The translations under genes and the position numbers were made by a program. From NCBI RefSeq assembly GCF_005490785.1, contig NZ_CP027295.1, forward strand, positions 806,001 to 870,000: a DNA stretch of 64,000 nt, given 5' to 3'. Of the stretch, positions 1-64,000 are shown in pieces. Position 1 is the stretch's first letter. Each line of letters starts with the position of its first letter. The notes under the pieces are model-generated. The model had not been told where the DNA came from. It searched no databases and saw nothing but the letters and a program-made list of their open reading frames with translations. This DNA comes from Brachybacterium sp. SGAir0954. GTDB lineage: Bacteria > Actinomycetota > Actinomycetes > Actinomycetales > Dermabacteraceae.

Positions 1-281
1 GTGGCGGCGATGTCGCCGCGCAGGAAGATGCCGCCGGAGACCACGAAGAGCGCGAAGAGCAGGGCGATGAACTGCAGGTACTCCACGCCGGCGACGGTGA
101 CGAGGTCGCCTCGGCCCGCGAGCAGCACGCCGATCGTGACGGGGACGCCGAGCAGCAGCGACCACAGCAGCTGGTTGCGCGGATGCTCCCAGTGCTTGGC
201 GAGGGCGGGGACGAGCGGGGCGATCGCGATCGCCGCGAGCATCAGCACGAAGGGGGCGATGGACCAGGCGGGGAACGTCAT
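1..281 (-). CDS. Sodium:proton antiporter / CitMHS-like permease, N-terminal part
   Basis: The reading frame starts at ATG 281 on the minus strand and runs off the left edge, so only about 93 N-terminal residues are visible. An AGGAG ribosome site lies five bases before the ATG. The peptide has three hydrophobic segments (MTFPAWSIAPFVLML, a central LLWSLLLGVPVTIGVLLAG stretch and FIALLFALFVVSGG) and the HWEHPRNQ loop seen in the citrate-transporter-like (CitMHS_2/NhaD-type) permeases. Members move Na+ against H+ or carry organic anions across the plasma membrane; the substrate cannot be told from this fragment. Family assignment is from recognition of the N-terminus. Confidence 0.6.
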   Translation of the reverse strand, partial: MTFPAWSIAPFVLMLAAIAIAPLVPALAKHWEHPRNQLLWSLLLGVPVTIGVLLAGRGDLVTVAGVEYLQFIALLFALFVVSGGIFLRGDIAA

Positions 282-614
282 GGGGACTCCTGGCGTGCGG
301 GGCGGGGGCCGGGCTGCTTCAGGGCAGAGTAATCCCGACGCCGACCAGACTTCCCGGCACACCAGGCGGGCCGGGCTCTCCCGGGCGCGCCGCGATCCAG
401 CATGGCACAGCCCGGAGCGGCCCGCGGAGGGTGCCCGGATCGTGAGGCGCGGAGGCGGGCCGACGCGCCGGGCGCCGGGGCGCGGTCGCGCATGAGGTGA
501 CGTGCGTACAGCCTCGACATGCTGTGACACCTGGTCAGATTCGCGGACGGGGGCCTAGGGTCGGAGCCCCGTCGCGTGCGAGGAACCGCCCCGCGCCACG
601 ATGATCGGAGAAAC
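282..614. promoter_or_regulatory. Divergent intergenic region with likely promoter for the MHS symporter
   Basis: No gene is seen here. On the plus strand a TAGGGT hexamer at 556-561 is preceded 18 bases upstream by TGGTCA (532-537), a plausible sigma-70 type promoter leaving a leader of about 50 bases before the GTG at 615. TGTGAC and GTCAGA half-sites (523-539) overlap the -35 region and resemble a CRP/GlxR operator, but the spacing is off by one base. The left half drives the divergent permease; no clear promoter was found for it. Confidence 0.4.
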
Positions 615-2051
615 GTGAGCACGTCATCCGCAGATCAGGGCAGGTCCGAGCACCAGCCGCCCACCACCACGGGACCCATCCCCTTCGAGGAGCTCCCCGA
701 CCGAAAGACGATCCGCAAGGCCGTCGCCGCCTCGGCGCTCGGCAATGCGACGGAGTGGTACGACTACGGCGCCTACGCCGTGGTCTCCACCTACATCGCC
801 TCCCACTTCTTCCCCGAGGACTCGTCCGGGCTCTTCTGGACCTACGCGTTCCTCGCGATCTCCTTCCTGGCCCGCCCCTTCGGCGGGTTCGTCTGGGGGC
901 CGCTGGGGGACCGCCTGGGGCGCAAGCACGTGCTCGCGCTGACGATCGTGCTGATGTCGCTCGCGACCTTCCTCATCGGCGTGCTGCCCACCTACGAGAC
1001 GGTGGGTGTCCTCGCGCCGATCCTGCTCGCGCTGCTGCGCGTCGTGCAGGGCTTCTCCACGGGCGGTGAGTACGGCGGCGCCGCGACGTTCATGGCGGAG
1101 TACGCACCGGACAAGCGTCGTGGCCAGTACGGCAGCTTCCTCGAGTTCGGCACCCTGGGCGGCTTCGCGCTCGGGACCGTCGTCGTGCTCGCCCTGCAGC
1201 TGATCCTGCCCGAGGCGGCGATGGAGTCCTGGGGCTGGCGCGTCCCGTTCTTCTTCGCGCTGCCGCTGGGCGCGATCGGTCTGTACCTGCGGACCCAGCT
1301 CGACGAGACCCCGGTGTTCCAGGAGCTGGACGAGGCCGGGGAGAGCCAGGAGTCGGCGACCCGTGGTCTGCGGGATCTCATCGTCGAGTACTGGAAGCCG
1401 ATCCTCACCATGGCCGGTCTCGTGATCCCGCTGAACATCGCGAACTACACGCTGCTGACCTACATGCCCGGCTACCTCGAGACGAAGATCGAGATGAGCG
1501 CGAACCAGTCGCTCATCGTGATCCTCGTGGGTGAGGTGGCGATGATGGCGCTGATCCCGTTCTGCGGCGGCCTCTCCGACCGGATCGGTCGGAAGAAGCT
1601 CTGGTGGACGTCGATGATCGGTCTCTTCGTCGCGGCGCTGCCCATGTACTTCCTCATGGGGCAGGGGTTCGGATGGGCGATCCTCGGCTTCGCGGTGCTG
1701 GGCCTGCTGTACATCCCGCAGCTGTCCACGATCTCCGCGACCTTCCCGGCGATGTTCCCCGCGCAGGTGCGCTTCGCGGGCTTCGCGGTCACCTACAACG
1801 TCTTCACCTCGCTGTTCGGGGGGACGGCGGCGCCGCTGAACGAGTGGGTGGTCGGGAAGTCGGGGTTCCTCGAGTTCCCCGCCGTCTACGTCATGCTCGG
1901 CTGCGTCGTCGGCATGGTCGCGCTGTTCTTCGTCAAGGAGACGGCCGGTGCCTCGCTGCACGGCACGGACATCCCCGAGTCGGAGCCGGAGGACTTCGGC
2001 ACGGAGGCGATCGCCGCCGAGGACCAGGCGCTCGACGAGGCCGGTCGCTGA
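615..2051 (+). CDS. MFS transporter, metabolite:H+ symporter (MHS) family
   Basis: A 478-residue, twelve-TM major facilitator of the MHS group (ProP/KgtP-like), importing a compatible solute or organic acid with protons. Evidence: ALGNATEWYDYGAY near residue 40, the loop 2-3 motif GDRLGRK, LLRVVQGFSTGGEYGG in helix 4 and the repeat GGLSDRIGRKK at the start of the second half, all standard for this group. GTG 615 is chosen because GGAG sits five bases upstream; an upstream in-frame ATG at 576 lacks a ribosome site. The hydrophilic tail is acidic (about 35 residues). Substrate unknown. Confidence 0.88.
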   Translation: MSTSSADQGRSEHQPPTTTGPIPFEELPDRKTIRKAVAASALGNATEWYDYGAYAVVSTYIASHFFPEDSSGLFWTYAFLAISFLARPFGGFVWGPLGDRLGRKHVLALTIVLMSLATFLIGVLPTYETVGVLAPILLALLRVVQGFSTGGEYGGAATFMAEYAPDKRRGQYGSFLEFGTLGGFALGTVVVLALQLILPEAAMESWGWRVPFFFALPLGAIGLYLRTQLDETPVFQELDEAGESQESATRGLRDLIVEYWKPILTMAGLVIPLNIANYTLLTYMPGYLETKIEMSANQSLIVILVGEVAMMALIPFCGGLSDRIGRKKLWWTSMIGLFVAALPMYFLMGQGFGWAILGFAVLGLLYIPQLSTISATFPAMFPAQVRFAGFAVTYNVFTSLFGGTAAPLNEWVVGKSGFLEFPAVYVMLGCVVGMVALFFVKETAGASLHGTDIPESEPEDFGTEAIAAEDQALDEAGR

Positions 2052-2090
2052 TCCTCCGGACCGGCTGACTCCGGGCCCGCACGGAACGAC

Positions 2091-2123
2091 TGAGCCCGCC
2101 CCCACATCGGGGGGGCGGGCTCA
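2091..2123. terminator. Bidirectional terminator
   Basis: A perfect 13-bp stem (2091-2103 with 2111-2123) around a 7-base loop sits exactly between the convergent symporter and NYN genes, so it can serve both. No strong T-tract follows on either side, as is common in high-GC actinomycetes. Confidence 0.75.
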
Positions 2124-2145
2124 GCTCATGCGTGCGTGAGGCGGG

Positions 2146-3216
2146 TCAGCTCTTCTTCGAGCGGCGGCCGGAGCGGCCCGAGCTCGCTTGCTCCTTCTCC
2201 TGCTCGCGGGGGCGCACGAGACGCTCGTGCCCGGACTCCTCCATCTCCGCGATCTCCTCGTGGTCCAGGAGGAACTCGGAGAACGAGCGGTAGCCGAGGG
2301 CCTTCTCGCTGAATGAAGGGTCCATGCGGCGCATGAACGTCTTCACCATCGACAGGTGCATCCACTCGGCGTCGTCCCGCTCGCCCTGCTGCAGGGCGCG
2401 CGCGAGAAGGCGGCTCGCGGCGGCGGACTCCGCGGCGGCGGTCTCGGCGGCCGTCGGCCCCGGGGAGTCCTCCGACTCGGCGGTGTCGACGTGGGTCGGA
2501 GCGGCGGCGCTCGCCGGGGCCGACTCCGCCGTGGCGGCCGACGCGGACCCGGTCCCGCTGCCGGTGGTCGCGGCGGTGCCGGCGGCGTCGGAGGAGGTCT
2601 CCGTGCTCGCCTGGCTCTTGCGACCGCGGCGCGGCTCCTCCCCGACGGGCAGCTCCACGCCGGGCAGGGTCTCGTAGGAGTCGAACTGGTCGCAGGCGGC
2701 GGCGAGGGACTTCGCGGTCGAGCCGGCGACGCCGAGGCCCACCACGTAGCGGCCCAGGCGGCGGCAGCGCTGCGCGAGCGGCACGTAGTCGGAGTCGCCG
2801 CCCACGATCACGACGTGGGTGAGGGCGGGGATGCGGAACATGTCCTCGACGGCGTCCACGGCGAGGCGGATGTCGGCCCCGTTCTTCGCGTAGGCCGCGG
2901 CGGGGAACAGCTGCACGAGGTCCACGGCGCGCGCGACCAGCTGGGCGCGGTAGTCGGCGTTGATGGGGGCGGACCAGTCCGCGTAGGCGCGGGTCAGCAT
3001 GAGGGAGCCGAACGAGGTGGCGTGGTCGATGATCGCGCCGACGTCCACGGTGGCGCGCGCCAGGCGGTCGGCGATCTCCGGCTCGGTGGGATCGGCGGCG
3101 ATGCGCTGGCGGTCTCGGCTGAAGGCGTGACGTCCGTGGACGCGGTCGTACCAGGACATGACGATGTTGTCGAAGTCGAGGTACACGGCGACACGGGGGT
3201 CCTGGGGATCCGGCAT
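2146..3216 (-). CDS. NYN domain protein with C-terminal OST-HTH/LOTUS domain
   Basis: A 356-residue protein. Residues 1-165 form a NYN/PIN-like nuclease domain: AVYLDFDNI near the N-terminus, KNGADIRLAVDAVEDMF and VIVGGDSDYVPLAQRCR supply the conserved Asp residues expected to bind metal. A Ser/Ala/Thr-rich low-complexity linker (about 195-265) follows, then a C-terminal OST-HTH/LOTUS-type winged helix (about 270-340, with LSMVKTFMRRMDPSFSEKALGYRSFSEFL). NYN proteins are RNases acting on RNA; LOTUS domains bind RNA or protein partners. ATG 3216 has a CAGACT hexamer six bases upstream, suggesting a leaderless transcript. The function in this cell is inferred. Confidence 0.8.
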   Translation of the reverse strand: MPDPQDPRVAVYLDFDNIVMSWYDRVHGRHAFSRDRQRIAADPTEPEIADRLARATVDVGAIIDHATSFGSLMLTRAYADWSAPINADYRAQLVARAVDLVQLFPAAAYAKNGADIRLAVDAVEDMFRIPALTHVVIVGGDSDYVPLAQRCRRLGRYVVGLGVAGSTAKSLAAACDQFDSYETLPGVELPVGEEPRRGRKSQASTETSSDAAGTAATTGSGTGSASAATAESAPASAAAPTHVDTAESEDSPGPTAAETAAAESAAASRLLARALQQGERDDAEWMHLSMVKTFMRRMDPSFSEKALGYRSFSEFLLDHEEIAEMEESGHERLVRPREQEKEQASSGRSGRRSKKS

Positions 3217-3263
3217 GGGGCTAGTCTGCCCCCTGGAGAGGCTGCGGCGCCCGCGCGGCCTGA

Positions 3264-3269
3264 CAGGAT
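3264..3269 (+). promoter_or_regulatory. -10-like hexamer of the PhzF gene
   Basis: CAGGAT lies six bases before ATG 3276, the same spacing as the TANNNT hexamers of other genes in this window. It favours ATG 3276 over the in-frame GTG at 3270 as the start. Confidence 0.4.
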
Positions 3270-3275
3270 GTGTCC

Positions 3276-4232
3276 ATGCGCGCACGTTCCACCTCCCGCC
3301 CCTTCGCCCAGGTCGACGTGTTCGGGGCGTCCCCGTTCCGCGGGAACCCGCTCGCCGTGGTGCTCGACGCCGACGGCCTCGACGAGGCCACGATGCGCGC
3401 CTTCGCCTCCTGGACGAACCTCTCCGAGACCACCTTCGTGCTCCCGCCCACGCAGGAGGGCGCCGACTACCGCGTGCGGATCCTGACCCCCTCCACGGAG
3501 CTCGACTTCGCCGGCCACCCCACCCTCGGCACGGCCGCCGCATGGCTCGCCGCGGGCGGCGTCCCGGCGGGGGAGCGGATCGTGCAGGAGTGCGGGGCGG
3601 GCCTCGTGGAGGTGCGCCGCGACGAGGCCGCGGGCACCCTCGCCTTCGCCGCGCCGCCCCTGCGCCGCAGCGGCCCGCTCGACGCGGAGCACGTGGGGGC
3701 CGCCGCCGCGGCCCTCGGCATCGACCCGGGCGCCGTGCGCGATCACGCCTGGGTGGACAACGGCGCCGGCTGGTGCGTGCTCGAGCTGGGCTCCGCCGCG
3801 GAGGTGCTCGCCCTCGCCCCGGATCTCGCCGCGATCCCCGCGCGCAAGATCGCCGCGCTCGGCGTGGTCGGGCCGACGGAGGCCGACGGAGGCGTCGGAT
3901 CCGACGAGTCCGACGGGTCCGACGGGACGGATACGACCGGCGCCGCCGACGGCTCGGCCGGCGCGAGCGGCCCCGCCTACGAGGTGCGCGGGTTCGTCGC
4001 GGCGGATCCGGAGTCCGGCACCGCCGGCTACGAGGACCCGGTCACGGGCAGCCTCAACGCCGGCATCGCCCAGTGGATGCTCGAGCGCGGCGCGCTGACC
4101 CCGCCGTGGACCGCCCGCCAGGGCTCGGCCCTGCGCCGCGACGGCCTCGTGCACCTCGACGTCGACGCCGACGGCACCCTCTGGGTGGGCGGCACCGCCC
4201 GCGTGGACCTGCGCGGCAGCATCGACATCTGA
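3276..4232 (+). CDS. PhzF-family isomerase/epimerase
   Basis: A 318-residue PhzF-fold protein: the N-terminus (QVDVFGASPFRGNPLAVVLDA), the general acid/base Glu51 in NLSETTFVLP, the TELDFAGHPTLGTA loop and the C-terminal half with YEDPVTGSLNAG are all family hallmarks. Members isomerise or epimerise small hydroxy or amino acids; in most genomes the substrate is unknown and this copy is not in a phenazine locus. Odd feature: between the two lobes there is a low-complexity Asp/Ser/Gly insert (about residues 199-230) encoded by short tandem DNA repeats at 3871-3926. It is divergent from the NYN gene with only 59 bases between starts. Confidence 0.85.
   Translation: MRARSTSRPFAQVDVFGASPFRGNPLAVVLDADGLDEATMRAFASWTNLSETTFVLPPTQEGADYRVRILTPSTELDFAGHPTLGTAAAWLAAGGVPAGERIVQECGAGLVEVRRDEAAGTLAFAAPPLRRSGPLDAEHVGAAAAALGIDPGAVRDHAWVDNGAGWCVLELGSAAEVLALAPDLAAIPARKIAALGVVGPTEADGGVGSDESDGSDGTDTTGAADGSAGASGPAYEVRGFVAADPESGTAGYEDPVTGSLNAGIAQWMLERGALTPPWTARQGSALRRDGLVHLDVDADGTLWVGGTARVDLRGSIDI
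3871..3926 (+). repeat. In-frame short tandem repeats inside the PhzF gene
   Basis: GGCCGACGGA occurs twice in tandem (3871-3890), and a 9-base unit TCCGACGRG occurs three times in tandem (3900-3926). Together they code for a Ser/Asp/Gly-rich linker at the junction of the two PhzF lobes, where length changes should be tolerated. Confidence 0.8.
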
Positions 4233-4235
4233 TCC

Positions 4236-4282
4236 GCGGCGCCCGCTGGGGCGCGGCGCCCGCTGGGCAGCGGCGCCCGCTG
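4236..4282. repeat. Three-copy 17-bp tandem repeat after the PhzF stop
   Basis: GCGGCGCCCGCTG recurs at 4236, 4253 and 4270 with a period of 17 bases; the intervening four bases vary (GGGC, GGCA). The array starts three bases after the PhzF stop, in the convergent gap before the next gene. Each unit contains the palindrome GGCGCC. Confidence 0.8.
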
Positions 4283-4335
4283 AGCGCCGCCGTCGGAGGA
4301 CGCCGCCCGGCCCGGCGCCTTCGGCCCCGCCGGTT

Positions 4336-5097
4336 TCAGGACTCGACGGCCCGTGGAGGGCGAGCCGCGATCGCGCCGAGCCCCACCACCCACGCGCTCA
4401 GCGTGAGCATCTGGGCCCGCTGCGAGACGCCGTCGAGCAGCTGCCACTGCGGTCGCAGGGCGACCACGAGATCCGCGCCGAGCTCGACCGCGCAGCCCGC
4501 CGCGACGACCGTGACCACCGGGCCCAGCCAGCGGGGCCGTTCGCGCGGGCGGCGGCGCAGCAGCATCCACGCGGCCCCCGCGCTCGCGACCATGCCGCCC
4601 ACCGAGAGGATGCTCGTCCCGTCGTGGGCCGCGCGCCGCAGCGCCTCCGGGTCGAGCGCGCTCGAGGCCGTGAGCAGTCCGTCCGTCCCGGCCAGCGGAT
4701 CCGCGGGCAGGGTCACGGCCGCGGCGAGGATCCCGCCCAGGGCGAAGGCCGCCGCCCCGCCCACGACGAGCCCCCGCCACCGCGAGACCGGCAGCGCCGC
4801 GCGCACCGCGGGCAGCTGGGAGAGCTCGAGCAGCGCCGCGAGCACGTCCGTGGTGCGCAGCAGCAGGGCGCTGCGGTGCCCGGGGGTCTCGAGCACGCTC
4901 ACCTGCTGCGCCCACTCGTGCGGGCCGGGCACCAGCAGGTCGATGAGGAAGTTGGAGTAGAGCACCGCCGCGACCGCCCCGGTGGCGAGGTGCAGGGTGC
5001 GGCGCGAGGTCAGCACGGCGCGGGCGGCCGATCGGCAGCGGGCGAGGACGCCGGTGCCCGGCACCCGGGCGCCGCGCAGCGCATCGTCCTGCAGCAC
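4336..5097 (-). CDS. Six-TM membrane protein, DUF998-like
   Basis: A 253-residue hydrophobic protein with about six membrane helices (for example LHLATGAVAAVLYSNFLIDLLV, GLVVGGAAAFALGGILAAAV and WLGPVVTVVAAGCAVELGADLVV). The GTS followed by a hydrophobic helix and the overall layout resemble DUF998 proteins; no catalytic motif is seen. GTG 5097 is preceded by a near-perfect AGGAGGT six bases upstream, so the start is well supported. It is divergent from the DMT transporter/lysX pair, which hints at a cell-envelope role, but that is inference from position only. Confidence 0.55.
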   Translation of the reverse strand: MLQDDALRGARVPGTGVLARCRSAARAVLTSRRTLHLATGAVAAVLYSNFLIDLLVPGPHEWAQQVSVLETPGHRSALLLRTTDVLAALLELSQLPAVRAALPVSRWRGLVVGGAAAFALGGILAAAVTLPADPLAGTDGLLTASSALDPEALRRAAHDGTSILSVGGMVASAGAAWMLLRRRPRERPRWLGPVVTVVAAGCAVELGADLVVALRPQWQLLDGVSQRAQMLTLSAWVVGLGAIAARPPRAVES

Positions 5098-5179
5098 GCG
5101 CCCACCTCCTGATCCGACCGCGATCCTCCGACGCCACCGATTGTGCGCCGCCCTCCCTGGAGGTTCCCAGGGGGATGCC

Positions 5180-5185
5180 TATCGT
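5180..5185 (+). promoter_or_regulatory. -10 hexamer of the DMT transporter-lysX operon
   Basis: TATCGT ends six bases before GTG 5192. No ribosome site is present, so the mRNA probably begins at or next to the start codon. Confidence 0.5.
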
Positions 5186-5191
5186 TGAGCT

Positions 5192-6076
5192 GTGCTCCTG
5201 GGACTGTGCTCCGCCGGCGGCGCCGCCCTCTGCTACGGGATCGGCTCCGTCCTCCAGGCCGACGCCGCCCGCCGCACCACCGCCTCCACGGGCCTCGACC
5301 CGCGGCTGCTCACCCGGCTCCTGCGCTCCGGCCGCTACCTGATCGGCGTCGCCGCGGACGGCGCCGGCTTCCTGCTCTCCCTGCTCGCCGTGCGCAGCCT
5401 GCCGCTGTTCGTCGTGCAGTCCGTCGTCGCGAGCTTCCTCGCCGTGACCGCGGTGCTCGCGGCCGTGCTGCTGCGCATGCCGCTCGGCGGGCGGGACCGC
5501 GCGGGGATCGCCGTGGTCGTCGGCGGGCTCGTGCTCGTCGGAGCCTCCGCCGCCCCGGACCACGCCGTCGCCCTCCCTCCCGCCGGGGATCGGGCCGTGC
5601 TCGGGGGCGCCCTGCTGCTCGTCCCCGCGGCGATGGTCGTCGGCCGCGCGCCCTGGCATCGCGGCGCCGCCGGGCTCGGGGCCGTCGCCGGTCTCGCCTT
5701 CGGCGTCACCGCGATCGCGAGCCGCGTGCTGCCCGGCCCCGCCGGCCAGCCGCCCGGCCGCTACCTGCTCACCCTGCTCACGGACCCGAGCAGCTACGCG
5801 CTCGTCCTCGCCGGGGCGCTCGCCCTGCTCACCTACTCCACCGCCCTCCAGCGCGGCTCCGTCACACGAGCCACTGCCCCGCTCGTCGTGGGCGAGACGC
5901 TCGTGCCCGCCCTCGTGGGCGTGATCGCGCTGGGCGACCGGCCCCGCCCGGGCTGGGAGTGGGCGGCGATCCTCGGATGCCTCGCCGCGAGCGCCGGGGC
6001 CGTGTCCCTCGCCCGGCACGGCGAGATCGAGCCCGACCCCGCCCCCGTCGGCCCCGACCGGAAGGACCCCGCATGA
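5192..6076 (+). CDS. DMT-superfamily (EamA-like) transporter
   Basis: A 294-residue membrane protein with nine or ten helices arranged as two repeats typical of the drug/metabolite transporter superfamily: an N-terminal small helix rich in Gly/Ala (GGAALCYGIGSVLQADAARR), FVVQSVVASFLAVTAVLAAVLL in the first half, and ATAPLVVGETLVPALVGVIALGDRPRPGWEW in the second, the latter being the usual EamA repeat signature. Its stop codon overlaps the lysX start (ATGA at 6073-6076), so both proteins are translationally coupled. The substrate is unknown; a role linked to lysyl-phosphatidylglycerol or lysine is only suggested by the coupling. Confidence 0.75.
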   Translation: MLLGLCSAGGAALCYGIGSVLQADAARRTTASTGLDPRLLTRLLRSGRYLIGVAADGAGFLLSLLAVRSLPLFVVQSVVASFLAVTAVLAAVLLRMPLGGRDRAGIAVVVGGLVLVGASAAPDHAVALPPAGDRAVLGGALLLVPAAMVVGRAPWHRGAAGLGAVAGLAFGVTAIASRVLPGPAGQPPGRYLLTLLTDPSSYALVLAGALALLTYSTALQRGSVTRATAPLVVGETLVPALVGVIALGDRPRPGWEWAAILGCLAASAGAVSLARHGEIEPDPAPVGPDRKDPA

Positions 6077-9000
6077 CCGGCGTCGACCCCACCGCCGGGC
6101 GGACCGGCGCCATCCGCCGCAGCCCCTGGCATGCGCTCGACGACCGCTGGCCGGACCGCTTCGCGAGCGTCATGCTGCTCGCCGCCGTCTTCAACCTGCT
6201 GGTCACGATCGTCCCGCCGTGGCACCGCTTCTTCGACCGGCCGGACGACCCGGTCTCCGCGCTCGCGATCCCCGTCGTCCCCAGCCTCATCTACACGGCC
6301 CTGCTCGTGGTGCTCGCGGTCGCCCTGCGCCGCCGCCTCCGCGCCGCCTGGTGGCTGATCCTGATCTGGTGGGTCGCGATCCCGCAGCTGGGCCGCCTGC
6401 TCGAGCTCACCGAGGCGACGGGGCCGATGCTCGGCCGCGGCCGCCACGTTCTCCCCGAGGTCGGGCTCCTGCTCGGGCTGCTCGTCATCGTGCTGCTGCT
6501 GCGCTCGCGCCGGCAGTTCACCGCCCGCCGCGTCCCCGGCAGCCTCCGCGCCGCCGCCGCGCTGTTCCTCCTGGGCGGCGCCGCCCTGCTCGGCGGCGGG
6601 GCCTGGCTCGTCCAGCACGCCGGCCGCGCCGACTCCTTCGGCTCGGCCCTGGGCTTCGTGCTCTCCCGCATGCTCGCCGACGTCGGCCGCTTCGAGGCCG
6701 TGCAGGCGGTGCACGCCCCCTGGTGGGTGCACGGGCTCGTCAACCTCGTGGGCGCCGTCGTCGTCCTCGCCTCCGCGCTGCTGCTGTTCCGGCCCCCGCG
6801 CGCCGCGCAGGAGCTGCCCGCGGCCGACGAGGCGCGCGTGCGCACCCTGCTCGCCGCCCACGGTGAGCACGACTCGCTCGGCTACTTCGCGACCCGCCGC
6901 GACAAGGCGATCGTCTGGGACACGCAGGACCCGTCGCAGGCGAGGGCCGGGATCTCCCACCGCACCGTGGGCAGCGTGAGCCTCGCGAGCGGCAACCCCG
7001 TCGGGGACCCCGAGCGGTGGCCGCAGGCGATCGACGCCTGGCGGGCCCACGCCCGTGACCAGGGCCTCTCCCTCGCCGTCATGGGTGCCGGCGAGGCGGG
7101 CGGGCGCGCCTATGCCGAGGCCGGGCTCGTCGTCTACGACATCGGCGACGAGGCCGTCCTGGACCTGCGGGACTTCAGCCTCTCCGGTCCCGCCATGCGC
7201 GGCGTGCGGCAGGCCGTGCACCGTCTCCGCGAGCGCGGCTACACCACGGCCGTGCGCCGCCACGCGGACCTCACCCCCGAGGAGGTCGCCGCGATCGAGG
7301 ACGGCGCCGCCCGCTGGCGCGGCGACGGCGGCGAGGAGCGCGGCTTCTCCATGGCGCTCGGCCGCCTCGGCGACCCGCTCGACGGCGACTGCCTGCTCGT
7401 CGAGGCGCGCGACGCCGACGGCACCCTGCGCGGCGTGCTCTCCTTCGTGCCCTGGGGCCGCACCGGCGCCTCCCTCGACCTCATGCGCCGCGACCCCACC
7501 GCGCCCAACGGCCTCATGGAGCTGCTGGTCACCGCCATGGCGGAGCAGGCGCCCGGGCACGGCGTGGGCCGGCTGTCCCTGAACTTCGCCATGTTCCGCG
7601 AGGCCTTCGAGCGCGGCGCGGAGATCGGAGCGGGGCCCCTCGCCCGGCTCTGGCGGCGCGGCCTGCTCGTCGCGAGCCGCAGCTGGCAGCTCGAGTCCCT
7701 CTACCGCGCGAACGCGAAGTACCGTCCCGCGTGGGAGCCCCGCTACCTGTGCTTCGAGTTCGCCTCCGACCTCCCCCGGGTGGGCGTCGCCGCCGGCACC
7801 GCGGAGGGCTTCCTGCGCCCCCTCGCCCTGCCCGGCGCGGGCCGCCGTCGGACCCCCGAGGAGGCGCTCACGAGCGGCGGCGAGGAGCGCGCCGCCGCCG
7901 TCCGGGCCCTGCTGCCGCCCGAGGAGGACCCGCTCGAGGCGGCGCTCGCCGGGCGCCGCGTGCCCGAGCAGGTGCGGGTGCGCCTCGCGAAGCTCGAGGC
8001 CCTCCGCGCCGACGGCGTCGACCCCTACCCCGTGGGAGCCGAGCGCACCGCGACCCTCGCCGGGGCGCGCGCCGCCGCGGAGGGCCTCGGACCGGACGCA
8101 CGCAGCGGCACCGAGGTCGCCGTCGCCGGGCGGATCCTGCGCCGCCGCGAGCACGGCCGCATCGTCTTCGCGACCCTCCGCGACGGCAGCGGCGACCTGC
8201 AGGTCCTCCTGGGTGACGCGGCCACCCCCGAGGCATGGGCGCTGTGGCGGCGCCTCGACCTCGGCGACCAGATCGCCGTGCGCGGCGAGGTCATCACCAC
8301 CCGCACCGGCGAGGTCACCGTCGAGGCGCGCACCCTCACCCTCACCTCGAAGGCGCTGCGCCCGCTGCCGGACAAGCACCACGGCCTCGCCGACCCCGAG
8401 GCGCGCGTGCGTGACCGGGCCGTGGACCTCGTGGTGCGGCCCGACGCCCGCACCACCGCACACCGCCGCGCGACCGTCGTGCGCAGCGTGCGCGACACCC
8501 TCCACGCGCTCGGCTTCACCGAGGTCGAGACGCCCGTGCTGCAGACCGTCCACGGCGGCGCCTCCGCCCGTCCCTTCGAGACCCACATCAACGCCTACGA
8601 CCTCGACCTCTACCTCCGCATCGCGACCGAGCTGCACCTCAAGCGGCTGCTCGTGGGCGGGATGGAGCAGGTCTTCGAGATCGGCCGGCAGTTCCGCAAC
8701 GAGGGGGCCGACGCGACCCACAACCCCGAGTTCACCTCGCTCGAGGTGTACGAGGCGTACAGCGACCAGCACGGCATGCGCCGCCTCACCCAGCGGATCA
8801 TCCAGGACGCCGCCGAGGCCGTGCACGGCCGCCAGATCGGCCTGCGCACCACGAGGGACGGCCGGCTCGAGGAGTTCGACCTCTCCGGCGACTGGCCCGT
8901 GATCCCCCTCGCGACCGCCGTCTCCCGCGCCCTCGGCGAGGAGGTGGACGCCTCGATGCCGGCTGCGACGCTCCACGCCCACGCCCGCGCGATCGGTCTC

Positions 9001-9438
9001 GAGCTCGACCCGCGCCTGGCCGCCGGCCCCGTGCTCGAGGAGCTCTACTCGGCGCTGTGCGAGCACACGACGACCACGCCCGTCTTCTACTGCGACTTCC
9101 CCCGCGAGAACGCCCCGCTCGCCCGCCCGCACCGGGACGACCCGCGGCTCGCCGAGAAGTGGGACCTCGTCATCCAGGGCACCGAGCAGGGCACCGCCTA
9201 CTCCGAGCTCATCGACCCCGTGGACCAGCGGCGTCGCCTCGTCGCCCAGTCGCTGCTCGCCGCCGCCGGGGACCCCGAGGCGATGGCCGTGGACGAGGAC
9301 TTCCTGCGTGCCCTCGAGCTCGGCATGCCGCCCACCGGCGGGATGGGCATGGGCATCGACCGGCTCGTCATGAACCTCACCGGCCTGCCGATCCGCGAGA
9401 TCATCCTCTTCCCGCTCGTGCGCCCGCGGGGGCGGTGA
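6073..9438 (+). CDS. lysX: Bifunctional lysyl-tRNA synthetase / phosphatidylglycerol lysyltransferase LysX
   Basis: A 1121-residue protein of typical LysX length. Residues 1-240 carry several membrane helices; about 250-575 form the MprF-like lysyltransferase (DUF2156) domain (GYFATRRDKAIVW, SLASGNPVGD, LDLMRRD, LNFAMFREAFERG). From about 610 an OB-fold and class II lysyl-tRNA synthetase follow: motif 2 FEIGRQFRNEG near 874 and motif 3 GMGMGIDRL near 1091. It charges a tRNA with lysine and transfers it to membrane phosphatidylglycerol, lowering surface negative charge and giving resistance to cationic peptides. It starts inside the stop of the DMT transporter gene. Confidence 0.93.
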   Translation: MTGVDPTAGRTGAIRRSPWHALDDRWPDRFASVMLLAAVFNLLVTIVPPWHRFFDRPDDPVSALAIPVVPSLIYTALLVVLAVALRRRLRAAWWLILIWWVAIPQLGRLLELTEATGPMLGRGRHVLPEVGLLLGLLVIVLLLRSRRQFTARRVPGSLRAAAALFLLGGAALLGGGAWLVQHAGRADSFGSALGFVLSRMLADVGRFEAVQAVHAPWWVHGLVNLVGAVVVLASALLLFRPPRAAQELPAADEARVRTLLAAHGEHDSLGYFATRRDKAIVWDTQDPSQARAGISHRTVGSVSLASGNPVGDPERWPQAIDAWRAHARDQGLSLAVMGAGEAGGRAYAEAGLVVYDIGDEAVLDLRDFSLSGPAMRGVRQAVHRLRERGYTTAVRRHADLTPEEVAAIEDGAARWRGDGGEERGFSMALGRLGDPLDGDCLLVEARDADGTLRGVLSFVPWGRTGASLDLMRRDPTAPNGLMELLVTAMAEQAPGHGVGRLSLNFAMFREAFERGAEIGAGPLARLWRRGLLVASRSWQLESLYRANAKYRPAWEPRYLCFEFASDLPRVGVAAGTAEGFLRPLALPGAGRRRTPEEALTSGGEERAAAVRALLPPEEDPLEAALAGRRVPEQVRVRLAKLEALRADGVDPYPVGAERTATLAGARAAAEGLGPDARSGTEVAVAGRILRRREHGRIVFATLRDGSGDLQVLLGDAATPEAWALWRRLDLGDQIAVRGEVITTRTGEVTVEARTLTLTSKALRPLPDKHHGLADPEARVRDRAVDLVVRPDARTTAHRRATVVRSVRDTLHALGFTEVETPVLQTVHGGASARPFETHINAYDLDLYLRIATELHLKRLLVGGMEQVFEIGRQFRNEGADATHNPEFTSLEVYEAYSDQHGMRRLTQRIIQDAAEAVHGRQIGLRTTRDGRLEEFDLSGDWPVIPLATAVSRALGEEVDASMPAATLHAHARAIGLELDPRLAAGPVLEELYSALCEHTTTTPVFYCDFPRENAPLARPHRDDPRLAEKWDLVIQGTEQGTAYSELIDPVDQRRRLVAQSLLAAAGDPEAMAVDEDFLRALELGMPPTGGMGMGIDRLVMNLTGLPIREIILFPLVRPRGR

Positions 9439-9496
9439 GCGGGGACGCTCGCGAGCGACGCCGCCGGCCGTGTCCCGACGGGTGTGCGCCGCGTCA

Positions 9497-9502
9497 TACG
9501 CT
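9497..9502 (+). promoter_or_regulatory. -10 hexamer of the S9 peptidase gene
   Basis: TACGCT lies seven bases before ATG 9510 and there is no Shine-Dalgarno sequence, indicating leaderless expression. Confidence 0.5.
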
Positions 9503-9509
9503 GGCCCTC

Positions 9510-11609
9510 ATGACGACGACGCTCCCCTTCGGCACCTGGCCCTCCCCGATCACCGCCGAGCAGATGGCCTCCGGCGGCACCCGCCTGGGCGGCGCCCAGC
9601 TCGTCGGCGACGAGATCTGGTGGACCGAGGGGATCGCCACCGAGGGCGGCCGCATCGCGATCGTCCGCTCGACCGGCTCCGGAGCGGAGGGCGCGGCCCC
9701 CGAGGTCGTGCTGCCCGCCCCGTACAACGCCCGCTCCCGCGTGCACGAGTACGGCGGCTCCGCCTGGACCGCGGTGCCCGCCGGGTTCGGCGACCACGGC
9801 GACGCCGATGACCACGACTCCCACGAGCCGCCGCTCGTGCTCTTCGTCGACTTCGCCTCCCAGCGCGTGCACTCCCTGGTCCCGGGGCACGAGCCGCACC
9901 CGCTGACCCCCGTCGGCCCCGAGGTCCCCTCCGCCCACGGACCCTCGCTGCGCTGGGCGTGCCCCACGCCCGTCACGCTCGAGGACGGCACCCGCGAGGT
10001 GTGGTGGATCTGCGAGGACCACACCGGCGGCGCCGACGGTCCCCGCACCGACGCCGACGGCGCCCCGCACGTCGAGCGGTACATCGCCGCCGTGCCGCTC
10101 GACGGATCCGCCGCGGAGGACCCCGCCGCGATCCGCCGCGTCACCCCCGCCTCCCGCTTCGTCGCCGCCCCCGCGCTCAGCCCCGACGGCACGCGCCTCG
10201 CCTGGATCAGCTGGGAGCACCCGCAGATGCCGTGGGACGGCACGCTCCTGCACGTCGCACCGCTGATCGACGGGCAGGCCGGCACCGGGGAGATCGTCGC
10301 GGGCGCGACGGACGTCTCCGTGCTGCAGCCTGCGTGGCTGGACGAGGACACCCTGCTCTACCTCGCCGACGACTCCGGCTGGTGGACCCCGCAGCGATGG
10401 AGCGCCGAGGACGGCGCCCGCCCCGTGCTGCCGGGCGGGTCCCCGCACGCCGAGCGCGAGTTCGCCGGGTCCCTCTGGATGCTCGGCACCATCTGGATGC
10501 ACGTGCTCGACGCGGACCGGGTGCTCGTCCAGCACGGCCGCGACGCCGACGCCCTCGGCGTGCTCACCGTGAGCACGGGCGTCGTCACGGACCTCGACCA
10601 GCCGCTCACCCTGATCTCCTCGATCGCCGTGGGGGAGGGCGGCCTGCTCGTCATCGGCGGCGCCTCGCCCACCGCGTTCCCCGCGCTGCACACCGCGCGC
10701 CTCACCCTCGATCCCGCCCCCGCGCTGTCCCCGCTGCACGTGCTGCGCTCCTCCCGGCAGGACGCCCCGGACCCCGCCGCCCTCCCCGCCGGGGAGAGCA
10801 TCGAGGTGCCGCTCGCGGGCGGCGGCGTGGTCCACGCGATCGTCTACCGGCCCCGGCAGGAGGGCTTCGCCGGGCAGGACGGCGAGCTGCCCCCGTTCAT
10901 CGCCCGCGTCCACGGCGGCCCCACCTCGCACGTGCCGCCCGTGCTGAGCCTGCCCGTCGCCTACTACACCTCCCGCGGCCTCGGTGTCGTCGAGGTCAAC
11001 TACGGCGGCTCCACCGGCCACGGCCGCGCCTACCGGGACCGCCTGAAGGGCCAGTGGGGAGTGGTCGACGTGCAGGACACCGTCGCCGTCATGGAGCACC
11101 TGGTCAGCGCCGGGATCGCCGACGGCGCGCGGCTCGCGATCGAGGGCGGCAGCGCGGGCGGCTGGACCACCCTCGCCTGCCTCACCCGCACCGACACCTT
11201 CGCCGCCGGCGTCTCGAGCTTCGGCGTCGCGGAGCTCGAGTCCTTCCGCAGCGACACCCACGACTTCGAGTCCCGGTACATCGACGGGCTCGTCGGCCCT
11301 TACCCGGAGCGCAGGGACCTCTACGTCGAGCGGGCGCCGCTCAGCCACGTCGACGAGCTCGAGTGCCCCGTGCTGCTCCTCCAGGGGGACGAGGACAGGA
11401 TCGTGCCGCCCAGCCAGTCCGAGATGTTCCGCGACGCGCTCGCCGCGAAGGGCATCCCGCACGCCTACCTGCTGTTCGAGGGGGAGCAGCACGGCTTCCG
11501 GCAGTCGGCGACGATCATCCGCGCCACCGAGGCCGCGCTCTCCTTCTACGGGCAGGTGCTCGGCTTCACCCCGCTCGACGTGCCCGTGCTGGACCTCGAC
11601 CGCGGCTGA
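9510..11609 (+). CDS. S9 family prolyl oligopeptidase-like peptidase
   Basis: A 699-residue cytoplasmic serine peptidase: a beta-propeller of about 400 residues (repeated WD-like blades such as RLAWISWEHPQMPWDGTLLHV) followed by an alpha/beta-hydrolase domain. The catalytic triad is visible as Ser548 in GGSAGGW, Asp629 in GDEDRIVP and His661 in EQHGFR. VNYGGSTGHGRAYR is the usual S9C/acylaminoacyl-peptidase signature. It should cleave short peptides or acyl-peptides. No signal peptide is present. The gene stands alone, with 71 bases separating it from lysX. Confidence 0.9.
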   Translation: MTTTLPFGTWPSPITAEQMASGGTRLGGAQLVGDEIWWTEGIATEGGRIAIVRSTGSGAEGAAPEVVLPAPYNARSRVHEYGGSAWTAVPAGFGDHGDADDHDSHEPPLVLFVDFASQRVHSLVPGHEPHPLTPVGPEVPSAHGPSLRWACPTPVTLEDGTREVWWICEDHTGGADGPRTDADGAPHVERYIAAVPLDGSAAEDPAAIRRVTPASRFVAAPALSPDGTRLAWISWEHPQMPWDGTLLHVAPLIDGQAGTGEIVAGATDVSVLQPAWLDEDTLLYLADDSGWWTPQRWSAEDGARPVLPGGSPHAEREFAGSLWMLGTIWMHVLDADRVLVQHGRDADALGVLTVSTGVVTDLDQPLTLISSIAVGEGGLLVIGGASPTAFPALHTARLTLDPAPALSPLHVLRSSRQDAPDPAALPAGESIEVPLAGGGVVHAIVYRPRQEGFAGQDGELPPFIARVHGGPTSHVPPVLSLPVAYYTSRGLGVVEVNYGGSTGHGRAYRDRLKGQWGVVDVQDTVAVMEHLVSAGIADGARLAIEGGSAGGWTTLACLTRTDTFAAGVSSFGVAELESFRSDTHDFESRYIDGLVGPYPERRDLYVERAPLSHVDELECPVLLLQGDEDRIVPPSQSEMFRDALAAKGIPHAYLLFEGEQHGFRQSATIIRATEAALSFYGQVLGFTPLDVPVLDLDRG

Positions 11610-11687
11610 GACCGGCAGCGGTCCCCCAGCACGAGCGCCGCGAAGGGCACCGGCACGGGCAGCCCCGTCGGAGGGGTGTACCGGCAG

Positions 11688-11704
11688 GGCACCGCAGGGG
11701 TGCC
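11688..11704. promoter_or_regulatory. Inverted repeat upstream of the MmyB-like regulator
   Basis: GGCACC (11688-11693) and GGTGCC (11699-11704) form a perfect 6-bp inverted repeat with a 5-base spacer, 22 bases before the TACCCT hexamer (11726-11731) that precedes ATG 11739 by seven bases. It is placed where an autoregulatory operator would lie; function is inferred. Confidence 0.35.
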
Positions 11705-11738
11705 TCCCGGACGCAGGAGGGGACCTACCCTGGCGTGC

Positions 11739-12686
11739 ATGGACAACCGAGCCGAGGTCCGCGAGTTCCTCATGACCCGCCGTGCGAAGGTCACGCCGGA
11801 GCAGGCGGGGCTGCCGAGCATCGGCGCCCGGCGCGTGCCCGGACTGCGCCGCAGCGAGGTCGCCGTGCTCGCGGGACTCAGCGTCGAGTACTACGCGAAG
11901 CTCGAGCGCGGGCAGATCACCGGCGCCTCCGCCTCCGTCCTCGACGCGCTCGCCCGCGCACTCCAGCTCGACGAGGTGGAGCGTCGCCACCTGCAGGACC
12001 TCGCCCGCGCGGCCGACGGCACCGCCACCGCGTCCCGCCGCCGCCGGCCCCGCCCCGGGGCGCGGGCCGGCTCCCGACCGGCGCTGCAGTGGATGCTCGA
12101 CGGGATGACCGGCTCGGCCGTGTTCGTCCGCGACCCGTACCACCGGATGATCGCCGCGAACCAGCTGGGCCGTGCCTTCTACCTGCCGGTGGTGGGTGAG
12201 GCGGGGCTGCTCGCCCTGCCCGAGGGCGTGCACGCCCCGAACCTCGTGCGCTTCCAGTTCCTGGACCCCGCCTCCCGCGACTTCTACCCGGACTGGGAGG
12301 CGTTCGCGCGGATGGGCGTGGGCGCCCTGCGCGTCGAGGCGGGTAAGGACCCGCACGATCCGGTGCTGCAGGAGCTGATCGGGGAGCTCTCCACCTGCTC
12401 CGAGGACTTCCGACGGCTGTGGGCCGCGCACGACGTCCACGCCCACAGCGCCGGCACCAAGCGCTTCGTGCACCCCGTGGTGGGGGCGCTGACGGTGCGC
12501 TTCGAGCAGATGGAGCTCTCCGCGGATCCGGGCTGCATGCTCATCGCCTACACGGCGGAGCCGGGGACCGAGGCCGCGGAGCGGATGAGCCTGCTCGCGA
12601 GCTGGGCGGCGACCCGCGCCGAGGAGCTCCGCGAGCACGGGGCCGCCCCCGCCCCTGAGGGCGCGGACCCGACCGTGCCCTCCTGA
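11739..12686 (+). CDS. XRE-family regulator, MmyB-like
   Basis: A 315-residue transcription factor: N-terminal helix-turn-helix (about 30-90; RRVPGLRRSEVAVLAGLSVEYYAKLERG is a near-diagnostic signature of the actinobacterial MmyB-like group) and a C-terminal MmyB-type ligand-binding domain (about 115-290) with the HPVVGALTVRFEQM strand. Members of this group usually control an adjacent oxidoreductase and may bind fatty acids or lipid-like ligands; here the neighbours are unrelated, so the target is unknown. ATG 11739 has TACCCT seven bases upstream. Confidence 0.85.
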   Translation: MDNRAEVREFLMTRRAKVTPEQAGLPSIGARRVPGLRRSEVAVLAGLSVEYYAKLERGQITGASASVLDALARALQLDEVERRHLQDLARAADGTATASRRRRPRPGARAGSRPALQWMLDGMTGSAVFVRDPYHRMIAANQLGRAFYLPVVGEAGLLALPEGVHAPNLVRFQFLDPASRDFYPDWEAFARMGVGALRVEAGKDPHDPVLQELIGELSTCSEDFRRLWAAHDVHAHSAGTKRFVHPVVGALTVRFEQMELSADPGCMLIAYTAEPGTEAAERMSLLASWAATRAEELREHGAAPAPEGADPTVPS

Positions 12687-12818
12687 GCCGGGCGGTCGGC
12701 CGCGGGGCTTCGCCGCTCGGCCGCCCGCCGCTCGCCCACCTCTCGCTCTCCCGCCGCCCGGGTGCCCGCCGGCCGCCCGTCGATCCCCCCGCGCCACGCC
12801 CGCTGCCCGTCGACCGGA

Positions 12819-12872
12819 TGTCCGTTTGCGCGCGGTGGTTCCGTTCGTGGAACTCAGGCACGCGAACGGACA
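12819..12872. terminator. Nested inverted repeat between convergent genes
   Basis: Outer arms TGTCCGTT (12819-12826) and AACGGACA (12865-12872) pair perfectly and continue inward with two mismatches; an inner hairpin GTTCC (12838-12842) with GGAAC (12849-12853) sits inside. It lies between the convergent regulator and carbonic anhydrase genes and most simply is a bidirectional terminator, though the nested dyads could also bind a protein. Confidence 0.55.
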
Positions 12873-12902
12873 GGGGTGGCCGGGCCGAGCCCGGCCCGGG
12901 CC

Positions 12903-13565
12903 TCAGGCGCCGATGTCGAGCTTGCCGACCGCCGTGATCGGGGCGACGCGGCCCTCCTCGAGCTGGTACTGGCAGCCCACGATGCCGAGCTCGCCGCGAG
13001 CGACGGCGTCGCTGATCACCCGCGAGGAGCGCATGAGCTGGTGGATCGTCTCGTCGAGGTGGCGGCGGCCCACGGCGTCCGCGTCGATCCGCGCCGGGTC
13101 CACGTAGGGGCTGAGCCGCTGGGTGGCGAGCCACTCCTGCTGGACCGCCGGCTGGATCAGCTCGAGCTCGCGGCGGATCGCCGGGGTGGTCTCGGAGGGG
13201 TGCGCGGTGGTGAGGTCGATCGCGGCCTTCACCGCGCCGCAGGAGCCGTGGGCGAGCACGACGATCACGGCGACGCCGAGGCTCGAGACGGCGAACTCCA
13301 TCGTCGCGACGGTGTTCTCGTTGGCGATCTGGCCGATGTTCCGCACCACGAACAGCTCGCCCAGGCCGCAGTCGAAGAGGATCTCCGCGGCGACGCGCGA
13401 GTCGGAGCAGCCCAGGAACGCGGCGTCCGGCGCCTGGAACTCGGTGAGCTCGCTGCGGCGCGCGGCGTCCTGGTCGGGGTGGCGCACCTCGCCCCCCATG
13501 AAGCGCTCGTTGCCTGCGGCGAGGTCGTCCCACGCCTCCTGCACGCTGACGCGAGGTGTCGCCAT
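12903..13565 (-). CDS. Beta-class carbonic anhydrase
   Basis: A 220-residue zinc enzyme hydrating CO2 to bicarbonate in the cytoplasm. Zinc ligands and the catalytic dyad are visible: Cys53, Asp55 and Arg57 in LGCSDSR, His106 and Cys109 in LAHGSCGA. The NIGQIANENTVATMEFAVSSLGV stretch is characteristic. ATG 13565 has AAGGA seven bases upstream. A TAATGT hexamer at 13607-13612 (minus strand) gives a leader of about 35 bases. Confidence 0.92.
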   Translation of the reverse strand: MATPRVSVQEAWDDLAAGNERFMGGEVRHPDQDAARRSELTEFQAPDAAFLGCSDSRVAAEILFDCGLGELFVVRNIGQIANENTVATMEFAVSSLGVAVIVVLAHGSCGAVKAAIDLTTAHPSETTPAIRRELELIQPAVQQEWLATQRLSPYVDPARIDADAVGRRHLDETIHQLMRSSRVISDAVARGELGIVGCQYQLEEGRVAPITAVGKLDIGA

Positions 13566-13606
13566 GAGCTGGTCCTTCCGGTCGAGATGGTGAAGCCTTC
13601 CCCAGC

Positions 13607-13612
13607 ACATTA
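13607..13612 (-). promoter_or_regulatory. -10 element of the carbonic anhydrase gene
   Basis: TAATGT on the minus strand, 42 bases before the start codon in otherwise very GC-rich DNA; no convincing -35 was seen. Confidence 0.4.
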
Positions 13613-13687
13613 CGCCGCGGGGGCGGCGGGCCAGGGCGTCGTCCGCCCCGGCCGCGGTGCGGGCGGGGCGGTGGCATGACGCAGGTC

Positions 13688-14191
13688 TCAGGCCTGAGCG
13701 GCGAGCGCCTCCCGGATCGGCCCGGAGAGATCCTCCGGGGTCACCGTCGGCTCGACACGGGCGATGACGCGGCCCTCGCGGTCCAGCAGGAACTTGGTGA
13801 AGTTCCAGGGGATGTCCCCGCCCTCGATGTGCTCGCCTGCCGGGGTCTCGTGCGGGCCCGTCAGCCACCGGTACAGAGGATCGGCGCCCCCGCCGTTGAC
13901 CTCGATCTTCGCGTGCATCGGGAAGGTGACACCGTAGCCGGTGGAGCAGAAGGCCGCGATCTCCGACGCCGTGCCGGGCTCCTGGTGCCCGAACTGGTCG
14001 CAGGGGAAGCCGAGCACCGCGAGGCCCTGCTCGGCGTAGGCCTCGTGCAGGGCCTGCAGCCCCGCGTACTGCGGGGTGAGCCCGCACTGGCTGGCGGTGT
14101 TCACCACGAGCACCACCTTGCCGAGGTGCGCGGAGAGGTCGGTGGGGGAGCCGTCGAGGGTGGTCGCGGAGAAGTCGCCGAGGGTCGTCAT
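13688..14191 (-). CDS. Glutathione peroxidase family thiol peroxidase
   Basis: A 167-residue thioredoxin-fold peroxidase. The peroxidatic residue is Cys36 (NTASQCGLTPQY), not selenocysteine; FPCDQFG with Gln66, and Trp129 in WNFTKFL complete the catalytic tetrad. Actinobacterial members usually reduce hydroperoxides with thioredoxin or mycothiol systems rather than glutathione. The usual FPCNQFGNQEPG motif here reads FPCDQFGHQEPG. ATG 14191 is preceded at six bases by CATGAT, the likely -10, with no ribosome site. Confidence 0.9.
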   Translation of the reverse strand: MTTLGDFSATTLDGSPTDLSAHLGKVVLVVNTASQCGLTPQYAGLQALHEAYAEQGLAVLGFPCDQFGHQEPGTASEIAAFCSTGYGVTFPMHAKIEVNGGGADPLYRWLTGPHETPAGEHIEGGDIPWNFTKFLLDREGRVIARVEPTVTPEDLSGPIREALAAQA

Positions 14192-14236
14192 GGCCCCATC
14201 ATGGACCTCCTCGCCGGGAGGTCCCGCAGGTGGGGC

Positions 14237-15868
14237 TCAGTGCTTGCCGCGCAGCTGCGGCGGGGCCGCGAGCATCTGCAGGTCCAGCTGGCGCAGCACG
14301 GTGTCCGCCGCCTCGGGGTCCACGCCCGGCTCGGAGCGGGCCTGGAGGACCTCGGCGCGGGCGGCGTCCAGGCCGACCGTCTGCGCGGCGACCATGAGCT
14401 CGCGGCCGCGGCGCAGCTTCTTGCGCTTGGCGAGCATCTGCTGGTGCAGCTCGGCGTCCACGGGCGTGCCGTCGGGGTTCATCGCGACCACGGCCTGCGT
14501 CGAGGTGTCGAGCTCCTTGCGCAGGCCCTGGAAACGCTGCTTGATCGCGGCGAGCTGCTCCGGGGTGATCTCCTCGGAGTTCTCGAAGCGATCACGGATC
14601 GCCTCGATCGCCGCGCCCTGGGCGCGGGCGGTGAGCTCGCGGATCTCGCCCATGGTCACGGTGCCGTCGTCCTGCAGCTTGAGCGCCTTCAGCAGCGGGC
14701 CGACGCCGAGGCCCGTCGGCACGAGCGTCACCAGCAGCACCGCGCTCGCGACGATGACGACGAGGTTGCGATGGTCGCCCACCGCCTCGGTGTTGGGGAT
14801 CGCGAGGGCCAGGGCGAGCGTCGCGAGGCCGCGCATGCCGCACCAGGTGAGGACGACGGAGTCCTTCCAGGAGAGGTCGTCCCCGCCGTCCTTGCGGGCC
14901 ACGGGCCGGATCAGCAGCATGCCGATCGCGCGGACGACGATCACCACGGCGCAGACGGCCGCCGCGATCGGCACGTAGTCCAGGACCCCCCTGCCCTCCT
15001 CGGCGACGGCGTCCCGCAGCTGCATGCCCATGAGGCCGAAGGCGATGCCGGTGACGAGCAGGTTCGCCACGTCCCAGAAGGTCGCGCGGGAGATGCGGGC
15101 CTCGGAGTCCTCCGCGCGGGCGCGGCGCTTGGTCTCCAGCGCCGTGACGACGACCGCGATGACGCCGGAGGCGTGCAGCTCCTCCGCGGCGATGTAGGCG
15201 GCGAAGGGGACGACGACGCTCATGGCGGTGCGGGCCGCGGTGGTCGTGACCATGCGGGAGGCGAAGCGGTAGCCGAAGCCGAGGGCGAAGCCGATGCCCA
15301 CGGCGATGATGGCGCCCACGAGGAAGTCGACGACGAGGCCCACGCCCAGCGAGGCGCCGCTGTCCAGGGCGGAGAGTGCGGCGGTGAACAGCACGATCGC
15401 GACGGCGTCGTTGAACAGGCCCTCCGTCTGCAGCATCGACAGCAGGCGGCGGGGCATCTTCGCGGGCCCGGCGACGGCCTCCACGGCGACCGGGTCCGGC
15501 GGGGCGACCATCGCGCCGAGCATGACGGCGAGCGGCAGGGCGATCCCGGGGACGAGCAGGGACACGGTGCCGGCCACGAGCGCGGCGGTCACCGCGGTGA
15601 GGCCCACGGCGAGGGCGAGCAGGGTGCGCCAGCGGGAGATGAACACGGACCAGTCCGTCTTCTGCGCGGTCGCGAACAGCAGCGGCGGCAGCAGCAGCGG
15701 CAGGATCAGGTGGGCGTCGATCTGCAGGTGCGGCAGGCCCGGGATCGAGGCGATCGCGCTGCTCGCGAGGAGCATGAGGATCGGGTACGGCAGCCGCCAC
15801 CGTTCACCGAGGGCCACGCACACCACCGTCACCGCGAGCAGTCCGACGACGAGGGCGAGGGTGGTCAT
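14237..15868 (-). CDS. CPA1-family Na+/H+ antiporter
   Basis: A 543-residue protein with about twelve membrane helices followed by a charged cytosolic tail of about 130 residues (from MGEIRELTARAQGAAIEAI). The motif APPDPVAVEAVA and the ion-binding segment GLFNDAVAIVLF with its Asn-Asp pair mark the CPA1/NhaP group, which exchanges Na+ (or K+) for H+. ATG 15868 has AGGAGA seven bases upstream. The stop is 45 bases from the divergently placed peroxidase promoter region, so the two genes are separate units on the same strand. Confidence 0.9.
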   Translation of the reverse strand: MTTLALVVGLLAVTVVCVALGERWRLPYPILMLLASSAIASIPGLPHLQIDAHLILPLLLPPLLFATAQKTDWSVFISRWRTLLALAVGLTAVTAALVAGTVSLLVPGIALPLAVMLGAMVAPPDPVAVEAVAGPAKMPRRLLSMLQTEGLFNDAVAIVLFTAALSALDSGASLGVGLVVDFLVGAIIAVGIGFALGFGYRFASRMVTTTAARTAMSVVVPFAAYIAAEELHASGVIAVVVTALETKRRARAEDSEARISRATFWDVANLLVTGIAFGLMGMQLRDAVAEEGRGVLDYVPIAAAVCAVVIVVRAIGMLLIRPVARKDGGDDLSWKDSVVLTWCGMRGLATLALALAIPNTEAVGDHRNLVVIVASAVLLVTLVPTGLGVGPLLKALKLQDDGTVTMGEIRELTARAQGAAIEAIRDRFENSEEITPEQLAAIKQRFQGLRKELDTSTQAVVAMNPDGTPVDAELHQQMLAKRKKLRRGRELMVAAQTVGLDAARAEVLQARSEPGVDPEAADTVLRQLDLQMLAAPPQLRGKH

Positions 15869-16008
15869 GCGGCGGTCTCCTGGGCTCGGCGGCGTGCGGC
15901 GCGCATCCCCGGCCGAGGCTGCGTGGCGCCGGGGGAGAGGAGACGCGGGTGCGTGTCCAGAATATCGCGGCATGCCCGGGAGCTGTCCGGGAGCCGGGTC
16001 CACGACGG

Positions 16009-16053
16009 CCGACGGGCCGGCGTCCGTCTCGAGGACGGGCGCCGGCCCGTCGG
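16009..16053 (-). terminator. Long hairpin terminator after the lamin-tail gene
   Basis: A 14-bp perfect outer stem (16009-16022 with 16040-16053) continues, after one unpaired base on each side, into a 5-bp inner stem CCGTC/GACGG with loop TCGAG. It begins 18 bases beyond the stop at 16072. Confidence 0.75.
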
Positions 16054-16071
16054 GCTGACCGAGGTCGGGGG

Positions 16072-16584
16072 TCAGCAGTAGGCGGTCGTGGAGGACGTGC
16101 GGACGTACGTCTTCGTCGCCTTGTGGCTGCCGCCGCGGTACGTGCAGGACTCCAGGAGCTTGCCCGTGGAGGTAAAGGTGCGGGCGGTATCCCCGGTGTT
16201 GTTCCAGATGTACGAGGACGTGTTCCAGTACAGGGTGGAGGAGGAGTTCTTCCCCTTGCCGGACCTGATCGTCACGGACTTCCCGGCGCCGAGCGTGAAG
16301 CCCTGGGGGAAGGTGAACTTCTGCGGACCGTTGTCACGCACGGTGTAGCCGGTGAGCGTGAGCGTGGTGCGTCCCGTGTTCTTCAGGACGATGTACTCCT
16401 TGGTGTACCCGGAGTTCGTGGACTTGTCGGTGCCCGGCGGGTCGTAGTACACGGAGACGATGTCGAGGGGCTTCACGGTCGCGGCGTCCGCCGCGGGGGC
16501 GATGGCCATCGGTGCGGCGAGGGTCGCGGCGGCGAGGAGCGCGAGGAGCAGGATCCGGGCGCGGCCGGAGAGGGCGGTGATCAC
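16072..16584 (-). CDS. Secreted lamin-tail (LTD) domain protein
   Basis: A 170-residue exported protein. The signal peptide is clear (SGRAR, then ILLLALLAAATLAAP, cleavage probably after ADA near residue 35). The rest is one lamin-tail Ig-like beta-sandwich: VSVYYDPPGTD, EYIVLKNTGRTTLTLTGYTVRD, FTLGAGKSVTIRSGKG and YIWNNTGDTARTF are the typical strands. Such domains bind surfaces, DNA or partner enzymes. Two cysteines (ESCTYRG and the last residue) could form a disulfide. GTG 16584 is chosen because GGAG lies six bases upstream and it puts the signal peptide at the N-terminus; longer frames do not. Confidence 0.82.
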   Translation of the reverse strand: MITALSGRARILLLALLAAATLAAPMAIAPAADAATVKPLDIVSVYYDPPGTDKSTNSGYTKEYIVLKNTGRTTLTLTGYTVRDNGPQKFTFPQGFTLGAGKSVTIRSGKGKNSSSTLYWNTSSYIWNNTGDTARTFTSTGKLLESCTYRGGSHKATKTYVRTSSTTAYC

Positions 16585-16728
16585 AGAGGACTCCAGGAGG
16601 ACGGCCGGCGGCTGCGCCGGGCGACGACGGGGTGGGTGTACGGCTGGAGCCGTAGCGACGGTGAGGTCCGTCGGGCAGCAGGAATCTACACGTCGGATCC
16701 GTCGTGGATGCGCGTTTCCGCCCGATGC

Positions 16729-16766
16729 GACGCGCCTCACCGTCCGGGAGGGCGGTGAGGCGCGTC
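16729..16766 (-). terminator. Terminator of the ABC exporter operon
   Basis: A perfect 14-bp stem (16729-16742 with 16753-16766) and 10-base loop, 23 bases past the stop of the second exporter gene. Confidence 0.75.
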
Positions 16767-16788
16767 CGTGCTGGTCAGCGGGCTGCGG

Positions 16789-18606
16789 TCAAAGCGAGTC
16801 CTGCCACGCCTGGTGCAGTGCGGCGAAGCGGCCGCCCGCCGCGACGAGCTCCTGCGGGGAGCCGTCCTCGACAACCTCGCCGCCGTGCACCACGAGCACC
16901 CGGTCCGCGATCATCACCGTCGTGAGGCGGTGCGCGATGATCAGCGAGGTGCGGTGCCCGAGCAGCTTCGTGAGCCCCTCCTGCACCATCCGCTCGCTCG
17001 GGATGTCCAGCGAGCTGGTCGCCTCGTCGAGGATCAGCACGCGCGGGTCCGCGAGGAACGCGCGGGCGAAGGAGATCAGCTGCCGCTGCCCGGCGGAGAC
17101 GCGGCCGCCGCGCTTGTTCACGTCGGTGTCGTAGCCGTAGGGCAGCTGCTCGATGAAGGAGTCCGCGCCGATGGCCTTCGCCGCCGCCTCGATCTCCTCG
17201 CGGCTCGCCCCCGGCCTGCCGAGCGCGATGTTGTCCGCGACGGTGCCGGAGAACAGGTACGCCTCCTGGGTGACCATGACGATGTTGCGGGTGAGGTCCT
17301 TCATGGAGATGTCCCGCAGGTCCACGCCGTCGAGCTTCACGCTGCCCTCGGTCGGGTCGTAGAAGCGCGAGATGAGCTTCGCGACCGTGGACTTGCCGGC
17401 GCCCGTCTGCCCCACGAGCGCGACCGTCTGCCCTGCGGGGATGTGCAGGTCCATCGGCCGCAGCACGAGCGGGCCCTGCGGCGTGTAGCGGAAGGAGACG
17501 TCCTCGAAGTCGATCCTCCCGGAGGACTGCGGCAGGGGCGTCGGCGCGTCGGACTCCTTGACGTGCGGCTGCTCCGCGAGGAGGTTCGCGATCTTCTCGA
17601 GCGCCGCCACGGCGGACTGGAACGCGTTGTAGAAGTTCGCGATCTCGTCGACCGGCTGGAAGAAGCGCCGCGAGTAGAGCACGAGCGCGACGAGCACGCC
17701 CACCTGCAGGTCGCCGGAGAGCACCCGGAAGCCGCCCACGACGAGCACCGCCGCGATGGTGACGTTCGCGAGCACGCGCAGCGAGGGCTGGTAGATGCCG
17801 AACACCTGGATCGAGCGCAGCGACGCGTTGCGGTAGTCCATCGCGAGCGTGTCGAAGCGCTCCTGGTTGCGGTCCTCCTTGCGGAAGGCCTTCACCGCGC
17901 GGATCCCGGCCATCGCCTCGACGAAGTGCACGATCAGCCGCGCCGAGTGGGTGCGGATCGCGCGGTACTCGACGGAGGAGCGGCGCTGGAACCACAGGGT
18001 GAGGAGCAGGCAGGGGACGAGCATGAGCAGCATGACCACGCCGGTCACCCAGTCCATCGCGACGATCAGCACGATCGTGAACACCATCGAGAGGAACGAG
18101 CCCACCATGATGTTCACGCCGGAGTCGAGCAGCTCGCGCAGCGCCTCCATGTCGCTCGTCTGGCGGGAGACGATCCGGCCGGAGGTGTAGCGCTCGTGGA
18201 ACTCGAGGTCCTGGCGCTGGGTGAAGCGGAAGACCTTCCGGCGCAGCGCGAGCAGCATCCGCTGGCCCACGACGACGGACTGCTTCACGTAGCCGTAGGT
18301 GAGCACGCCGCCCACGATCGCGCAGGCGATGTGGAGGGCGGCCGCCTGGATCGCGGGCACCGAGTTCCCGGCCGCGAGCGCGGGGATGCCGTGGTCGATG
18401 CCCCAGGCGATGATCGCCGGGCCGGCGACGACGGCCAGCTGCGCGACGACGACCATGACGGCCATGACCGCGAACTGCCCCTTCACGGGGGAGACCAGCT
18501 CGCCCAGCAGGGTGAGGGAGCGCTTGCGGGAGGCCTTCGCCTCCTCCGGGGTGAGGTCCTTCTGCTCGTCGTCTCCCGCGCGGTCGCGGGTCGCGGTGGC
18601 GGTCAT
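16789..18606 (-). CDS. ABC exporter half-transporter, consensus-Walker B subunit
   Basis: A 605-residue fused membrane/ATPase subunit: six helices within about 40-330, nucleotide-binding domain about 365-600. Walker A is GQTGAGKST and Walker B is RVLILDEATSSLD with the catalytic Glu present, but the signature is VSAGQRQL instead of LSGGQ. Its ATG sits inside the stop of the upstream exporter gene (ATGA at 18603-18606). Pairing with that gene gives a heterodimeric multidrug or lipid exporter like TM287/288 or BmrCD. Substrate unknown. Confidence 0.9.
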   Translation of the reverse strand: MTATATRDRAGDDEQKDLTPEEAKASRKRSLTLLGELVSPVKGQFAVMAVMVVVAQLAVVAGPAIIAWGIDHGIPALAAGNSVPAIQAAALHIACAIVGGVLTYGYVKQSVVVGQRMLLALRRKVFRFTQRQDLEFHERYTSGRIVSRQTSDMEALRELLDSGVNIMVGSFLSMVFTIVLIVAMDWVTGVVMLLMLVPCLLLTLWFQRRSSVEYRAIRTHSARLIVHFVEAMAGIRAVKAFRKEDRNQERFDTLAMDYRNASLRSIQVFGIYQPSLRVLANVTIAAVLVVGGFRVLSGDLQVGVLVALVLYSRRFFQPVDEIANFYNAFQSAVAALEKIANLLAEQPHVKESDAPTPLPQSSGRIDFEDVSFRYTPQGPLVLRPMDLHIPAGQTVALVGQTGAGKSTVAKLISRFYDPTEGSVKLDGVDLRDISMKDLTRNIVMVTQEAYLFSGTVADNIALGRPGASREEIEAAAKAIGADSFIEQLPYGYDTDVNKRGGRVSAGQRQLISFARAFLADPRVLILDEATSSLDIPSERMVQEGLTKLLGHRTSLIIAHRLTTVMIADRVLVVHGGEVVEDGSPQELVAAGGRFAALHQAWQDSL

Positions 18607-20534
18607 CGTGCGGCCTCCGGCTCGGTCTCGGACGTGCTGGTGCCCTCTGATCCGGGTGGGCCGTCGGCCGCCTCCCGGGTGTCCCGCGCCTCCTGCGCCT
18701 CCTGGGCGCGCTGGATCTCGCGGAGGTCGAGCTCGCCGGTGAGCGCCTCGATGTCCTGGTCGCGGCGCGTCTCCTCCTCCTGGTTCGCGATCACCCAGCG
18801 GTAGCGGGCGCTCGAGGCCATGAGCTCGGTGTGCGTGCCGACGGCGACCACGGTGCCGCCGTCGAGCAGGGCGACCCTGTCCGCGAGGGCGACCGTCGAG
18901 GTGCGGTGGGCGACGATCAGGGTGGTCGTGCCCTCGAGCACCTCGCGGAGGCGGCCGGTGACCGTCTCCTCGGTGCGCGTGTCGAGCGCGGAGAGCGGGT
19001 CGTCCAGCAGCAGCACCGCCGGGCGGGCCGCGATCGCGCGGGCCAGGGCGAGGCGCTGGCGCTGACCGCCGGAGAGGCTCATGCCCTCCTCGCCGATCCG
19101 CGTGTCCACGCCGTCCGGCAGCTCGTACGCGTAGGTGGCGTCCGCCGTGCGCAGGGCGAGGTGCAGCAGCTCCTCGGCCGCCTCGTCGGAGAGCGCCGGA
19201 TCCGCGCCGAGCAGGACGTTGTCCCGCACCGAGTCGGAGAACAGCGTCGCGTCCTCGAAGGCGACCGCGGTGAGGGTGCGCAGGTCCGGGAGGGCCAGGT
19301 CGCGCACGTCGACCCCGTCGATCCGCACGCGCCCCTCCGTCACCTCGTACAGGCGCGGCACGAGCTGCAGCAGCGTCGACTTGCCCGAGCCGGTGACGCC
19401 CACGAGCGCCATCGTCTCGCCCGGGCGGATCTCGAGGTCCACGCCGTCGAGCACGTCCTTCACGTGGCCGGGGGCGTCCTCGTAGCGGAAGTGCACGCCC
19501 TCGAAGCTGACGGCGCCGCGCGCGGCCGACGTGTCCACGGCGACCGGGCTCTCCGGGGAGGTGATCGTGTTCTCCTCGTCCATCACCTCGTAGTGGCGGT
19601 CCAGCGCGGTGGAGGCGTTGACCATCTGCCCGAACAGCATGCCGAGCATGCGCACCGGTCCCACGACGAGGGTCGCGGTGGCGAAGTAGCTCGCGAGCTG
19701 GCCCACGCTGATCGAGCCGCCCGCCACGAGGTGCAGGCCCACGAACAGGGCGATGCCGAGCGCGAGCTCCGGCAGCATGAACATGAACATGTCGAAGCGC
19801 GCCATGGAGGTCGCCTTGCGCACCTCGGTGCGGCGCAGCTCCTCCGCCTGCTCGGTGAACCCCTCGAGGGCCGACGGGCCGCGGCCGAAGGCCTTCAGCA
19901 CACGGATGCCCTGCACCGACTGCTCGATGGTCGTGGCGAGGTCGCCGTTCTGGTCCTGCGAGAGGCGCGAGAGCACCGAGAACTCGCGGTGGAAGCGGTA
20001 GGCGATGACCGTCACCGGCACCGCCGCGAGGAAGAAGATCAGCGCGAGCAGCCACGAGGAGCGCACCAGCAGCACCATGCCGACGACGATCGTCACCGAC
20101 GTCGTGACCAGCATGATCATGCCGAACGCGATCCAGCGGCGGATCGTGTTGATGTCGCTCATCATGCGCGAGAGCAGCTGGCCCGAGCCCCATCCGTCGT
20201 GGAAGGAGACGGGCATGTGCTGCGTCTTCGCGTAGAAGCGGACGCGGATGTCCTTCTCGACGAGCGTCGAGGGAGCGACGGCGAACACGCGCCGCAGCCA
20301 GATGAGGGCGGCCTCGACGAGGCCGAGGGCGAGGACCACGGCGCCGCCGGTCCACACGGTCGCGGAGGCCGCGCCGACGTGGAGACGGTTCACCACGACC
20401 TCGAGCACCTGGGGGATGCCCAGGGCGACGAGGGAGGCGGTGAGGGCGCTGAGGAGCCCCAGGTAGAGACGGAAACGGATCGGGCGGACCGTCTGCCAGA
20501 GACGGCTCATGGTGCCGAGCATGGGGCGTTGCAT
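18603..20534 (-). CDS. ABC exporter half-transporter, degenerate-Walker B subunit
   Basis: A 643-residue subunit: six membrane helices (about 15-320), nucleotide-binding domain about 350-590, then an acidic, Glu/Thr-rich tail of about 60 residues. Walker A GVTGSGKST and signature LSGGQRQR are intact, but Walker B ends in LLLDDPLSALD, with Asp in place of the catalytic Glu. That is the classic degenerate half of an asymmetric exporter. ATG 20534 is the first of three clustered in-frame ATGs (others at 20522 and 20510) and none has a strong ribosome site, so the exact start is uncertain. Confidence 0.88.
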   Translation of the reverse strand: MQRPMLGTMSRLWQTVRPIRFRLYLGLLSALTASLVALGIPQVLEVVVNRLHVGAASATVWTGGAVVLALGLVEAALIWLRRVFAVAPSTLVEKDIRVRFYAKTQHMPVSFHDGWGSGQLLSRMMSDINTIRRWIAFGMIMLVTTSVTIVVGMVLLVRSSWLLALIFFLAAVPVTVIAYRFHREFSVLSRLSQDQNGDLATTIEQSVQGIRVLKAFGRGPSALEGFTEQAEELRRTEVRKATSMARFDMFMFMLPELALGIALFVGLHLVAGGSISVGQLASYFATATLVVGPVRMLGMLFGQMVNASTALDRHYEVMDEENTITSPESPVAVDTSAARGAVSFEGVHFRYEDAPGHVKDVLDGVDLEIRPGETMALVGVTGSGKSTLLQLVPRLYEVTEGRVRIDGVDVRDLALPDLRTLTAVAFEDATLFSDSVRDNVLLGADPALSDEAAEELLHLALRTADATYAYELPDGVDTRIGEEGMSLSGGQRQRLALARAIAARPAVLLLDDPLSALDTRTEETVTGRLREVLEGTTTLIVAHRTSTVALADRVALLDGGTVVAVGTHTELMASSARYRWVIANQEEETRRDQDIEALTGELDLREIQRAQEAQEARDTREAADGPPGSEGTSTSETEPEAAR

Positions 20535-20592
20535 CCTTGCGGAGGAGCGGGGGTCCCGGACGGGAAGGGGAGGGGGTGGGGACCGGAGACTT

Positions 20593-20598
20593 AGCCTA
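20593..20598 (-). promoter_or_regulatory. -10 element of the ABC exporter operon
   Basis: TAGGCT on the minus strand lies about 60 bases before the first ATG, within a short AT-richer stretch. Confidence 0.35.
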
Positions 20599-20679
20599 GT
20601 CAACGATTCCCACGAGGGACAGGACATATCGCGGATGTCCCGGGGGATGAGATGTCGTGCCGCTCCCCGCGCTCATGCG

Positions 20680-20709
20680 ACCGGGCCCGGGCTCAGTGCC
20701 CGGCCCGGT
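20680..20709 (-). terminator. Hairpin after the small membrane protein gene
   Basis: Arms 20680-20691 and 20699-20709 pair over 11 bp with a single bulged C. It lies 13 bases past the stop at 20723. Confidence 0.6.
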
Positions 20710-20722
20710 GCCACGGCTCCGG

Positions 20723-21070
20723 TCAGGAGGCGGTGGGCTCCCACTCGCCGTAGGCGGCGTCGGAGAGCACGGCGGAGGCGCCCGCGGCCGCGGCGGTCAC
20801 GGTGAGCACGGCCGGCCAGGAGCCGATCTTCTTGGCGAGCGGGTGCGAGAGGCCGAAGCCGAGCACGTAGGCGGCGCCGAGCACGGCGGCGGTCGCGGGG
20901 CCGCGGCGGGCCAGCCAGGTGCGGCCCGCGTAGAGGCCGGCGGCGCCGAGCACCACACCGCCGAGCGGCCGGATCCCGGTCTCGCGTGCGGTGACATAAC
21001 CGCCGATCAGGCCGACGGCGACGATCGGTGCGGTGCGGACGGATTCGGCGGACTTCAGCGCGGTGCTCAT
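20723..21070 (-). CDS. Small membrane protein of unknown function
   Basis: A 115-residue protein with three or four weakly hydrophobic segments (APIVAVGLIGGYVTA, PLGGVVLGAAGLYAG, ATAAVLGAAYVLGFGLSHPLA, AVLTVTAAAAGASAVL). I do not recognise a named function. It follows the dha operon on the same strand, 56 bases downstream, but has its own -10-like TAGGCT (21078-21083) seven bases before ATG 21070 and is therefore probably transcribed separately. Confidence 0.65.
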   Translation of the reverse strand: MSTALKSAESVRTAPIVAVGLIGGYVTARETGIRPLGGVVLGAAGLYAGRTWLARRGPATAAVLGAAYVLGFGLSHPLAKKIGSWPAVLTVTAAAAGASAVLSDAAYGEWEPTAS

Positions 21071-21077
21071 GCGCCCG

Positions 21078-21083
21078 AGCCTA
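21078..21083 (-). promoter_or_regulatory. -10 hexamer of the small membrane protein gene
   Basis: TAGGCT (minus strand) with seven bases to ATG 21070; no ribosome site. Confidence 0.5.
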
Positions 21084-21126
21084 CGCCGGGCGGGGCCGCG
21101 GGCCTCCCAGGTCCCGGGGCGGGTCC

Positions 21127-21552
21127 TCAGGACTCCAGCTGCATCCGCTTGGCCTCCGCGGCGAGGTCCGCCTGCCCCGCGACGTCCTCGAGATCGGCGC
21201 CCGTGGAGGCGGTGACGGCGGCGCCCACGAGGCCCTCGACGAGCGGCGCCGCGCTCAGCCGCACGCGGCCGGCGAGCTCCGGGTCGAGCATCTCGACGGC
21301 GAGGTGGGCGGACATGACGGCGCTGCCGAGGTCCATGAGCACGAGCACGCCGTGGTCGTCCGCCGCGCTCTCGATGGCGGCGGCGATCGCGGCGGCGTCG
21401 GTGCCGAGCGCGAGGCCGTCCGGGGCGCTCGGGTCGGCGACGCCGGCCGCGATCGCGATCTCGGGGCCGTCGCCGCGCAGCATCTGCGAGGCGAGGTCCA
21501 CGGCGGCGCGGGCGAGCGGCGCGGAGTGGGAGACGACGACGATGCCGGTCAT
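21127..21552 (-). CDS. dhaM: Dihydroxyacetone kinase phosphotransfer subunit DhaM
   Basis: A 141-residue EIIA(Man)-type domain that passes phosphate from the PTS protein HPr to DhaL-bound ADP. The phospho-acceptor is His9 in IVVVSHSAPLA. LVLMDLGSAVMSA is the second conserved block. Unlike the E. coli protein it has no HPr or EI-like extension, the minimal form common in Gram-positives. Its ATG overlaps the dhaL stop (ATGA). Confidence 0.9.
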   Translation of the reverse strand: MTGIVVVSHSAPLARAAVDLASQMLRGDGPEIAIAAGVADPSAPDGLALGTDAAAIAAAIESAADDHGVLVLMDLGSAVMSAHLAVEMLDPELAGRVRLSAAPLVEGLVGAAVTASTGADLEDVAGQADLAAEAKRMQLES

Positions 21553-22193
21553 CGACCCGCCTCCCCGCTGACGGCGTCCGCGAGCGCCTGCCACAGCAGC
21601 ACGGTGCTCGCGGCGCCGGGATCAACGTGGCCCACGGAGCGCTCGCCGAGGTAGGAGGCGCGGCCCTTCGTCGCGGTCATCGGGGCGGTGTCGTCCCGAC
21701 CCTGCGCGGCTGCCGCGGCGCCGGCGGCGACGGCCGCGGCGAGGTCGTCGCCCGCGCCGCGGAAGGCCTCGAGGGCCGGGGTCCAGGCGTCGAGCATCGT
21801 CTTCTCCCCGGGGGCCGCCTTCCCGCGGTCCGCGACGCCCTGCACGCCCGCGGCGAGCGCCTCGCCGAGGGCCGCGGCGTCGAGGGACGCCGCGCCGCCG
21901 GTCGCGCCGGCCAGGCGGAGGAAGAGGGTCCCGTAGAGCGGGCCGGAGGCGCCGCCGACGGTAGAGACGAGCGTCATCCCCGTCTTCTTCAGCAGCGCGG
22001 CCGGGTCCGCGAAGTCGCCCGCGTCGAGCGCCTCGACGACGGCGCGGAAGCCGCGGGACATGTTCGAGCCGTGGTCCGCGTCGCCGATCGCGGCGTCGAG
22101 CTCGGTGAGCTCCGCGGCGTGATCGGTGAGGAGGGCGGCGGCGCGGCGCAGCCAGTCCTCGAGCTCGGTGGTGGTCAGCGCAGTCGTGGTCAC
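21549..22193 (-). CDS. dhaL: Dihydroxyacetone kinase subunit DhaL
   Basis: A 214-residue ADP-binding subunit. The Mg-ADP site is seen as the Asp-rich motif IGDADHGSNMSRGF (Asp38, Asp40), with GGASGPLYGTLFLR and the C-terminal DPGAASTVLLWQAL also typical. ADP stays bound and is rephosphorylated by DhaM, then phosphorylates dihydroxyacetone held by DhaK. GTG 22193 has GGGAGG four bases upstream. It lies ten bases behind dhaK. Confidence 0.92.
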   Translation of the reverse strand: MTTTALTTTELEDWLRRAAALLTDHAAELTELDAAIGDADHGSNMSRGFRAVVEALDAGDFADPAALLKKTGMTLVSTVGGASGPLYGTLFLRLAGATGGAASLDAAALGEALAAGVQGVADRGKAAPGEKTMLDAWTPALEAFRGAGDDLAAAVAAGAAAAAQGRDDTAPMTATKGRASYLGERSVGHVDPGAASTVLLWQALADAVSGEAGR

Positions 22194-22203
22194 GGGGCCT
22201 CCC

Positions 22204-23202
22204 TCAGAGTCCGCGTCGCAGGGCCGGGGTGGAGACGGGAGCGTCCCACAGGGCGGTGAGCTCCTCGTCCAGGCGCAGCAGGGTGATCGAGGCGCCCGCC
22301 ATGTCGAGGCTCGTGATGTAGTTCCCGACGAGCTGCCGGCTGATCCCGACGCCGGCCTCGGCGAGGATCTCGTGGGCGTCCTTGGCGAGGATGTACAGCT
22401 CGAGCAGCGGGGTGCCGCCCATGCCGTTGACGAAGAGCAGCACGGGCCCCTCGCCGGGCAGCTCCGCGAGGATCGGATCGAGCAGGCGGCGGGCGACGTC
22501 CTTCGCGGGGACGAGCGTCGAGCGGTGGCGGCCGGGCTCGCCGTGGATGCCGATGCCCACCTCGATCTCGTCCTCGCCCAGCTCGAAGCTCGGCTTGCCG
22601 TTCGCGGGGACGGTCACGGAGGTGAGCGCGACGCCCATCGAGCGGGCGCGCTCGTTGACGCGGGTCGCGATCGCGGTGACCTCGTCGAGGTCGCGGCCCT
22701 CCTCCGCAGCGGCGCCCGCGATCTTCTCGACGAGGACGGTGCCGCCCACGCCGCGGCGGCCCGCGGTGAAGGTGGAGTCCTCGACGGCGACGTCGTCATC
22801 GGTGATGACGCTGCGCACCTCGGTGCCGGACTCGGCGGCGGCGAGCTCCGCCGCCATCTCGAAGTTCATGACGTCGCCGGTGTAGTTCTTGACGATCTGG
22901 AGCACGCCCGCGCCGCGGTCCACGGCGGCGATCGCGGCGGCCATCTGGTCCGGAACGGGGGAGGTGAACACCTCGCCCGCGCAGGCCGCATCCAGCATGC
23001 CGCGTCCCACGAAGCCGCCGTGCAGGGGCTCGTGGCCGCTGCCACCGCCGGAGATCAGGGCGACCCTGCCCTGCTCCTTGGGCTCGGCGCGCAGCAGCAC
23101 GCGGTGCTCGAGGTCGAGCGTGAGGGCGTCGGGGTGGGCGAGGGCCATGCCCTGCAGGGCGTCGACGACGACGTCGTCGACGGCATCGATGAGCTTCTTC
23201 AT
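22204..23202 (-). CDS. dhaK: Dihydroxyacetone kinase subunit DhaK
   Basis: A 332-residue substrate-binding subunit. His220 in GIGIHGEPG is the residue that binds dihydroxyacetone covalently as a hemiaminal; SGGGSGHEPLHGGFVG (51-66) is the N-terminal signature. The operon dhaK-dhaL-dhaM turns dihydroxyacetone into the phosphate with phosphoenolpyruvate as donor. It is the first gene of the operon; TAGTTT ends seven bases before ATG 23202. No DhaR-type regulator lies nearby. Confidence 0.93.
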   Translation of the reverse strand: MKKLIDAVDDVVVDALQGMALAHPDALTLDLEHRVLLRAEPKEQGRVALISGGGSGHEPLHGGFVGRGMLDAACAGEVFTSPVPDQMAAAIAAVDRGAGVLQIVKNYTGDVMNFEMAAELAAAESGTEVRSVITDDDVAVEDSTFTAGRRGVGGTVLVEKIAGAAAEEGRDLDEVTAIATRVNERARSMGVALTSVTVPANGKPSFELGEDEIEVGIGIHGEPGRHRSTLVPAKDVARRLLDPILAELPGEGPVLLFVNGMGGTPLLELYILAKDAHEILAEAGVGISRQLVGNYITSLDMAGASITLLRLDEELTALWDAPVSTPALRRGL

Positions 23203-23209
23203 GCCCGCC

Positions 23210-23215
23210 AAACTA
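23210..23215 (-). promoter_or_regulatory. -10 hexamer of the dha operon
   Basis: TAGTTT (minus strand), seven bases before the dhaK ATG, leaderless arrangement. Confidence 0.5.
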
Positions 23216-23274
23216 CCCGCGAATGTGGCCGCCGTCACCAGGTGGGAGGCCCGGGTGGCGGGGATGGCGGGAGG

Positions 23275-24759
23275 TCAGCGGAGGACGGCGGCGCCGTGCG
23301 CGGGGACCAGGCCCGGGCCGGCCGACGGGACCCCGTCGATCATGGCGGCGCCGTCGACCGCCTCGAGGATCTCGCCGGGGGCGGGCCGCGGCTCGTCGCC
23401 GAGGTTCAGCACGAGCCGCAGCGGCGCCGGGGCTCCCGCCCCGGGATCGCCCCCGTCGGCGCCGCCGGAGGGGCTCAGGACGATCTCGACCGCGGTGTTC
23501 TCGAGCGACGCCTCGACGACGGCGACGTGGGCGGTCGCGAGCCAGGGCTCGCGGCGGCGCAGGCCCAGCAGGCGGCGGTGCGCCTCGAGGATCCGCGGGG
23601 CGGCGCCGGCCTTCAGGAGGTGGAGCTGGTGCGGCGAGGGGTCCCCGCCCCCGTCGGCCCCGTCAGCCCTGTCGGAGCCGCCGAGCAGGGACGCGGGGTC
23701 GTCGGGGAAGGCGGGGCGCACGGCGTCGTCCCCGCCCGGGCGGTCCTCCTTCACGCCCACCGCGCCCAGCTCGTCCCCCGCATAGACGCAGGGAACGCCC
23801 GGGAGCAGGGCGAGCAGGGCGATCGCGGGGGCGAGGTCGCGGCCGTCGGGCAGCTGCGACGCGATGCGGGTGGTGTCGTGGTTGCCGAGGAAGGTCAACG
23901 GATGCGCGCCGCCCGCCTCGCGGAGGAACTGCTCGTGCCGGCCCAGGGCGTGCGCGAGCTCGAAGAGGTTCCCGTCCCGCAGGGAGGACCAGATCGCCTT
24001 CCACAGCTCGTACTGGGTGATCGAGTGCGCGCCCGAGGCGTCCGCGATCGCCGGGTAGTCGCCGTGGATCACCTCGCCGAGCAGCCAGGCCTCGGGGTGC
24101 GCGGCCCGCACCCGCGCGAGGATCGGCGCCCACGCCTCGGGGCCCGCGGCGTACAGCGCGTCGAGACGCCAGCCGTCCACGCCGCGGTCGAGCCACAGGC
24201 CCATCACCTCGACCACGCGGTCCTGCACCACGGGGTGGGCGAGGTCGAGCTCGACGAGGTCCGCATTGCCCTCGAAGCCGTAGGGGTGCTCGCCGGACCA
24301 GCGGATCAGCGCGCCCTCCTCGGTCCCAGGACCCGCGGCGATCGCGCGCCGCGCCACCGGGTGCTGGGCGGAGACGTGGTTGAACACGCCGTCGAGCACC
24401 ACGCGGATCCCGCGCTCCCGGCATGCGGCGAGCAGGTCCTCGAGGTCCTCCTCGTCCCCGAGCCGCGGATCGATCCGGCGGTGGTCGAGGGTGTCGTAGC
24501 CGTGGGAGACCGCGTCGAACACCGGGTTCAGCACGAGCACGTTCGCGCCGAGGGAGACGAGGTGGTCGAGCCAGCCGAGCAGCCGGGGGAGACGGTGGAC
24601 GACGTTCTCGCCCTCCGCCCCGCCGTACCCCTCGCCCACGAGGTCCTCCCGCTGCCGGGGCGCGCCGCAGAAACCCAACGGGTACACCTGCCAGCAGATC
24701 GCGGTGCGCACCCAGTCCGGGACGGGCGGCGCGGCGGGGGAGGTCGCGGGGGAGCTCAT
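23275..24759 (-). CDS. GH13 alpha-amylase family glycosidase
   Basis: A 494-residue cytoplasmic (no signal peptide) glycoside hydrolase. The four GH13 regions are present: DGVFNH (123-128), the nucleophile Asp200 in DGWRLDALY, the acid/base Glu229 in LLGEV, and FLGNHDT with His294-Asp295. WQVYPLGFCGAP near the N-terminus resembles maltogenic-type or neopullulanase-like enzymes acting on maltodextrins. A low-complexity insert with repeated Gly/Asp/Ala (about 380-398) interrupts the C-terminal part. The next gene is divergent. Confidence 0.87.
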   Translation of the reverse strand: MSSPATSPAAPPVPDWVRTAICWQVYPLGFCGAPRQREDLVGEGYGGAEGENVVHRLPRLLGWLDHLVSLGANVLVLNPVFDAVSHGYDTLDHRRIDPRLGDEEDLEDLLAACRERGIRVVLDGVFNHVSAQHPVARRAIAAGPGTEEGALIRWSGEHPYGFEGNADLVELDLAHPVVQDRVVEVMGLWLDRGVDGWRLDALYAAGPEAWAPILARVRAAHPEAWLLGEVIHGDYPAIADASGAHSITQYELWKAIWSSLRDGNLFELAHALGRHEQFLREAGGAHPLTFLGNHDTTRIASQLPDGRDLAPAIALLALLPGVPCVYAGDELGAVGVKEDRPGGDDAVRPAFPDDPASLLGGSDRADGADGGGDPSPHQLHLLKAGAAPRILEAHRRLLGLRRREPWLATAHVAVVEASLENTAVEIVLSPSGGADGGDPGAGAPAPLRLVLNLGDEPRPAPGEILEAVDGAAMIDGVPSAGPGLVPAHGAAVLR

Positions 24760-24765
24760 GGCGCG

Positions 24766-24771
24766 ATCGTA
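24766..24771 (-). promoter_or_regulatory. -10 hexamer of the GH13 gene
   Basis: TACGAT (minus strand), six bases before ATG 24759. Confidence 0.5.
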
Positions 24772-24836
24772 GGCCCGGCCGCGCTCGAGGCAGAAGGTGG
24801 TACCGGCAGTTCCTCCCTCCCGCCGCGGGCCGGGTG

Positions 24837-24842
24837 CAGGCT
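24837..24842 (+). promoter_or_regulatory. -10-like hexamer of the alcohol dehydrogenase gene
   Basis: CAGGCT, seven bases before ATG 24850. With the GH13 hexamer it makes a compact divergent pair of leaderless promoters only about 65 bases apart. Confidence 0.4.
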
Positions 24843-24849
24843 GGCACGC

Positions 24850-25863
24850 ATGTACGGAGCGATCATCCACGCCCCCGGCGACGTCCGCCGCGAGGAGCGA
24901 CCCGACCCCACCCTGCTCGAGCCCACCGATGCGATCGTGCGCACCGTCGCCGCCTGCGTGTGCGGCTCCGACCTCTGGCGCTACCGCGGCATCGCGGACG
25001 TCCCCGAGCCCACCCCCATCGGCCACGAGATCTGCGGCGTCGTCACCGCGATCGGCGCCGACGTGCGCACCGTCGCCGTGGGCGACTTCGTCGTCGGCGG
25101 CTTCAACCCGTCCGACGGGACCTGCGCCCTGTGCGCGAAGGGAGCGACCGCGAACTGCCTCCACGGTGCCCGCTACGACGGCGCCCAGGCGGAGCAGGTG
25201 CGGATCCCGCACGCCGACGGCACCCTCGTCGCGACCCCGTCGATGCCGGAGGACGACCTGGTCCCGAGCCTGCTCGCGCTCTCCGACGTCATGTGCACCG
25301 GCTGGCACGCCGCCGTCAGCGCGGGCGTCACCGAGGGCAGCACCGTCGCCGTCGTGGGCGACGGCGCCGTCGGCCTCTGCGCCGTCCTCGCGGCGGTCCA
25401 GCTCGGCGCGAGCACCGTGATCGCCATGAGCCGGCACGCCCCGCGGCAGGAGGTCGCCCGCCGCTTCGGCGCCACCCACGTGATCGCCGAGCGCGGCGAG
25501 GACGGCGCCGCGGCGGTCAAGGAGCTGACCGACGGGATCGGTGCGGACTGCGTGCTCGAGTGCGTGGGCACCGAGGACGCCCGGCACCAGGCCCTCGCGG
25601 TGGTGCGCGACGGCGGGGCGATCGGGCTCGTGGGCGTGCCCCACGGCGACCTGCCCGTGAACGAGCTGTTCTGGCGCAACGTGGGCCTGCGCGGAGGCCC
25701 CGCGAACTGCGCCGCCTACCTGCCCGAGCTCCTCGAGAAGGTCCTCACCCGGGAGATCGAGCCCGGGCTCGTCTTCGACCTCGAGCTGCCGCTCGCGGAG
25801 ATCGGCGAGGCCTACGCGGCGATGGACGAACGGCGCGCGATCAAGGTGCTCGTGCGCCCCTGA
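24850..25863 (+). CDS. Zinc-dependent alcohol dehydrogenase family protein
   Basis: A 337-residue medium-chain dehydrogenase with catalytic zinc ligands Cys38 (VCGSD), His59 and Glu60 (GHEICG), and a Rossmann fold around 150-290 (VVGDGAVGL). The structural-zinc lobe has only three of its four cysteines: Cys92, Cys95 and Cys103 are kept, while position 89 is Asp. Substrate is probably an alcohol, polyol or aldehyde with NAD(P); not resolved by context. Confidence 0.88.
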   Translation: MYGAIIHAPGDVRREERPDPTLLEPTDAIVRTVAACVCGSDLWRYRGIADVPEPTPIGHEICGVVTAIGADVRTVAVGDFVVGGFNPSDGTCALCAKGATANCLHGARYDGAQAEQVRIPHADGTLVATPSMPEDDLVPSLLALSDVMCTGWHAAVSAGVTEGSTVAVVGDGAVGLCAVLAAVQLGASTVIAMSRHAPRQEVARRFGATHVIAERGEDGAAAVKELTDGIGADCVLECVGTEDARHQALAVVRDGGAIGLVGVPHGDLPVNELFWRNVGLRGGPANCAAYLPELLEKVLTREIEPGLVFDLELPLAEIGEAYAAMDERRAIKVLVRP

Positions 25864-25901
25864 CGTGCACCCGCCCGGTGAGAGGGCCGGACAATGGGGC
25901 G

Positions 25902-26471
25902 ATGATCGACTGGGACCTCGTCTGGCGGGACTACATCGGCATCGGGTGGAGCGGGCTGCTCGGCGTGGTGGTCTCCACCGTCGTGCTCTACCTGTTCTTC
26001 TCGCTCGTCGTGCACCTCGCCGGGCCGCGGCTCATGGCGACCGCCTCCGTGGGCAGCTTCGTCGCACTCGCCGTGCTGGGCGGCGTCTCCGCCCGCGCCA
26101 CCCTCGGGGAGTCGCCCACCCTGCTCGGCGCCCTCGCGGTGCTCACCACGGTGCTGCTCCTCGAGCGATTGCTGGGGACGGTGGGCCGCACGACGCGCGC
26201 GCTGCCCGCCCGGGCGCGCCGCCGCCCCGTCGTCGTCATGGTCGCGGGGGAGCCGGTGACAGCGGCGCTGCGCCGCCACCACCTGCCGCGGCGCGACCTC
26301 GTGGACCGGCTCCGCACCCAGGGGCTGCTCGAGCTCGAGGAGGCGGCGCTCGTGATCCTCGAGCGGCGCGGGGCGCTCACGGTCGTCCGGCGCGGCAGCC
26401 GCATCGACCCGCGGCTCGTCGAGGACGTCGAGGGCATGGAGGCGGTGCCCGCGCAGCTGCTCGTGCGCTGA
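25902..26471 (+). CDS. YetF/DUF421-family membrane protein
   Basis: A 189-residue protein with three N-terminal membrane helices (through about 85) and a C-terminal cytosolic alpha/beta domain of the YetF type (PVVVMVAGEPVTAALRRHHLPRRDLVDRLRTQG, then EEAALVILERRGALTVV). Function of the family is uncertain; Bacillus members influence spore membrane or envelope traits. GACAAT six bases before ATG 25902 is a weak -10. It is 38 bases from the dehydrogenase stop. Confidence 0.8.
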   Translation: MIDWDLVWRDYIGIGWSGLLGVVVSTVVLYLFFSLVVHLAGPRLMATASVGSFVALAVLGGVSARATLGESPTLLGALAVLTTVLLLERLLGTVGRTTRALPARARRRPVVVMVAGEPVTAALRRHHLPRRDLVDRLRTQGLLELEEAALVILERRGALTVVRRGSRIDPRLVEDVEGMEAVPAQLLVR

Positions 26472-26558
26472 GCGGCGGCGCGCGACGGTCGCCGCTGGCA
26501 GCGCGGCGCCCGGCGGGGCAGGATGCGGGGAGCACCCGTCAGCTGTGAAGGAGCCGCC

Positions 26559-27347
26559 ATGATCCGCCTGCGTCTGGACCTGTTCGCCGAATCCCTCGGG
26601 ATGGGCACCTCCGCGGTGGTGCTCATGCCGCAGGAGGCCGCCGGGATCGGCATGACGGGGGCGGAGGCCGCCGGGGCCGACGGGCAGGGCGGCGCATCGG
26701 CGGGGGTGCCCGTCCTCTACCTCCTGCACGGCCTGAGCGACGACTGCACCATCTGGGAGCGCCGCACCTCGATCGAGCGCTACGCGACCGAGCACGGGAT
26801 CGCCGTGGTCATGCCCGAGGTGCGCCGCTCCTTCTACAGCGACGAGGCGACCGGGGAGAAGTACTGGACCTGGATCTCCGAGGAGCTGCCTGCGCTGCTG
26901 GCCCGCACCTTCCGCATCTCCACCGCCCGCGAGGACACCTTCGTGGCGGGCCTGTCGATGGGCGGGTTCGGCGCGATGAAGCTCGCCCTGCACCACCCGG
27001 ACCGCTACGCCGCCGCGGCCGCCCTCTCCGGCGCGCTCGATGTCACCACCCTCGACCTCTCCTGGGCGGGCACGCTCGGCGCGCGCGTCTGGGGCGAGCA
27101 GGGGCCCGCCGGCACCGACGACGACCTCTTCGCGCTGCTCCGCGCCGCGGACCCCACCACCCTGCCCGCGCTGTGGCTCGACTGCGGCACCGAGGACGGC
27201 CTGCTGGACGCGAACGAGCGCTTCGTCGCGCTCGCCGAGGAGCGCGGCGCGGACCTCACCTCGCGCCTGCGCCCCGGCGACCACACCTGGGAGTTCTGGG
27301 ACGAGGGCATCCAGGACGTGCTCGCCTGGCTGCCGATCCGCCGCTGA
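26559..27347 (+). CDS. Esterase-D-type alpha/beta hydrolase
   Basis: A 262-residue hydrolase. Triad: Ser133 in GLSMGG, Asp213 in DCGTEDGLL and His242 in PGDHTWEFWD; the oxyanion loop is YLLHGLSDD. It resembles EstA/tributyrin esterases and S-formylglutathione hydrolase. A Gly/Ala-rich insertion (about 27-49) lies before the oxyanion loop. ATG 26559 has AAGGAG five bases upstream and is chosen over upstream codons for that reason. Confidence 0.87.
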   Translation: MIRLRLDLFAESLGMGTSAVVLMPQEAAGIGMTGAEAAGADGQGGASAGVPVLYLLHGLSDDCTIWERRTSIERYATEHGIAVVMPEVRRSFYSDEATGEKYWTWISEELPALLARTFRISTAREDTFVAGLSMGGFGAMKLALHHPDRYAAAAALSGALDVTTLDLSWAGTLGARVWGEQGPAGTDDDLFALLRAADPTTLPALWLDCGTEDGLLDANERFVALAEERGADLTSRLRPGDHTWEFWDEGIQDVLAWLPIRR

Positions 27348-27389
27348 CGGCGCAGGTCCCGGGGCGGCGGGGCGGCTCAGCGCGGCGGA

Positions 27390-27941
27390 TCAGCGACCGG
27401 CCGCGGCATAGATCCGCTCCGCCTTCTCCCGGCTCACCGGCCGCGTCAGCGCGACGATCCCCATGACGACCCCGGTGATCGGCGCGCCGAACGCCACCCA
27501 CACCGCGAGCGGCACCATGAGGAACATCATCGGGACCGAGTCGCCGGAGACGACGCCGGCCTCCTCGAGCGCCGGCCAGACGGCGAAGATGAGCACGAAG
27601 AACACGACGGTCGCGAGCAGCGAGATCGCACCGAAGATCGCTGCGCGCCGGCCGACGGCACGGGCCACGGGATTCTTCCCCCGCTGCACGAGCCCGAGGA
27701 TCACCAGGGTGATCGACATGACGATGGTGGCGAGGCCCGGGAACCCGATGAATCCGAGCAGCCCGAAGGCCCACGCGATCCGTCCGTCGCGGGTCACGGT
27801 GGTCGGGAAGTGCTCCGGGGTCAGCAGATGGGCCGGGGGCGGCACCACCCGGTAGGACGGCGGCACGGGCACCGAGGAGGTGGGCACGGTGGGCGGCGCA
27901 TCGGAGCCCGACGGCTCGACGGGCGGGGGTGGCAGCGTCAT
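27390..27941 (-). CDS. Membrane protein with Pro-rich N-terminus
   Basis: A 183-residue protein: about 55 Pro/Ser/Val-rich residues, then three membrane helices (AWAFGLLGFIGFPGLATIVMSITLVILGLV, AAIFGAISLLATVVFFVLIF, FLMVPLAVWVAFGAPITGVVMGIVAL). This resembles DUF4190/YrzE-like actinobacterial membrane proteins, but I cannot name it. TACGCT is six bases before ATG 27941. Confidence 0.65.
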   Translation of the reverse strand: MTLPPPPVEPSGSDAPPTVPTSSVPVPPSYRVVPPPAHLLTPEHFPTTVTRDGRIAWAFGLLGFIGFPGLATIVMSITLVILGLVQRGKNPVARAVGRRAAIFGAISLLATVVFFVLIFAVWPALEEAGVVSGDSVPMMFLMVPLAVWVAFGAPITGVVMGIVALTRPVSREKAERIYAAAGR

Positions 27942-27947
27942 GCGGTC

Positions 27948-27953
27948 AGCGTA
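27948..27953 (-). promoter_or_regulatory. -10 hexamer of the Pro-rich membrane protein gene
   Basis: TACGCT (minus strand), six bases before ATG 27941. Confidence 0.5.
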
Positions 27954-28080
27954 GAGGGGTGCTCGCCGATGGGTCGGCGGGGCCGGGGAGCGGATGGCGC
28001 GACCATCGGCCCCGCGGAAGGGGCACGATGGGACCTGCACCCGGGCCGGCGACGGCCACCCCGAACCTCCAGGAGCTCCC

Positions 28081-28368
28081 GTGGCCCACTTCGCCGTCCG
28101 CTACACCTACGTCGACGATGCCGCGCTGCTCGACGCGCACCGTCCGGACCACCGCGCGTTCCTGCGCGGCCTGCACGAGGCGGGGCACCTCGCGCTCTCC
28201 GGTCCCCTCGGCGGCGAGCCGGCCGGCGGGCTGCTCGTGCTCGAGGGCGAGAGCCCCGAGGCAGTGCTCGCCCTGCTCGACGAGGACCCGTTCCGGAAGG
28301 TCGGCGCTCTCGCCGAGCGCGAGGCGCGCGAGTGGACCGTCGTCATCGGGGAGCTCCCCGCGCGCTGA
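28081..28368 (+). CDS. YciI-like protein
   Basis: A 95-residue ferredoxin-like fold protein of the YCII family: FAVRYTYVDD, then HRPDHRAFLRGLHEAGHLALSGPL with the conserved His-Asp pair, and VLALLDEDPFRKVGALAEREAREW. Family members are small putative enzymes or stress proteins with an acid-base His/Asp pair. GTG 28081 follows AGGAG by five bases. Confidence 0.85.
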   Translation: MAHFAVRYTYVDDAALLDAHRPDHRAFLRGLHEAGHLALSGPLGGEPAGGLLVLEGESPEAVLALLDEDPFRKVGALAEREAREWTVVIGELPAR

Positions 28369-28398
28369 GCAGCCGGGCTCAGGCCGAGCCGGGGGCGC

Positions 28399-28896
28399 TC
28401 AGTCGCCCCGCGGATCCCCGTCGAGCCCGTCCTCGGCCTGGCGCGCCCGCTCCTGGCCGGCGGCGCGCATGTCCAGCGCCCGGCCCACGGTGGCGCGGGT
28501 CGCGACCTCGGAGCCGACGATCACGACCGGCAGGTTCCCCGGTCCGCCGAGCTCCTCGACGAGGCGCTCGGCGTCCTCGTCCTTCGCGGCGTTGACCCAC
28601 GCGAGGTCCTCGCGCGGGGTGCGCAGCGCCGTCTGCAGGCGCGCGGAGAGCGGATCGCCCGGCGCCCACACGATGATCGTCACCGCATCGGAGCGGCGGT
28701 GCATCGCCTCGGCGAGCGGCTCGTGCGGACCCTGCCGCAGAGGGCTCGTCCAATAGGCCATGAACAGGGCGAACAGTGCCAGGAGCACACCCGCGAGCAG
28801 CTGGTCCGCGGCCACGGCGAGCACCACGGCGAGCAGCAGCCCGCCGATCGCGAGCGCGGCCGGCCGCAGCCAGGCGCGACGTCCCAGGGCCTCCAT
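28399..28896 (-). CDS. Membrane-anchored glutaredoxin-fold protein lacking the CxxC cysteines
   Basis: A 165-residue protein: two adjacent membrane helices (about 12-48), then a glutaredoxin/mycoredoxin-like domain (about 70-140). The segment VTIIVWAPGDPLSARLQTAL aligns with the usual WRPGCPYC active site, but both cysteines are replaced (Asp81, Ser84); the cis-proline loop NLPVVIVG and the final TVGRAL helix remain. It has no cysteine at all, so it cannot do thiol redox chemistry. ATG 28896 has AGGAG seven bases upstream. Fold assignment is by eye. Confidence 0.7.
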   Translation of the reverse strand: MEALGRRAWLRPAALAIGGLLLAVVLAVAADQLLAGVLLALFALFMAYWTSPLRQGPHEPLAEAMHRRSDAVTIIVWAPGDPLSARLQTALRTPREDLAWVNAAKDEDAERLVEELGGPGNLPVVIVGSEVATRATVGRALDMRAAGQERARQAEDGLDGDPRGD

Positions 28897-28921
28897 CAGC
28901 GTGCTCCTGCGAAGGCGGGCA

Positions 28922-29836
28922 TCAGATCATCACCGCGGTCGCGGAGCGCTGGTTCGCCTCCGTGACGATCGCGTCCCGCAGGGCGGAGACGGCGGGGATC
29001 GACAGGGCGCCCTTGCGGTTGATGAGGCCGATCGTGCGGGCCTCGAGCTCGGGCAGCGTGCGCACGGTGACGCCCTCGACGTGGGAGGCCTCGAGCACCG
29101 TCTCCGGCAGCAGGGCGACGCCGCCGCCGTGCTGGACGAGCCGCTGGACGACGAGGCCGTCGTCGGTGGAGTGGCGCACGGTGGGCGTGAAGCCCGCGCG
29201 GCGGGCGGAGCTCAGCAGGTTCGCGCGACAGCGCTCGCAGCCGGCGATCCAGGGATCCTTCGCGAGGTCCGCGAGGGTGAGGTCCGGGTTCTCGGCTCGG
29301 GGATCGGTGGAGGGGAGCACCGCGAGCACGCGGTCCTCGACGAGCGGGCTCCACTCGAGAGTGCCCTCGTCGTCGATGTTCGAGCAGGGGTAGCGGAACA
29401 CGAGCGCGAGGTCGAGCTCGCCCTCGCGCAACTGGGTGATCGCGTCCGGCGGCTCGAGCTCCTCGAAGCGCACATCGAGATCGGGCGCGGTCTCCTGGAG
29501 ACGTGCGAGCACGGGCGGCAGCAGCACCGCGGCGGCGGAGGGGAAGGTCCCGAAGCGCACGGAGCCGCGGCGCAGGGCGGTGATGTCCGCGAGCTCCTCC
29601 TCGGCGGCGTGCAGCTGGGCGGCGATCGCCTCGGCGTGCGCGGCGAGGCGGCGGCCGGCCTCCGTGGGGGTGATGCCCGAGGAGGAGCGCAGCAGCAGCG
29701 TCGTGCCGATCTCCTTCTCGAGGGCGGCGAGGTGCTGGGACACGGCGGGCTGCGTCCAGCCCAGCTCGCGCGCGCCGGCGCCGATCGAGCCGTTGCGCAC
29801 CACGGTGCGGTAGATGAGCAGTCGACGGGGGTCCAT
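28922..29836 (-). CDS. LysR-family transcriptional regulator
   Basis: A 304-residue regulator: N-terminal winged helix (5-65, RTVVRNGSIGAGARELGWTQPAVSQHLAALEKEIG) and a substrate-binding effector domain (about 90-295). CERCRAN in the effector domain is unusual and might sense metal or redox state. The gene is 25 bases upstream of the glutaredoxin-like gene on the same strand. Target and ligand unknown. Confidence 0.9.
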   Translation of the reverse strand: MDPRRLLIYRTVVRNGSIGAGARELGWTQPAVSQHLAALEKEIGTTLLLRSSSGITPTEAGRRLAAHAEAIAAQLHAAEEELADITALRRGSVRFGTFPSAAAVLLPPVLARLQETAPDLDVRFEELEPPDAITQLREGELDLALVFRYPCSNIDDEGTLEWSPLVEDRVLAVLPSTDPRAENPDLTLADLAKDPWIAGCERCRANLLSSARRAGFTPTVRHSTDDGLVVQRLVQHGGGVALLPETVLEASHVEGVTVRTLPELEARTIGLINRKGALSIPAVSALRDAIVTEANQRSATAVMI

Positions 29837-29842
29837 GCCTCC

Positions 29843-29848
29843 ATCGTA
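29843..29848 (-). promoter_or_regulatory. -10 hexamer of the LysR gene
   Basis: TACGAT (minus strand), six bases before ATG 29836. Confidence 0.5.
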
Positions 29849-29890
29849 GGCGTGGGGCGCAAGCTGTGCTTATGACTTTGGCCTCGGCGT

Positions 29891-31177
29891 CTACTCCTTG
29901 TCGGGCTGAAGAAACTCCTGCTCTTCCTGAGGTGAACCGGCAGGGATGGGGTCGTCCTTGCGCATCGCCTCCCGGAACGCCCGCACGCCTCCGGAGAGCC
30001 TGCCTGCACCGGATCGGACGTGCACGACGGTGTCGTCGCCGAACTGCTTCGCGGCGTTCGCTCCGCCGACACCGGTCTCGATGACCTTGTCGCGCATCTC
30101 TCCGGCGGCGGTGCGCCAGCGCTTCACCGAGGCGGAGTCGTGGCCGTCCTCGATCTCGAGTGCCGTCTGGAACTGGAGGACGTCGGTGACCACGTGGTTG
30201 CTCGAGGTCACGGCTGATCGTGCCGCGAGCGGTGACAGCAGGACCTTGGAGTTCGCGCGTCGGATCGTCGCGTTCATCCTCTCGAGCAGCAGCTCGGTGG
30301 TGCGGTGGATCGCTGACAGCCGCTTCTCGCGTGCGGACCTGAGCCCGAGTCGGTGACGGTCGAGATCTTCCGGCTCGCCGTCGAGGACGCGATCGAGCTC
30401 GAGCACGGTGAGCGCATCCTGGAGCTGGACGCAGTGGGCGATCACCGCGAGCCACTCCTTGACCTTCGGCTCGGCATCCTTCGCCGCGTTCGCGACCTCG
30501 CTCACCTTTGCCGTCTCGACCTTCTCCGCGAGGGCGTCGATCTGTCGCAGGGCGTACGCCTCGGTGCGTGCGATCGTGAAGCCTGCGCTCTGGACCTTGG
30601 ACCAGGTGATCTCCGAAACCCTGCCGACGTCCTCCCGGACGGCCATGGCCTCCTCGATGAGAAGATCGACGCCGATCATGTCGGCGAGGACCGCGTCCTT
30701 CTGGGCTCGCAGGATGTCGTCGACCTTCTGGTCGATGACGGCAAGATACTCGCCCAGCTCGTCGATGGACTGCTGCAGCGCCATCTGGGACATCATCGCT
30801 GCGGACATCGCGAGCAGAGCCGGGGGTGCCACCGATGCCGCGGCGGGGACGAACTGAAGATTCTTGGTGAACTGGCCGTTCGTGGCGCGCAGCGTCGCGT
30901 GGAGATTGCCGGTGGTGGCGTTCTTGACCATGGGGAGGGTCTTCATCGCGCGCGCCGACTCGTCGGTCAGCTTGAGCCAGCGACCCGATTGCTCGGCGGC
31001 GACCGAGCCTGCCTGGGCGAGTGCGGCCGCTCCGAAGGTGGCCCTCCCGGCCAGCCTGCTCAGCCCGAGGTCCGTCCCCACCAATCCGTTCGATGTCAGG
31101 AACGCATCGACCGCATTGGTCTCTCCGATGACGGCGAGGCCGTCCCCGTCGCTCATCACTTCGATCTCGTTCGTCAC
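29891..31177 (-). CDS. Helical protein of unknown function, lower GC, probably acquired
   Basis: A 428-residue mostly helical protein. It begins with a short motif (SDGDGLAVIGETNAVDAFL), has a hydrophobic hairpin-like stretch at about 109-134 (AAASVAPPALLAMSAAMM) and long charged helices on both sides (VIDQKVDDILRAQKDAVLADMI, IDALAEKVETAKVSEVANAAKDAE). I recall similar hypothetical proteins in Streptomyces but no function. GC is visibly lower: two 60-base lines counted by eye gave 37 and 40 G+C, against 45 in the adjacent LysR gene. It ends in TAG, while nearly all neighbours end in TGA. GTG 31177 has GGAG eight bases upstream; an upstream GTG at 31243 has none. Confidence 0.7.
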   Translation of the reverse strand: MTNEIEVMSDGDGLAVIGETNAVDAFLTSNGLVGTDLGLSRLAGRATFGAAALAQAGSVAAEQSGRWLKLTDESARAMKTLPMVKNATTGNLHATLRATNGQFTKNLQFVPAAASVAPPALLAMSAAMMSQMALQQSIDELGEYLAVIDQKVDDILRAQKDAVLADMIGVDLLIEEAMAVREDVGRVSEITWSKVQSAGFTIARTEAYALRQIDALAEKVETAKVSEVANAAKDAEPKVKEWLAVIAHCVQLQDALTVLELDRVLDGEPEDLDRHRLGLRSAREKRLSAIHRTTELLLERMNATIRRANSKVLLSPLAARSAVTSSNHVVTDVLQFQTALEIEDGHDSASVKRWRTAAGEMRDKVIETGVGGANAAKQFGDDTVVHVRSGAGRLSGGVRAFREAMRKDDPIPAGSPQEEQEFLQPDKE

Positions 31178-31313
31178 TGCGCAGGCTCCGGGGCTCTGGG
31201 GCAGCGGCGCTGCCTCGTCAGTCAGATTGTCGTGGTCTGTCACGACATTCGAGTGGCCGTTCGCCGCGAAAGTCCCGCATTGTGACGTGACTGTGTCCTC
31301 GTTGCGGCGCGAG

Positions 31314-31352
31314 GAGGGCGCCCGCCCCGGATCCCCCGGGACGGGCGCCCTC
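31314..31352 (-). terminator. Terminator of the importer/monooxygenase operon
   Basis: An 11-bp perfect stem (31314-31324 with 31342-31352) encloses a 17-base loop that is itself rich in CCCGG. It starts 16 bases after the stop at 31368. Confidence 0.7.
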
Positions 31353-31367
31353 GCGCGCGTCGGCCGC

Positions 31368-32738
31368 TCAGCCCTGGACGGGAGGCAGCCCCAGGTTCTC
31401 GCGCAGCGTGGTCCCCGCGTACTCCGTGGGGTAGATCCCGCGCTCCTGGAGGCGCGGCACCAGGTGGTCGACGATGTCGTCGAGGCCGGAGGGGATGAGC
31501 CACGGCGTGATGTTCAGGCCGTCGATCGCGCCGAGCGCCGCGAACTGGCCCAGGCGGTCCGCCACCCGGTCGTAGCTGCCCACGAACTCGCCGCGGCGGG
31601 CGCCGGACTTCTCGCGGGCGAACTCCAGGATCGACAGACCCTTCTCCGCCGCCTCGGCGCGCCAGGCGGCCGTGAGCTCCTTCGCCTTCGCGAACTGGAA
31701 GCCCGCGCCGCGGGTGACGTCGGACTGCTCGATCTCCGGCTCGACGTCCGGCAGCGGGCCGTCGGGGTCGAAGTCGGAGAGGTCGCGGCCCCAGTACTGC
31801 TCGAGCAGGGCGATCGCCTGCTGCGGGCCGATCTGGTGGTCGCGCACCCAGATGCGCTTCTCCTCGGCCTCGGCGTCGGTCGCGCCGAGGATGATCTCCG
31901 CACCCGGCAGGATCTTCACCGCCTGCGGGTCGCGGCCCGCGGCGATCGTCGCGTCGACCACCGAGCGGCGGAAGTCCGCGGCGGCGGCGAGGGTGCCGTG
32001 CGGGGAGAAGATGACGTCGGCCGTGCGGCCGGCGAAGGCCTGACCGGCGGGGGAGGCCCCGGCCTGGAAGAGCACCGGCTCGCCCTGCGCGGAGCGCGGC
32101 AGGGTGCCGCGGGCGGCGACGTCGTAGTGCTGGCCGTGGTGGTCGATCTGCTCGCCGCGCCACAGCTGCTGGGCGACCTTCACGAACGCCTCGGCGTGCA
32201 CGTAGCGGTCCTCGTGGTCGAGGTAGCCGCCGCGGCGGAAGTTCTCGCCGGTCCACGCGTTGTCCGTCGTGACGATGTTCCATCCGGCGCGGCCGCCGGA
32301 GAGCAGGTCGAGGGTCTGCAGGCGCCGTGCGAGGTCCACCGGGTCGTTGTAGGTGGTGTTCTGCGTGGCGACCAGGCCGATGCTCTCGGTGATCGCGGCG
32401 AGGCCGGCGAGAAGGGTCTGCGCGTCGGGCCGGCCGGCGACGTCGAGCTCGAGCGGCACGCCGCGGTGCTCGCGCAGGCGCAGCCCCTCGCCCAGGAAGA
32501 AGGCGGCGAAGCGACCGCGCTCGGCGGTGCGGATGAGCGTCTCGAAGGACTCCCAGGCGATCTGCGAGCCGGAGCGCTCGGAGCGCCACACGGTCGAGGA
32601 GTTCACGCCCTGGAAGAACGCGCCGAAGGACAGCTGCCCGGTGGGCGTGTGCTCGGGGTGCAGGGGGTGCTCGACGGGCCCGGTCGCGAGACCCTGGGCC
32701 TCCTCGGAGAGGGCGGGCAGGGTGGGGACGGCGGTCAT
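31368..32738 (-). CDS. NtaA/SnaA/DszA-family FMN-dependent monooxygenase
   Basis: A 456-residue luciferase-like TIM barrel. The family segments are clear: FFLGEGLRLREH, SIGLVATQNTTYNDPVDLARRLQTLDLLSGGRAGWNIVTTDN, and QAGASPAGQAFAGRTADVIF. Such enzymes use externally reduced FMN and O2 to oxidise organosulfur or N-containing compounds (nitrilotriacetate, dibenzothiophene sulfone, S-substituted cysteines). Last gene of a five-gene operon; its ATG overlaps the stop of the upstream gene. By analogy with the Bacillus yxe and ytm operons, S-modified cysteine is a reasonable substrate class. Confidence 0.9.
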   Translation of the reverse strand: MTAVPTLPALSEEAQGLATGPVEHPLHPEHTPTGQLSFGAFFQGVNSSTVWRSERSGSQIAWESFETLIRTAERGRFAAFFLGEGLRLREHRGVPLELDVAGRPDAQTLLAGLAAITESIGLVATQNTTYNDPVDLARRLQTLDLLSGGRAGWNIVTTDNAWTGENFRRGGYLDHEDRYVHAEAFVKVAQQLWRGEQIDHHGQHYDVAARGTLPRSAQGEPVLFQAGASPAGQAFAGRTADVIFSPHGTLAAAADFRRSVVDATIAAGRDPQAVKILPGAEIILGATDAEAEEKRIWVRDHQIGPQQAIALLEQYWGRDLSDFDPDGPLPDVEPEIEQSDVTRGAGFQFAKAKELTAAWRAEAAEKGLSILEFAREKSGARRGEFVGSYDRVADRLGQFAALGAIDGLNITPWLIPSGLDDIVDHLVPRLQERGIYPTEYAGTTLRENLGLPPVQG

Positions 32739-33754
32739 CGGCTCTCCTCGGTGGTGGATGCGGCGGCGGCGAGACGGGCGCGGTCCGCGCGGCGGGCCGG
32801 GTCCTCGTCCCGCACCGCGGCGGGCAGGCCCAGCTGGGCGCGCAGGTCGGTGCCGGCGGCGGGGGCGGGGGCGACGAGGTCGTCCTCGCGGAGCGACGCG
32901 GCGAGCGCGCCGAGACGCGCGGCGAGGGCCTGCGGGTCCCCGCTCAGGTCGAGGCCGACGAGCCGCACGAGGCGCACGGCGGAGGCGCCGTCCCCGCGCA
33001 CGGCCGCCTCGAGCTCGCCCGCGACGACGGCGCGCAGCTGGTCACCCGCGGCCTGCGGATCGGTGAGGTCGGGGCTCGTGAGGTCGAGCCCGGTGAGGTC
33101 CACGTCGAGGGCGCGGCCGTCGGCCAGCTGCTCGGCGACCTTCTCCCCGGCGGCGGCGCGGTCGGCGTCCGCGAGCAGCACGGGCAGCACGCCCTGCGGG
33201 GAGCGCGGGGTGATCGCGGGCCCGCGCACGGAGAAGGTCTCGCCCTCGAAGTCCGCGTACTGCAGGCGGGCGGCGTCGATGTAGAGGCCGCGCTCGGCGT
33301 CCCGCACCTCGGCGTCCTCCGCCCAGGAGTCCCACACGAGGCGGGAGGCGGTGAGGACGTCCGCCGCCTCCTGAGCGGCGGCCTCGGCGCCGAGCACCTC
33401 GCGGCCCACGGCGTGCGCGGCCTCGGGGGTGTCCTCGACGGCGAGCAGCCAGCCGGCGCGGCCGGCGGCCACGTGGTCCAGGCTCATGAGCTGGGTCGCC
33501 AGGTGGAAGGGCTCCACGTGGACGGCATCGGTGCGCGGCAGCAGCCCGAGCGCCGTGGTGGCGGGCGCGAGGTGCGCGGCGACGTGGACCGGGTGCAGGC
33601 CGCCGTCGCTGAGGGTCAGCGCACCGATCCCGGCGGCCTCGAGGGCGCGGGCGAGGGCGCCGAGCGCCGGCAGCGCGGCGGGATCGGTGACGAGGTCGAC
33701 GGCGAGCACGGGCGCGGGTGCGGCCGCGCCTGCGCTGTTCTGGGGTGTGGTCAC
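32735..33754 (-). CDS. Luciferase-like flavin monooxygenase, second copy in operon
   Basis: A 339-residue protein of the luciferase-like superfamily, more divergent than its neighbour: LARALEAAGIGALTLSDGG, ATTALGLLPRTDAVHVEPFHLATQLMSLDHVAAGRAGWLLAVED is the barrel core, but the C-terminal third is Ala/Asp-rich and lacks the usual catalytic loops. It may be a weak oxygenase or a partner subunit. GTG 33754 overlaps the stop of the binding-protein gene (GTGA). Confidence 0.8.
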   Translation of the reverse strand: MTTPQNSAGAAAPAPVLAVDLVTDPAALPALGALARALEAAGIGALTLSDGGLHPVHVAAHLAPATTALGLLPRTDAVHVEPFHLATQLMSLDHVAAGRAGWLLAVEDTPEAAHAVGREVLGAEAAAQEAADVLTASRLVWDSWAEDAEVRDAERGLYIDAARLQYADFEGETFSVRGPAITPRSPQGVLPVLLADADRAAAGEKVAEQLADGRALDVDLTGLDLTSPDLTDPQAAGDQLRAVVAGELEAAVRGDGASAVRLVRLVGLDLSGDPQALAARLGALAASLREDDLVAPAPAAGTDLRAQLGLPAAVRDEDPARRADRARLAAAASTTEESR

Positions 33755-34755
33755 GGGTTCTCCTTCGTGTGGACGGTGGACTCGGTGAGGGCCTCCTCCG
33801 TGAGGTGCCAGCGGTCGAGCACCTTCGCGTAGGTCCCCTCCTCGATGAGGGCGTTGAGGGCCGCGGCGTAGGCCTCGGCGAGGGCGCTGCCCCGCTGGAA
33901 GGTCGCGGCGACGAGGGTCTTGTCCGGCCAGCCGGCGTCGATCTTCCCCTGCACCTCGACGTCGTCGCGGCGGTCCGCGACGAAGGAGACGGAGGCGAAG
34001 GGGGCGAGGTAGCCGTCGATCCGGCCGGAGCCGAGGGCGAGCAGGGTGTCCGCCTCGGTCGAGTAGTTCTTGAGCTCGGCCGGCTCCTTGCCGTCCTTCT
34101 CGAGCTGCGCGTTCCACTCCTTGAGGATGTTCTCCTGGTTGGTCGCGGCGCCCACGGCGATGATGCGGCCGCTGATCGACTCCGCGTCGGAGAGCTGGAA
34201 CTCGGCGCCCTTCTTCGCGAGGAAGGCCATGAACGCCGCGCGATAGGAGGCGAAGTCGAACTTCTCGAGGCGCTCGGCGTTGATGCCGATGTTCGAATGG
34301 ACGACGTCGAACTCGCCGGCCTCGAGCTTGAGCGGCCAGTTCTCCCAGGTGGTCTGGAGCAGCTCCATCTCGAGGCCGAGCTTGTCCGCGACGATCCGGG
34401 CGATGTCGATCTCGGAGCCGATGTAGGTCGTGTTGTCGTCGGCGAGGAAGGCGAGCGGGGCGCTGCCGGAGCCGTTGGTGCCCACGCGGACCTTGCCGGT
34501 GTCGGCGATCTCCTTGGGCACGAGCGCGGCGATCGCGTCGTCGGCGGTGGAGCGGATGAGCTCCTGGGTGCCGGAGGTGTCGATCGAGCCGCCGGTCGCG
34601 CCGCCGCCGTCGGAGGCGCCGCCCGCGTCGGAGCCGCTGCCGCCGCCGGTCGCGGTGGCGACCGGGTCCGAGCAGGCGGCGAGGGCGACGACGGGCAGCG
34701 CGAGGCCGCCCAGGGCGAGCGCGCGGCGGGATATCGAGGGGAGGGTGCGGGTCAT
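33751..34755 (-). CDS. Amino-acid-type ABC transporter substrate-binding lipoprotein
   Basis: A 334-residue lipoprotein: lipobox ALAAC with Cys28, preceded by SISRRALALGG, a twin-arginine-like stretch, so export may use Tat. After a Gly/Ser/Asp linker (about 33-60) comes a type II periplasmic-binding fold (VRVGTNGSGSAPLAFLADDN, GSEIDIARIVADKLG, FDVVHSNIGINAERLEKFDF, LGSGRIDGYLAPF). It captures a polar amino acid or sulfur-containing analogue outside the membrane. ATG 34755 overlaps the ATPase gene stop. Confidence 0.88.
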   Translation of the reverse strand: MTRTLPSISRRALALGGLALPVVALAACSDPVATATGGGSGSDAGGASDGGGATGGSIDTSGTQELIRSTADDAIAALVPKEIADTGKVRVGTNGSGSAPLAFLADDNTTYIGSEIDIARIVADKLGLEMELLQTTWENWPLKLEAGEFDVVHSNIGINAERLEKFDFASYRAAFMAFLAKKGAEFQLSDAESISGRIIAVGAATNQENILKEWNAQLEKDGKEPAELKNYSTEADTLLALGSGRIDGYLAPFASVSFVADRRDDVEVQGKIDAGWPDKTLVAATFQRGSALAEAYAAALNALIEEGTYAKVLDRWHLTEEALTESTVHTKENP

Positions 34756-35663
34756 CGGTGGTCCTCTGGGGCTGCGGAGGGGCTGGTGGGGGAGTCGGGG
34801 CCGACGGGGGCGGCGTCGGGCGCCTCGGGGCCGCCGCTGCGCACGTGCTGCAGGAAGCTGCGGGTGCGCTCGTGGGCGGGGGCGTCGATCACCTGGGACG
34901 GCGGGCCCTGCTCGACGATCCGGCCGTGGTCCATGAACACGACGGTGTCCGCCACGTCCCGGGCGAAGGAGATCTCGTGCGTGACGATGACGAGCGTGGT
35001 GCCCGCGCTCGCGAGGCCGCGGATCACCGCGAGCACCTCCTCGACCAGCTCGGGGTCCAGGGCGGAGGTGGGCTCGTCGAAGAGCAGCACGCTGGGGTCC
35101 AGGGCGAGCGCGCGGGCGATCGCGACGCGCTGCTGCTGGCCGCCGGAGAGCTGGCGCGGGTAGGCGCCGGCGCGGTCCTCGAGGCCCACGAGGGCGAGCA
35201 GCTCGCGTGCACGGGCCTCCGCCTGCGCCTTGGGCACGCCGAGCGCGCGGCGCGGCGCCTCGGTGATGTTGGCGAGGGCGGTGCGGTGGGCGAAGAGGTT
35301 GAAGGACTGGAACACCATGCCGATGCGGGTGCGCTGGCGCAGCACCTCCTTCTCGCTCAGCTCGTGGAGCAGGTCGCCCTGGCGGCGGTAGCCGATGACC
35401 TCGCCGTCGAGCGTGATGAGACCGGAGTCCACGGGCTCGAGGTGGTTGATGGTGCGCAGCAGGGTGGACTTCCCGGAGCCGGAGGGGCCCAGGATCGCGG
35501 TGACCTCGCCGGGGCGCACGGTGAGGTCGATGCCGCGCAGCACCTCGAGGTCGCCGAAGGACTTGCGGACCCCGCGGATCTCGACGAGCCCGCCGCGCGG
35601 GGCGGCGTGGGTGGTGCTCGAGGTGGCGGCCGGAGCGGTGGCAGGTGGGGTGGCGGTGCTCAT
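34752..35663 (-). CDS. Amino-acid-type ABC transporter ATPase
   Basis: A 303-residue ATPase: Walker A GPSGSGKST, Q-loop GMVFQSFNLFAHRTALANI, signature LSGGQQQR, Walker B VLLFDEPTSALDPE. This is the PAO/GlnQ group serving polar amino acid importers such as cystine transporters. An extra Ala/Pro/Ser tail of about 40 residues is added at the C-terminus. It overlaps both neighbours by four bases. Confidence 0.92.
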   Translation of the reverse strand: MSTATPPATAPAATSSTTHAAPRGGLVEIRGVRKSFGDLEVLRGIDLTVRPGEVTAILGPSGSGKSTLLRTINHLEPVDSGLITLDGEVIGYRRQGDLLHELSEKEVLRQRTRIGMVFQSFNLFAHRTALANITEAPRRALGVPKAQAEARARELLALVGLEDRAGAYPRQLSGGQQQRVAIARALALDPSVLLFDEPTSALDPELVEEVLAVIRGLASAGTTLVIVTHEISFARDVADTVVFMDHGRIVEQGPPSQVIDAPAHERTRSFLQHVRSGGPEAPDAAPVGPDSPTSPSAAPEDHR

Positions 35664-36760
35664 GCGGAGGCTCCTTCGCGGGCGGAGGCGGTCGTGGAGC
35701 GCGCGCCGCGGCCGCGCAGGCCGGCGCGGAGCCGCTGCAGCGGGGTGGGCGGCAGGGTGCGCAGGGCACCCTTCGCGTAGTGCCGCTCGATGTAGTACTG
35801 GCCGATCGAGAGCAGCGAGGTGATCACGACGTACCAGAGCGTCGCGACGAGCAGCATGGGCAGCACCTGCTGGGTGCGGCCGTAGATGAGCTGGACGGTG
35901 AAGAACAGCTCGGCGTGCGCGAGGACATAGACGATCGAGGTGCCCTTGACCAAGCCGATCACCTCGTTGAACGCCGAGGGCAGGATCGCCCGCATGGCCT
36001 GCGGCAGCACGATCCGCAGGGAGCGGTCGCGGGCGGGCAGGCCCAGCGCGGAGGCCGCCTCGAGCTGACCCTGGTCCACGGAGAGGATGCCGCCGCGGAT
36101 CAGCTCCGCCGCGTAGGCCGCCTGGTGCAGGCCCAGACCCAGCACCGCGGCGAGCATCGGCGTCATGAGGTCGCTCGTGCGGGCGTCGAAGAAGGTGACG
36201 TCGGTGAGCGGGATGCCGAGGGTGAAGCGCTCGTAGAGGTAGCCGAGGTTGTACCAGAGCAGCAGCTGCACGAGCATCGGCGTGGAGCGGAACACCCACG
36301 AGAACGTCCAGGCCACGCCGGAGACGAGCGAGGACGGCGAGAGCCGCATGAGGGCGAGGACGAGGCCCAGGCCGAAGCCCACGGCGCCCGCGAGGGCGGT
36401 GAGGTGGAGGGTCTCGAGCAGGCCGCGGATGATCGACTCCGCGAAGAACCACTGCGCGACGACGCCCCACTCCCAGCGCGGGTTGGTCGCGAAGGACCAG
36501 GCGACGAGCGCCACGAGCAGCGTGACGACGACCGCGAGCACGACCCGTCCCGGGTGGCGGGCGGGGACGACGCGCAGCCGCGAGAGGTCCTCGTCGCTGA
36601 GCGTGGAGATCGAGCCGGGGCCGACGGGCGCCGCGGCGCCGGTCGCGTCGGTGGCCGGCGCGGCCGCATCGACGGCGGCGGACGGCGGCGCACAGGCGGC
36701 GTCCGCCCGGGCGCCGGGCGCCGCGGGGCGCTGCGTCTCGAGGGCAGAGGGGAGAGCCAT
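35660..36760 (-). CDS. Amino-acid-type ABC transporter permease
   Basis: A 366-residue permease, first gene of the operon. A hydrophilic N-terminal extension of about 70 residues precedes the membrane domain; the HisM-type signature is ETLHLTALAGAVGFGLGLVLALMRLS, RSTPMLVQLLLWY, and the ATPase-docking loop EAASALGLPARDRSLRIVLPQAMRAILPS. A single permease gene implies a homodimeric pore. ATG 36760 has AAGGA seven bases upstream. Confidence 0.9.
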   Translation of the reverse strand: MALPSALETQRPAAPGARADAACAPPSAAVDAAAPATDATGAAAPVGPGSISTLSDEDLSRLRVVPARHPGRVVLAVVVTLLVALVAWSFATNPRWEWGVVAQWFFAESIIRGLLETLHLTALAGAVGFGLGLVLALMRLSPSSLVSGVAWTFSWVFRSTPMLVQLLLWYNLGYLYERFTLGIPLTDVTFFDARTSDLMTPMLAAVLGLGLHQAAYAAELIRGGILSVDQGQLEAASALGLPARDRSLRIVLPQAMRAILPSAFNEVIGLVKGTSIVYVLAHAELFFTVQLIYGRTQQVLPMLLVATLWYVVITSLLSIGQYYIERHYAKGALRTLPPTPLQRLRAGLRGRGARSTTASAREGASA

Positions 36761-36831
36761 GGGGCCGTCCTTCCGTGACGGGAGATGAACCGCACCGCGG
36801 TCATCGGTTGCGAGGATCGCGACCTTAAGTG

Positions 36832-36837
36832 ACTCTA
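36832..36837 (-). promoter_or_regulatory. -10 element of the importer/monooxygenase operon
   Basis: TAGAGT on the minus strand inside a conspicuous AT-richer patch (36825-36840), about 70 bases before ATG 36760. The divergent gene may use CACTAT (36856-36861). The two promoters would lie within 30 bases of each other, and one regulator could control both. Confidence 0.35.
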
Positions 36838-36917
36838 ATGGGTGTCCAAGGAGTGCACTATGGCGCGGCCACAGTGCGACACAGAGGCAGATGACCTGCA
36901 GCGAGGAGAGACGTCGG

Positions 36918-39590
36918 ATGGCGCAGCGGTCGGCAGAGCACAGCGGGGACACCCCGGTCCGGATCGCCCTCGTGGGCGGCGGACCGCGGGCCATCGGTGT
37001 GCTCGAACGCCTCGGCGCGCAGGCCAGGACGCCGCAGGGGGCGGCGCTCCTCGAGGGCCGCGCGCTCCGCATCGACGTCATCGACCCCCACATGCCGGGC
37101 TCCGGCCGCATCTGGCGCACCGACGAGTCGCCCCTGCTGCTCATGAACTCCCGGGCCGCGGACGTGACGATCTTCACGGACGAGACCGTGCAGATGGCCG
37201 GTCCCGTCCAGTCCGGCCCCTCCCTCGCCGAGTGGGCCCAGGGAATCCGCGAGGGACGGATCGCCGCGCCCACCGTCGGCACCGAGCGTCTCGCCGAGAT
37301 CGAGGCCATCACCCCCACGAGCTTCGCGAGCCGCCGCACCGCCGCGCTCTACCTCGAATGGTTCCTCGGCGAGGTCCTCGCCGCCCTCCCCGGCACCATC
37401 GAGGTGCGCGTGCACCGCAGCACCGCCACCGCCCTGCGTGCGCGGGACACGGACGCCGGCGGGACCTGGCAGGTGCGGCTCGAGGACCGCCCCGCGCTCG
37501 ACGCGGACCTCGTCCTCCTCGCCGCCGGGCACACCGACTCCCGGCCCGGCACCTCCACCCACGCGCTGAGCGCCTTCGCCCGCCGCCACGGCGGCGTCCA
37601 CGTCGCCCCCGCTCAGGCCGGCGACGCCGACGTCGACGCGCTGGCTCCCGGCCAGAACGTGATCGTGCGCGGCATGGGCCTCGCCTTCATCGACCTGCTC
37701 GCCCTGGTCACCGAGGGCCGCGGCGGCCGCTTCGTCGCCGATCCCGTCCCCGGCGACCCCGACCGCCTGCGCTACGAGGCCTCCGGTCGCGAGCCGCACC
37801 TGTGGGCCGGCTCCCGCCGCGGGATCCCCTACCACTCGAAGGTGCACGAGGAGGCCGCGCCTGTGGGGCCGCTGGACCTCGTGCACCTCACCGACGCCGC
37901 CCTGCGCGAGCGGGAGGACGAGCACGGCCAGGTGGACCTCCACGGCGACGTACTGCCCCTGGTCGCCGCCGAGATCGTCCGCGCCCTGCCCACCGTCCCC
38001 GGCGGGGCGGAGGGTCGCCCGCTCGCCCCCGGCGAGGCGCCCCTGGACTGGCTGCACGACCCGCTGCGGGAGCTCGGTGCCGATGCCGGCGCCGAGGGCA
38101 CCCGCCGCGCCGTCCTCGACCACATCGCAGCGGACCTCCGCGCCCGCACCGGCCACGGCCCCGGCGCCCCCGAGGAGCCGGAGCTCCCGCGGCTCGAGCG
38201 CACCGTCGAGGCCCGCGTGCTGTTCCAGCTGCTGCTGCGTCTGCACGGCGCGCTCGTGGACCTCCTGCCCGCGCACCGCGTGCGCGGCGGTGCTCGCGGC
38301 GACCACCCTCGCTGGTGGCACTCCCTGTTCAGCTTCGTCGCCTCCGGTCCGCCCCCGCACCGCCTCCACCAGCTGCTCGCCCTCGAACGGGCCGGCGTGG
38401 TCTCCTTCCTGGGCCCGGGACTGCGCGTCGAGGCCGACGAGGCCAGCGGACGCTTCCGCGCCCGCTCCGCGAGCGGCGTCGAGGTCGAGGCGCCCGCGCT
38501 CCTGGACGCCTTCCTGCCCGAGCAGACCCTCGTCGACTCCGCGAACCCGCTGCTGCGCGACCTCGTCACCGGCGGCGCCGGCCGCCCGGCCGTCGGCCGC
38601 GACGGCGAGATCGCCCCCGGCCGCCTCGAGGTGGACGAGGAGCACCGGGTGCTCGCCCCGGACGGCACCCCGCACGAGCGCCTGTGGGCCGTCGGCCCCT
38701 GGACCTCCGAGCTGCCCGTCGGCGCCTTCTCCCGGCCCCGCACGAACGCCCCCGCGTTCCGCCGCAACGACCGGGTCGCCGCCGCGATGCTGCGCGATGC
38801 CGCCGCCGTCGCCGACTCCCGGGACGGCGAGCGGAGCGGGGAGGCACCGGCCGCCGCCTGCTCCGCGCTGCCCGCCCGCGCCGCCTCCCGCCCGCCGCGG
38901 CTGGGCCTGCTGGGCCCCGGCAAGCTCGGCACGGCGCTGGCCCGCACGGCCCTGCGCGCCGGCGTCGAGGTCGTCGTCGCCTCCCGGCAGGAGCCCGAGC
39001 AGCTGCGCCGCCGCCTGCCTGGCTCCCACCGCACCCGCGTCGAGCAGCTCGGCGCGGAGGCCGACGTCATCGTGCTCGCCGTGCCGCTGCACGTGGCCCT
39101 CGCGCTCGACCCGGCGAGCCTCGCCGGGACGGTCGTCGTCGACGCGACCAACGCCTGGGGACCCGAGGACGAGGCCGCCCTCGCGGCCGTCCGCTCCCGC
39201 GTCGAGGGCGCCGAGGAATGGGGCACGAGCGAGCTGCTCGCCGCCTCCCTACCCGGCGCGCAGGTCGTGAAGACCCTCAACCACATCGGCTACCACGATC
39301 TCGAGGACCACGGCCGGGCCGCCGGGGCCGAGGACCGCCGGGCGATCGCCCTGGCCACGGACCACGAGCGGGCGGCCGAGCTCGCCGCGGCGCTGCTGCA
39401 CCGCCTCGGCTACGACGCCGTGCGCGCCGGCTCCCTCGCGGACGGCCGCCGCTTCGAGCCCGCGGGCGGCCTGTTCTCCGGGTGGCGCACGCACGCCGAG
39501 CTCACGGCCCTGGGCGTTGTCTCCGCCTCAGCGGCCGACGGGGCCGCCGAGGGCGCGGCGCCCACGAGCCCTCGGGCACGGGTGGCCTGA
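36918..39590 (+). CDS. Fusion: FAD/NAD(P)-binding protein plus F420-reductase-like domain
   Basis: An 890-residue two-domain oxidoreductase. Residues 10-630 are an FAD/NAD(P)-binding domain (dinucleotide motif VGGGPRAIGVLERL; PGSGRIWRTDESPLLLMNSRAADVTIF; IVRGMGLAFIDLLALVTEGRGG). After an Ala-rich linker, about 661-870 form a Rossmann domain like NADPH:F420 oxidoreductase (LLGPGKLGTALART, KTLNHIGYHDLEDH). It lies divergent from the importer/monooxygenase operon. A likely job is to supply reducing equivalents or reduced flavin to those oxygenases; this is inference. ATG 36918 has GAGGAGA upstream; ATG 36891 is an alternative. Confidence 0.82.
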   Translation: MAQRSAEHSGDTPVRIALVGGGPRAIGVLERLGAQARTPQGAALLEGRALRIDVIDPHMPGSGRIWRTDESPLLLMNSRAADVTIFTDETVQMAGPVQSGPSLAEWAQGIREGRIAAPTVGTERLAEIEAITPTSFASRRTAALYLEWFLGEVLAALPGTIEVRVHRSTATALRARDTDAGGTWQVRLEDRPALDADLVLLAAGHTDSRPGTSTHALSAFARRHGGVHVAPAQAGDADVDALAPGQNVIVRGMGLAFIDLLALVTEGRGGRFVADPVPGDPDRLRYEASGREPHLWAGSRRGIPYHSKVHEEAAPVGPLDLVHLTDAALREREDEHGQVDLHGDVLPLVAAEIVRALPTVPGGAEGRPLAPGEAPLDWLHDPLRELGADAGAEGTRRAVLDHIAADLRARTGHGPGAPEEPELPRLERTVEARVLFQLLLRLHGALVDLLPAHRVRGGARGDHPRWWHSLFSFVASGPPPHRLHQLLALERAGVVSFLGPGLRVEADEASGRFRARSASGVEVEAPALLDAFLPEQTLVDSANPLLRDLVTGGAGRPAVGRDGEIAPGRLEVDEEHRVLAPDGTPHERLWAVGPWTSELPVGAFSRPRTNAPAFRRNDRVAAAMLRDAAAVADSRDGERSGEAPAAACSALPARAASRPPRLGLLGPGKLGTALARTALRAGVEVVVASRQEPEQLRRRLPGSHRTRVEQLGAEADVIVLAVPLHVALALDPASLAGTVVVDATNAWGPEDEAALAAVRSRVEGAEEWGTSELLAASLPGAQVVKTLNHIGYHDLEDHGRAAGAEDRRAIALATDHERAAELAAALLHRLGYDAVRAGSLADGRRFEPAGGLFSGWRTHAELTALGVVSASAADGAAEGAAPTSPRARVA

Positions 39591-39614
39591 GCCGGCAGCG
39601 TCTCAGCGAGGTTC

Positions 39615-39647
39615 GTCAGCCGGCGGCGCTGTGTCAGCCGGCGGCGC
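39615..39647. repeat. Tandem duplication covering the stop codon of the cyclodeaminase gene
   Basis: GTCAGCCGGCGGCGC occurs at 39615-39629 and again at 39633-39647 (18-base period). On the minus strand this repeats the codons for Ala-Ala-Gly-stop in the same frame, giving two in-frame TGA codons. Confidence 0.8.
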
Positions 39648-40527
39648 GGACCGCGGCGTCGGCGAGCACCACGTCCCCGAGGCCGGAGCCGAGGTTCTGG
39701 GCGATGACCAGGCCCTCCGGGCGTCCGTCGCGCAGCAGGTCGCCGGTCGCGGCGGTCGGCGAGGGATAGTCCGCGCCGAGCTTCACGGGGCGCAGGGCCT
39801 CGAACTGGACCGGGTCGTCCGCGACGAGCGTGCCCGTGCGGGCGATCCCCGCGCCGGCGACGGAGGCGTAGTCCAGGGGCAGCAGCAGGGCGTCGGCGGC
39901 GACCTCCTCGGGGGCGAGGGCGTGGCCGTCGAGACCGATCGGGAGCGCGCTGATGATCACGCCCGCGCCGGTCAGCGCGGCCGCGCGGTCCGTCGTGGTG
40001 CGCAGCTCGAGATCCGGGGTGTGCGCGGCGCACCAGGCGCTCAGCGCGTCGAGCGCCTCCTGGCGGCGCCCCCAGACGGTCAGCGGGCCGCGGCCCAGCG
40101 CCTCGAGCACCCGGGCGTGGGAGCGGGCCTGCACGCCCGTGCCCAGCAGGGTCACCGGGCGGTCGTCGAGCGCGAGGGATGCGCCGCTCACGGCGGCCGT
40201 GCGCAGGGCCGTGAGCTCCGCCGCGGCGAGCGTCGCCCGGGTCGAGCCGTCCGGCGCGGAGAGCACCATGAGGCCGTCGATCATCTCCCGGCCGCGCTCC
40301 CGGTTCGAGGGCGTCACGGTCACCCACTTCATGCCGAGCAGGCCCCGCTCCGGCCACGCCGCCGGCATGGCGTTCGCGAAGCCGCCCTCCTCGTGCACCA
40401 CCTGCGACTTCGGGGTGACGGAGGCGGAGCCGTCCGCGAGGGCCAGCAGCGTCTCGCGCATGAGCGCGACGGCCTCGGCGGGGGAGGGGAGGAGGTCACG
40501 GACCTGGTCGTCGTCGAGGAAGAGCAT
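39634..40527 (-). CDS. Ornithine cyclodeaminase/mu-crystallin family protein
   Basis: A 297-residue NAD(P)-dependent enzyme: MLFLDDDQVRDLLPSPAEAVALM, PKSQVV, GLLGMKWVTVTPSNRERG, GLMVLSAPDGSTRATLAAAELTALRTAAVSGASL and the Rossmann segment VTLLGTGVQARSHARVLEAL are standard. Family members reduce ketimines or cyclise/deaminate amino acids. It converges with the fusion oxidoreductase and may belong functionally to the same amino-acid theme. TACGGT is six bases before ATG 40527. Confidence 0.88.
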   Translation of the reverse strand: MLFLDDDQVRDLLPSPAEAVALMRETLLALADGSASVTPKSQVVHEEGGFANAMPAAWPERGLLGMKWVTVTPSNRERGREMIDGLMVLSAPDGSTRATLAAAELTALRTAAVSGASLALDDRPVTLLGTGVQARSHARVLEALGRGPLTVWGRRQEALDALSAWCAAHTPDLELRTTTDRAAALTGAGVIISALPIGLDGHALAPEEVAADALLLPLDYASVAGAGIARTGTLVADDPVQFEALRPVKLGADYPSPTAATGDLLRDGRPEGLVIAQNLGSGLGDVVLADAAVRAAG

Positions 40528-40533
40528 CCGACG

Positions 40534-40539
40534 ACCGTA
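40534..40539 (-). promoter_or_regulatory. -10 hexamer of the cyclodeaminase gene
   Basis: TACGGT (minus strand), six bases before ATG 40527. Confidence 0.5.
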
Positions 40540-40574
40540 GCGTGCCGCCCCGGCGGTCCGACGGCCGGGCCGGC

Positions 40575-41117
40575 TCAGGCGGGGTCGGCGTGCGGCTCGG
40601 GCGCCGTGGCGGCGAGCTCGTAGCGGGCGCCGTCCGGCGTGCGGCGCAGCGCCCCGGCATCCACCGCGGCGCGGCGCACGAGCGCGGCGTCGGCCGTGAC
40701 CATGGCGAGCGCAGCGGTGAGCTCCGGCTCCGTCACGAAGTGCGGCGACCCCAGCCGCTCCCAGGCCAGGCGCACGATCCGCCCCGCGAGCTCCCGCCGC
40801 TCCTCCTCGGTGACGGGCAGCGAGGTGAGCCGCCGCGCGGAGAGGATCGCGCCGTCCCCGAGCAGCGTGCCGAGCGCGTCCACGCGGGCCCGCAGCAGGG
40901 CATGGTCCACGGCGCCGTCGGCCGTGAGCCAGGAGAGACGCGACAGCGGGCCGGCGACCGCCGGATCGGTGGGCGCCTCCCCCTGCAGGGCGGCGCCGAT
41001 CCCCGCGCGCAGGGCCGGCGCGGAGAGCATCGACAGCAGCATCCGCGCCTCGCGGAGCGCGGCGTCGACCTCCTGTGCGGCGTCCTCGGTCTCGCGGCCG
41101 GTGCTCTGCTCGGTCAT
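40575..41117 (-). CDS. DUF2087-like putative regulator
   Basis: A 180-residue soluble protein. The last half (PVTEEERRELAGRIVRLAWERLGSPHFVTEPELTAALAMV, then LVRRAAVDAGALRRTPDGARYELA) resembles the DUF2087 winged-helix region; the first half is helical and Ala/Leu-rich. DUF2087 proteins are usually annotated as regulators. ATG 41117 has GGGAGG five bases upstream. The cyclodeaminase gene follows 47 bases downstream with its own promoter. Confidence 0.5.
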   Translation of the reverse strand: MTEQSTGRETEDAAQEVDAALREARMLLSMLSAPALRAGIGAALQGEAPTDPAVAGPLSRLSWLTADGAVDHALLRARVDALGTLLGDGAILSARRLTSLPVTEEERRELAGRIVRLAWERLGSPHFVTEPELTAALAMVTADAALVRRAAVDAGALRRTPDGARYELAATAPEPHADPA

Positions 41118-41206
41118 GGTCCCTCCCTGGTGGACGATCCACCCAGCCTGTCACGCAGGGCCCGCCGCCCGGGCACGGATTTTCTGCGCCCGGGAGAGCG
41201 GCTCGC

Positions 41207-41212
41207 TACGGT
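41207..41212 (+). promoter_or_regulatory. -10 hexamer of the Gly/Ser-rich membrane protein gene
   Basis: TACGGT, six bases before ATG 41219. Confidence 0.5.
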
Positions 41213-41218
41213 GAGCGC

Positions 41219-41728
41219 ATGAACATGGGGGATCAGAGCGGGAACTTCCTGGGTGGGGACCAGAGCTGGCGCGACGGCGCCGCCTCGGGCGGTGCCCGGA
41301 GCGGCGACGCACAGGGCGGCAGCGATCCGCAGGGCTGGAGCAGGCCGCCGGACGGTGCTGCCTCGCGCGCCGACTCCGACTTCACCTCGGACTTCACCGC
41401 AGGCTCCGCACCGCAGCCCGCGTCGATGCGGGACGGCGCCCCGCCGCAGGGGAGCGCCCCGCACCAGGGGCCGATGCCCGGGCAGGACGAGGAGTGGGCC
41501 CCGCAGTTCGGCGCGACGGACGGACGGCAGTCGGAGCACGGATCCGGGTCGGGGCGGCGCCCTCTGAGCTGGCCGCAGGTGCTGCAGCGGGCCCTCGGCC
41601 TCATCGTCCCGCTCGTGTTCCTCGGGTTCTGGTGGCGGATGGGCGGCTCGCACTTCGGCTCGTTCGGCATGATCTTCGTGGTCATGTTCATCGCGATCGC
41701 GGTGGGCAAGATGTTCCGCAGGCGCTGA
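41219..41728 (+). CDS. Small tail-anchored membrane protein with disordered N-terminus
   Basis: A 169-residue protein: about 115 disordered residues rich in Gly, Ser, Asp, Gln and Pro, then two short hydrophobic helices (VLQRALGLIVPLVFLGFWW and GSFGMIFVVMFIAIAVGKMF) ending in a basic FRRR tail. No family recognised. Confidence 0.6.
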   Translation: MNMGDQSGNFLGGDQSWRDGAASGGARSGDAQGGSDPQGWSRPPDGAASRADSDFTSDFTAGSAPQPASMRDGAPPQGSAPHQGPMPGQDEEWAPQFGATDGRQSEHGSGSGRRPLSWPQVLQRALGLIVPLVFLGFWWRMGGSHFGSFGMIFVVMFIAIAVGKMFRRR

Positions 41729-41863
41729 CCCCCGCCCGTCGGCCCGTCGGCCCCGCTCCCGGCGACGACGCCGGCGAAGGGGGGACTGACGGACCCTCCC
41801 CCCGGCCCCGCAGCGGTGCCAGGCTCGGTGCGAACCACCTGACCACCGATGAGGGAGACGACA

Positions 41864-42856
41864 GTGGAGTACGTGAACCTGGGCCGCAGCGGCCTCGAGG
41901 TGTCCCGCCTGTGCATGGGGACGATGGGCTTCGGCGATCCCGAGGCGTGGATCCATCCGTGGGTGCTCGAGGAGGACGCCGCCCGCCCGGTCATCCAGCA
42001 CGCCCTCGACACCGGCGTGACCTTCTTCGACACGGCCAACGTGTACTCGATCGGCCGCAGCGAGGAGATCCTCGGCAAGGCCCTGAACGACTTCGCCCGC
42101 CGCGAGGAGGTCGTGCTCGCCACGAAGGTGCACGGCCGGATGCGCCCGGGTCCCAACGGCGCCGGCCTCTCCCGCGCCGCGATCATGCACGAGGCGGAGG
42201 CGTCCCTGCGGCGCCTCGGCACCGACTACATCGACCTCTACATCATCCACCGCTGGGACTACGGGGTCCCGATCGAGGAGACCATGCAGGCCCTCGACGA
42301 TCTCGTGCGCGCGGGGAAGGTGCGCTACATCGGCGCCTCCGCGATGTTCGCCCACCAGTTCCTCGAGGCGCAGCACGTGGCGGAGGTGAACGGCTGGACG
42401 CGCTTCATCTCGCTCCAGAACCACTACAACCTCCTCTACCGCGAGGAGGAGCGGGAGATGATGCCGCTGCTGCGGCGCCTGGGCGTGGGCTCCACCCCGT
42501 ACAGCCCGCTCGCCGCCGGCCGCCTCACCCGCGACTGGACGGCGGAGACGGACCGCGCCCGCACCGACACCACCGCTCGCTCGAAGTACGACTCCACGGA
42601 GACGACGGATCGCGCGATCGTGCAGCGCGTCGCCGAGATCGCGGAGGACCGCGGCGTGGAGCGCGTGCACGTGGCCCTCGCCTGGCTGCTCGCGCAGGAC
42701 CCGGTCGCCGCGCCGATCGTGGGCGCCACGAAGACGGAGCACATCGACAAGGCGCTCGGCGCCCTCGACCTCGAGCTCACCGCGGAGGAGATCGCCTCGC
42801 TCGAGGAGCCCTACGTCCCCCACGCGGTGGTCGGCGCGCTCCCCGAGCCCTCCTGA
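41864..42856 (+). CDS. Aldo/keto reductase
   Basis: A 330-residue NADPH-dependent TIM-barrel reductase. EYVNLGRSGLEVSRLCMGTMGFG, FFDTANVYSIGRSEEILGKAL (catalytic Asp and Tyr), ATKVHG (Lys), YIIHRWD (His; the shift of HNPD to HRWD is common in this subgroup), and the C-terminal IVGATKTEHID cofactor site are visible. GTG 41864 is preferred to ATG 41849: it has GGGAG six bases upstream and gives the usual N-terminus. Confidence 0.92.
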   Translation: MEYVNLGRSGLEVSRLCMGTMGFGDPEAWIHPWVLEEDAARPVIQHALDTGVTFFDTANVYSIGRSEEILGKALNDFARREEVVLATKVHGRMRPGPNGAGLSRAAIMHEAEASLRRLGTDYIDLYIIHRWDYGVPIEETMQALDDLVRAGKVRYIGASAMFAHQFLEAQHVAEVNGWTRFISLQNHYNLLYREEEREMMPLLRRLGVGSTPYSPLAAGRLTRDWTAETDRARTDTTARSKYDSTETTDRAIVQRVAEIAEDRGVERVHVALAWLLAQDPVAAPIVGATKTEHIDKALGALDLELTAEEIASLEEPYVPHAVVGALPEPS

Positions 42857-42887
42857 GCGGGCCCGCCGGCCGGCCCTGAGCCGTCGC

Positions 42888-44303
42888 TCAGGGCCGTCGG
42901 GCGCGGATCAGGTGCCGGGTCGAGTGCGCGACGAACGCGCCGTCCCGGCGGATGATCCGGTCCACCTCGAGCAGCGGCGCGCGGTGGGTGTCCACGGAGA
43001 ACCCGGGCACCCACCACGGGCACTTGCGGAGGATCCAGACCACCGCCCCGATGTCGTGGAACGTCATGCGCAGGCGTGCCGTCCGCAGCTCCACCACCTC
43101 GAGGCCCGCCTCCCGAGCCCGGGCGGCCTCGTCCTCCGGGTGGCGGCCGCGGCGCTGCTCCGCCGTGGTGGGACCGTGCACGGCCTCGATCAGCTCGAAC
43201 GCCGAGGTGGGCCCCACGTGCTGGGCGAGGTACTCGCCCCCCGCGGCGAGCACCCGCGCGATCTCCTCGAAGTCCGGGGTGAGGGGATGGCGGGCGGTGA
43301 CCAGATCCGCGGAGGCGTCCGGCAGCGGGATCGGCGCCCCGGGCGCGATCTCGTGGACGGTGACGCCGCGCGGCCCGAGCCGCTCGCGGGCGAGGGCCGC
43401 GTTCGGCGCCCAGGACTCGGTGACGTGCTGCTCCCGGGCGAGGCGGGGGCTCTCCCCGAGCACCTCCCCGCCGCCCGTGTCGAGGTCGACCGCCACGCCC
43501 GCGGCGCCGACGGCCTCCGCGAGCAGACGGGAGTAGCGCCACGGCGGCCGCTCCTCCGTGGCGCGGCCCTCGAGCCAGGTGAAGCCCCAGCCGGAGACGT
43601 CCGCGGCGGCGGCCTCGGCGATCAGCTCCTCGGCGGGACGAGCGCGGTCCTCCTGCCGCACCCGCGCGGCGAGCGCGTCCCGCTCCTCCTGCGGCCAGGG
43701 GCCGGAGCAGTCGAGGGGGATCTCGGTGAGGTGCTGACGCGCCTCCGGCGGGAGAGTGCGGACGAAGCGGTCCGGCTCCTGCGCGGCGGCCGCGTACAGG
43801 GCGGGGCCGTCCGCGTAGTAGGGGTCGATCATGACGAGGTCCCCACCCGCGGAGCGCATGACGTTCGACGGGTTGGTGTCCAGCGGCCCGCACCAGGGGA
43901 GCTGCTCGCGCGCTTCGGCGTGCACGCGGTCCACGACCTCCGCGAGCGCGGGATGCCGCTCGCGGAACCCGGCGAGGAAGGCCGCGGCCTCCGCCTCCGG
44001 GACGGGGTCCAGGCGCTCCATGACCTGCAGGTCCGCCCCGCCGGCGAGGCGGCGATGCAGGTGCAGGCGCGGCACCCTCCCGGTCGTCGCGGCCTCCGTG
44101 TAGAGCCGCGCGGTCCAGGGACCCATGGGGTCGAAGGGGCTGATCCGGGCGACGGTCCCGCCGTCGGGGGAGGCGAGGGCGAACGCCCAGTCCCCGGCGC
44201 CGCAGGGCGTCCAGCCGTCCTCGAGCAGGCGCCGCTCGACCTCCCGCCAGCGGGTCGCGGGACCCACGGGATCGAGCACGGTGAGGTCGGGGAGGGCAGG
44301 CAT
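42888..44303 (-). CDS. Fusion: aminoglycoside-phosphotransferase-like domain plus SAM methyltransferase
   Basis: A 471-residue protein in which two usually separate domains are joined. Residues 15-190 look like an APH/choline-kinase-like domain: GAGDWAFALASPDGGTVARI, the hinge QVMERLD, Asp142 and Asn147 in PLDTNPSNVM and Asp160 in VMIDPYY; the usual His before the catalytic Asp is missing. Residues about 235-470 form a class I methyltransferase of a common actinobacterial type (WGFTWLEGRATEERPPW, glycine loop DLDTGGGEV at 272-280, VTARHPLTPDFEEIARVLAAGG). Substrates unknown. TAGCAT is seven bases before ATG 44303. Confidence 0.72.
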   Translation of the reverse strand: MPALPDLTVLDPVGPATRWREVERRLLEDGWTPCGAGDWAFALASPDGGTVARISPFDPMGPWTARLYTEAATTGRVPRLHLHRRLAGGADLQVMERLDPVPEAEAAAFLAGFRERHPALAEVVDRVHAEAREQLPWCGPLDTNPSNVMRSAGGDLVMIDPYYADGPALYAAAAQEPDRFVRTLPPEARQHLTEIPLDCSGPWPQEERDALAARVRQEDRARPAEELIAEAAAADVSGWGFTWLEGRATEERPPWRYSRLLAEAVGAAGVAVDLDTGGGEVLGESPRLAREQHVTESWAPNAALARERLGPRGVTVHEIAPGAPIPLPDASADLVTARHPLTPDFEEIARVLAAGGEYLAQHVGPTSAFELIEAVHGPTTAEQRRGRHPEDEAARAREAGLEVVELRTARLRMTFHDIGAVVWILRKCPWWVPGFSVDTHRAPLLEVDRIIRRDGAFVAHSTRHLIRARRP

Positions 44304-44310
44304 GGCCCGG

Positions 44311-44316
44311 ATGCTA
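44311..44316 (-). promoter_or_regulatory. -10 hexamer of the kinase-like/methyltransferase gene
   Basis: TAGCAT (minus strand), seven bases before ATG 44303. Confidence 0.5.
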
Positions 44317-44375
44317 CGAGCCGGCGGCCGTCGCGGCCATCGCTTATCCCGCCGTCCGCCGTCCCCGCGCGAGGC

Positions 44376-45137
44376 TCAGCCGCCCAGCTCGAGCACCCGG
44401 ATCGCGAGCTGGACCCGGTTGGTGACCTGCAGCTTGTCGTAGAGCTTGCCGAGGTGCGTCTTCACGGTGGCGACCGAGAGGAACAGCTCCTCCCCGATCT
44501 CCGGGTTGCCGAGGCCCTGCGCGACGAGCCGTCCCACCTCCCACTCGCGGGCGGTGAGGCCCTCGGGGACGGGGGCCGCGGCGGGGGCCGACGAGGGCCC
44601 GGCGCTGTCGGTCACCTCGGGCTCGGCGGAGCCGCCGTCGGCCCCGGTCCCGGCGGCGAGGCGCACGAGCCGGGAGAGCACCTCCGGGGAGAAGCGGGCG
44701 CGGCCCCCGGCGGCGTCGAGCACCGCGTCGACGACCTCCTGCGGCGGGGAGTCCTTGAGCAGGAAGGACACCGCGCCGCCGCGCAGGGCCGTGAGCAGGA
44801 AGTCGTCGGTGTCGAAGGCGGTGAGCATGACGACCCGGGCCTCGTCGCCGCGCTCGCGCAGGGCCGCGAGCGCCTCGAGCCCCGTCATCCGCGGCATGCG
44901 CACGTCCAGCAGGATCACGTCCGGGCGCAGGCGCGCGGCCTCGTCGAGGGCCTGCTGGCCGTCGCCCGCCTCGCCGACGACCTCGATGCCGCTCGCGCCG
45001 TCGATGAGCAGGCGCAGGCCCGAGCGCATGAGCGCCTCGTCGTCCACGAGCAGCACGCGCGGGCCGCCGGCGGGAGCGTCGCCGGGGGCGGCGTCGGCGC
45101 GGAGGGGGAGGTCGGGATCGGTCACCACGGCACCCAT
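44376..45137 (-). CDS. NarL/FixJ-type response regulator
   Basis: A 253-residue regulator. Receiver domain about 26-140 with acidic pocket VDDE, phosphorylation site Asp78 (ILLDVRMP) and Lys128 (SFLLKDS); a Ser/Pro linker; LuxR helix-turn-helix about 190-250 (LTAREWEVGRLVAQGLGNPEIGEELFLSVATVKTHLGKLYDKL). Its start overlaps the end of the kinase gene; GTG 45125 (GTGA overlap) is an equally possible start. It partners with the adjacent kinase. Confidence 0.9.
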   Translation of the reverse strand: MGAVVTDPDLPLRADAAPGDAPAGGPRVLLVDDEALMRSGLRLLIDGASGIEVVGEAGDGQQALDEAARLRPDVILLDVRMPRMTGLEALAALRERGDEARVVMLTAFDTDDFLLTALRGGAVSFLLKDSPPQEVVDAVLDAAGGRARFSPEVLSRLVRLAAGTGADGGSAEPEVTDSAGPSSAPAAAPVPEGLTAREWEVGRLVAQGLGNPEIGEELFLSVATVKTHLGKLYDKLQVTNRVQLAIRVLELGG

Positions 45138-46384
45138 GCTTCCATCTCGAAGGAGTCCTGCTCGCGGCGGGTCGTCGCGTCGCCGCCGCGCAGGCGGGCC
45201 CGCTCCTGGATGCCGATCAGCCCGTGGCCGGTCGACGGGGCGTCGTGGGGCTCCTCGGGCGGGCCGGGGAGCGGGTTGCGCACGTGCAGCACGAGCCGGT
45301 GGCCGGTGCGGGTGAGGGACGCGGCGACGGGCGCGCCGGGGGAGTGCTTCGCGGCGTTCGCGACGGCTTCGGAGAGGATGCGCGCCATCGCGACGACGGT
45401 GCCGCGGCTGCGGGCCGCGAGCTCCGCGGGCGTCACGCCGTCCCAGGTGAGCGTCACGTCCTGGCCGCTCTCGCGGGCGAGGTCGACGATCTCGTCGAGC
45501 GTGGGGGCGGTGGGCAGCGGCACGGCGCCCTCGGTGGAGCGCAGGGCGAGCAGCACCTCCTTGAGCTCCTGGTTCGCGACCTGCGCGGCGTCCCGCACGG
45601 TGCCCGCCGCGGAGCGCACCTGGGCGGGGGAGAGGTCCTCGCGGTAGGTGAGGGCGCCCGCGTGCATCGCGATCGTCGCGAGCTGGTGGGAGATGCTGTC
45701 GTGCATGTCGCGGGCGAGGGCGGCGCGCTCCTCGGCGCGCACCCGCTCGATCTCCGCGTCCCGCTCGCGGCGCAGCGCGCCCGCCTCGCGCTCCGCGGCC
45801 TCCCGTGCCTTCTGCGCGGCGACGGCCTGCCGGCCCAGCGACGCGACGAGGATCTGGCGGGTGGCGAGCGTGTGCCCCACGAGCAGGGGGATCGCCGCGA
45901 GCGCCATGACGACGATCGGCAGCAGCGCGTCGACCCGGGTGCCGGCGGTCGAGCGCATGGCGTGGTCGAGCGCGGCGAGGGCCACGCCGAGCGCGCACAG
46001 CAGGGCGAGGACCACGGCGTCCGGGGCGAGCTGGCGGCGCCGGCCGATCCGCACGAGCGCGAGGGTCGCCGCCGGCAGGCCGAGCGTGCCCGCGGAACCG
46101 ACGACGGCGAGGGCGATGTGCAGCACCGTGTGCAGGCGGCCAGGTCTCAGGAACCGCAGCGGCCCGATGACCAGGGCGATCGGGAGCCCGACGACGAGCT
46201 CGCCGAGGGTGAAGGTGCGCAGCGCGAGCGGCGGCGCGTTCTGGTACTCGGTGAGCGTGAGGCCGGTCGAGATGAACCACAGCGCGATCCCGAGCACGAG
46301 GCAGACGATGGTCTGCGCGGCGGCGATCGCCCATTCGCGCGAGCTGCGCGAGGACGGCGCGTCGTCGGGATGCGGATAGGCCAT
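45122..46384 (-). CDS. NarL-system sensor histidine kinase (HisKA_3)
   Basis: A 420-residue membrane kinase with four to six N-terminal helices (through about 175), a coiled coil (about 185-225), the dimerisation/phosphoacceptor motif DMHDSISHQL with His228, and an HATPase domain ending in GHGLIGIQERARLRGG. No extracellular domain of size is present, so the signal is probably sensed in or at the membrane. TACGCT is six bases before ATG 46384. Confidence 0.9.
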   Translation of the reverse strand: MAYPHPDDAPSSRSSREWAIAAAQTIVCLVLGIALWFISTGLTLTEYQNAPPLALRTFTLGELVVGLPIALVIGPLRFLRPGRLHTVLHIALAVVGSAGTLGLPAATLALVRIGRRRQLAPDAVVLALLCALGVALAALDHAMRSTAGTRVDALLPIVVMALAAIPLLVGHTLATRQILVASLGRQAVAAQKAREAAEREAGALRRERDAEIERVRAEERAALARDMHDSISHQLATIAMHAGALTYREDLSPAQVRSAAGTVRDAAQVANQELKEVLLALRSTEGAVPLPTAPTLDEIVDLARESGQDVTLTWDGVTPAELAARSRGTVVAMARILSEAVANAAKHSPGAPVAASLTRTGHRLVLHVRNPLPGPPEEPHDAPSTGHGLIGIQERARLRGGDATTRREQDSFEMEAWVPW

Positions 46385-46390
46385 GGGCAC

Positions 46391-46396
46391 AGCGTA
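46391..46396 (-). promoter_or_regulatory. -10 hexamer of the two-component operon
   Basis: TACGCT (minus strand), six bases before ATG 46384. Confidence 0.5.
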
Positions 46397-46487
46397 GGGA
46401 GCACGGGGCGGGCGCAGGATCAGCCGCACGGTCGAGGACCGCGCGGACGATGCCCGACCGGGGCCGGGGCCGAAACCGGGCCCGGGC

Positions 46488-47192
46488 TCAGGCGGAGGCG
46501 AGGGCCGCCATGACCTCGCGGCCGCGCGCCGTGTCCGGGAAGCGGTCCACGATCGTGCGGAGCTCGGCGGCCGGGACCGCCGCACCGAACGCCTCGGTGT
46601 ACGGCTGCAGCGCGACGCCGGCGCGGAGCGGGCCGATCACGACGGGGTCGAAGCCCAGCTCGTCGACCAGCTCCGCGACCTCCGCGGCCTCCGCCTCCGG
46701 CCCGGCGACCGCGATCCCGCGGCGGCCGGCGTCGCCGCGGGGCAGGGCGAGGTCCGCGAGGTCGTGGTAGCCCATGTGGTTGAAGGCCTTCACGACCCGC
46801 GCGCCGGGCAGCCGCGCCTGGACGGCCTCGCTCGTCGAGGCGCCCGCGTGCTCGTGCTCCTCCTGGTGGCCGTCGGTCTCCCACCAGTGGTTCATCGCGT
46901 CCACGACGAGCATGCCCGCGAGGGCGTCGGCGGGGACGGCGGCCAGCTTCCCGAGCGGCAGGGCGAGGACCACGAGATCCGCACCGGCGATCGCGTCCCG
47001 CGCCGCGAGCGGCCGGGCGCCCGGGGCGAGGAAGCGGACGATCATCGCGATCCGCTCGGGATCACCGCTGCCGGCGATCCGCACGTCGTGGCCCGCGGCG
47101 ACCGCGTGACGGGCCAGGACGGTGCCGATCTTCCCGGCGCCGAGGATCGCGAGGCGCCGCTGCGGGGCGGGGGAGGCCGGGTCGTTGCTCAC
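46488..47192 (-). CDS. NADPH:F420-reductase-like NAD(P)-binding protein
   Basis: A 234-residue Rossmann protein: ILGAGKIGTVLARHAVAAGHDV at the N-terminus, ADLVVLALPLGKLAAVP, VVDAMNHWW and VVKAFNHMGYHDLADL. It is a free-standing paralogue of the C-terminal domain of the 890-residue fusion at 36918-39590. Such proteins shuttle hydride between NADPH and a deazaflavin or flavin. GTG 47192 is used; TTG 47204 with AGGA nine bases upstream is an alternative. Confidence 0.78.
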   Translation of the reverse strand: MSNDPASPAPQRRLAILGAGKIGTVLARHAVAAGHDVRIAGSGDPERIAMIVRFLAPGARPLAARDAIAGADLVVLALPLGKLAAVPADALAGMLVVDAMNHWWETDGHQEEHEHAGASTSEAVQARLPGARVVKAFNHMGYHDLADLALPRGDAGRRGIAVAGPEAEAAEVAELVDELGFDPVVIGPLRAGVALQPYTEAFGAAVPAAELRTIVDRFPDTARGREVMAALASA

Positions 47193-47281
47193 ATCGCGCT
47201 GCAACGACGCAGGTCCTGGGCGGATTCCCGGTTGTGACGGGCATGACCGCGGCCCCGGTGGTGCACCCGCGCCCTGAGGCC

Positions 47282-47287
47282 TAGAGT
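47282..47287 (+). promoter_or_regulatory. -10 hexamer of the CPBP-like gene
   Basis: TAGAGT, nine bases before ATG 47297, slightly further than in other genes here. Confidence 0.4.
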
Positions 47288-47296
47288 GAGCGGGCC

Positions 47297-48409
47297 ATGC
47301 GCCGACTCATCGATCCCGCCACCGGGCGGTCCGACGCCGCGCGTCGCTGCCGTGCCCTGCACGCCGCGAAGCCCGTGCCGTACCACCGGATGGCCACCCT
47401 CCGCCCCGAGTGGTCCACCCGCTCGCGGGCGCTGCTGACGATCCTCGCGACGCTCCTCGCGTACGTGATCCTCGCGTCGGCCCTGCTCGTGGCCGCCGTT
47501 CTGGTGCTCGCCCTCGCCCCCGGCATGAACGTCGCCCTCGGCGTGACGAGCGGAGACCCCACCAGCCCGCTCGACGTGGGCCTCGCCCTCCTCATGGGCG
47601 CGCTCTGGGTGCCCGCCGGGATGGTGGGCGTGCGGTTCGGCGGCTGGCGGCCCCTCGCGACGGCCTGGTCCGTCTCGACGCGGTTCCGCCGCCGGATGCT
47701 CCGCGGCGGCGCCCCCTGGATGCTGCTCGGCGCGCTCGTGGTCGTCGCCGTCGCGGGCGGCGCGGGCGCGATCGCCGCCGGCCTCGCCGGTCCGGGCGCC
47801 GTCTGGCCGGATCCGGCCGACGCCGCCCCGCGCGGTGCGGGCCGACGCATCGCCGTGGTCCTCGTGGTCCTCGTGCTCGCCCCGCTGCAGGCCGTGGGTG
47901 TCGAGCTCGCCCTGCGCGGCGTGGTGCTGCAGACCCTCGGCGCACGCTTCGCCCTGCCCTGGCCGGGCATCGCCGTGACGGCGCTGATCGCGCTGATCGG
48001 CCGTGATCTCCACGCGGCGGTGCTGATCCCCGCCGTGGTGCTCGCCCTGTGCGCCGCCGTGCTCACCTGGAAGAGCGGCGGCCTCGAGGTGCCGATGCTG
48101 CTCACCGCCGGGGTCGGCGTGTTCGGCCTGGTCGGTGCGGCGCTGCTCACCGGGACCTCCGCGGGCGCCGGCATCGCCCCGCTCGTCGCCGCGAGCGCCG
48201 CCCCCGGCACCTCCGGTGCGGCCCTCGACGCGGCCGCCGTCGCCGCCCCCGGGAACACCGCGCTCGCCGGCGGCCTGGCGGGGGCCCTCGCCCTGCTCGT
48301 CGTGACCGCGGTGGTCATGCAGGTCATCGGGACCCGGGAGAGCGTGCGCTTCCTCGAGCCCGTGGGCCGCGAGGCCTCCGAGGGCGTGCCGGACGCCCTG
48401 CACGTCTGA
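47297..48409 (+). CDS. CPBP-like intramembrane protein, C-terminus truncated by duplication
   Basis: A 370-residue protein with about eight membrane helices. GVELALRGVVLQTLGARF (201-218) matches the CPBP/CAAX-protease motif EExxxR but the first Glu is Val202; His240 in IGRDLHAAV would be the second motif. It may be inactive as a peptidase. The stop at 48407 lies inside the first copy of a 20-bp tandem duplication; with one copy the frame would run on for 45 more codons to 48564. The present protein is therefore probably a shortened version. Confidence 0.7.
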   Translation: MRRLIDPATGRSDAARRCRALHAAKPVPYHRMATLRPEWSTRSRALLTILATLLAYVILASALLVAAVLVLALAPGMNVALGVTSGDPTSPLDVGLALLMGALWVPAGMVGVRFGGWRPLATAWSVSTRFRRRMLRGGAPWMLLGALVVVAVAGGAGAIAAGLAGPGAVWPDPADAAPRGAGRRIAVVLVVLVLAPLQAVGVELALRGVVLQTLGARFALPWPGIAVTALIALIGRDLHAAVLIPAVVLALCAAVLTWKSGGLEVPMLLTAGVGVFGLVGAALLTGTSAGAGIAPLVAASAAPGTSGAALDAAAVAAPGNTALAGGLAGALALLVVTAVVMQVIGTRESVRFLEPVGREASEGVPDALHV

Positions 48410-48440
48410 CCCTCCCCGTCCACGTCCGACCCTCCCCGTC
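48401..48440 (+). repeat. 20-bp tandem duplication causing premature stop
   Basis: Two adjacent 20-base copies (48401-48420 and 48421-48440), starting CACGTCYGACC and differing only at the seventh base (T48407, C48427). The length is not a multiple of three, and the T creates the TGA that ends the CPBP-like frame. Confidence 0.9.
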
Positions 48441-48564
48441 GCACCTCCGCGCCCTGCCGCTGCCCGACGACCGTCGCCCCGGCGACGACGCCGAGCAGCT
48501 GCGGGCTCCGCGGCGGGACGAGCTCGAGCAGGCGCTCGCGGACCGCGGGGACTCCCTGACGTGA
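48421..48564 (+). pseudogene. Detached 3' end of the CPBP-like gene
   Basis: Read from the second repeat copy, this stretch encodes HVRPSPSHLRALPLPDD, then RRPGDDAEQLRAPRRDELEQ and a short end to TGA 48562-48564. It has strong G/C in third positions and joins the upstream frame exactly if one repeat copy is removed. It ends three bases before the terminator stem, where the original gene end would be expected. Confidence 0.7.
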
Positions 48565-48567
48565 CCG

Positions 48568-48615
48568 ACGCGGCACGGGCCGGCACCCCTGCGAGGGTGC
48601 CGGCCCGTGCCGCGT
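48568..48615. terminator. Strong bidirectional terminator
   Basis: A perfect 21-bp stem (48568-48588 with 48595-48615) and 6-base loop CTGCGA, between the convergent CPBP-like gene and the exporter operon. Confidence 0.8.
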
Positions 48616-48628
48616 GCGCGTGGTGGCC

Positions 48629-49837
48629 TCAGCCGCGGATCGCGTCGATGACCTTGATGCGGGTCGCGATGAGCGCCGGCAGGGCACCCGCGAGCACGCC
48701 CACCGCGGTCGCCGCGAGCAGGCCCAGCAGCACCGCCGTCACCGGGAACGGCGGCAGGTCCACGAGGCCCTGCTCCCGGAAATAGTCGGTGACGAAGGGC
48801 GCCTTCACGAGCGCGACCGCGCAGGCCACGCCGATCGCCCCGGCGAGCACCGTCGCGACGACGGACTCCATGAGCACCCCCACGAAGATCCGTGCGCCGG
48901 TCGCGCCGTAGGAGCGTCGGATCCCGATCTCCCGCACCCGGTGCCGCACCGTGACCAGGGAGATGTTCACCAGGCCCAGCGCGCCGAGCAGCAGGATCAC
49001 GAGCGCCACGACGACCACGCCGAGGGTGATCGCGCCGAAGCCCTGGTCCTCGAGCGAGAACGAGCTGGGGGAGACGTCGAAGGTGCCGACGCCCGCGCCG
49101 GCGAGGGTCTGCGAGAGCCGCGCCCGGATCTCGTCGGCCTGCTCCGGCGGCACCCACACGAGGTACTCCGAGGTCATCGTCGTCTCCGGGGTCTTCCCGG
49201 GGAGCTGCGCGACGCTGTCGGCCGGGGCGAAGGCCGCGAGGTCCCAGTCGAGGTTCGGATCCGCGGCGAGCACCCCGATCACGATCGCCTGCCCGGATTC
49301 CGCCGCCCCGCTGTCCCCGTAGAGGGTGACGGGCTCGGTGCCCAGCGCGGGCCGGCCGAGCGCCTCGTACAGCGGCTGGTTGACGACGATCGCCGGGGCG
49401 AGGCGGTGCTGGTCGGAGTCGGCGATCCAGCGGCCCTGCGCGACCTGCGTCCGGAAGATGTCCCCGTAGGCCGGGTCCACCCCCATCAGCTGGGTGAGCT
49501 TGACCCCCTCGGTGGTCTGCACCCGCGCGTCGGTGTACATGCGGCGGGTGCGCTGGTCGATGCCGAGGCGGTCGATCTCGTCCAGCACGGCCTCGTCCTG
49601 CTCCTGCGGGGTCACGGACTCGGCGCCGCCGAACGAGGAGATCATGAGGGTCGCGTCGCGGCCGCCGCTGCGCTCCATCGACTGCTCGAGCGCGCCGGAG
49701 AGCATGCCCCCGCCGCCCAGCACCGCCGTCAGCGCGAACACCGAGAAGGCGACGCCGATCAGCGAGAGCATGATGCGGCCCTTGTGGACCCGCAGCTCGC
49801 CGTAGGCCTCGACGATCGAGGCGATCAGCCCGGTCAT
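48629..49837 (-). CDS. MacB-like ABC exporter permease (FtsX family)
   Basis: A 402-residue permease: one N-terminal helix (RIMLSLIGVAFSVFALTAVLG), a large extracytoplasmic domain (about 50-270, MacB_PCD type) and three C-terminal helices (ITLGVVVVALVILLLGALGLVNI, VRHRVREIGIRRSYGATGARIF, VTAVLLGLLAATAVGVLAGALPALIATR) of the FtsX domain. It works with the ATPase and adaptor genes next to it as a mechanotransmission-type exporter of peptides, lipids or drugs. ATG 49837 overlaps the ATPase stop. Confidence 0.9.
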   Translation of the reverse strand: MTGLIASIVEAYGELRVHKGRIMLSLIGVAFSVFALTAVLGGGGMLSGALEQSMERSGGRDATLMISSFGGAESVTPQEQDEAVLDEIDRLGIDQRTRRMYTDARVQTTEGVKLTQLMGVDPAYGDIFRTQVAQGRWIADSDQHRLAPAIVVNQPLYEALGRPALGTEPVTLYGDSGAAESGQAIVIGVLAADPNLDWDLAAFAPADSVAQLPGKTPETTMTSEYLVWVPPEQADEIRARLSQTLAGAGVGTFDVSPSSFSLEDQGFGAITLGVVVVALVILLLGALGLVNISLVTVRHRVREIGIRRSYGATGARIFVGVLMESVVATVLAGAIGVACAVALVKAPFVTDYFREQGLVDLPPFPVTAVLLGLLAATAVGVLAGALPALIATRIKVIDAIRG

Positions 49838-50613
49838 GCGACGGCCTCCTGCCCGGCCCGCAGGCCCGCGGTCGCGGCGAGCGCGGTGCGCGCCTCCGCG
49901 GTGCCGGCCGCGTCGAGCGTGCCGATGTCGTGGAGGGTCCCCTCGTCCAGCAGGTACGCCCGCTGTGAGAGGGCCGCGACCTGCAGGTCGTGGGTGATCG
50001 TGACGAGCGCGGCGTCGGAGTCGCGGGCGATCTCGTCGAGCAGCGCCATGACCGCCTCGCCGGTGGAGACGTCGAGCGCGCCGGTGGGCTCGTCGGCGAG
50101 GATCAGCCGCGGCCGGCGCACGAGCGCCCGCGCCACGGCGACGCGCTGCTGCTCACCGCCGGAGAGCCGCGCGGGCACCTGGTCGGCGCGGCCGCCGAGC
50201 CCCACCCGGTCGAGCATCTCCCGGGCGAGCTTCTCGCGGTGCCAGAACTGGCGGGCGTCCCCGTACAGCAGCGGCATCATGACGTTCTCGAGGGCGGTGC
50301 GGCCGTCGAGCAGGTTGAACTGCTGGAAGACGAAGCCGATCGACGCGCCGCGCAGGCGGGCCCGTCGGGCGTCCCGCAGGCGGTGCACGTCCTGCCCGTC
50401 GAAGCGGAGCACGCCGTCGCTCTGCCGGTCGATGAGGCCCAGCAGGTTCAGCAGGGTCGACTTCCCCGAGCCGGAGCGGCCGACGATCGCGACGTGGTCC
50501 CCGGCGTCGACCTCGAGGTCCACGCCGCGCAGGATGTGCAGGTCCTCCCCGCCGGGCAGCCGCACCCAGCGGCGCAGGCCCTCGAGGTGGAGCAGGGGCT
50601 CCGCGGCGGTCAC
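49834..50613 (-). CDS. MacB-like ABC exporter ATPase (LolD type)
   Basis: A 259-residue ATPase: Walker A GRSGSGKST, IGFVFQQFNLLDGRTALENVMMPLLY, signature LSGGEQQR, Walker B LILADEPTGALD, H-loop TITHD. These are exact LolD/MacB-group features. GTG 50613 overlaps the adaptor stop (GTGA), ATGA joins it to the permease. Confidence 0.92.
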   Translation of the reverse strand: MTAAEPLLHLEGLRRWVRLPGGEDLHILRGVDLEVDAGDHVAIVGRSGSGKSTLLNLLGLIDRQSDGVLRFDGQDVHRLRDARRARLRGASIGFVFQQFNLLDGRTALENVMMPLLYGDARQFWHREKLAREMLDRVGLGGRADQVPARLSGGEQQRVAVARALVRRPRLILADEPTGALDVSTGEAVMALLDEIARDSDAALVTITHDLQVAALSQRAYLLDEGTLHDIGTLDAAGTAEARTALAATAGLRAGQEAVA

Positions 50614-51725
50614 CAGACCTCCATCCCGTCCATGCCTGACTCGGCGCTGTCCACGCCGGGCACGTACTGCAGGACCTCCTGGCCCTCCTCGAGACCCTTG
50701 CGGACCTCGACGACGCCGTCGCCGCGCAGGCCCAGCTCGACCTCGAGCGGGGTGGGCTCGCCGGTCGCCTCGTCGAGCGTGTAGACGGTGCCGGCCTCGC
50801 CCTCGCCCTCGACCGCGGTGGTGGGGACGGTGAGCACGCCCTCCGCGGTGCCGAGCGCGACGCTCACCTCGCCGGTGAGACCGGAGACGACGCGGGTGCC
50901 GTCCGGGACCGCGCAGCTGAGCTGGGCGGACGTCGTCTCGGGGGTGATCTCCTCACCCGTCATCGGGTTCACCTCGATGGAGGCGCCCTCGTTGCTGGGG
51001 GCCTGCTCGTCGTCGGCCGACGGGTCGTCCTCGGTGACGGCGGGCCGCGAGCAGGGGATCGGGTCGGTGAGGGAGGGCAGCGTCGCGGTCGCCTCGATGT
51101 CGACGTCGAGCAGGGACAGCTGCTGCTCGGGGGTGAGGTCCGCGGTGATCGAGTAGGTGCCGGGGGAGAGGGTCGCGACGGTGTCGCCCACGGAGACGGT
51201 CTCCCAATCGACGGCGGTGAGGTCGCGGACGATCCCGCGGCCGTCGGCCACGAGTGTCAGGTAGCGGTACTCCTGCGGGGCGGAGGTGGCGGCGGTGAAC
51301 GGGGTGACCGCCTCGGCCTCCGTCCCATCCTCGGTGCCGTCCGTGGTGGCGGCCGCGTCCTCGGTGGCGGCGATCTCGACGGGATCCGCCTCGACGGGCA
51401 CGCGGACCTGCAGGATCTTCGTGCCCTCCTGGACCTCGTCGCCGTCCTTCACCCACACCTTGTTGATCTCGCCGGCGGCGGTCGCCTTGAGCGGCGTGCC
51501 CTCGTCCGGCGCGACGGTCGCGGGCAGCACGAGCTCGGAGCTGATGTCCTCGCGGGAGGCGGTGACCGTGGCGTACTGGTCGAAGTCGGCGCTGGGGCTG
51601 ATCGGGTCCTCCTCCGCCGCGCTCGACTCCCCGGGGAAGAAGGCCAGGCGGGCGAGGGAGACCGCGATGATGCCGAGGATCAGCATCCAGAACAGGGGGA
51701 AGACGTAGCGACGCAGTGCGGCCAT
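50610..51725 (-). CDS. HlyD/MacA-like adaptor protein
   Basis: A 371-residue membrane-fusion-type protein: N-terminal anchor (YVFPLFWMLILGIIAVSLARLAFF), then a lipoyl-like half (VLPATVAPDEGTPLKATAAGEINKVWVKDGDEVQEGTKILQV), an acidic Asp/Glu/Thr linker (about 125-150), a second lipoyl-like half and a beta-barrel end (VPTTAVEGEGEAGTVYTLD, EVELGLRGDGVVEVRKGLEEGQEVLQ). In Gram-positives these act outside the membrane with MacB-like exporters. ATG 51725 has no strong ribosome site. Confidence 0.87.
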   Translation of the reverse strand: MAALRRYVFPLFWMLILGIIAVSLARLAFFPGESSAAEEDPISPSADFDQYATVTASREDISSELVLPATVAPDEGTPLKATAAGEINKVWVKDGDEVQEGTKILQVRVPVEADPVEIAATEDAAATTDGTEDGTEAEAVTPFTAATSAPQEYRYLTLVADGRGIVRDLTAVDWETVSVGDTVATLSPGTYSITADLTPEQQLSLLDVDIEATATLPSLTDPIPCSRPAVTEDDPSADDEQAPSNEGASIEVNPMTGEEITPETTSAQLSCAVPDGTRVVSGLTGEVSVALGTAEGVLTVPTTAVEGEGEAGTVYTLDEATGEPTPLEVELGLRGDGVVEVRKGLEEGQEVLQYVPGVDSAESGMDGMEVW

Positions 51726-52004
51726 CGGAGGACTTTCGATCGGCTCGGCGGCGGGGCGCCGAGGAGGCGGGGAAGGTGCGGCCCGGTGGGGCGGGATGCG
51801 GCGACCGGAGGTCGGGACGGTGTGCGGCGCCGCAGGTCGTCGCCGGCCGGTGGGCGCCGCGAGGTCAGTCTGGCCGACGCCGGCCCGCCGGTCATCCCCC
51901 GCGCGTGGGAGGTCGGGTATCGATCCGGCACCGGTCCCGAGCAGGCCCGGCCCTCCGCCCGCCCCTCGCCTGGACCGTCCGTGACCGGGGCCGAACGGCG
52001 CGCG

Positions 52005-52010
52005 TAGCCT
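52005..52010 (+). promoter_or_regulatory. -10 hexamer of the serine hydrolase gene
   Basis: TAGCCT, seven bases before ATG 52018. Confidence 0.5.
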
Positions 52011-52017
52011 TCCGGGC

Positions 52018-52962
52018 ATGAGCGCCGATGCCACCCGCACCCCTGATGCCGCGATCCCCGATCCCCTGCTCCTGCTCCCGCTGCGTCAGCGGCTCACCGA
52101 GCGCTCCCTCGCGGTGCGCGCCGTGCACGTGATCCGCCCGGGCCGGGAGGACGTCGTCCACCGCTTCGTCGACGACACCGCCGAGAACGTCTACTCCGTC
52201 TCCAAGACCGTCACCGCGCTCGGCGTCGGCATCGCCCGCGCCGAGGGGCTGCTCGAGCTCGACGACCGCGCCGTCGACCACCTCCCCTCCCCGGAGGGCC
52301 GCTACGGCGAGGGCGTGGGGGACGTGACGATCCGCCACCTGCTCACCATGACCTCCGGCTCGCCCGTGACCGCCTTCGCCCAGGAGGAGCGCGACCACCG
52401 CGACCTCACCTCGCTCTACCTGGAGACGCCGCTCGTGCGGGAGGCCGGCAGCGCCTTCGAGTACTCCAACGGCGGGCCCTTCCTGCTCTCCCGGATCATC
52501 GAGCAGCGCACCGGGGAGACCCTGCGCGGCTGGCTCATGCCCCGCCTCTTCCAGCCCCTCGACATCGTGAACCCGCAGTGGCACACCACCGTGGACGGCC
52601 ACAGCTGGGGCGCGACCGGCCTGCATCTGAAGAGCGGCGAGATGGCGCGGATCGGCGAGGTGCTGCTGGGCCGCGGCACCGTGGACGGCGCCGAGCTCGT
52701 CCCGGCCGAGTGGGTGGACCTCATGCACGCGGAGGACACCTGGGTCCCCACCGCCTGGCCGGACCCGGACAACGCCCGCTACGGCCTGGGCGTCTGGGCC
52801 AGCCAGCCGGACTGCGCATGGCGGGCCGACGGCGCCTACGGCCAGTTCCTGCTGGTCCTCCCCGAGCAGGAGGCCCTCGTCGCGATCACCTCCCACATCG
52901 AGAACGGCGGCGCGAACGGGGTGCTCGCCGCGGTGCGCGAAGAGCTCCTCCCGCTGCTCTGA
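52018..52962 (+). CDS. Class C beta-lactamase-fold serine hydrolase
   Basis: A 314-residue protein: Ser60-x-x-Lys63 (YSVSKTVTALG), Tyr149-x-Asn151 (FEYSNGG), and DGAYGQFLLVLPEQEALVAIT in place of the KTG box region. No signal peptide, so it is cytoplasmic, and is more likely an esterase or aminopeptidase than an antibiotic-degrading enzyme. Confidence 0.88.
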   Translation: MSADATRTPDAAIPDPLLLLPLRQRLTERSLAVRAVHVIRPGREDVVHRFVDDTAENVYSVSKTVTALGVGIARAEGLLELDDRAVDHLPSPEGRYGEGVGDVTIRHLLTMTSGSPVTAFAQEERDHRDLTSLYLETPLVREAGSAFEYSNGGPFLLSRIIEQRTGETLRGWLMPRLFQPLDIVNPQWHTTVDGHSWGATGLHLKSGEMARIGEVLLGRGTVDGAELVPAEWVDLMHAEDTWVPTAWPDPDNARYGLGVWASQPDCAWRADGAYGQFLLVLPEQEALVAITSHIENGGANGVLAAVREELLPLL

Positions 52963-53182
52963 CCCGCGGCCCCGTCGGCCCCGCCCCGCCGGCCGCGGCG
53001 ACCACCCCGTCCCCTCCGCCGGTCGCCGGCCCCGGGTGGCCGACGGGTACGGGACGTCATCGCGCAGATGTGGCCGTATTCGGGGACATCGGTACGAAGA
53101 GGTCCCGTAGGCCCATGCCCCCGGGGGATGCACGGGAGGAGCACCACCCGCACGTCCCCGGGCTGGGCGCAGGCGCGGCCGG

Positions 53183-53188
53183 TAGCGT
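53183..53188 (+). promoter_or_regulatory. -10 hexamer of the CNNM-type gene
   Basis: TAGCGT, six bases before ATG 53195. Confidence 0.5.
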
Positions 53189-53194
53189 GGGCGC

Positions 53195-54553
53195 ATGGAT
53201 CCCTCCGTCATCGTGAACATCGTCCTCGTCCTGCTGTTCGTGCTGATCGGCGGCGTGTTCGCGGGCACGGAGATGGCGATCGTGAACCTCCGCGAGTCCC
53301 AGATCAGCCAGCTCGAGGAGACGGGACCCCGCGGGGAGGCCACCGCACGCCTGGTGCGGGACCCGAACCTCTTCCTCTCCGCGGTGCAGATCGGCGTGAC
53401 GGTCGCGGGCTTCCTGAGCTCCGCCTACGGCGCCTCGACGATCGCGCCGGTGCTCACCCCGGTGCTCACGGGGCTCGGGATGAGCGACTCGGCGGCGAGC
53501 ACGACGGCGCTGATCGTCATGACGCTGCTCATCGCGTTCCTCTCCCTCGTGCTCGGTGAGCTCGCCCCGAAGCGCCTCGCGATGCAGAACGCGCTGGGCC
53601 TGACGAAGATCGTCGGCCCGCCGCTGGGGGTGTTCGGGCGGCTCATGCGGCCGGTGATCTGGCTGCTGTCCGTCTCCACGAACCTCGTGGTGCGGCTGCT
53701 GGGCGGTGACCCGCAGGCGAACCGCGAGGCGGTCTCCGCGGAGGAGATCAAGGCGATGGTGCGCGACTCCGACGCCCTCGAGGAGGCCGAGTCCCGCGTG
53801 CTGGCGGACGTCTTCGACGCCTCCGAGCGCACGGTCGTCGAGGTGATGCGGCCCCGCCACCAGGTGGACTTCCTCGAGGGGGAGCAGACGGTCGCCCAGG
53901 CGCGGGAGCTCGTGCGGGAGTCGGGCCACTCCCGCTACCCGGTGACGGGAGAGGACGTGGACGATGTGCTCGGCTTCGTGCACGTGCGGGACCTGCTGCA
54001 CGTCGAGGACCCGGAGGGCACGCGCCTGCGTTCCATCGCCCGCCCCATCGAGCACGTTCCCGGCACCGTGCAGGTGCTGCGCGCCCTGAACCGGATGCGA
54101 GCGCACGCGGACCAGATCGCGGTGGTGGTCGACGAGTACGGCGGCACCGACGGGATCGTCACGCTCGAGGACCTGCTCGAGGAGCTCGTGGGGGAGATCT
54201 ACGACGAGTTCGACACCGACCCCCGCGGCAGCGACCCCGAGCACCCGGGCCTCACCGAGGGTGAGATCGACGGGGGCCTCATCCTCCAGGAGTTCGAGGC
54301 GCTGACCGGGATCGAGCTGCCGGACACGGGCGGCTACGAGACGGTCGGCGGCTTCGTCATGGCCTCCCTCGGCCGGATCGCTGTGGAGGGCGACACGGTG
54401 CCGATCGAGGGCGGCCGGCTCGACGTGACGAAGGTCGACGAGCGGCGCGTGCAGACGGTGCGCTTCGTGCGCGAGGAGGAGCCGACGGCCGACGGCGCCG
54501 CGTCCGGCGCCGCTCCGGCCTCCGGCGGCGAGGCGGCCCCGACGCGAGGGTGA
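53195..54553 (+). CDS. CNNM/HlyC-CorC family protein (DUF21, CBS pair, CorC_HlyC)
   Basis: A 452-residue membrane protein: DUF21 transmembrane domain (1-180; GTEMAIVNLRESQISQLEE, GELAPKRLAMQNA), two CBS domains (about 205-335; VMRPRHQVDFLE, VVDEYGGTDGIVTLEDLLEELVGEIYDEFD) and a C-terminal CorC_HlyC domain (about 350-435). The family handles Mg2+/Co2+ efflux or magnesium homeostasis. The Ala/Gly-rich tail is typical of GC-rich actinomycetes. Confidence 0.92.
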   Translation: MDPSVIVNIVLVLLFVLIGGVFAGTEMAIVNLRESQISQLEETGPRGEATARLVRDPNLFLSAVQIGVTVAGFLSSAYGASTIAPVLTPVLTGLGMSDSAASTTALIVMTLLIAFLSLVLGELAPKRLAMQNALGLTKIVGPPLGVFGRLMRPVIWLLSVSTNLVVRLLGGDPQANREAVSAEEIKAMVRDSDALEEAESRVLADVFDASERTVVEVMRPRHQVDFLEGEQTVAQARELVRESGHSRYPVTGEDVDDVLGFVHVRDLLHVEDPEGTRLRSIARPIEHVPGTVQVLRALNRMRAHADQIAVVVDEYGGTDGIVTLEDLLEELVGEIYDEFDTDPRGSDPEHPGLTEGEIDGGLILQEFEALTGIELPDTGGYETVGGFVMASLGRIAVEGDTVPIEGGRLDVTKVDERRVQTVRFVREEEPTADGAASGAAPASGGEAAPTRG

Positions 54554-54582
54554 CCCTGCGCTGACCTGCGGCGGGACCTTCG

Positions 54583-54611
54583 TCGGGCGTACTCGGCGCT
54601 GTCTCGCCCGA
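54583..54611 (+). terminator. Weak hairpin after the CNNM-type gene
   Basis: TCGGGCG (54583-54589) and CGCCCGA (54605-54611) pair over 7 bp with a 15-base loop, 29 bases past the stop. Confidence 0.4.
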
Positions 54612-54622
54612 TGACCCGTTCG

Positions 54623-54638
54623 GTCACGAGAAGGTCAC
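54623..54638 (+). promoter_or_regulatory. GTCAC-N6-GTCAC element upstream of the nitrilase cluster
   Basis: GTCAC at 54623-54627 and 54634-54638 are exact direct repeats with a 6-base spacer (11-base period, one helical turn). Five-base sites separated by six are the architecture of GlnR boxes in actinomycetes (GTnAC-N6-GaAAC), with the second site matching the first-site consensus here. A nitrogen-regulator site is plausible but not proven. Confidence 0.4.
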
Positions 54639-54653
54639 GGCGGCGGCCTGATC

Positions 54654-54713
54654 TGGTGCGCAGGATCACTCGAGGCCTTTCATCGGTGCCATGAGCGCAC
54701 CAATCATTGGCAC
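54654..54713. promoter_or_regulatory. Nested inverted repeats before the nitrilase cluster
   Basis: Three overlapping dyads: TGGTGCGC (54654-54661) with GCGCACCA (54695-54702); GTGCCA (54686-54691) with TGGCAC (54708-54713); and the 11-base palindrome CCAATCATTGG (54700-54710). They overlap, so only one can form at a time as RNA; as DNA they look like operators. They lie 65 to 124 bases before GTG 54778. Confidence 0.5.
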
Positions 54714-54777
54714 ACCACGCAATGCTCGTCCGTGCGGCACGGGGGACGTCGCCGAGCCGGCCGCGGAGGCCACCGCC

Positions 54778-55917
54778 GTGGCGCCCGACGGGTGCTCGAC
54801 CGGGTCGTCGTCGGCCCCCGCGACGGACGCCTCCGCAGGGTCCTGCGGCACGGGCCGGCGCAGCGTCTCGACCCGCGTGGACCTCGCCCTGCTGGGGGTG
54901 CGCACCGCGGTCCCCGTGAGCCGCCGCGGCGGCGCGGGCCCCAGCGACGACGGCCACTTCCTCGTGGCCGGCGAGGGCGCCGCGATCCCGATGAACCCCG
55001 AGAGCCCCTACGTGCTCTCCCCGCAGGGGCGGGTCACCGTGGACGGCGCGGACCTCGGCCTCGAGGTCACCCCCGTCTCCCGCCCGCGGTTCTACGACCT
55101 CGCCACCGCGGACGGCACCTCCTACGAGAAGATCGCCAAGCTCCACGGCCGCGACGTCCTCGCGACGACCGTGGTCCAGACCTGCGTGCGCTACGACGAG
55201 GCCGACCGCTGCCGCTTCTGCGCGATCCAGGCCTCCCTCGACGCCGGCCTCACCGTCGCGGTGAAGACCCCCGCGATGCTCGCGGAGGTCGCCGAGGCCG
55301 CGGTGCGCCTGGACGGCGTGACGAACATGGTCATGACCACCGGCACCTCGAACGGCTGGGACCGCGGGGCCAAGCACCTCGCCCGCTGCGTCCGCGCGGT
55401 GAAGGAGGCCGTGCCGCAGCTCGAGATCCAGGTCCAGTGCGAGCCGCCGGCGGATCTCCGCGCGATCACCGACCTCCGCGAGGCGGGGGCGAGCTCGATC
55501 GGCATCCACGTCGAGTCGATGGACGACGAGGTGCGGCGGCGCTGGATGCCCGGCAAGTCCACCGTCACCCTCGACGAGTACCGCGCCGCCTGGCGCGAGG
55601 CCGTGCGGGTCTTCGGCTGGAACCAGGTCTCCACCTACCTGCTCGTGGGCCTCGGCGAGGACAGCGACGAGATGGTCGAGGGCGCGCGGGAGCTCATCTC
55701 GATGGGCGTCTACCCGTTCATCGTCCCCTTCCGGCCCCTCGCCGGGACCCTCGCGGCGGACGTCGACCGCATCCCCGCGCCCCATCGTGACCAGCTCCGG
55801 TACGTCACGGTGCGCGTCGCGGCGCTGCTCGCCGCCGCGGGCATGCGCGGCGCGGACCAGAAGGCCGGCTGCGCGACCTGCGGCGCCTGCAGCGTGCTGA
55901 AGACGGCGGGGGCCTGA
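54778..55917 (+). CDS. MSMEG_0568-family radical SAM protein (Nit1C cluster)
   Basis: A 379-residue radical SAM enzyme, first gene of the cluster. STRVDLALLGVRT, RRGGAGPSDDGHFLV and ATTVVQTCVRYDEADRCRFCAI are family hallmarks. The cluster cysteines are spaced C-x8-C-x2-C (136, 145, 148) rather than the canonical C-x3-C-x2-C, and a C-terminal C-x2-C-x2-C (365, 368, 371) may hold a second iron-sulfur cluster. GTG 54778 has GGAGG eight bases upstream. ATG 54691 would add a 29-residue tail encoded by the palindromic control region and has no ribosome site. The reaction is unknown. Confidence 0.87.
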   Translation: MAPDGCSTGSSSAPATDASAGSCGTGRRSVSTRVDLALLGVRTAVPVSRRGGAGPSDDGHFLVAGEGAAIPMNPESPYVLSPQGRVTVDGADLGLEVTPVSRPRFYDLATADGTSYEKIAKLHGRDVLATTVVQTCVRYDEADRCRFCAIQASLDAGLTVAVKTPAMLAEVAEAAVRLDGVTNMVMTTGTSNGWDRGAKHLARCVRAVKEAVPQLEIQVQCEPPADLRAITDLREAGASSIGIHVESMDDEVRRRWMPGKSTVTLDEYRAAWREAVRVFGWNQVSTYLLVGLGEDSDEMVEGARELISMGVYPFIVPFRPLAGTLAADVDRIPAPHRDQLRYVTVRVAALLAAAGMRGADQKAGCATCGACSVLKTAGA

Positions 55918-55918
55918 C

Positions 55919-57370
55919 ATGCTCGACGTCCCGCTCCTCTCCGGCCCACCGCGTCCCGCGCGCCGCCGCCCGGCGCCCCTGCGCATCGTGATCGCCGACC
56001 CCGCCCAGCGCGCGGAGTACCTGCGGATCCGCCGCGAGGTGTTCGTGCGCGAGCAGGGCATCTTCACGGCCGACGACCGCGACCGCATCGACGAGGACAC
56101 CCGCACCGTGGTCCTCGTGGCGCTCGGCCCGGAGGGCGAGGTGCTCGGCGGGGTGCGCGTGGCGCCCGTCCCCGAGGGCCGTGACATCGGCTGGTGGAGC
56201 GGGAGCCGCCTCGCCGTGCGGCGCGGGGCGCGGCGTGCGGGCGGGATCGGCTCCGCGCTCGTGCGGGAGGCGTGCTCGACGATCGCCGGGCTCGGCGTGC
56301 TCCGCTTCGACGCGACCGTGCAGCTCGGCGCCGCCGTGCTCTTCGACCACCTCGGCTGGCAGCGCGTGGGCACGACGACCGTGCAGGGCGTGCCCCACCT
56401 GCTCATGCAGTGGCCCATCGACCGGGTCCAGAGCCTGGTCACCGGGACCAAGAGTGCCCTGGGCGGGGTGCTCGAGCCCCTCGGCCGGGCGGTGCCCGCG
56501 GGCGCGGCCAGCGGTCCCGGCGCGGCCGTCCCGCCGAGGCCGCAGCTGGGCGGCCAGGGCTTCGTGGGCGACGACGCCGCCCCCGTCCCCGGCACGGACC
56601 TCGTCGCGGCCTGCGACGCGATCCTCCCGGCGATGGTGGACCGCGACCCCGAATGGGCCGGCTGGTGCGGCGTCCTCGTCAACGTGCACGACGTCGCCGC
56701 GATGGGGGCGGAGCCCGTCGGCCTGCTCGACGCGATCGGCGCCCGCACCGTGCGCGAGGCGCGCCGCGTCGCCGAGGGCATCGCGGAGGCCTCCCGCGCC
56801 TGGGCGGTGCCCGTGCTCGGCGGCCACACCCAGTTCGGCGTCGACCCCTCGCTCTCCGTCACCGCGATCGGCCGCGCGGCGCGGCCCGTCCCCGGGGGCG
56901 GCGGCCGCCCGGGCCACGACCTCCACCTCACCGCGGACCTCCACGGCGCCTGGCGCCCCGGGTACGAGGGGCGGCAGTGGGACTCGAGCTCGACCCGCAC
57001 CCCGGAGGCGCTCCAGGACCTCGCCGGCACCGTGCGCCGGGCCCGTCCCGCAGCCGCGAAGGACGTCTCCATGGGCGGGATCATCGGCACCGCCGGGATG
57101 CTCGCCGAAGCCTCCGGGACCGGCGCCGTGCTCGACGTCGCCGCCGTCCCCGCCCCCGGCGCCGCCGCCCACGGCGACTGGCTCACCTGCTTCCCCGGCT
57201 TCGGGATGCTCACCGCGGATCCCCGCGGGGAGAACCGCATGGCCTCCCGCTTCGCGAGGACCGCCCGCGTCGGCACCCTCGACGACGGTCCCGGCGTGCG
57301 CCTGCGCTGGCCCGACGGCGTCGAGACCACGGCCCTCGACGCGGCCGTGACCGGACTCGGCACGGCCTGA
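55919..57370 (+). CDS. Fused GNAT acetyltransferase (MSMEG_0567/Sll0786) and AIR-synthase-like (Sll0787) protein
   Basis: A 483-residue fusion. Residues 20-165 are a GNAT fold (LRIRREVFVREQGIF, VALGPEGEVLGGVRV, RRAGGIGSALVREA with the acetyl-CoA loop). Residues about 190-483 resemble PurM/AIR synthase (GDDAAPV, VLVNVHDVAAMGAEPVGLLDAI, VLGGHTQFGVDPSLSVTAIG, KDVSMGGIIGT), a fold that uses ATP to activate an amide or carboxylate. In cyanobacteria these are two genes. ATG 55919 lies one base after the radical SAM stop. Confidence 0.87.
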   Translation: MLDVPLLSGPPRPARRRPAPLRIVIADPAQRAEYLRIRREVFVREQGIFTADDRDRIDEDTRTVVLVALGPEGEVLGGVRVAPVPEGRDIGWWSGSRLAVRRGARRAGGIGSALVREACSTIAGLGVLRFDATVQLGAAVLFDHLGWQRVGTTTVQGVPHLLMQWPIDRVQSLVTGTKSALGGVLEPLGRAVPAGAASGPGAAVPPRPQLGGQGFVGDDAAPVPGTDLVAACDAILPAMVDRDPEWAGWCGVLVNVHDVAAMGAEPVGLLDAIGARTVREARRVAEGIAEASRAWAVPVLGGHTQFGVDPSLSVTAIGRAARPVPGGGGRPGHDLHLTADLHGAWRPGYEGRQWDSSSTRTPEALQDLAGTVRRARPAAAKDVSMGGIIGTAGMLAEASGTGAVLDVAAVPAPGAAAHGDWLTCFPGFGMLTADPRGENRMASRFARTARVGTLDDGPGVRLRWPDGVETTALDAAVTGLGTA

Positions 57371-57378
57371 GAAGACCT

Positions 57379-57397
57379 CCCGGGCCCCGCGCCCGGG
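57379..57397 (+). terminator. Hairpin inside the nitrilase cluster
   Basis: CCCGGGC (57379-57385) and GCCCGGG (57391-57397) form a 7-bp perfect stem with a 5-base loop, nine bases after the GNAT/AIR stop. It is the only large gap in the cluster (97 bases). It may attenuate transcription or act as an mRNA processing site. Confidence 0.45.
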
Positions 57398-57467
57398 TCG
57401 TGGGACGCCATCGGACGGCGCCCCCGCAGCCCCACCCGCACCACCCACCTCACCAGGGAGAACCATC

Positions 57468-57995
57468 ATGACCAGCGACATCGACGCCCAGATCGCCGAG
57501 AACATCCAGAAGTCCCTCGGCGAGATCCCGCACCCCTCGCTGCCCGCCGGCACCAACCTCTACGGCTCCACGAAGATCTTCCCGGACCTCCAGGCGGAGG
57601 ACGGCGAGTCCTACTTCACCCTCGTCCACGGCATCCCCCACGAGTCCTCCGTGAGCTTCGTGGCGATCCTGCAGGCCACACGCGCGCTGCGGAAGGGCTT
57701 CGAGTCCGCGATCTACTTCTACGGCCCCGGCGCCCTCGCCTGTTCCGCGACCCGCGGCTTCCCGACGACCGGCGACTCCGGGTTCCCGGGCGAGCAGAAC
57801 ATGAACGGCTCCCTGGAGACCTTCATCAAGGAGGGCGGCACGGTGTTCTGCTGCCGCTTCGGGATGGGCCTGCACGGCATGCGCGAGGAGGACCTCATCG
57901 AGGGCGTGGTCCCCGCACACCCCCTCGACGTGCAGGACGCGCTCATCCACTACGCCCGCAAGGGCGCCATCATCAACTCCACCTACAACCTCTGA
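57468..57995 (+). CDS. MSMEG_0572/Sll0783-family nitrogen starvation response protein
   Basis: A 175-residue soluble protein conserved in Nit1C clusters; DIDAQIAENIQKSLGEIPHPSLPAGTNLYG, FVAILQATRALRKGFES and GGTVFCCRFGMGLHGMREEDLIEGV are typical. In Synechocystis the homologue is strongly induced by nitrogen starvation. The molecular activity is not known. ATG 57468 has GGGAG seven bases upstream, the best ribosome site of the cluster, so this gene may be expressed more than its neighbours. Confidence 0.88.
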   Translation: MTSDIDAQIAENIQKSLGEIPHPSLPAGTNLYGSTKIFPDLQAEDGESYFTLVHGIPHESSVSFVAILQATRALRKGFESAIYFYGPGALACSATRGFPTTGDSGFPGEQNMNGSLETFIKEGGTVFCCRFGMGLHGMREEDLIEGVVPAHPLDVQDALIHYARKGAIINSTYNL

Positions 57996-58007
57996 ACGGG
58001 CGCCGCC

Positions 58008-58910
58008 ATGAGCATCACCGTCGCGTCCGTCAGCGCGAACTTCACCCGCGACCTCGAGCAGAACTACGCGCTGATCGCGCAGCTGCTCGAGCAGGCCCGC
58101 GCCGAGGGTGCCCGCCTCGTCGCCTTCCCCGAGGCCGCGCTCGGCGGCTACCTGCCCGCCCTCGGCAACCACGGGGACAGCGTGCGCACCACCCGCCGCT
58201 CGCTGCCGCCCGCGCTCCGCCTCGACGGCCCCGAGATCGCCCGGGTCCAGGAGCTCGCCGGGGACACGGTCCTCACCATCGGCTTCTGCGAGCTCGCGGA
58301 GGACGGCGAGACCCGCTACAACGCGGCCGTGTGCCTCGACGACTCGCAGATCTACTCGTCGTACCGCAAGGTCCACCAGCCGCTCGGCGAGAACATGTCC
58401 TACGCGGCGGGGGACGGCTACCAGGCCTTCGACACCCCTGTCGGCCGGCTCGGCATGCAGATCTGCTATGACAAGGCGTTCCCGGAGGCGGCGCGCATGC
58501 TCGCCCTCGACGGGGCGGAGATCGTCATCAGCATGTCGGCCTGGCCCGCGGCCCGCACCGCGACCGCGGAGAACCTCCAGGACGACCGCTGGACCTACCG
58601 CTTCAACCAGTTCGACATCGCCCGCGCCCTGGACAACCAGGTGTTCTGGATCGCGTCGAACCAGTCCGGGACCTTCGGCTCGCTGCGCTACGTGGGCAAC
58701 GCGAAGGTCGTCGACCCGGGCGGGAACGTCCTGGCCACGACCCTCCTCGGGGACGGTCTCGCGATCGCCGAGGTCGACGTCGAGGGGAAGTTCCGGGAGA
58801 TGCGCGGAGGCATGTTCCACCTGCGCGACCGCAGGCCGGACGTCTACGCGCCGGTCGTCGAGTCCGGCACGTCCCGGGCGGACGGATGGCGGGAGGTGGC
58901 CCATGCCTGA
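58008..58910 (+). CDS. Nit6803-type nitrilase
   Basis: A 300-residue carbon-nitrogen hydrolase turning a nitrile into a carboxylate and ammonia. The catalytic triad is Glu42 (AFPEAALGGY), Lys121 (YRKVHQPLGE) and Cys153 (QICYDKAFPE). It belongs to the Nit1C/Sll0784 lineage. In Pseudomonas fluorescens NCIMB 11764 the corresponding enzyme is, as I recall, needed for growth on cyanide. It follows the Sll0783-like gene by 12 bases. Confidence 0.92.
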   Translation: MSITVASVSANFTRDLEQNYALIAQLLEQARAEGARLVAFPEAALGGYLPALGNHGDSVRTTRRSLPPALRLDGPEIARVQELAGDTVLTIGFCELAEDGETRYNAAVCLDDSQIYSSYRKVHQPLGENMSYAAGDGYQAFDTPVGRLGMQICYDKAFPEAARMLALDGAEIVISMSAWPAARTATAENLQDDRWTYRFNQFDIARALDNQVFWIASNQSGTFGSLRYVGNAKVVDPGGNVLATTLLGDGLAIAEVDVEGKFREMRGGMFHLRDRRPDVYAPVVESGTSRADGWREVAHA

Positions 58911-59241
58911 GCTGCGCTTCGCCGTGCGCTGGCCGGACGGCGCCGAGTCCGAGCACTATTCCCCGAGCCTCGTGATCGCCGACCACCTCCGGGAGGGGGC
59001 GGGCTACGACCTCGAGGACTTCGTGGACCGCGCCCGCACGGCCCTGGGCGCCGCGAGCGACCGGGTCGAGGCCCGCTACGGGCACCCCTGCTCCCTCGCG
59101 CGCCGCTCCTCCCGGCAGATCGCGGAACGTGCGGCCGCCTCCCCGCCGGGGCGCGTCGAGGTGCTGAGGTTCGTCCGCCCGGCCGTGCCCTTCCCCGCCG
59201 GTGCGAGCGCCGGCCCGAGGCCCGAGGAGGCCCGCCGATGA
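58903..59241 (+). CDS. MSMEG_0570-family nitrogen starvation response protein
   Basis: A 112-residue protein: PELRFAVRWPDGAESEHYSPSLVIADHL, then helical EGAGYDLEDFVDRARTALGAASDRVEARYG with a single Cys, and a Pro/Ala/Arg-rich end. Its ATG overlaps the nitrilase stop by eight bases. Found only in Nit1C-type clusters; activity unknown. Confidence 0.85.
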   Translation: MPELRFAVRWPDGAESEHYSPSLVIADHLREGAGYDLEDFVDRARTALGAASDRVEARYGHPCSLARRSSRQIAERAAASPPGRVEVLRFVRPAVPFPAGASAGPRPEEARR

Positions 59242-60503
59242 TCCCCACCACCCTCACCCCTGGTGAGCACTACGAGGCGGTCGTCGTCGGCGGCGGGCAG
59301 GCCGGGCTCGCGCTCAGCAGGCACCTGGTCGACGCCGGCGTGCACCACGTGGTGATCGAGCGGGAGAGCGTCGCGCACGAGTGGAAGGACGGCCGCTGGG
59401 ACCAGTTCACGCTGGTCACCCCCAACTGGCACTGTCGCCTCCCCGGCTACGAGTACGAGGGCCCCGATCCCGACGGCTTCATGCGCCGCGACGAGGTCCA
59501 CGCCTGGGTGCGCGGCTTCGCGGAGTCCTTCGACGCCCCCGTCGCGGAGGGCGTGGCCGTCCGGCGCGTGAGCGCCCGCCCCGAGGGCGGGTTCACCGTC
59601 GAGACCGACGCGGGCACGATCACCGCAAGCACCGTCACCGCCGCGACCGGCGGCTACCACGAACCGGTCGTGCCCCCGTGGGCGGCCGCCCTGCCGCCGG
59701 AGCTGTTCCAGCTGCACTCCCACCGCTACCGGAGCGCGGCCCAGCTGCCGGAGGGACCGGTGCTCGTGGTGGGGACCGGGCAGTCCGGCACGCAGATCGC
59801 GGAGGACCTCCACCTCGAGGGCCGGGAGGTGCACCTGGCCGTCGGTCGCGCACCGCGCGTCGCGCGCTTCTACCGGGGCCGCGACTGCATGACCTGGCTC
59901 GCCGAGATGGGCGTCTACGACGTCCCCGTCTCCACCCGGGGCCTCGCCAAGCGCGAGTCGACCAACCATTACGTGACCGGCCGCGACGGCGGGCGTGACA
60001 TCGACCTGCGCGCCTTCGCCCGGGACGGCATGCACCTCCACGGCCGCGCCGAGGGCGTGGAGGACGGGGCGATCCGCCTGGACGACTCGCTCGCGGCGAA
60101 CCTCGACCATGCGGACTCCGTCGCCGAGTCCATCAAGGACGACATCGACGCGCACATCGCCACCCTGGGGATCGACGCGCCCGTCGAGCCCCGGTACCGG
60201 CCCGTGTGGACCCCGCCGGACGGGCCCACGCAGATCCCCCTCGAGGAGCTCTCCGCGATCGTCTGGGCGATCGGGTTCCGGGCGGACTGGTCCTGGCTCG
60301 ACCTCCCCGGGGTGCTCGATCCGACCGGGCATCCCGCTCACTCCCGCGGCGCGACGTCGGTGCCGGGGTTCCAGTTCCTGGGCCTGCCGTGGCTGCAGAC
60401 CTGGGGCTCGGGCCGCTTCCACGCGATCGCCCGGGACTCCGAGCACGTGGCCGCGACCGTCCGCGAGCACCTCGCGACGGTGGGGGAGCAGGCATGCGCG
60501 TAG
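59238..60503 (+). CDS. MSMEG_0569-family flavin-dependent oxidoreductase
   Basis: A 421-residue FAD/NAD(P)-dependent monooxygenase-like protein: FAD motif VVVGGGQAGLALSRHL, FTLVTPNWHCRLPGYEYEGPDPDGFM, second dinucleotide motif VLVVGTGQSGTQIAEDL, and the C-terminal ATSVPGFQFLGLPWLQTWGSGRF. It resembles flavin N-oxygenases, so hydroxylation of an amine or nitrogen atom is likely for the cluster product. ATGA overlap with the previous gene; a strong GAGGAGG precedes. Confidence 0.9.
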   Translation: MIPTTLTPGEHYEAVVVGGGQAGLALSRHLVDAGVHHVVIERESVAHEWKDGRWDQFTLVTPNWHCRLPGYEYEGPDPDGFMRRDEVHAWVRGFAESFDAPVAEGVAVRRVSARPEGGFTVETDAGTITASTVTAATGGYHEPVVPPWAAALPPELFQLHSHRYRSAAQLPEGPVLVVGTGQSGTQIAEDLHLEGREVHLAVGRAPRVARFYRGRDCMTWLAEMGVYDVPVSTRGLAKRESTNHYVTGRDGGRDIDLRAFARDGMHLHGRAEGVEDGAIRLDDSLAANLDHADSVAESIKDDIDAHIATLGIDAPVEPRYRPVWTPPDGPTQIPLEELSAIVWAIGFRADWSWLDLPGVLDPTGHPAHSRGATSVPGFQFLGLPWLQTWGSGRFHAIARDSEHVAATVREHLATVGEQACA

Positions 60504-61636
60504 CGCTGCTCACCTACTCGACGAAGCCCCGCGGGGGCGTGGTCCACACGCTCGCCCTCGCCGAGGCGCTCGCCGGCCGCGGGCACGAGGTCGAGGTGTG
60601 GACCCTCGCCCGCGGCGGCGACGCGGGCTTCTTCCGGGAGGTCGACCCCGCGGTGAGCGTGCGCGCCGTCCCCTTCCCCGAGGTGGAGGGGGAGAGCGTG
60701 GGGGAGCGCATCGACCGGTCGATCACGGTGCTTGGCGGGGCCTTCGACTCCGCGGCCGACGTCGTCCACGCGCAGGACTGCATCTCCGCGAACGCCGTGG
60801 GGGAGAGGGGGCGAGCGCACGTGCGCACGATCCACCACCTCGACGCGTTCACGACCGAGCGGCTGATCCGCTGCCACGACCGGGCGATCCGGGAGCCGGC
60901 AGCCCGGATCTGCGTCTCCGCCGCCGTCGCCGCGGAGGTGCGGGAGACGTACGGCCCGGTGCCGACGGTCATCCCCAACGGCGTCGCGGCGGAGCGCTTC
61001 GCCCGCGCCGCCGGGCCGGAGGGCGCCGCCGCCCGCGCCCGCTGGCAGGGCAGGCTCGGCCGCTACGTGCTCGCCCTCGGCGGGATCGAGCCCCGCAAGG
61101 GCACGATCGACCTGCTCGAGGCCTTCGCCCGGATCCGGGACCGGCATCCCGGGGTCCGGCTCGTGCTCGGCGGCGGGGAGACGCTCTTCGACTACCGCCC
61201 CTACCGGGCGCGCTTCGAGGAGCGGACCCGGGAGCTGGGGGTCGAGCCGGTGCTGCTGGGCACCCTGCCCGATGACGAGGTGCCCCCGCTCGTCGCGGGC
61301 GCGGAGGTGCTCGGCTTCGTCTCCACGAAGGAGGGGTTCGGCCTGGCCGCGCTCGAGGCGCTCGCCGCGGGCGTGCCCGTCCTCGCCCGGGACATCCCCG
61401 TGATCCGCGAGGTGTTCGGCGACGCCGTGCACCGCGCCCCGGGCACCGTGGAGGGCATCGCGAGCGGGCTCGACACGATGCTCGCGGGGGAGAGGCCCGA
61501 TCCGCGGCGGGGCCGTGCGCTCGCCGACGCCTTCACCTGGGAGCGGGCCGCGGAGCTCCACGAGCGGTTCTACCGGCACGTCCTCGAGCACGGAGGCGAT
61601 GCCGGTGCGCCGGTCGATCTCGCGGATCATCGCTGA
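60494..61636 (+). CDS. MSMEG_0565-family GT4 glycosyltransferase
   Basis: A 380-residue retaining glycosyltransferase: RVALLTYSTKPRGGVVHTLALAEALAGRGHEV, VHAQDCISANA, VIPNGVAAERF, LALGGIEPRKGTIDLLEAFARI and the E-x7-E site EGFGLAALEALAAG. It transfers a sugar from a nucleotide donor to an unknown acceptor in the cluster pathway. It overlaps the flavoprotein gene by ten bases. Confidence 0.9.
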   Translation: MRVALLTYSTKPRGGVVHTLALAEALAGRGHEVEVWTLARGGDAGFFREVDPAVSVRAVPFPEVEGESVGERIDRSITVLGGAFDSAADVVHAQDCISANAVGERGRAHVRTIHHLDAFTTERLIRCHDRAIREPAARICVSAAVAAEVRETYGPVPTVIPNGVAAERFARAAGPEGAAARARWQGRLGRYVLALGGIEPRKGTIDLLEAFARIRDRHPGVRLVLGGGETLFDYRPYRARFEERTRELGVEPVLLGTLPDDEVPPLVAGAEVLGFVSTKEGFGLAALEALAAGVPVLARDIPVIREVFGDAVHRAPGTVEGIASGLDTMLAGERPDPRRGRALADAFTWERAAELHERFYRHVLEHGGDAGAPVDLADHR

Positions 61637-63134
61637 GCGCGGCGCCCGGGACCCGTCGGAGCCGGTCGTCCTCGACGCCCGCGGCGTGCTCACCGCGGGC
61701 GAGCTCGCGGCGGGCGCCCGGTCGCTCGCCCGGCGCCTGCGCCGTGCGGGGGTGCGCGTCGACGACCACGTCGAGGTCTCCCTCGGCAACGACCGCGACA
61801 TGGTCATCGCCTGCTGCGCCGTGTGGGAGGCGGGCGCGACGCCGCTGCCGCTCGCCCCGGGGCTCGTGCACGCGGAGCGGGAGCGGATCGAGGACATTGC
61901 CCGCCCCACCGCCTCGATCGGTGCGCTCCCGGCGCGGCCGGACGTCGTGCATCTGCAGGTCGCGGGGACGGCCGACGGGGCCGACGACACCGATCGCAGT
62001 CCGGACCTCGACCCCGATCTGGCCGCCTCCTGCTGGAAGGCGATGACGACCTCCGGATCGACGGGCCGGCCCAAGATCGTCCGGGCGAGCGCCCCGGCGC
62101 TGCTCGACCCGGAGCGGGCGGTCGCCCCGTACCTGCCCCGTGACCAGGTGCAGCTCGTCGCCGGGCCGCTCACCCACCCGGCGCCCTTCACCTATGCCTT
62201 CCGCGGTCTGCTCACCGGTCACCGGCTCGTGCTGCTGCCGCGCTTCACCCCGGAGGCCTGGCTCGACGCCGTCGAGGAGCACCGCGTCACCTGGGCGATG
62301 GTGGTGCCGACGATGCTCCACCGCCTCCTGCGACTGCCGCCCTCCCGGCGCTCGCCCGCGAGGCTCGCGAGCCTGCGCACCCTGCTGCATATCGGCGCGC
62401 CCTGCGCGGTGCCGCTCAAGCGGGAGGTCATCGACTGGCTGGGCCCCGAGCGGGTCCTCGAGGTGTACGCGGGCAGCGAGTCCAACGGGATCGTCATGAT
62501 CGACGGCGCGGACTGGCTCGCGCATCCCGGGAGCGTGGGCAGGCCGCTGCCGGGCACCTCCGCGCGGATCGTCGACGCCGAGGGCCGCGCGCTGCCGCCC
62601 GGCCGCACGGGTCTCGTGCAGATGCGCCGCGAGGGCGCCCCCGCCTCGCACTACCTCGGCGCCCCCTCCCGTCGCGACGCCGAGGGCTGGGACACCCTGG
62701 GGGACCTGGGCCGCCTGGACGCCGCGGGCTACCTCCACCTCACGGACCGCGAGGACGACATGATCGACCGCGGCGGGGAGCTCATCGCCCCGGCCGCGAT
62801 CGAGGCGGAGCTCGAACAGCACCCCGAGGTGCGCGGCGCCCTCGTGCTCGGACTGCCGGACGCGGAGTGGGGGCACCGGATCGCGGCCGTGCTCGACGTC
62901 CCCGGGGTCGGGCCCGACGGGGAGGACGGGGACGCCGCGGAGGCCGTCGGCCGGCGGATCCTCGCCGGGGTGCGGCCCCGCCTCGGGCATCGCACCCCGC
63001 AGGAGGTGCTCGTCGTCGACCGCCTGCTGCGGGACGACGCCGGCAAGGCCCGCCGCCGGGCGTGGGTCACCGCCTTCGAGGAGGGCGGGCTCAGATCCCG
63101 CCGGCCGCCCGCGCCGCCGCCGAGACCTTCATGA
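61605..63134 (+). CDS. Adenylate-forming (acyl-CoA synthetase-like) ligase
   Basis: A 509-residue ANL-superfamily ligase that activates a carboxylate as acyl-AMP, possibly the acid released by the nitrilase. P-loop TTSGSTGRPKIV, motif YAGSESNGIVM, WDTLGDLGRLDAAGYLHLTDREDDMI and the C-terminal Lys region DDAGKARRRAW are present. GTG 61605 has GGAGG eight bases upstream; ATG 61599 is the near alternative. It overlaps the glycosyltransferase gene, and its 3' end overlaps the opposite-strand MarR gene by 44 bases. Confidence 0.87.
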   Translation: MRRSISRIIAERGARDPSEPVVLDARGVLTAGELAAGARSLARRLRRAGVRVDDHVEVSLGNDRDMVIACCAVWEAGATPLPLAPGLVHAERERIEDIARPTASIGALPARPDVVHLQVAGTADGADDTDRSPDLDPDLAASCWKAMTTSGSTGRPKIVRASAPALLDPERAVAPYLPRDQVQLVAGPLTHPAPFTYAFRGLLTGHRLVLLPRFTPEAWLDAVEEHRVTWAMVVPTMLHRLLRLPPSRRSPARLASLRTLLHIGAPCAVPLKREVIDWLGPERVLEVYAGSESNGIVMIDGADWLAHPGSVGRPLPGTSARIVDAEGRALPPGRTGLVQMRREGAPASHYLGAPSRRDAEGWDTLGDLGRLDAAGYLHLTDREDDMIDRGGELIAPAAIEAELEQHPEVRGALVLGLPDAEWGHRIAAVLDVPGVGPDGEDGDAAEAVGRRILAGVRPRLGHRTPQEVLVVDRLLRDDAGKARRRAWVTAFEEGGLRSRRPPAPPPRPS

Positions 63135-63546
63135 GACTGCGCTGCAGGGCCTGCAGCTCCTCCATGTCCATGCCGAGCCGCTCGAGCATCTGACCGGGGA
63201 CGGCCTCCGCCTCATGGCGCAGCGCGGCCCCGGCGGGGGTGAGCGCGATCGCGAGGACGCGCTCGTCCTTCTCGTCGCGCCGACGCTCCACGTATCCGAT
63301 CGCCTCGAGCCGCTTCACGAGCGGGGAGACCGTGCCCGGGTCCAGCTGGAGCCGTGCGCTGAGGGCCTTCACGGAGAGCGGGGCGTCCTCCCAGAGGGCG
63401 AGCATCACGAGGTACTGCGGATGCGTCAGCCCCAGCGGCTCGAGGACCGGGCGGTAGGCGGCGACGATGCTCCGCGAGGTGAGGGTCACGGCGAAGCAGA
63501 ACTGGGTCTCCAGCGCCAGAGGGTCCACGGGACCGGCTTCGCTCAC
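63091..63546 (-). CDS. MarR-family regulator, OhrR-like
   Basis: A 151-residue winged-helix repressor. QFCFAVTLTSRSIVAAYRPVLEPLGLTHPQYLVMLALWE is very close to OhrR proteins, including Cys17, the residue that senses organic hydroperoxides. The DNA-binding wing is TVSPLVKRLEAIGYVERRRDEKDER. GTG 63546 has AAGGAG five bases upstream. It is divergent from the pyruvate oxidase gene, which may be its target; no ohr gene is in view. Confidence 0.88.
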   Translation of the reverse strand: MSEAGPVDPLALETQFCFAVTLTSRSIVAAYRPVLEPLGLTHPQYLVMLALWEDAPLSVKALSARLQLDPGTVSPLVKRLEAIGYVERRRDEKDERVLAIALTPAGAALRHEAEAVPGQMLERLGMDMEELQALQRSLMKVSAAARAAGGI

Positions 63547-63573
63547 GTCCACTCCTTCACAGCAGTCCGGACG

Positions 63574-63579
63574 AGCATA
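63574..63579 (-). promoter_or_regulatory. -10 element of the MarR gene
   Basis: TATGCT on the minus strand, 27 bases before GTG 63546. Confidence 0.45.
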
Positions 63580-63659
63580 CCGATCCCGGCGGGCCCCGCG
63601 TGCCGGGGTCCCGTCGGCCCTCCCGGACCGAACCTGTGCGGCGCCCGTGCGCCGAGGAC

Positions 63660-63665
63660 TAGGCT
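63660..63665 (+). promoter_or_regulatory. -10 element of the pyruvate oxidase gene
   Basis: TAGGCT, 58 bases before ATG 63724, leaving a leader with an AGGAG ribosome site. Confidence 0.4.
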
Positions 63666-63723
63666 CGATCCCATCGCGGCCTGCAGGACGCGGGCCGCTC
63701 CGCCGTCGATCCCAGGAGAAACC

Positions 63724-64000
63724 ATGGCCCGCACCAGTCTTGCCCGCCTCCTCGTCACCCAGCTGCGCGACCTCGGCGTCGAGCGCATCTACGGGGTGGT
63801 CGGCGACTCGCTGAACCCCGTCGTCGACGCGATCCGCACCACCGAGGGCATCGAGTGGGTGCACGTGCGCAACGAGGAGGCCGCCGCCTTCGCCGCCGGC
63901 GCCGAGGCCCGCCTGACCGGGAAGCTCGCCGTGTGCGCCGGCTCGTGCGGCCCCGGCAACACGCACCTCGTCCAGGGGCTGTTCGACGCGCACCGCGACG
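63724..64000 (+). CDS. poxB: Pyruvate oxidase/dehydrogenase (thiamine diphosphate), N-terminal part
   Basis: The first 92 residues, cut by the window edge. LVTQLRDLGVERIYGVVGDSLNPVVDAI and the catalytic Glu in VHVRNEEAAAFAAGAEARLTGKLAVCAGSCGPGNTHLVQGL are typical of PoxB-type enzymes, which oxidise pyruvate to acetate and CO2 with electrons passed to quinone. AGGAG lies five bases before ATG 63724. Confidence 0.85.
   Translation, partial: MARTSLARLLVTQLRDLGVERIYGVVGDSLNPVVDAIRTTEGIEWVHVRNEEAAAFAAGAEARLTGKLAVCAGSCGPGNTHLVQGLFDAHRD

Follow-up and report, generated by a model that had tools for sequence, protein, structure and literature searches.

A Brachybacterium operon as a probable ligase-bearing, nitrilase-free variant of the actinobacterial gpr form of Nit1C-related clusters

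Eight genes of Brachybacterium sp. SGAir0954 raise the question whether a cluster of the Nit1C kind, for which a subfamily-1/Nit6803 nitrilase is defining (PMC1199592), is complete here, and what it may do if it is not. The original prediction for the window (the whole stretch of DNA analysed, 64,000 nucleotides) was a complete Nit1C cluster with a Nit6803-type nitrilase, for which cyanide or nitrile assimilation and nitrogen starvation had been proposed, and which looked like a biosynthetic pathway making or consuming a nitrile. The balance of the evidence tips instead towards an acquired variant of the actinobacterial gpr form of Nit1C-related nitrogen-starvation operons, one that bears a ligase, is devoid of the second hydrolase B of its relatives, and has a swappable nitrogen-releasing module.

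Gene content and single-protein features

The genes occupy 54691-63134 in the order R-G-D-A-z-F-T-L (R, radical SAM; G, GNAT-AIR; D, MSMEG_0572; A and B, hydrolases; z, MSMEG_0570; F, MSMEG_0569; T, glycosyltransferase; L, ligase; Table 1). As predicted, all eight reading frames are open on the plus strand; that almost every junction overlaps was an overstatement, as four of seven do (by 8, 4, 10 and 38 bp) and three are gapped (1, 97 and 12 bp).

Table 1. Features of the operon and of its upstream region, in positions of the window.
Feature	Position	Strand	Basis
GlnR-like box GTCAC-N6-GTCAC (candidate), AC-n9-AC spacing	54623..54638	+	pattern search
MSMEG_0568-family radical SAM protein	54691..55917, start uncertain	+	TIGR04043
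GNAT + AIR-synthase-like (PurM/ThiL-like) fusion, MSMEG_0567 type	55919..57370	+	TIGR04045 + TIGR04050
MSMEG_0572/Sll0783 protein, DsrE/YchN fold, Cys129 invariant	57468..57995	+	TIGR04044, Foldseek
Amidase-type (by inference) C-N hydrolase A, E42-K121-C153 triad, CYDK motif	58008..58910	+	PF00795
MSMEG_0570 protein	58903..59241	+	TIGR04042
MSMEG_0569 flavin-dependent oxidoreductase	59238..60503	+	TIGR04046
MSMEG_0565 family GT4 glycosyltransferase	60494..61636	+	TIGR04047
ANL (AMP-forming) ligase	61599..63134	+	PF00501

Family matches bear out the conserved, known gene set. The radical SAM protein (509 bits, cut-off 303.7), the Sll0783-like MSMEG_0572 protein (241.5, cut-off 110), MSMEG_0570 (103, cut-off 80), the MSMEG_0569 flavoprotein (583.6, cut-off 498) and the MSMEG_0565 glycosyltransferase (449, cut-off 260, scored from a start at 60500 and hence without its first two residues) each exceed the threshold of their NCBIfam model. 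The predicted GNAT and AIR synthase fusion also stands, one polypeptide scoring 107 bits with TIGR04045 (cut-off 68) and 427 bits with TIGR04050 (cut-off 312), though it does not pass the sll0787-type AIR model TIGR04049 (191 bits, cut-off 321). For the radical SAM gene the candidate starts are ATG 54691, GTG 54778 or a position further in; when the protein is read from 54691, the TIGR04043 match sets in at residue 64. The glycosyltransferase weakly matches BshA and MshA in the NCBIfam profile search, and an Rfam search of 50-64 kb of the window found nothing.

The linked ANL ligase was rightly predicted (PF00501, E 1e-51); among the 25 families listed, no NCBIfam equivalog passes its threshold. 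It is present in 18 of 81 actinobacterial loci, a sample that comprises the window and the best 80 of 404 loci, all close to the window MSMEG_0572 and several at contig ends. The ligase as a Nit1C-wide companion was rejected: the AMP-binding protein 3' of MSMEG_0569 on an Acetobacter plasmid (L158) is acetyl-CoA-synthetase-like, with an ACAS_N domain, and does not match the window ligase at E 1e-6, so that the likeness of the two is not evidence.

The radical SAM protein carries CX8CX2C at C165/C174/C177 and a C-terminal CX2CX2C at C394/C397/C400, these cysteines being kept in 95/95 and 94/95 rows, and profile search relates it to the sulfur-inserting LipS2/LipA. The best Foldseek match of the MSMEG_0572 model is YchN 1jx7 (E 3e-6), followed by DsrEFH and TusBCD; given the weakness of the model (pLDDT 67), the DsrE match rests on part of the chain, though it agrees with the literature. 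Its C129 is kept in 103/103 rows. MSMEG_0570, with a model of pLDDT 90, has no fold match in the PDB (best E 0.94), and its window copy replaces H26 by A and S65 by L, where other sequences have H in 20/22 and S in 22/22 cases.

Hydrolase A and the absence of B

Profile search, proposed beforehand as a check, places seven of the eight proteins in named families and leaves the hydrolase outside those of Nit1C. The outcome named beforehand as refuting the prediction, proteins placed outside the Nit1C families, is thus seen for one protein, the one giving the Nit1C cluster its name. Hydrolase A scores 42 bits with the Nit6803 model TIGR04048 (cut-off 502.6), and a profile search of the source genome yielded no TIGR04048 match over that cut-off, which rules out filing the locus as a complete Nit1C cluster. 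A NitC-type role in assimilating cyanide or nitriles is thus not transferable to this locus, although the predicted making or consuming of a nitrile may still apply. The second C-N hydrolase that relatives carry near the glycosyltransferase is missing as well.

The best model for hydrolase A is that of AguB (N-carbamoylputrescine amidase, TIGR03381), again below cut-off (107.7 vs 410 bits); by sequence, A is a relative of the AguB family rather than a member. The E-K-C triad is kept in 80/80 A sequences, the motif is CYDK and not CWE, and identity to four Nit6803 proteins averages about 24%. Of the solved chains, amidases are closest to it in sequence, for instance PH0642 and N-carbamoylputrescine amidohydrolase; cyanide dihydratases and true nitrilases rank lower. 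As A reaches the threshold of none of the named hydrolase models, we can only infer amidase rather than nitrilase chemistry, from the CYDK context and the neighbours. The A subfamily of the window is found in 75 of the 81 actinobacterial loci (window included; from the best 80 of 404) and Nit6803 in none of them; Nit6803 is annotated in four nitrilase-type plasmid loci.

Hydrolase B is present in 71 of 73 glycosyltransferase-bearing actinobacterial loci, the exceptions being the window and L088 (window included; from the best 80 of 404). The window leaves no room for B between F and T, since the glycosyltransferase overlaps MSMEG_0569; nor was B found elsewhere in the genome, where the L038 copy best matches A (47%) and, after it, a protein at 29%. 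In B the catalytic Cys is replaced by Asp in 76/77 sequences and the Glu by Asp in 74/77, and the protein is under purifying selection; B is predicted to be a conserved pseudoenzyme. In the hydrolase tree B forms one side of a split (91/91), at whose base lies the single, catalytic copy of L142; the rooting of the tree is unsettled, the outgroup row being the longest stop-free stretch of L160 and probably not the hydrolase (branch 9.8). The L133 copy, an A by BLAST, falls on the B side. MSMEG_0566 is annotated as 'aliphatic amidase' (PMC4222082); its putative equivalence with B, by position, suggests that it is a pseudoenzyme.

Relatives, genomic site and candidate control

The gpr cluster MSMEG_0565-0572 of Mycolicibacterium smegmatis (PMC6039565) has in common with the window its families and the GNAT-AIR fusion; matches to the MSMEG_0565, 0567, 0568, 0569, 0570 and 0572 families are all over their cut-offs. 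In both a C-N hydrolase lies directly 3' of MSMEG_0572, MSMEG_0571 being by position a putative A. By locus number, however, the gpr order is D-A-z-F-R-G-B-T (shared, detection gaps aside, by L091, L093 and L134), and the window is devoid of the second hydrolase, at the MSMEG_0566 position, but has the ligase. With the Nit1C loci of Synechocystis PCC 6714 (L154) and Paraburkholderia (L156) the window shares ORF1, radical SAM, GNAT, AIR, ORF6 and flavoprotein (TIGR04044, TIGR04043, TIGR04045, TIGR04042 for ORF6, and TIGR04046, all over cut-off), yet it has GNAT and AIR fused and no subfamily-1/Nit6803 nitrilase. Owing to that absence, the locus is to be regarded as the actinobacterial gpr form, neither strict nor complete Nit1C. 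The nearest relatives are six Microbacterium, Cellulomonas and Puerhibacterium loci (L034, L043, L045, L049, L053, L055) of the same order, R-G-D-A-z-F-(B)-T-L; unlike the window, all six carry B between F and T. The A of L034 is 85% identical to that of the window.

Among 38 congeners, the cluster marker TIGR04044 is found in one, and so is TIGR04046 over cut-off. The operon is flanked by a CorC gene on one side and the gene of a ThDP enzyme on the other. In six of the 28 congeners having the CorC gene, protein searches of the flanks, used because a six-frame comparison gave pure noise in this GC-rich DNA, revealed an empty site in two (G017 and G010), other DNA between the two genes in three, and no ThDP match within the stretch in one. 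With a GC content of 75.1% in the operon against 74.3% in the rest of the window, composition is no mark of foreign origin.

The sequence upstream of the operon shows the AC-n9-AC spacing that we take to be the GlnR consensus. Of 74 upstream stretches of 250 bp (gene starts of ten R-first relatives partly set by hand), 13 contain the strict pattern G[AT]NAC-N6-G[AT]NAC; 50 mononucleotide shuffles average 1.6 (maximum 4), and the rate in random stretches is 1.6%. Separation is confined to this strict pattern, the loose one giving 22/74 against a shuffled mean of 9.7 (maximum 17) and 15.7% of random stretches. Genome-wide, a looser pattern hits 182 sites and its reversed control 63, so that a single box is weak evidence; GlnR-like control of the window operon is a candidate assignment. 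Nitrogen starvation, rightly foreseen as context, is named in the NCBIfam models and in M. smegmatis papers, and induction of the M. smegmatis cluster depends on GlnR (PMC6039565).

What the operon may do

In the favoured reading, the core enzymes would build or modify a small compound of the amide or ureide type under nitrogen limitation, by way of a DsrE-like sulfur/redox protein, a LipS2-related radical SAM protein with a second Cys triplet, a GNAT, an ATP-using AIR-like domain and an NAD(P)H flavoprotein. Hydrolase A would cut a C-N bond via a Cys153 thioester intermediate, freeing ammonia, and the glycosyltransferase and ANL ligase may tailor or activate the carbon part.

The nitrogen-releasing step would be swappable, being a nitrilase in cyanobacteria and proteobacteria, A (with or without B) in actinobacteria, and, in deeper lineages, AllFGH plus carbamate kinase; there the core lies beside an AllFGH oxamate carbamoyltransferase and often a carbamate kinase. 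Genes of the AllFGH type accompany the core in 10 of the 11 loci that are hydrolase-free and in 0 of the 80 that are hydrolase-type. The module hence looks interchangeable, which points to an amide, ureide or nitrile as the source of ammonia set free in nitrogen starvation. Two of these 11 loci, L138 and L143, supplied the queries for AllF, AllG, AllH, carbamate kinase and nitrile hydratase and therefore match themselves. The FdrA/AllF match (419 vs 433) and the carbamate-kinase match (131 vs 358, a partial protein) are under their NCBIfam cut-offs. Of 19 genomes with TIGR04044, 16 apart from that of the window contributed longer stretches: 10 are hydrolase-free, 5 hydrolase-type, and 1 was too short for a decision. 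G161 and G290 were left out. More tentatively, the Nit1C-type core (DsrE-like MSMEG_0572, radical SAM, GNAT and AIR) may be a general nitrogen-starvation pathway in which unrelated, interchangeable modules (nitrilase; an active amidase with a conserved Cys-to-Asp pseudoenzyme, the latter lost in the window; or AllFGH with carbamate kinase) perform terminal ammonia release; carbamate kinase would then recover ATP. In licensed PMC full text, which leaves subscription journals and non-PMC preprints out of scope, no paper was found on Nit1C together with carbamate kinase, or on a pseudoenzyme together with a carbon-nitrogen hydrolase.

The role put forward for the Nit1C cluster in Pseudomonas, cyanide or nitrile assimilation with the hydrolase splitting a cyanohydrin or other nitrile into acid and ammonia, seems very improbable here: nitrilase-type loci do contain family relatives or neighbours of seven of the eight proteins, and the related L143 has a nitrile hydratase near its core, but operon and genome are without a Nit6803-family nitrilase, and A differs in motif and sequence from the Nit6803 proteins. 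Unlikely, though less so, is a redox module, in which a small sulfur- or sugar-containing metabolite maintains a high NADPH level and gives protection against peroxide, the release of nitrogen being secondary. The M. smegmatis cluster mutant has both NADPH/NADP and peroxide resistance lowered (PMC6039565), and in the Synechocystis sll0783 mutant NADPH/NADP is lower and kept from rising (PMC3901256). Along the same line are the DsrE/TusBCD-like fold and invariant Cys of MSMEG_0572, the BshA and MshA matches, and the C-terminal Cys triplet of the radical SAM protein, comparable to C276/C279 of LipS2, which are among its auxiliary-cluster ligands (PMC9585515). Such a module would leave unexplained why a C-N hydrolase, a nitrilase or an AllFGH/carbamate-kinase set travels with the core; moreover, the glycosyltransferase is absent from the Synechocystis locus examined, and sulfur insertion is by analogy only. 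The NADPH/NADP changes were also cited in support of the favoured explanation; that the published mutant phenotypes are redox ones, and not direct nitrogen release, was counted against it.

The loss of B, otherwise so widely kept and under purifying selection, together with the odd MSMEG_0570 residues, means that the operon could be altered or decaying. Still, a partly decayed import, with A deprived of its partner and the pathway non-functional, is hardly probable: all eight frames are open, six families (seven models) are over their cut-offs and the triad of A is intact, while L088, branching separately in the hydrolase tree, is B-less too, and the Williamsia loci L081, L086 and L105 keep A apart from B.

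To sum up, what this widespread cluster does is a question dating from 2005, and the cluster has so far been read through its nitrilase. If the core is indeed a general nitrogen-starvation pathway, its product would carry a carbamoyl/ureide-type (or corresponding nitrile) group, and 'nitrile' would not be the essence of the cluster. With the nitrilase absent from the actinobacterial loci examined and replaced by other modules, the question becomes which carbamoyl-, amide- or nitrile-type compound the core makes. The window, as a natural B-less operon, and its B-bearing relatives form a test pair, and the swappable module may offer a way to test the function of the operon.

Operon anatomy and identity of the hydrolase

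The operon comprises eight genes on the plus strand. In profile scans, the radical SAM protein, the GNAT+AIR fusion, MSMEG_0572, MSMEG_0570, the MSMEG_0569 flavoprotein and the MSMEG_0565 glycosyltransferase score above the curated NCBIfam cut-offs, and the final gene encodes an ANL ligase; the conserved, operon-like gene set put forward in the original prediction is therefore real. Its statement that almost every junction overlaps is overstated, for four of the seven do (by 8, 4, 10 and 38 bp) and three are gaps (1, 97 and 12 bp). The name-giving enzyme, a Nit6803-type nitrilase, was mis-assigned: the carbon-nitrogen hydrolase, here called A, scores 42 bits with TIGR04048 (Nit6803; cut-off 502.6), and no protein exceeds this cut-off in the entire genome (3.41 Mb, one contig). 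The top-scoring model for A is AguB, likewise below its cut-off. Very long antisense ORFs, such as the one tabulated, look like GC-bias artefacts, not genes, the window being 74% GC.

Of the chains with solved structures, those nearest to A belong to archaeal C-N hydrolases (PH0642, E 4e-21), followed by N-carbamoylputrescine amidohydrolase (E 3e-20); lower in the ranking are plant NIT4 (5e-15) and the cyanide dihydratases (1e-10). When 80 A, 77 B (a second hydrolase, see below) and 4 Nit6803 proteins are aligned, E42, K121 and C153 are kept in 80/80 A together with C-Y-D-K, where the Nit6803 proteins have C-W-E-H; mean identity between A and Nit6803 is 23.5%. In the hydrolase tree the closest relatives of A are from Microbacterium, Janibacter and Puerhibacterium. 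An excerpt of PMC6039565 proposes MSMEG_0571 as a selenoprotein, with UGA read-through into MSMEG_0569; in the window, A and MSMEG_0570 overlap and match separate families, for which ordinary overlapping genes are explanation enough.

Positions of the features discussed (in the window unless a locus or genome is named)
Feature	Position	Strand	Remark
Operon	54691-63134	+	
Hydrolase A	58008-58910	+	
MSMEG_0570	58903-59241	+	
A to MSMEG_0569 region	58008-60503	+	A and MSMEG_0570 overlap by 8 bp
Glycosyltransferase ATG	60494	+	within 3' end of MSMEG_0569
MarR-family gene	63091-63543	opposite	faces ligase
CorC-ThDP interval	54553-63724		~9 kb
GTCAC-N6-GTCAC box	54623-54638		52 bp 5' of 54691 ATG
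Antisense ORF	54334-57453	-	
MSMEG_0569-like flavoprotein	G000:C1:153162-154349		L149, window's genome
Core beside AllFGH, carbamate kinase, CoA-disulfide-reductase-like and Amidohydro_2 genes	L138:4716-6811; L143:14408-18444; L155; other loci		

Related actinobacterial loci and the second hydrolase

With MSMEG_0572 as query, 404 loci were matched in named genomes, and the best 80 of these, all actinobacterial, were fetched; the window brings the set to 81, several of them contig ends. MSMEG_0572 is present in 81/81, radical SAM and GNAT-AIR in 76/81 each, A in 75/81, the glycosyltransferase in 73/81, B in 71/81, MSMEG_0569 in 70/81, MSMEG_0570 in 68/81, the ligase in 18/81 and Nit6803 in 0/81. 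Hydrolase B, ~50% identical to the A of the same locus and mostly directly 5' of the glycosyltransferase, occurs in 71 of the 73 glycosyltransferase-bearing loci, being missing from the window and L088; elsewhere in the window's genome it was not found, the matches being A itself (47%) and then a 29% protein. By position alone, B corresponds to MSMEG_0566, annotated 'aliphatic amidase' in an excerpt of PMC4222082, and a Rhodococcus qingshengii plasmid record annotates both A and B as carbon-nitrogen hydrolase family proteins.

Judged by its aligned residues, B is a predicted pseudoenzyme: the nucleophile position holds Asp in 76/77 and Cys in 1/77, and the catalytic Glu position Asp in 74/77, Tyr in 2/77 and Glu in 1/77, with Lys121 retained in 77/77. 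The Asp may leave B inert or may confer a different activity. The sole B with both Glu and Cys comes from L142, a deep locus that has just one hydrolase; in the tree, whose rooting is unsettled, this sequence lies basal on the B side. Conservation of B and A is about equal (mean identity over 72 loci 70.5% vs 66.9%) and dN/dS over nine pairs is low (B 0.045-0.21, A 0.02-0.22), which argues that B is maintained, not decaying. The window locus belongs to the actinobacterial gpr form as a variant that lacks the predicted pseudoenzyme B and carries a ligase; confidence is high for its anatomy and modest for its chemistry.

Core chemistry and genomic site

The radical SAM family carries C165-X8-C174-X2-C177 in 95/95 rows and a C-terminal CX2CX2C in 94/95, and LipS2 and LipA models score on it; auxiliary-cluster ligands of LipS2 include C276 and C279 (PMC9585515, excerpt). 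Cys129 of MSMEG_0572 is invariant (103/103), and its predicted structure (pLDDT only 67) matches YchN, DsrEFH and TusBCD. Together these motifs and likenesses point to a core that may work with sulfur or redox chemistry, and are not proof of it. Under nitrogen starvation the NADPH/NADP ratio is lower in the M. smegmatis cluster mutant and in the Synechocystis sll0783 mutant, according to excerpts of PMC6039565 and PMC3901256, respectively. The AlphaFold model of MSMEG_0570 is confident (pLDDT 90), and its fold, perhaps an unsampled one, matches nothing in the PDB (best E 0.94).

TIGR04044 is found in 1/38 genomes of the genus, as is TIGR04046 above its cut-off. The CorC and ThDP-enzyme genes lie ~100 bp apart in congeners G017 and G010; the interval contains the operon and the MarR gene in the window and other DNA in congeners G033, G021 and G025, and is thus a variable site in the genus. 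No difference in base composition was found for the operon. The MarR gene has a further copy (68%) at another place in the genome, and four congeners carry relatives at E 1e-40. Upstream of the clusters the strict box pattern is enriched (13/74; shuffles mean 1.6, max 4); for a looser pattern has 182 genome sites vs 63 for the control, one box is weak evidence.

The window's genome also encodes a second MSMEG_0569-like flavoprotein (355.7 bits, below cut-off), near a LysR regulator, an MFS transporter and a C69 peptidase; this type occurs in five congeners (G005, G011, G012, G023, G034).

Hydrolase-free loci

Sixteen longer stretches from phylum-wide matches and six plasmid stretches were examined. 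A Pnap_2097-family protein lies near nitrilase-type or hydrolase-free plasmid clusters (L155 and L156, the latter from Paraburkholderia), L156 also having methylmalonyl-CoA mutase, that is, acyl-CoA chemistry near the core.

In 11 loci (L137-L141, L143, L145-L148, L155), A, B, Nit6803, MSMEG_0569 and MSMEG_0570 were not found within the stretch at E 1e-6; radical SAM was seen in 9/11 and the glycosyltransferase in 8/11. AllF and/or AllG (oxamate carbamoyltransferase) are present in 10/11, the exception being L139, on a contig of only 4.4 kb. A CoA-disulfide-reductase-like protein is present in 9/11, carbamate kinase in 7/11 and an Amidohydro_2 protein in 7/11. Pfam identifies AllG, AllH, the FdrA CoA-ligase domain and the amino-acid-kinase domain. 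In L143, a single case, the alpha, beta and accessory genes of nitrile hydratase also score above their cut-offs. AllF, AllG, AllH, carbamate kinase, nitrile hydratase and the CoA-disulfide-reductase-like protein are found in 0/80 hydrolase-type loci; an Amidohydro_2 protein adjoins MSMEG_0572 in 12/80, linking the two forms.

In E. coli, AllFGH converts oxalurate into oxamate and carbamoyl phosphate (PMC11326118, excerpt). The different modules may be alternative routes by which nitrogen is taken from a core product of carbamoyl, amide or nitrile type. The bolder result of the locus comparison is that the step releasing nitrogen appears to be interchangeable among these operons.
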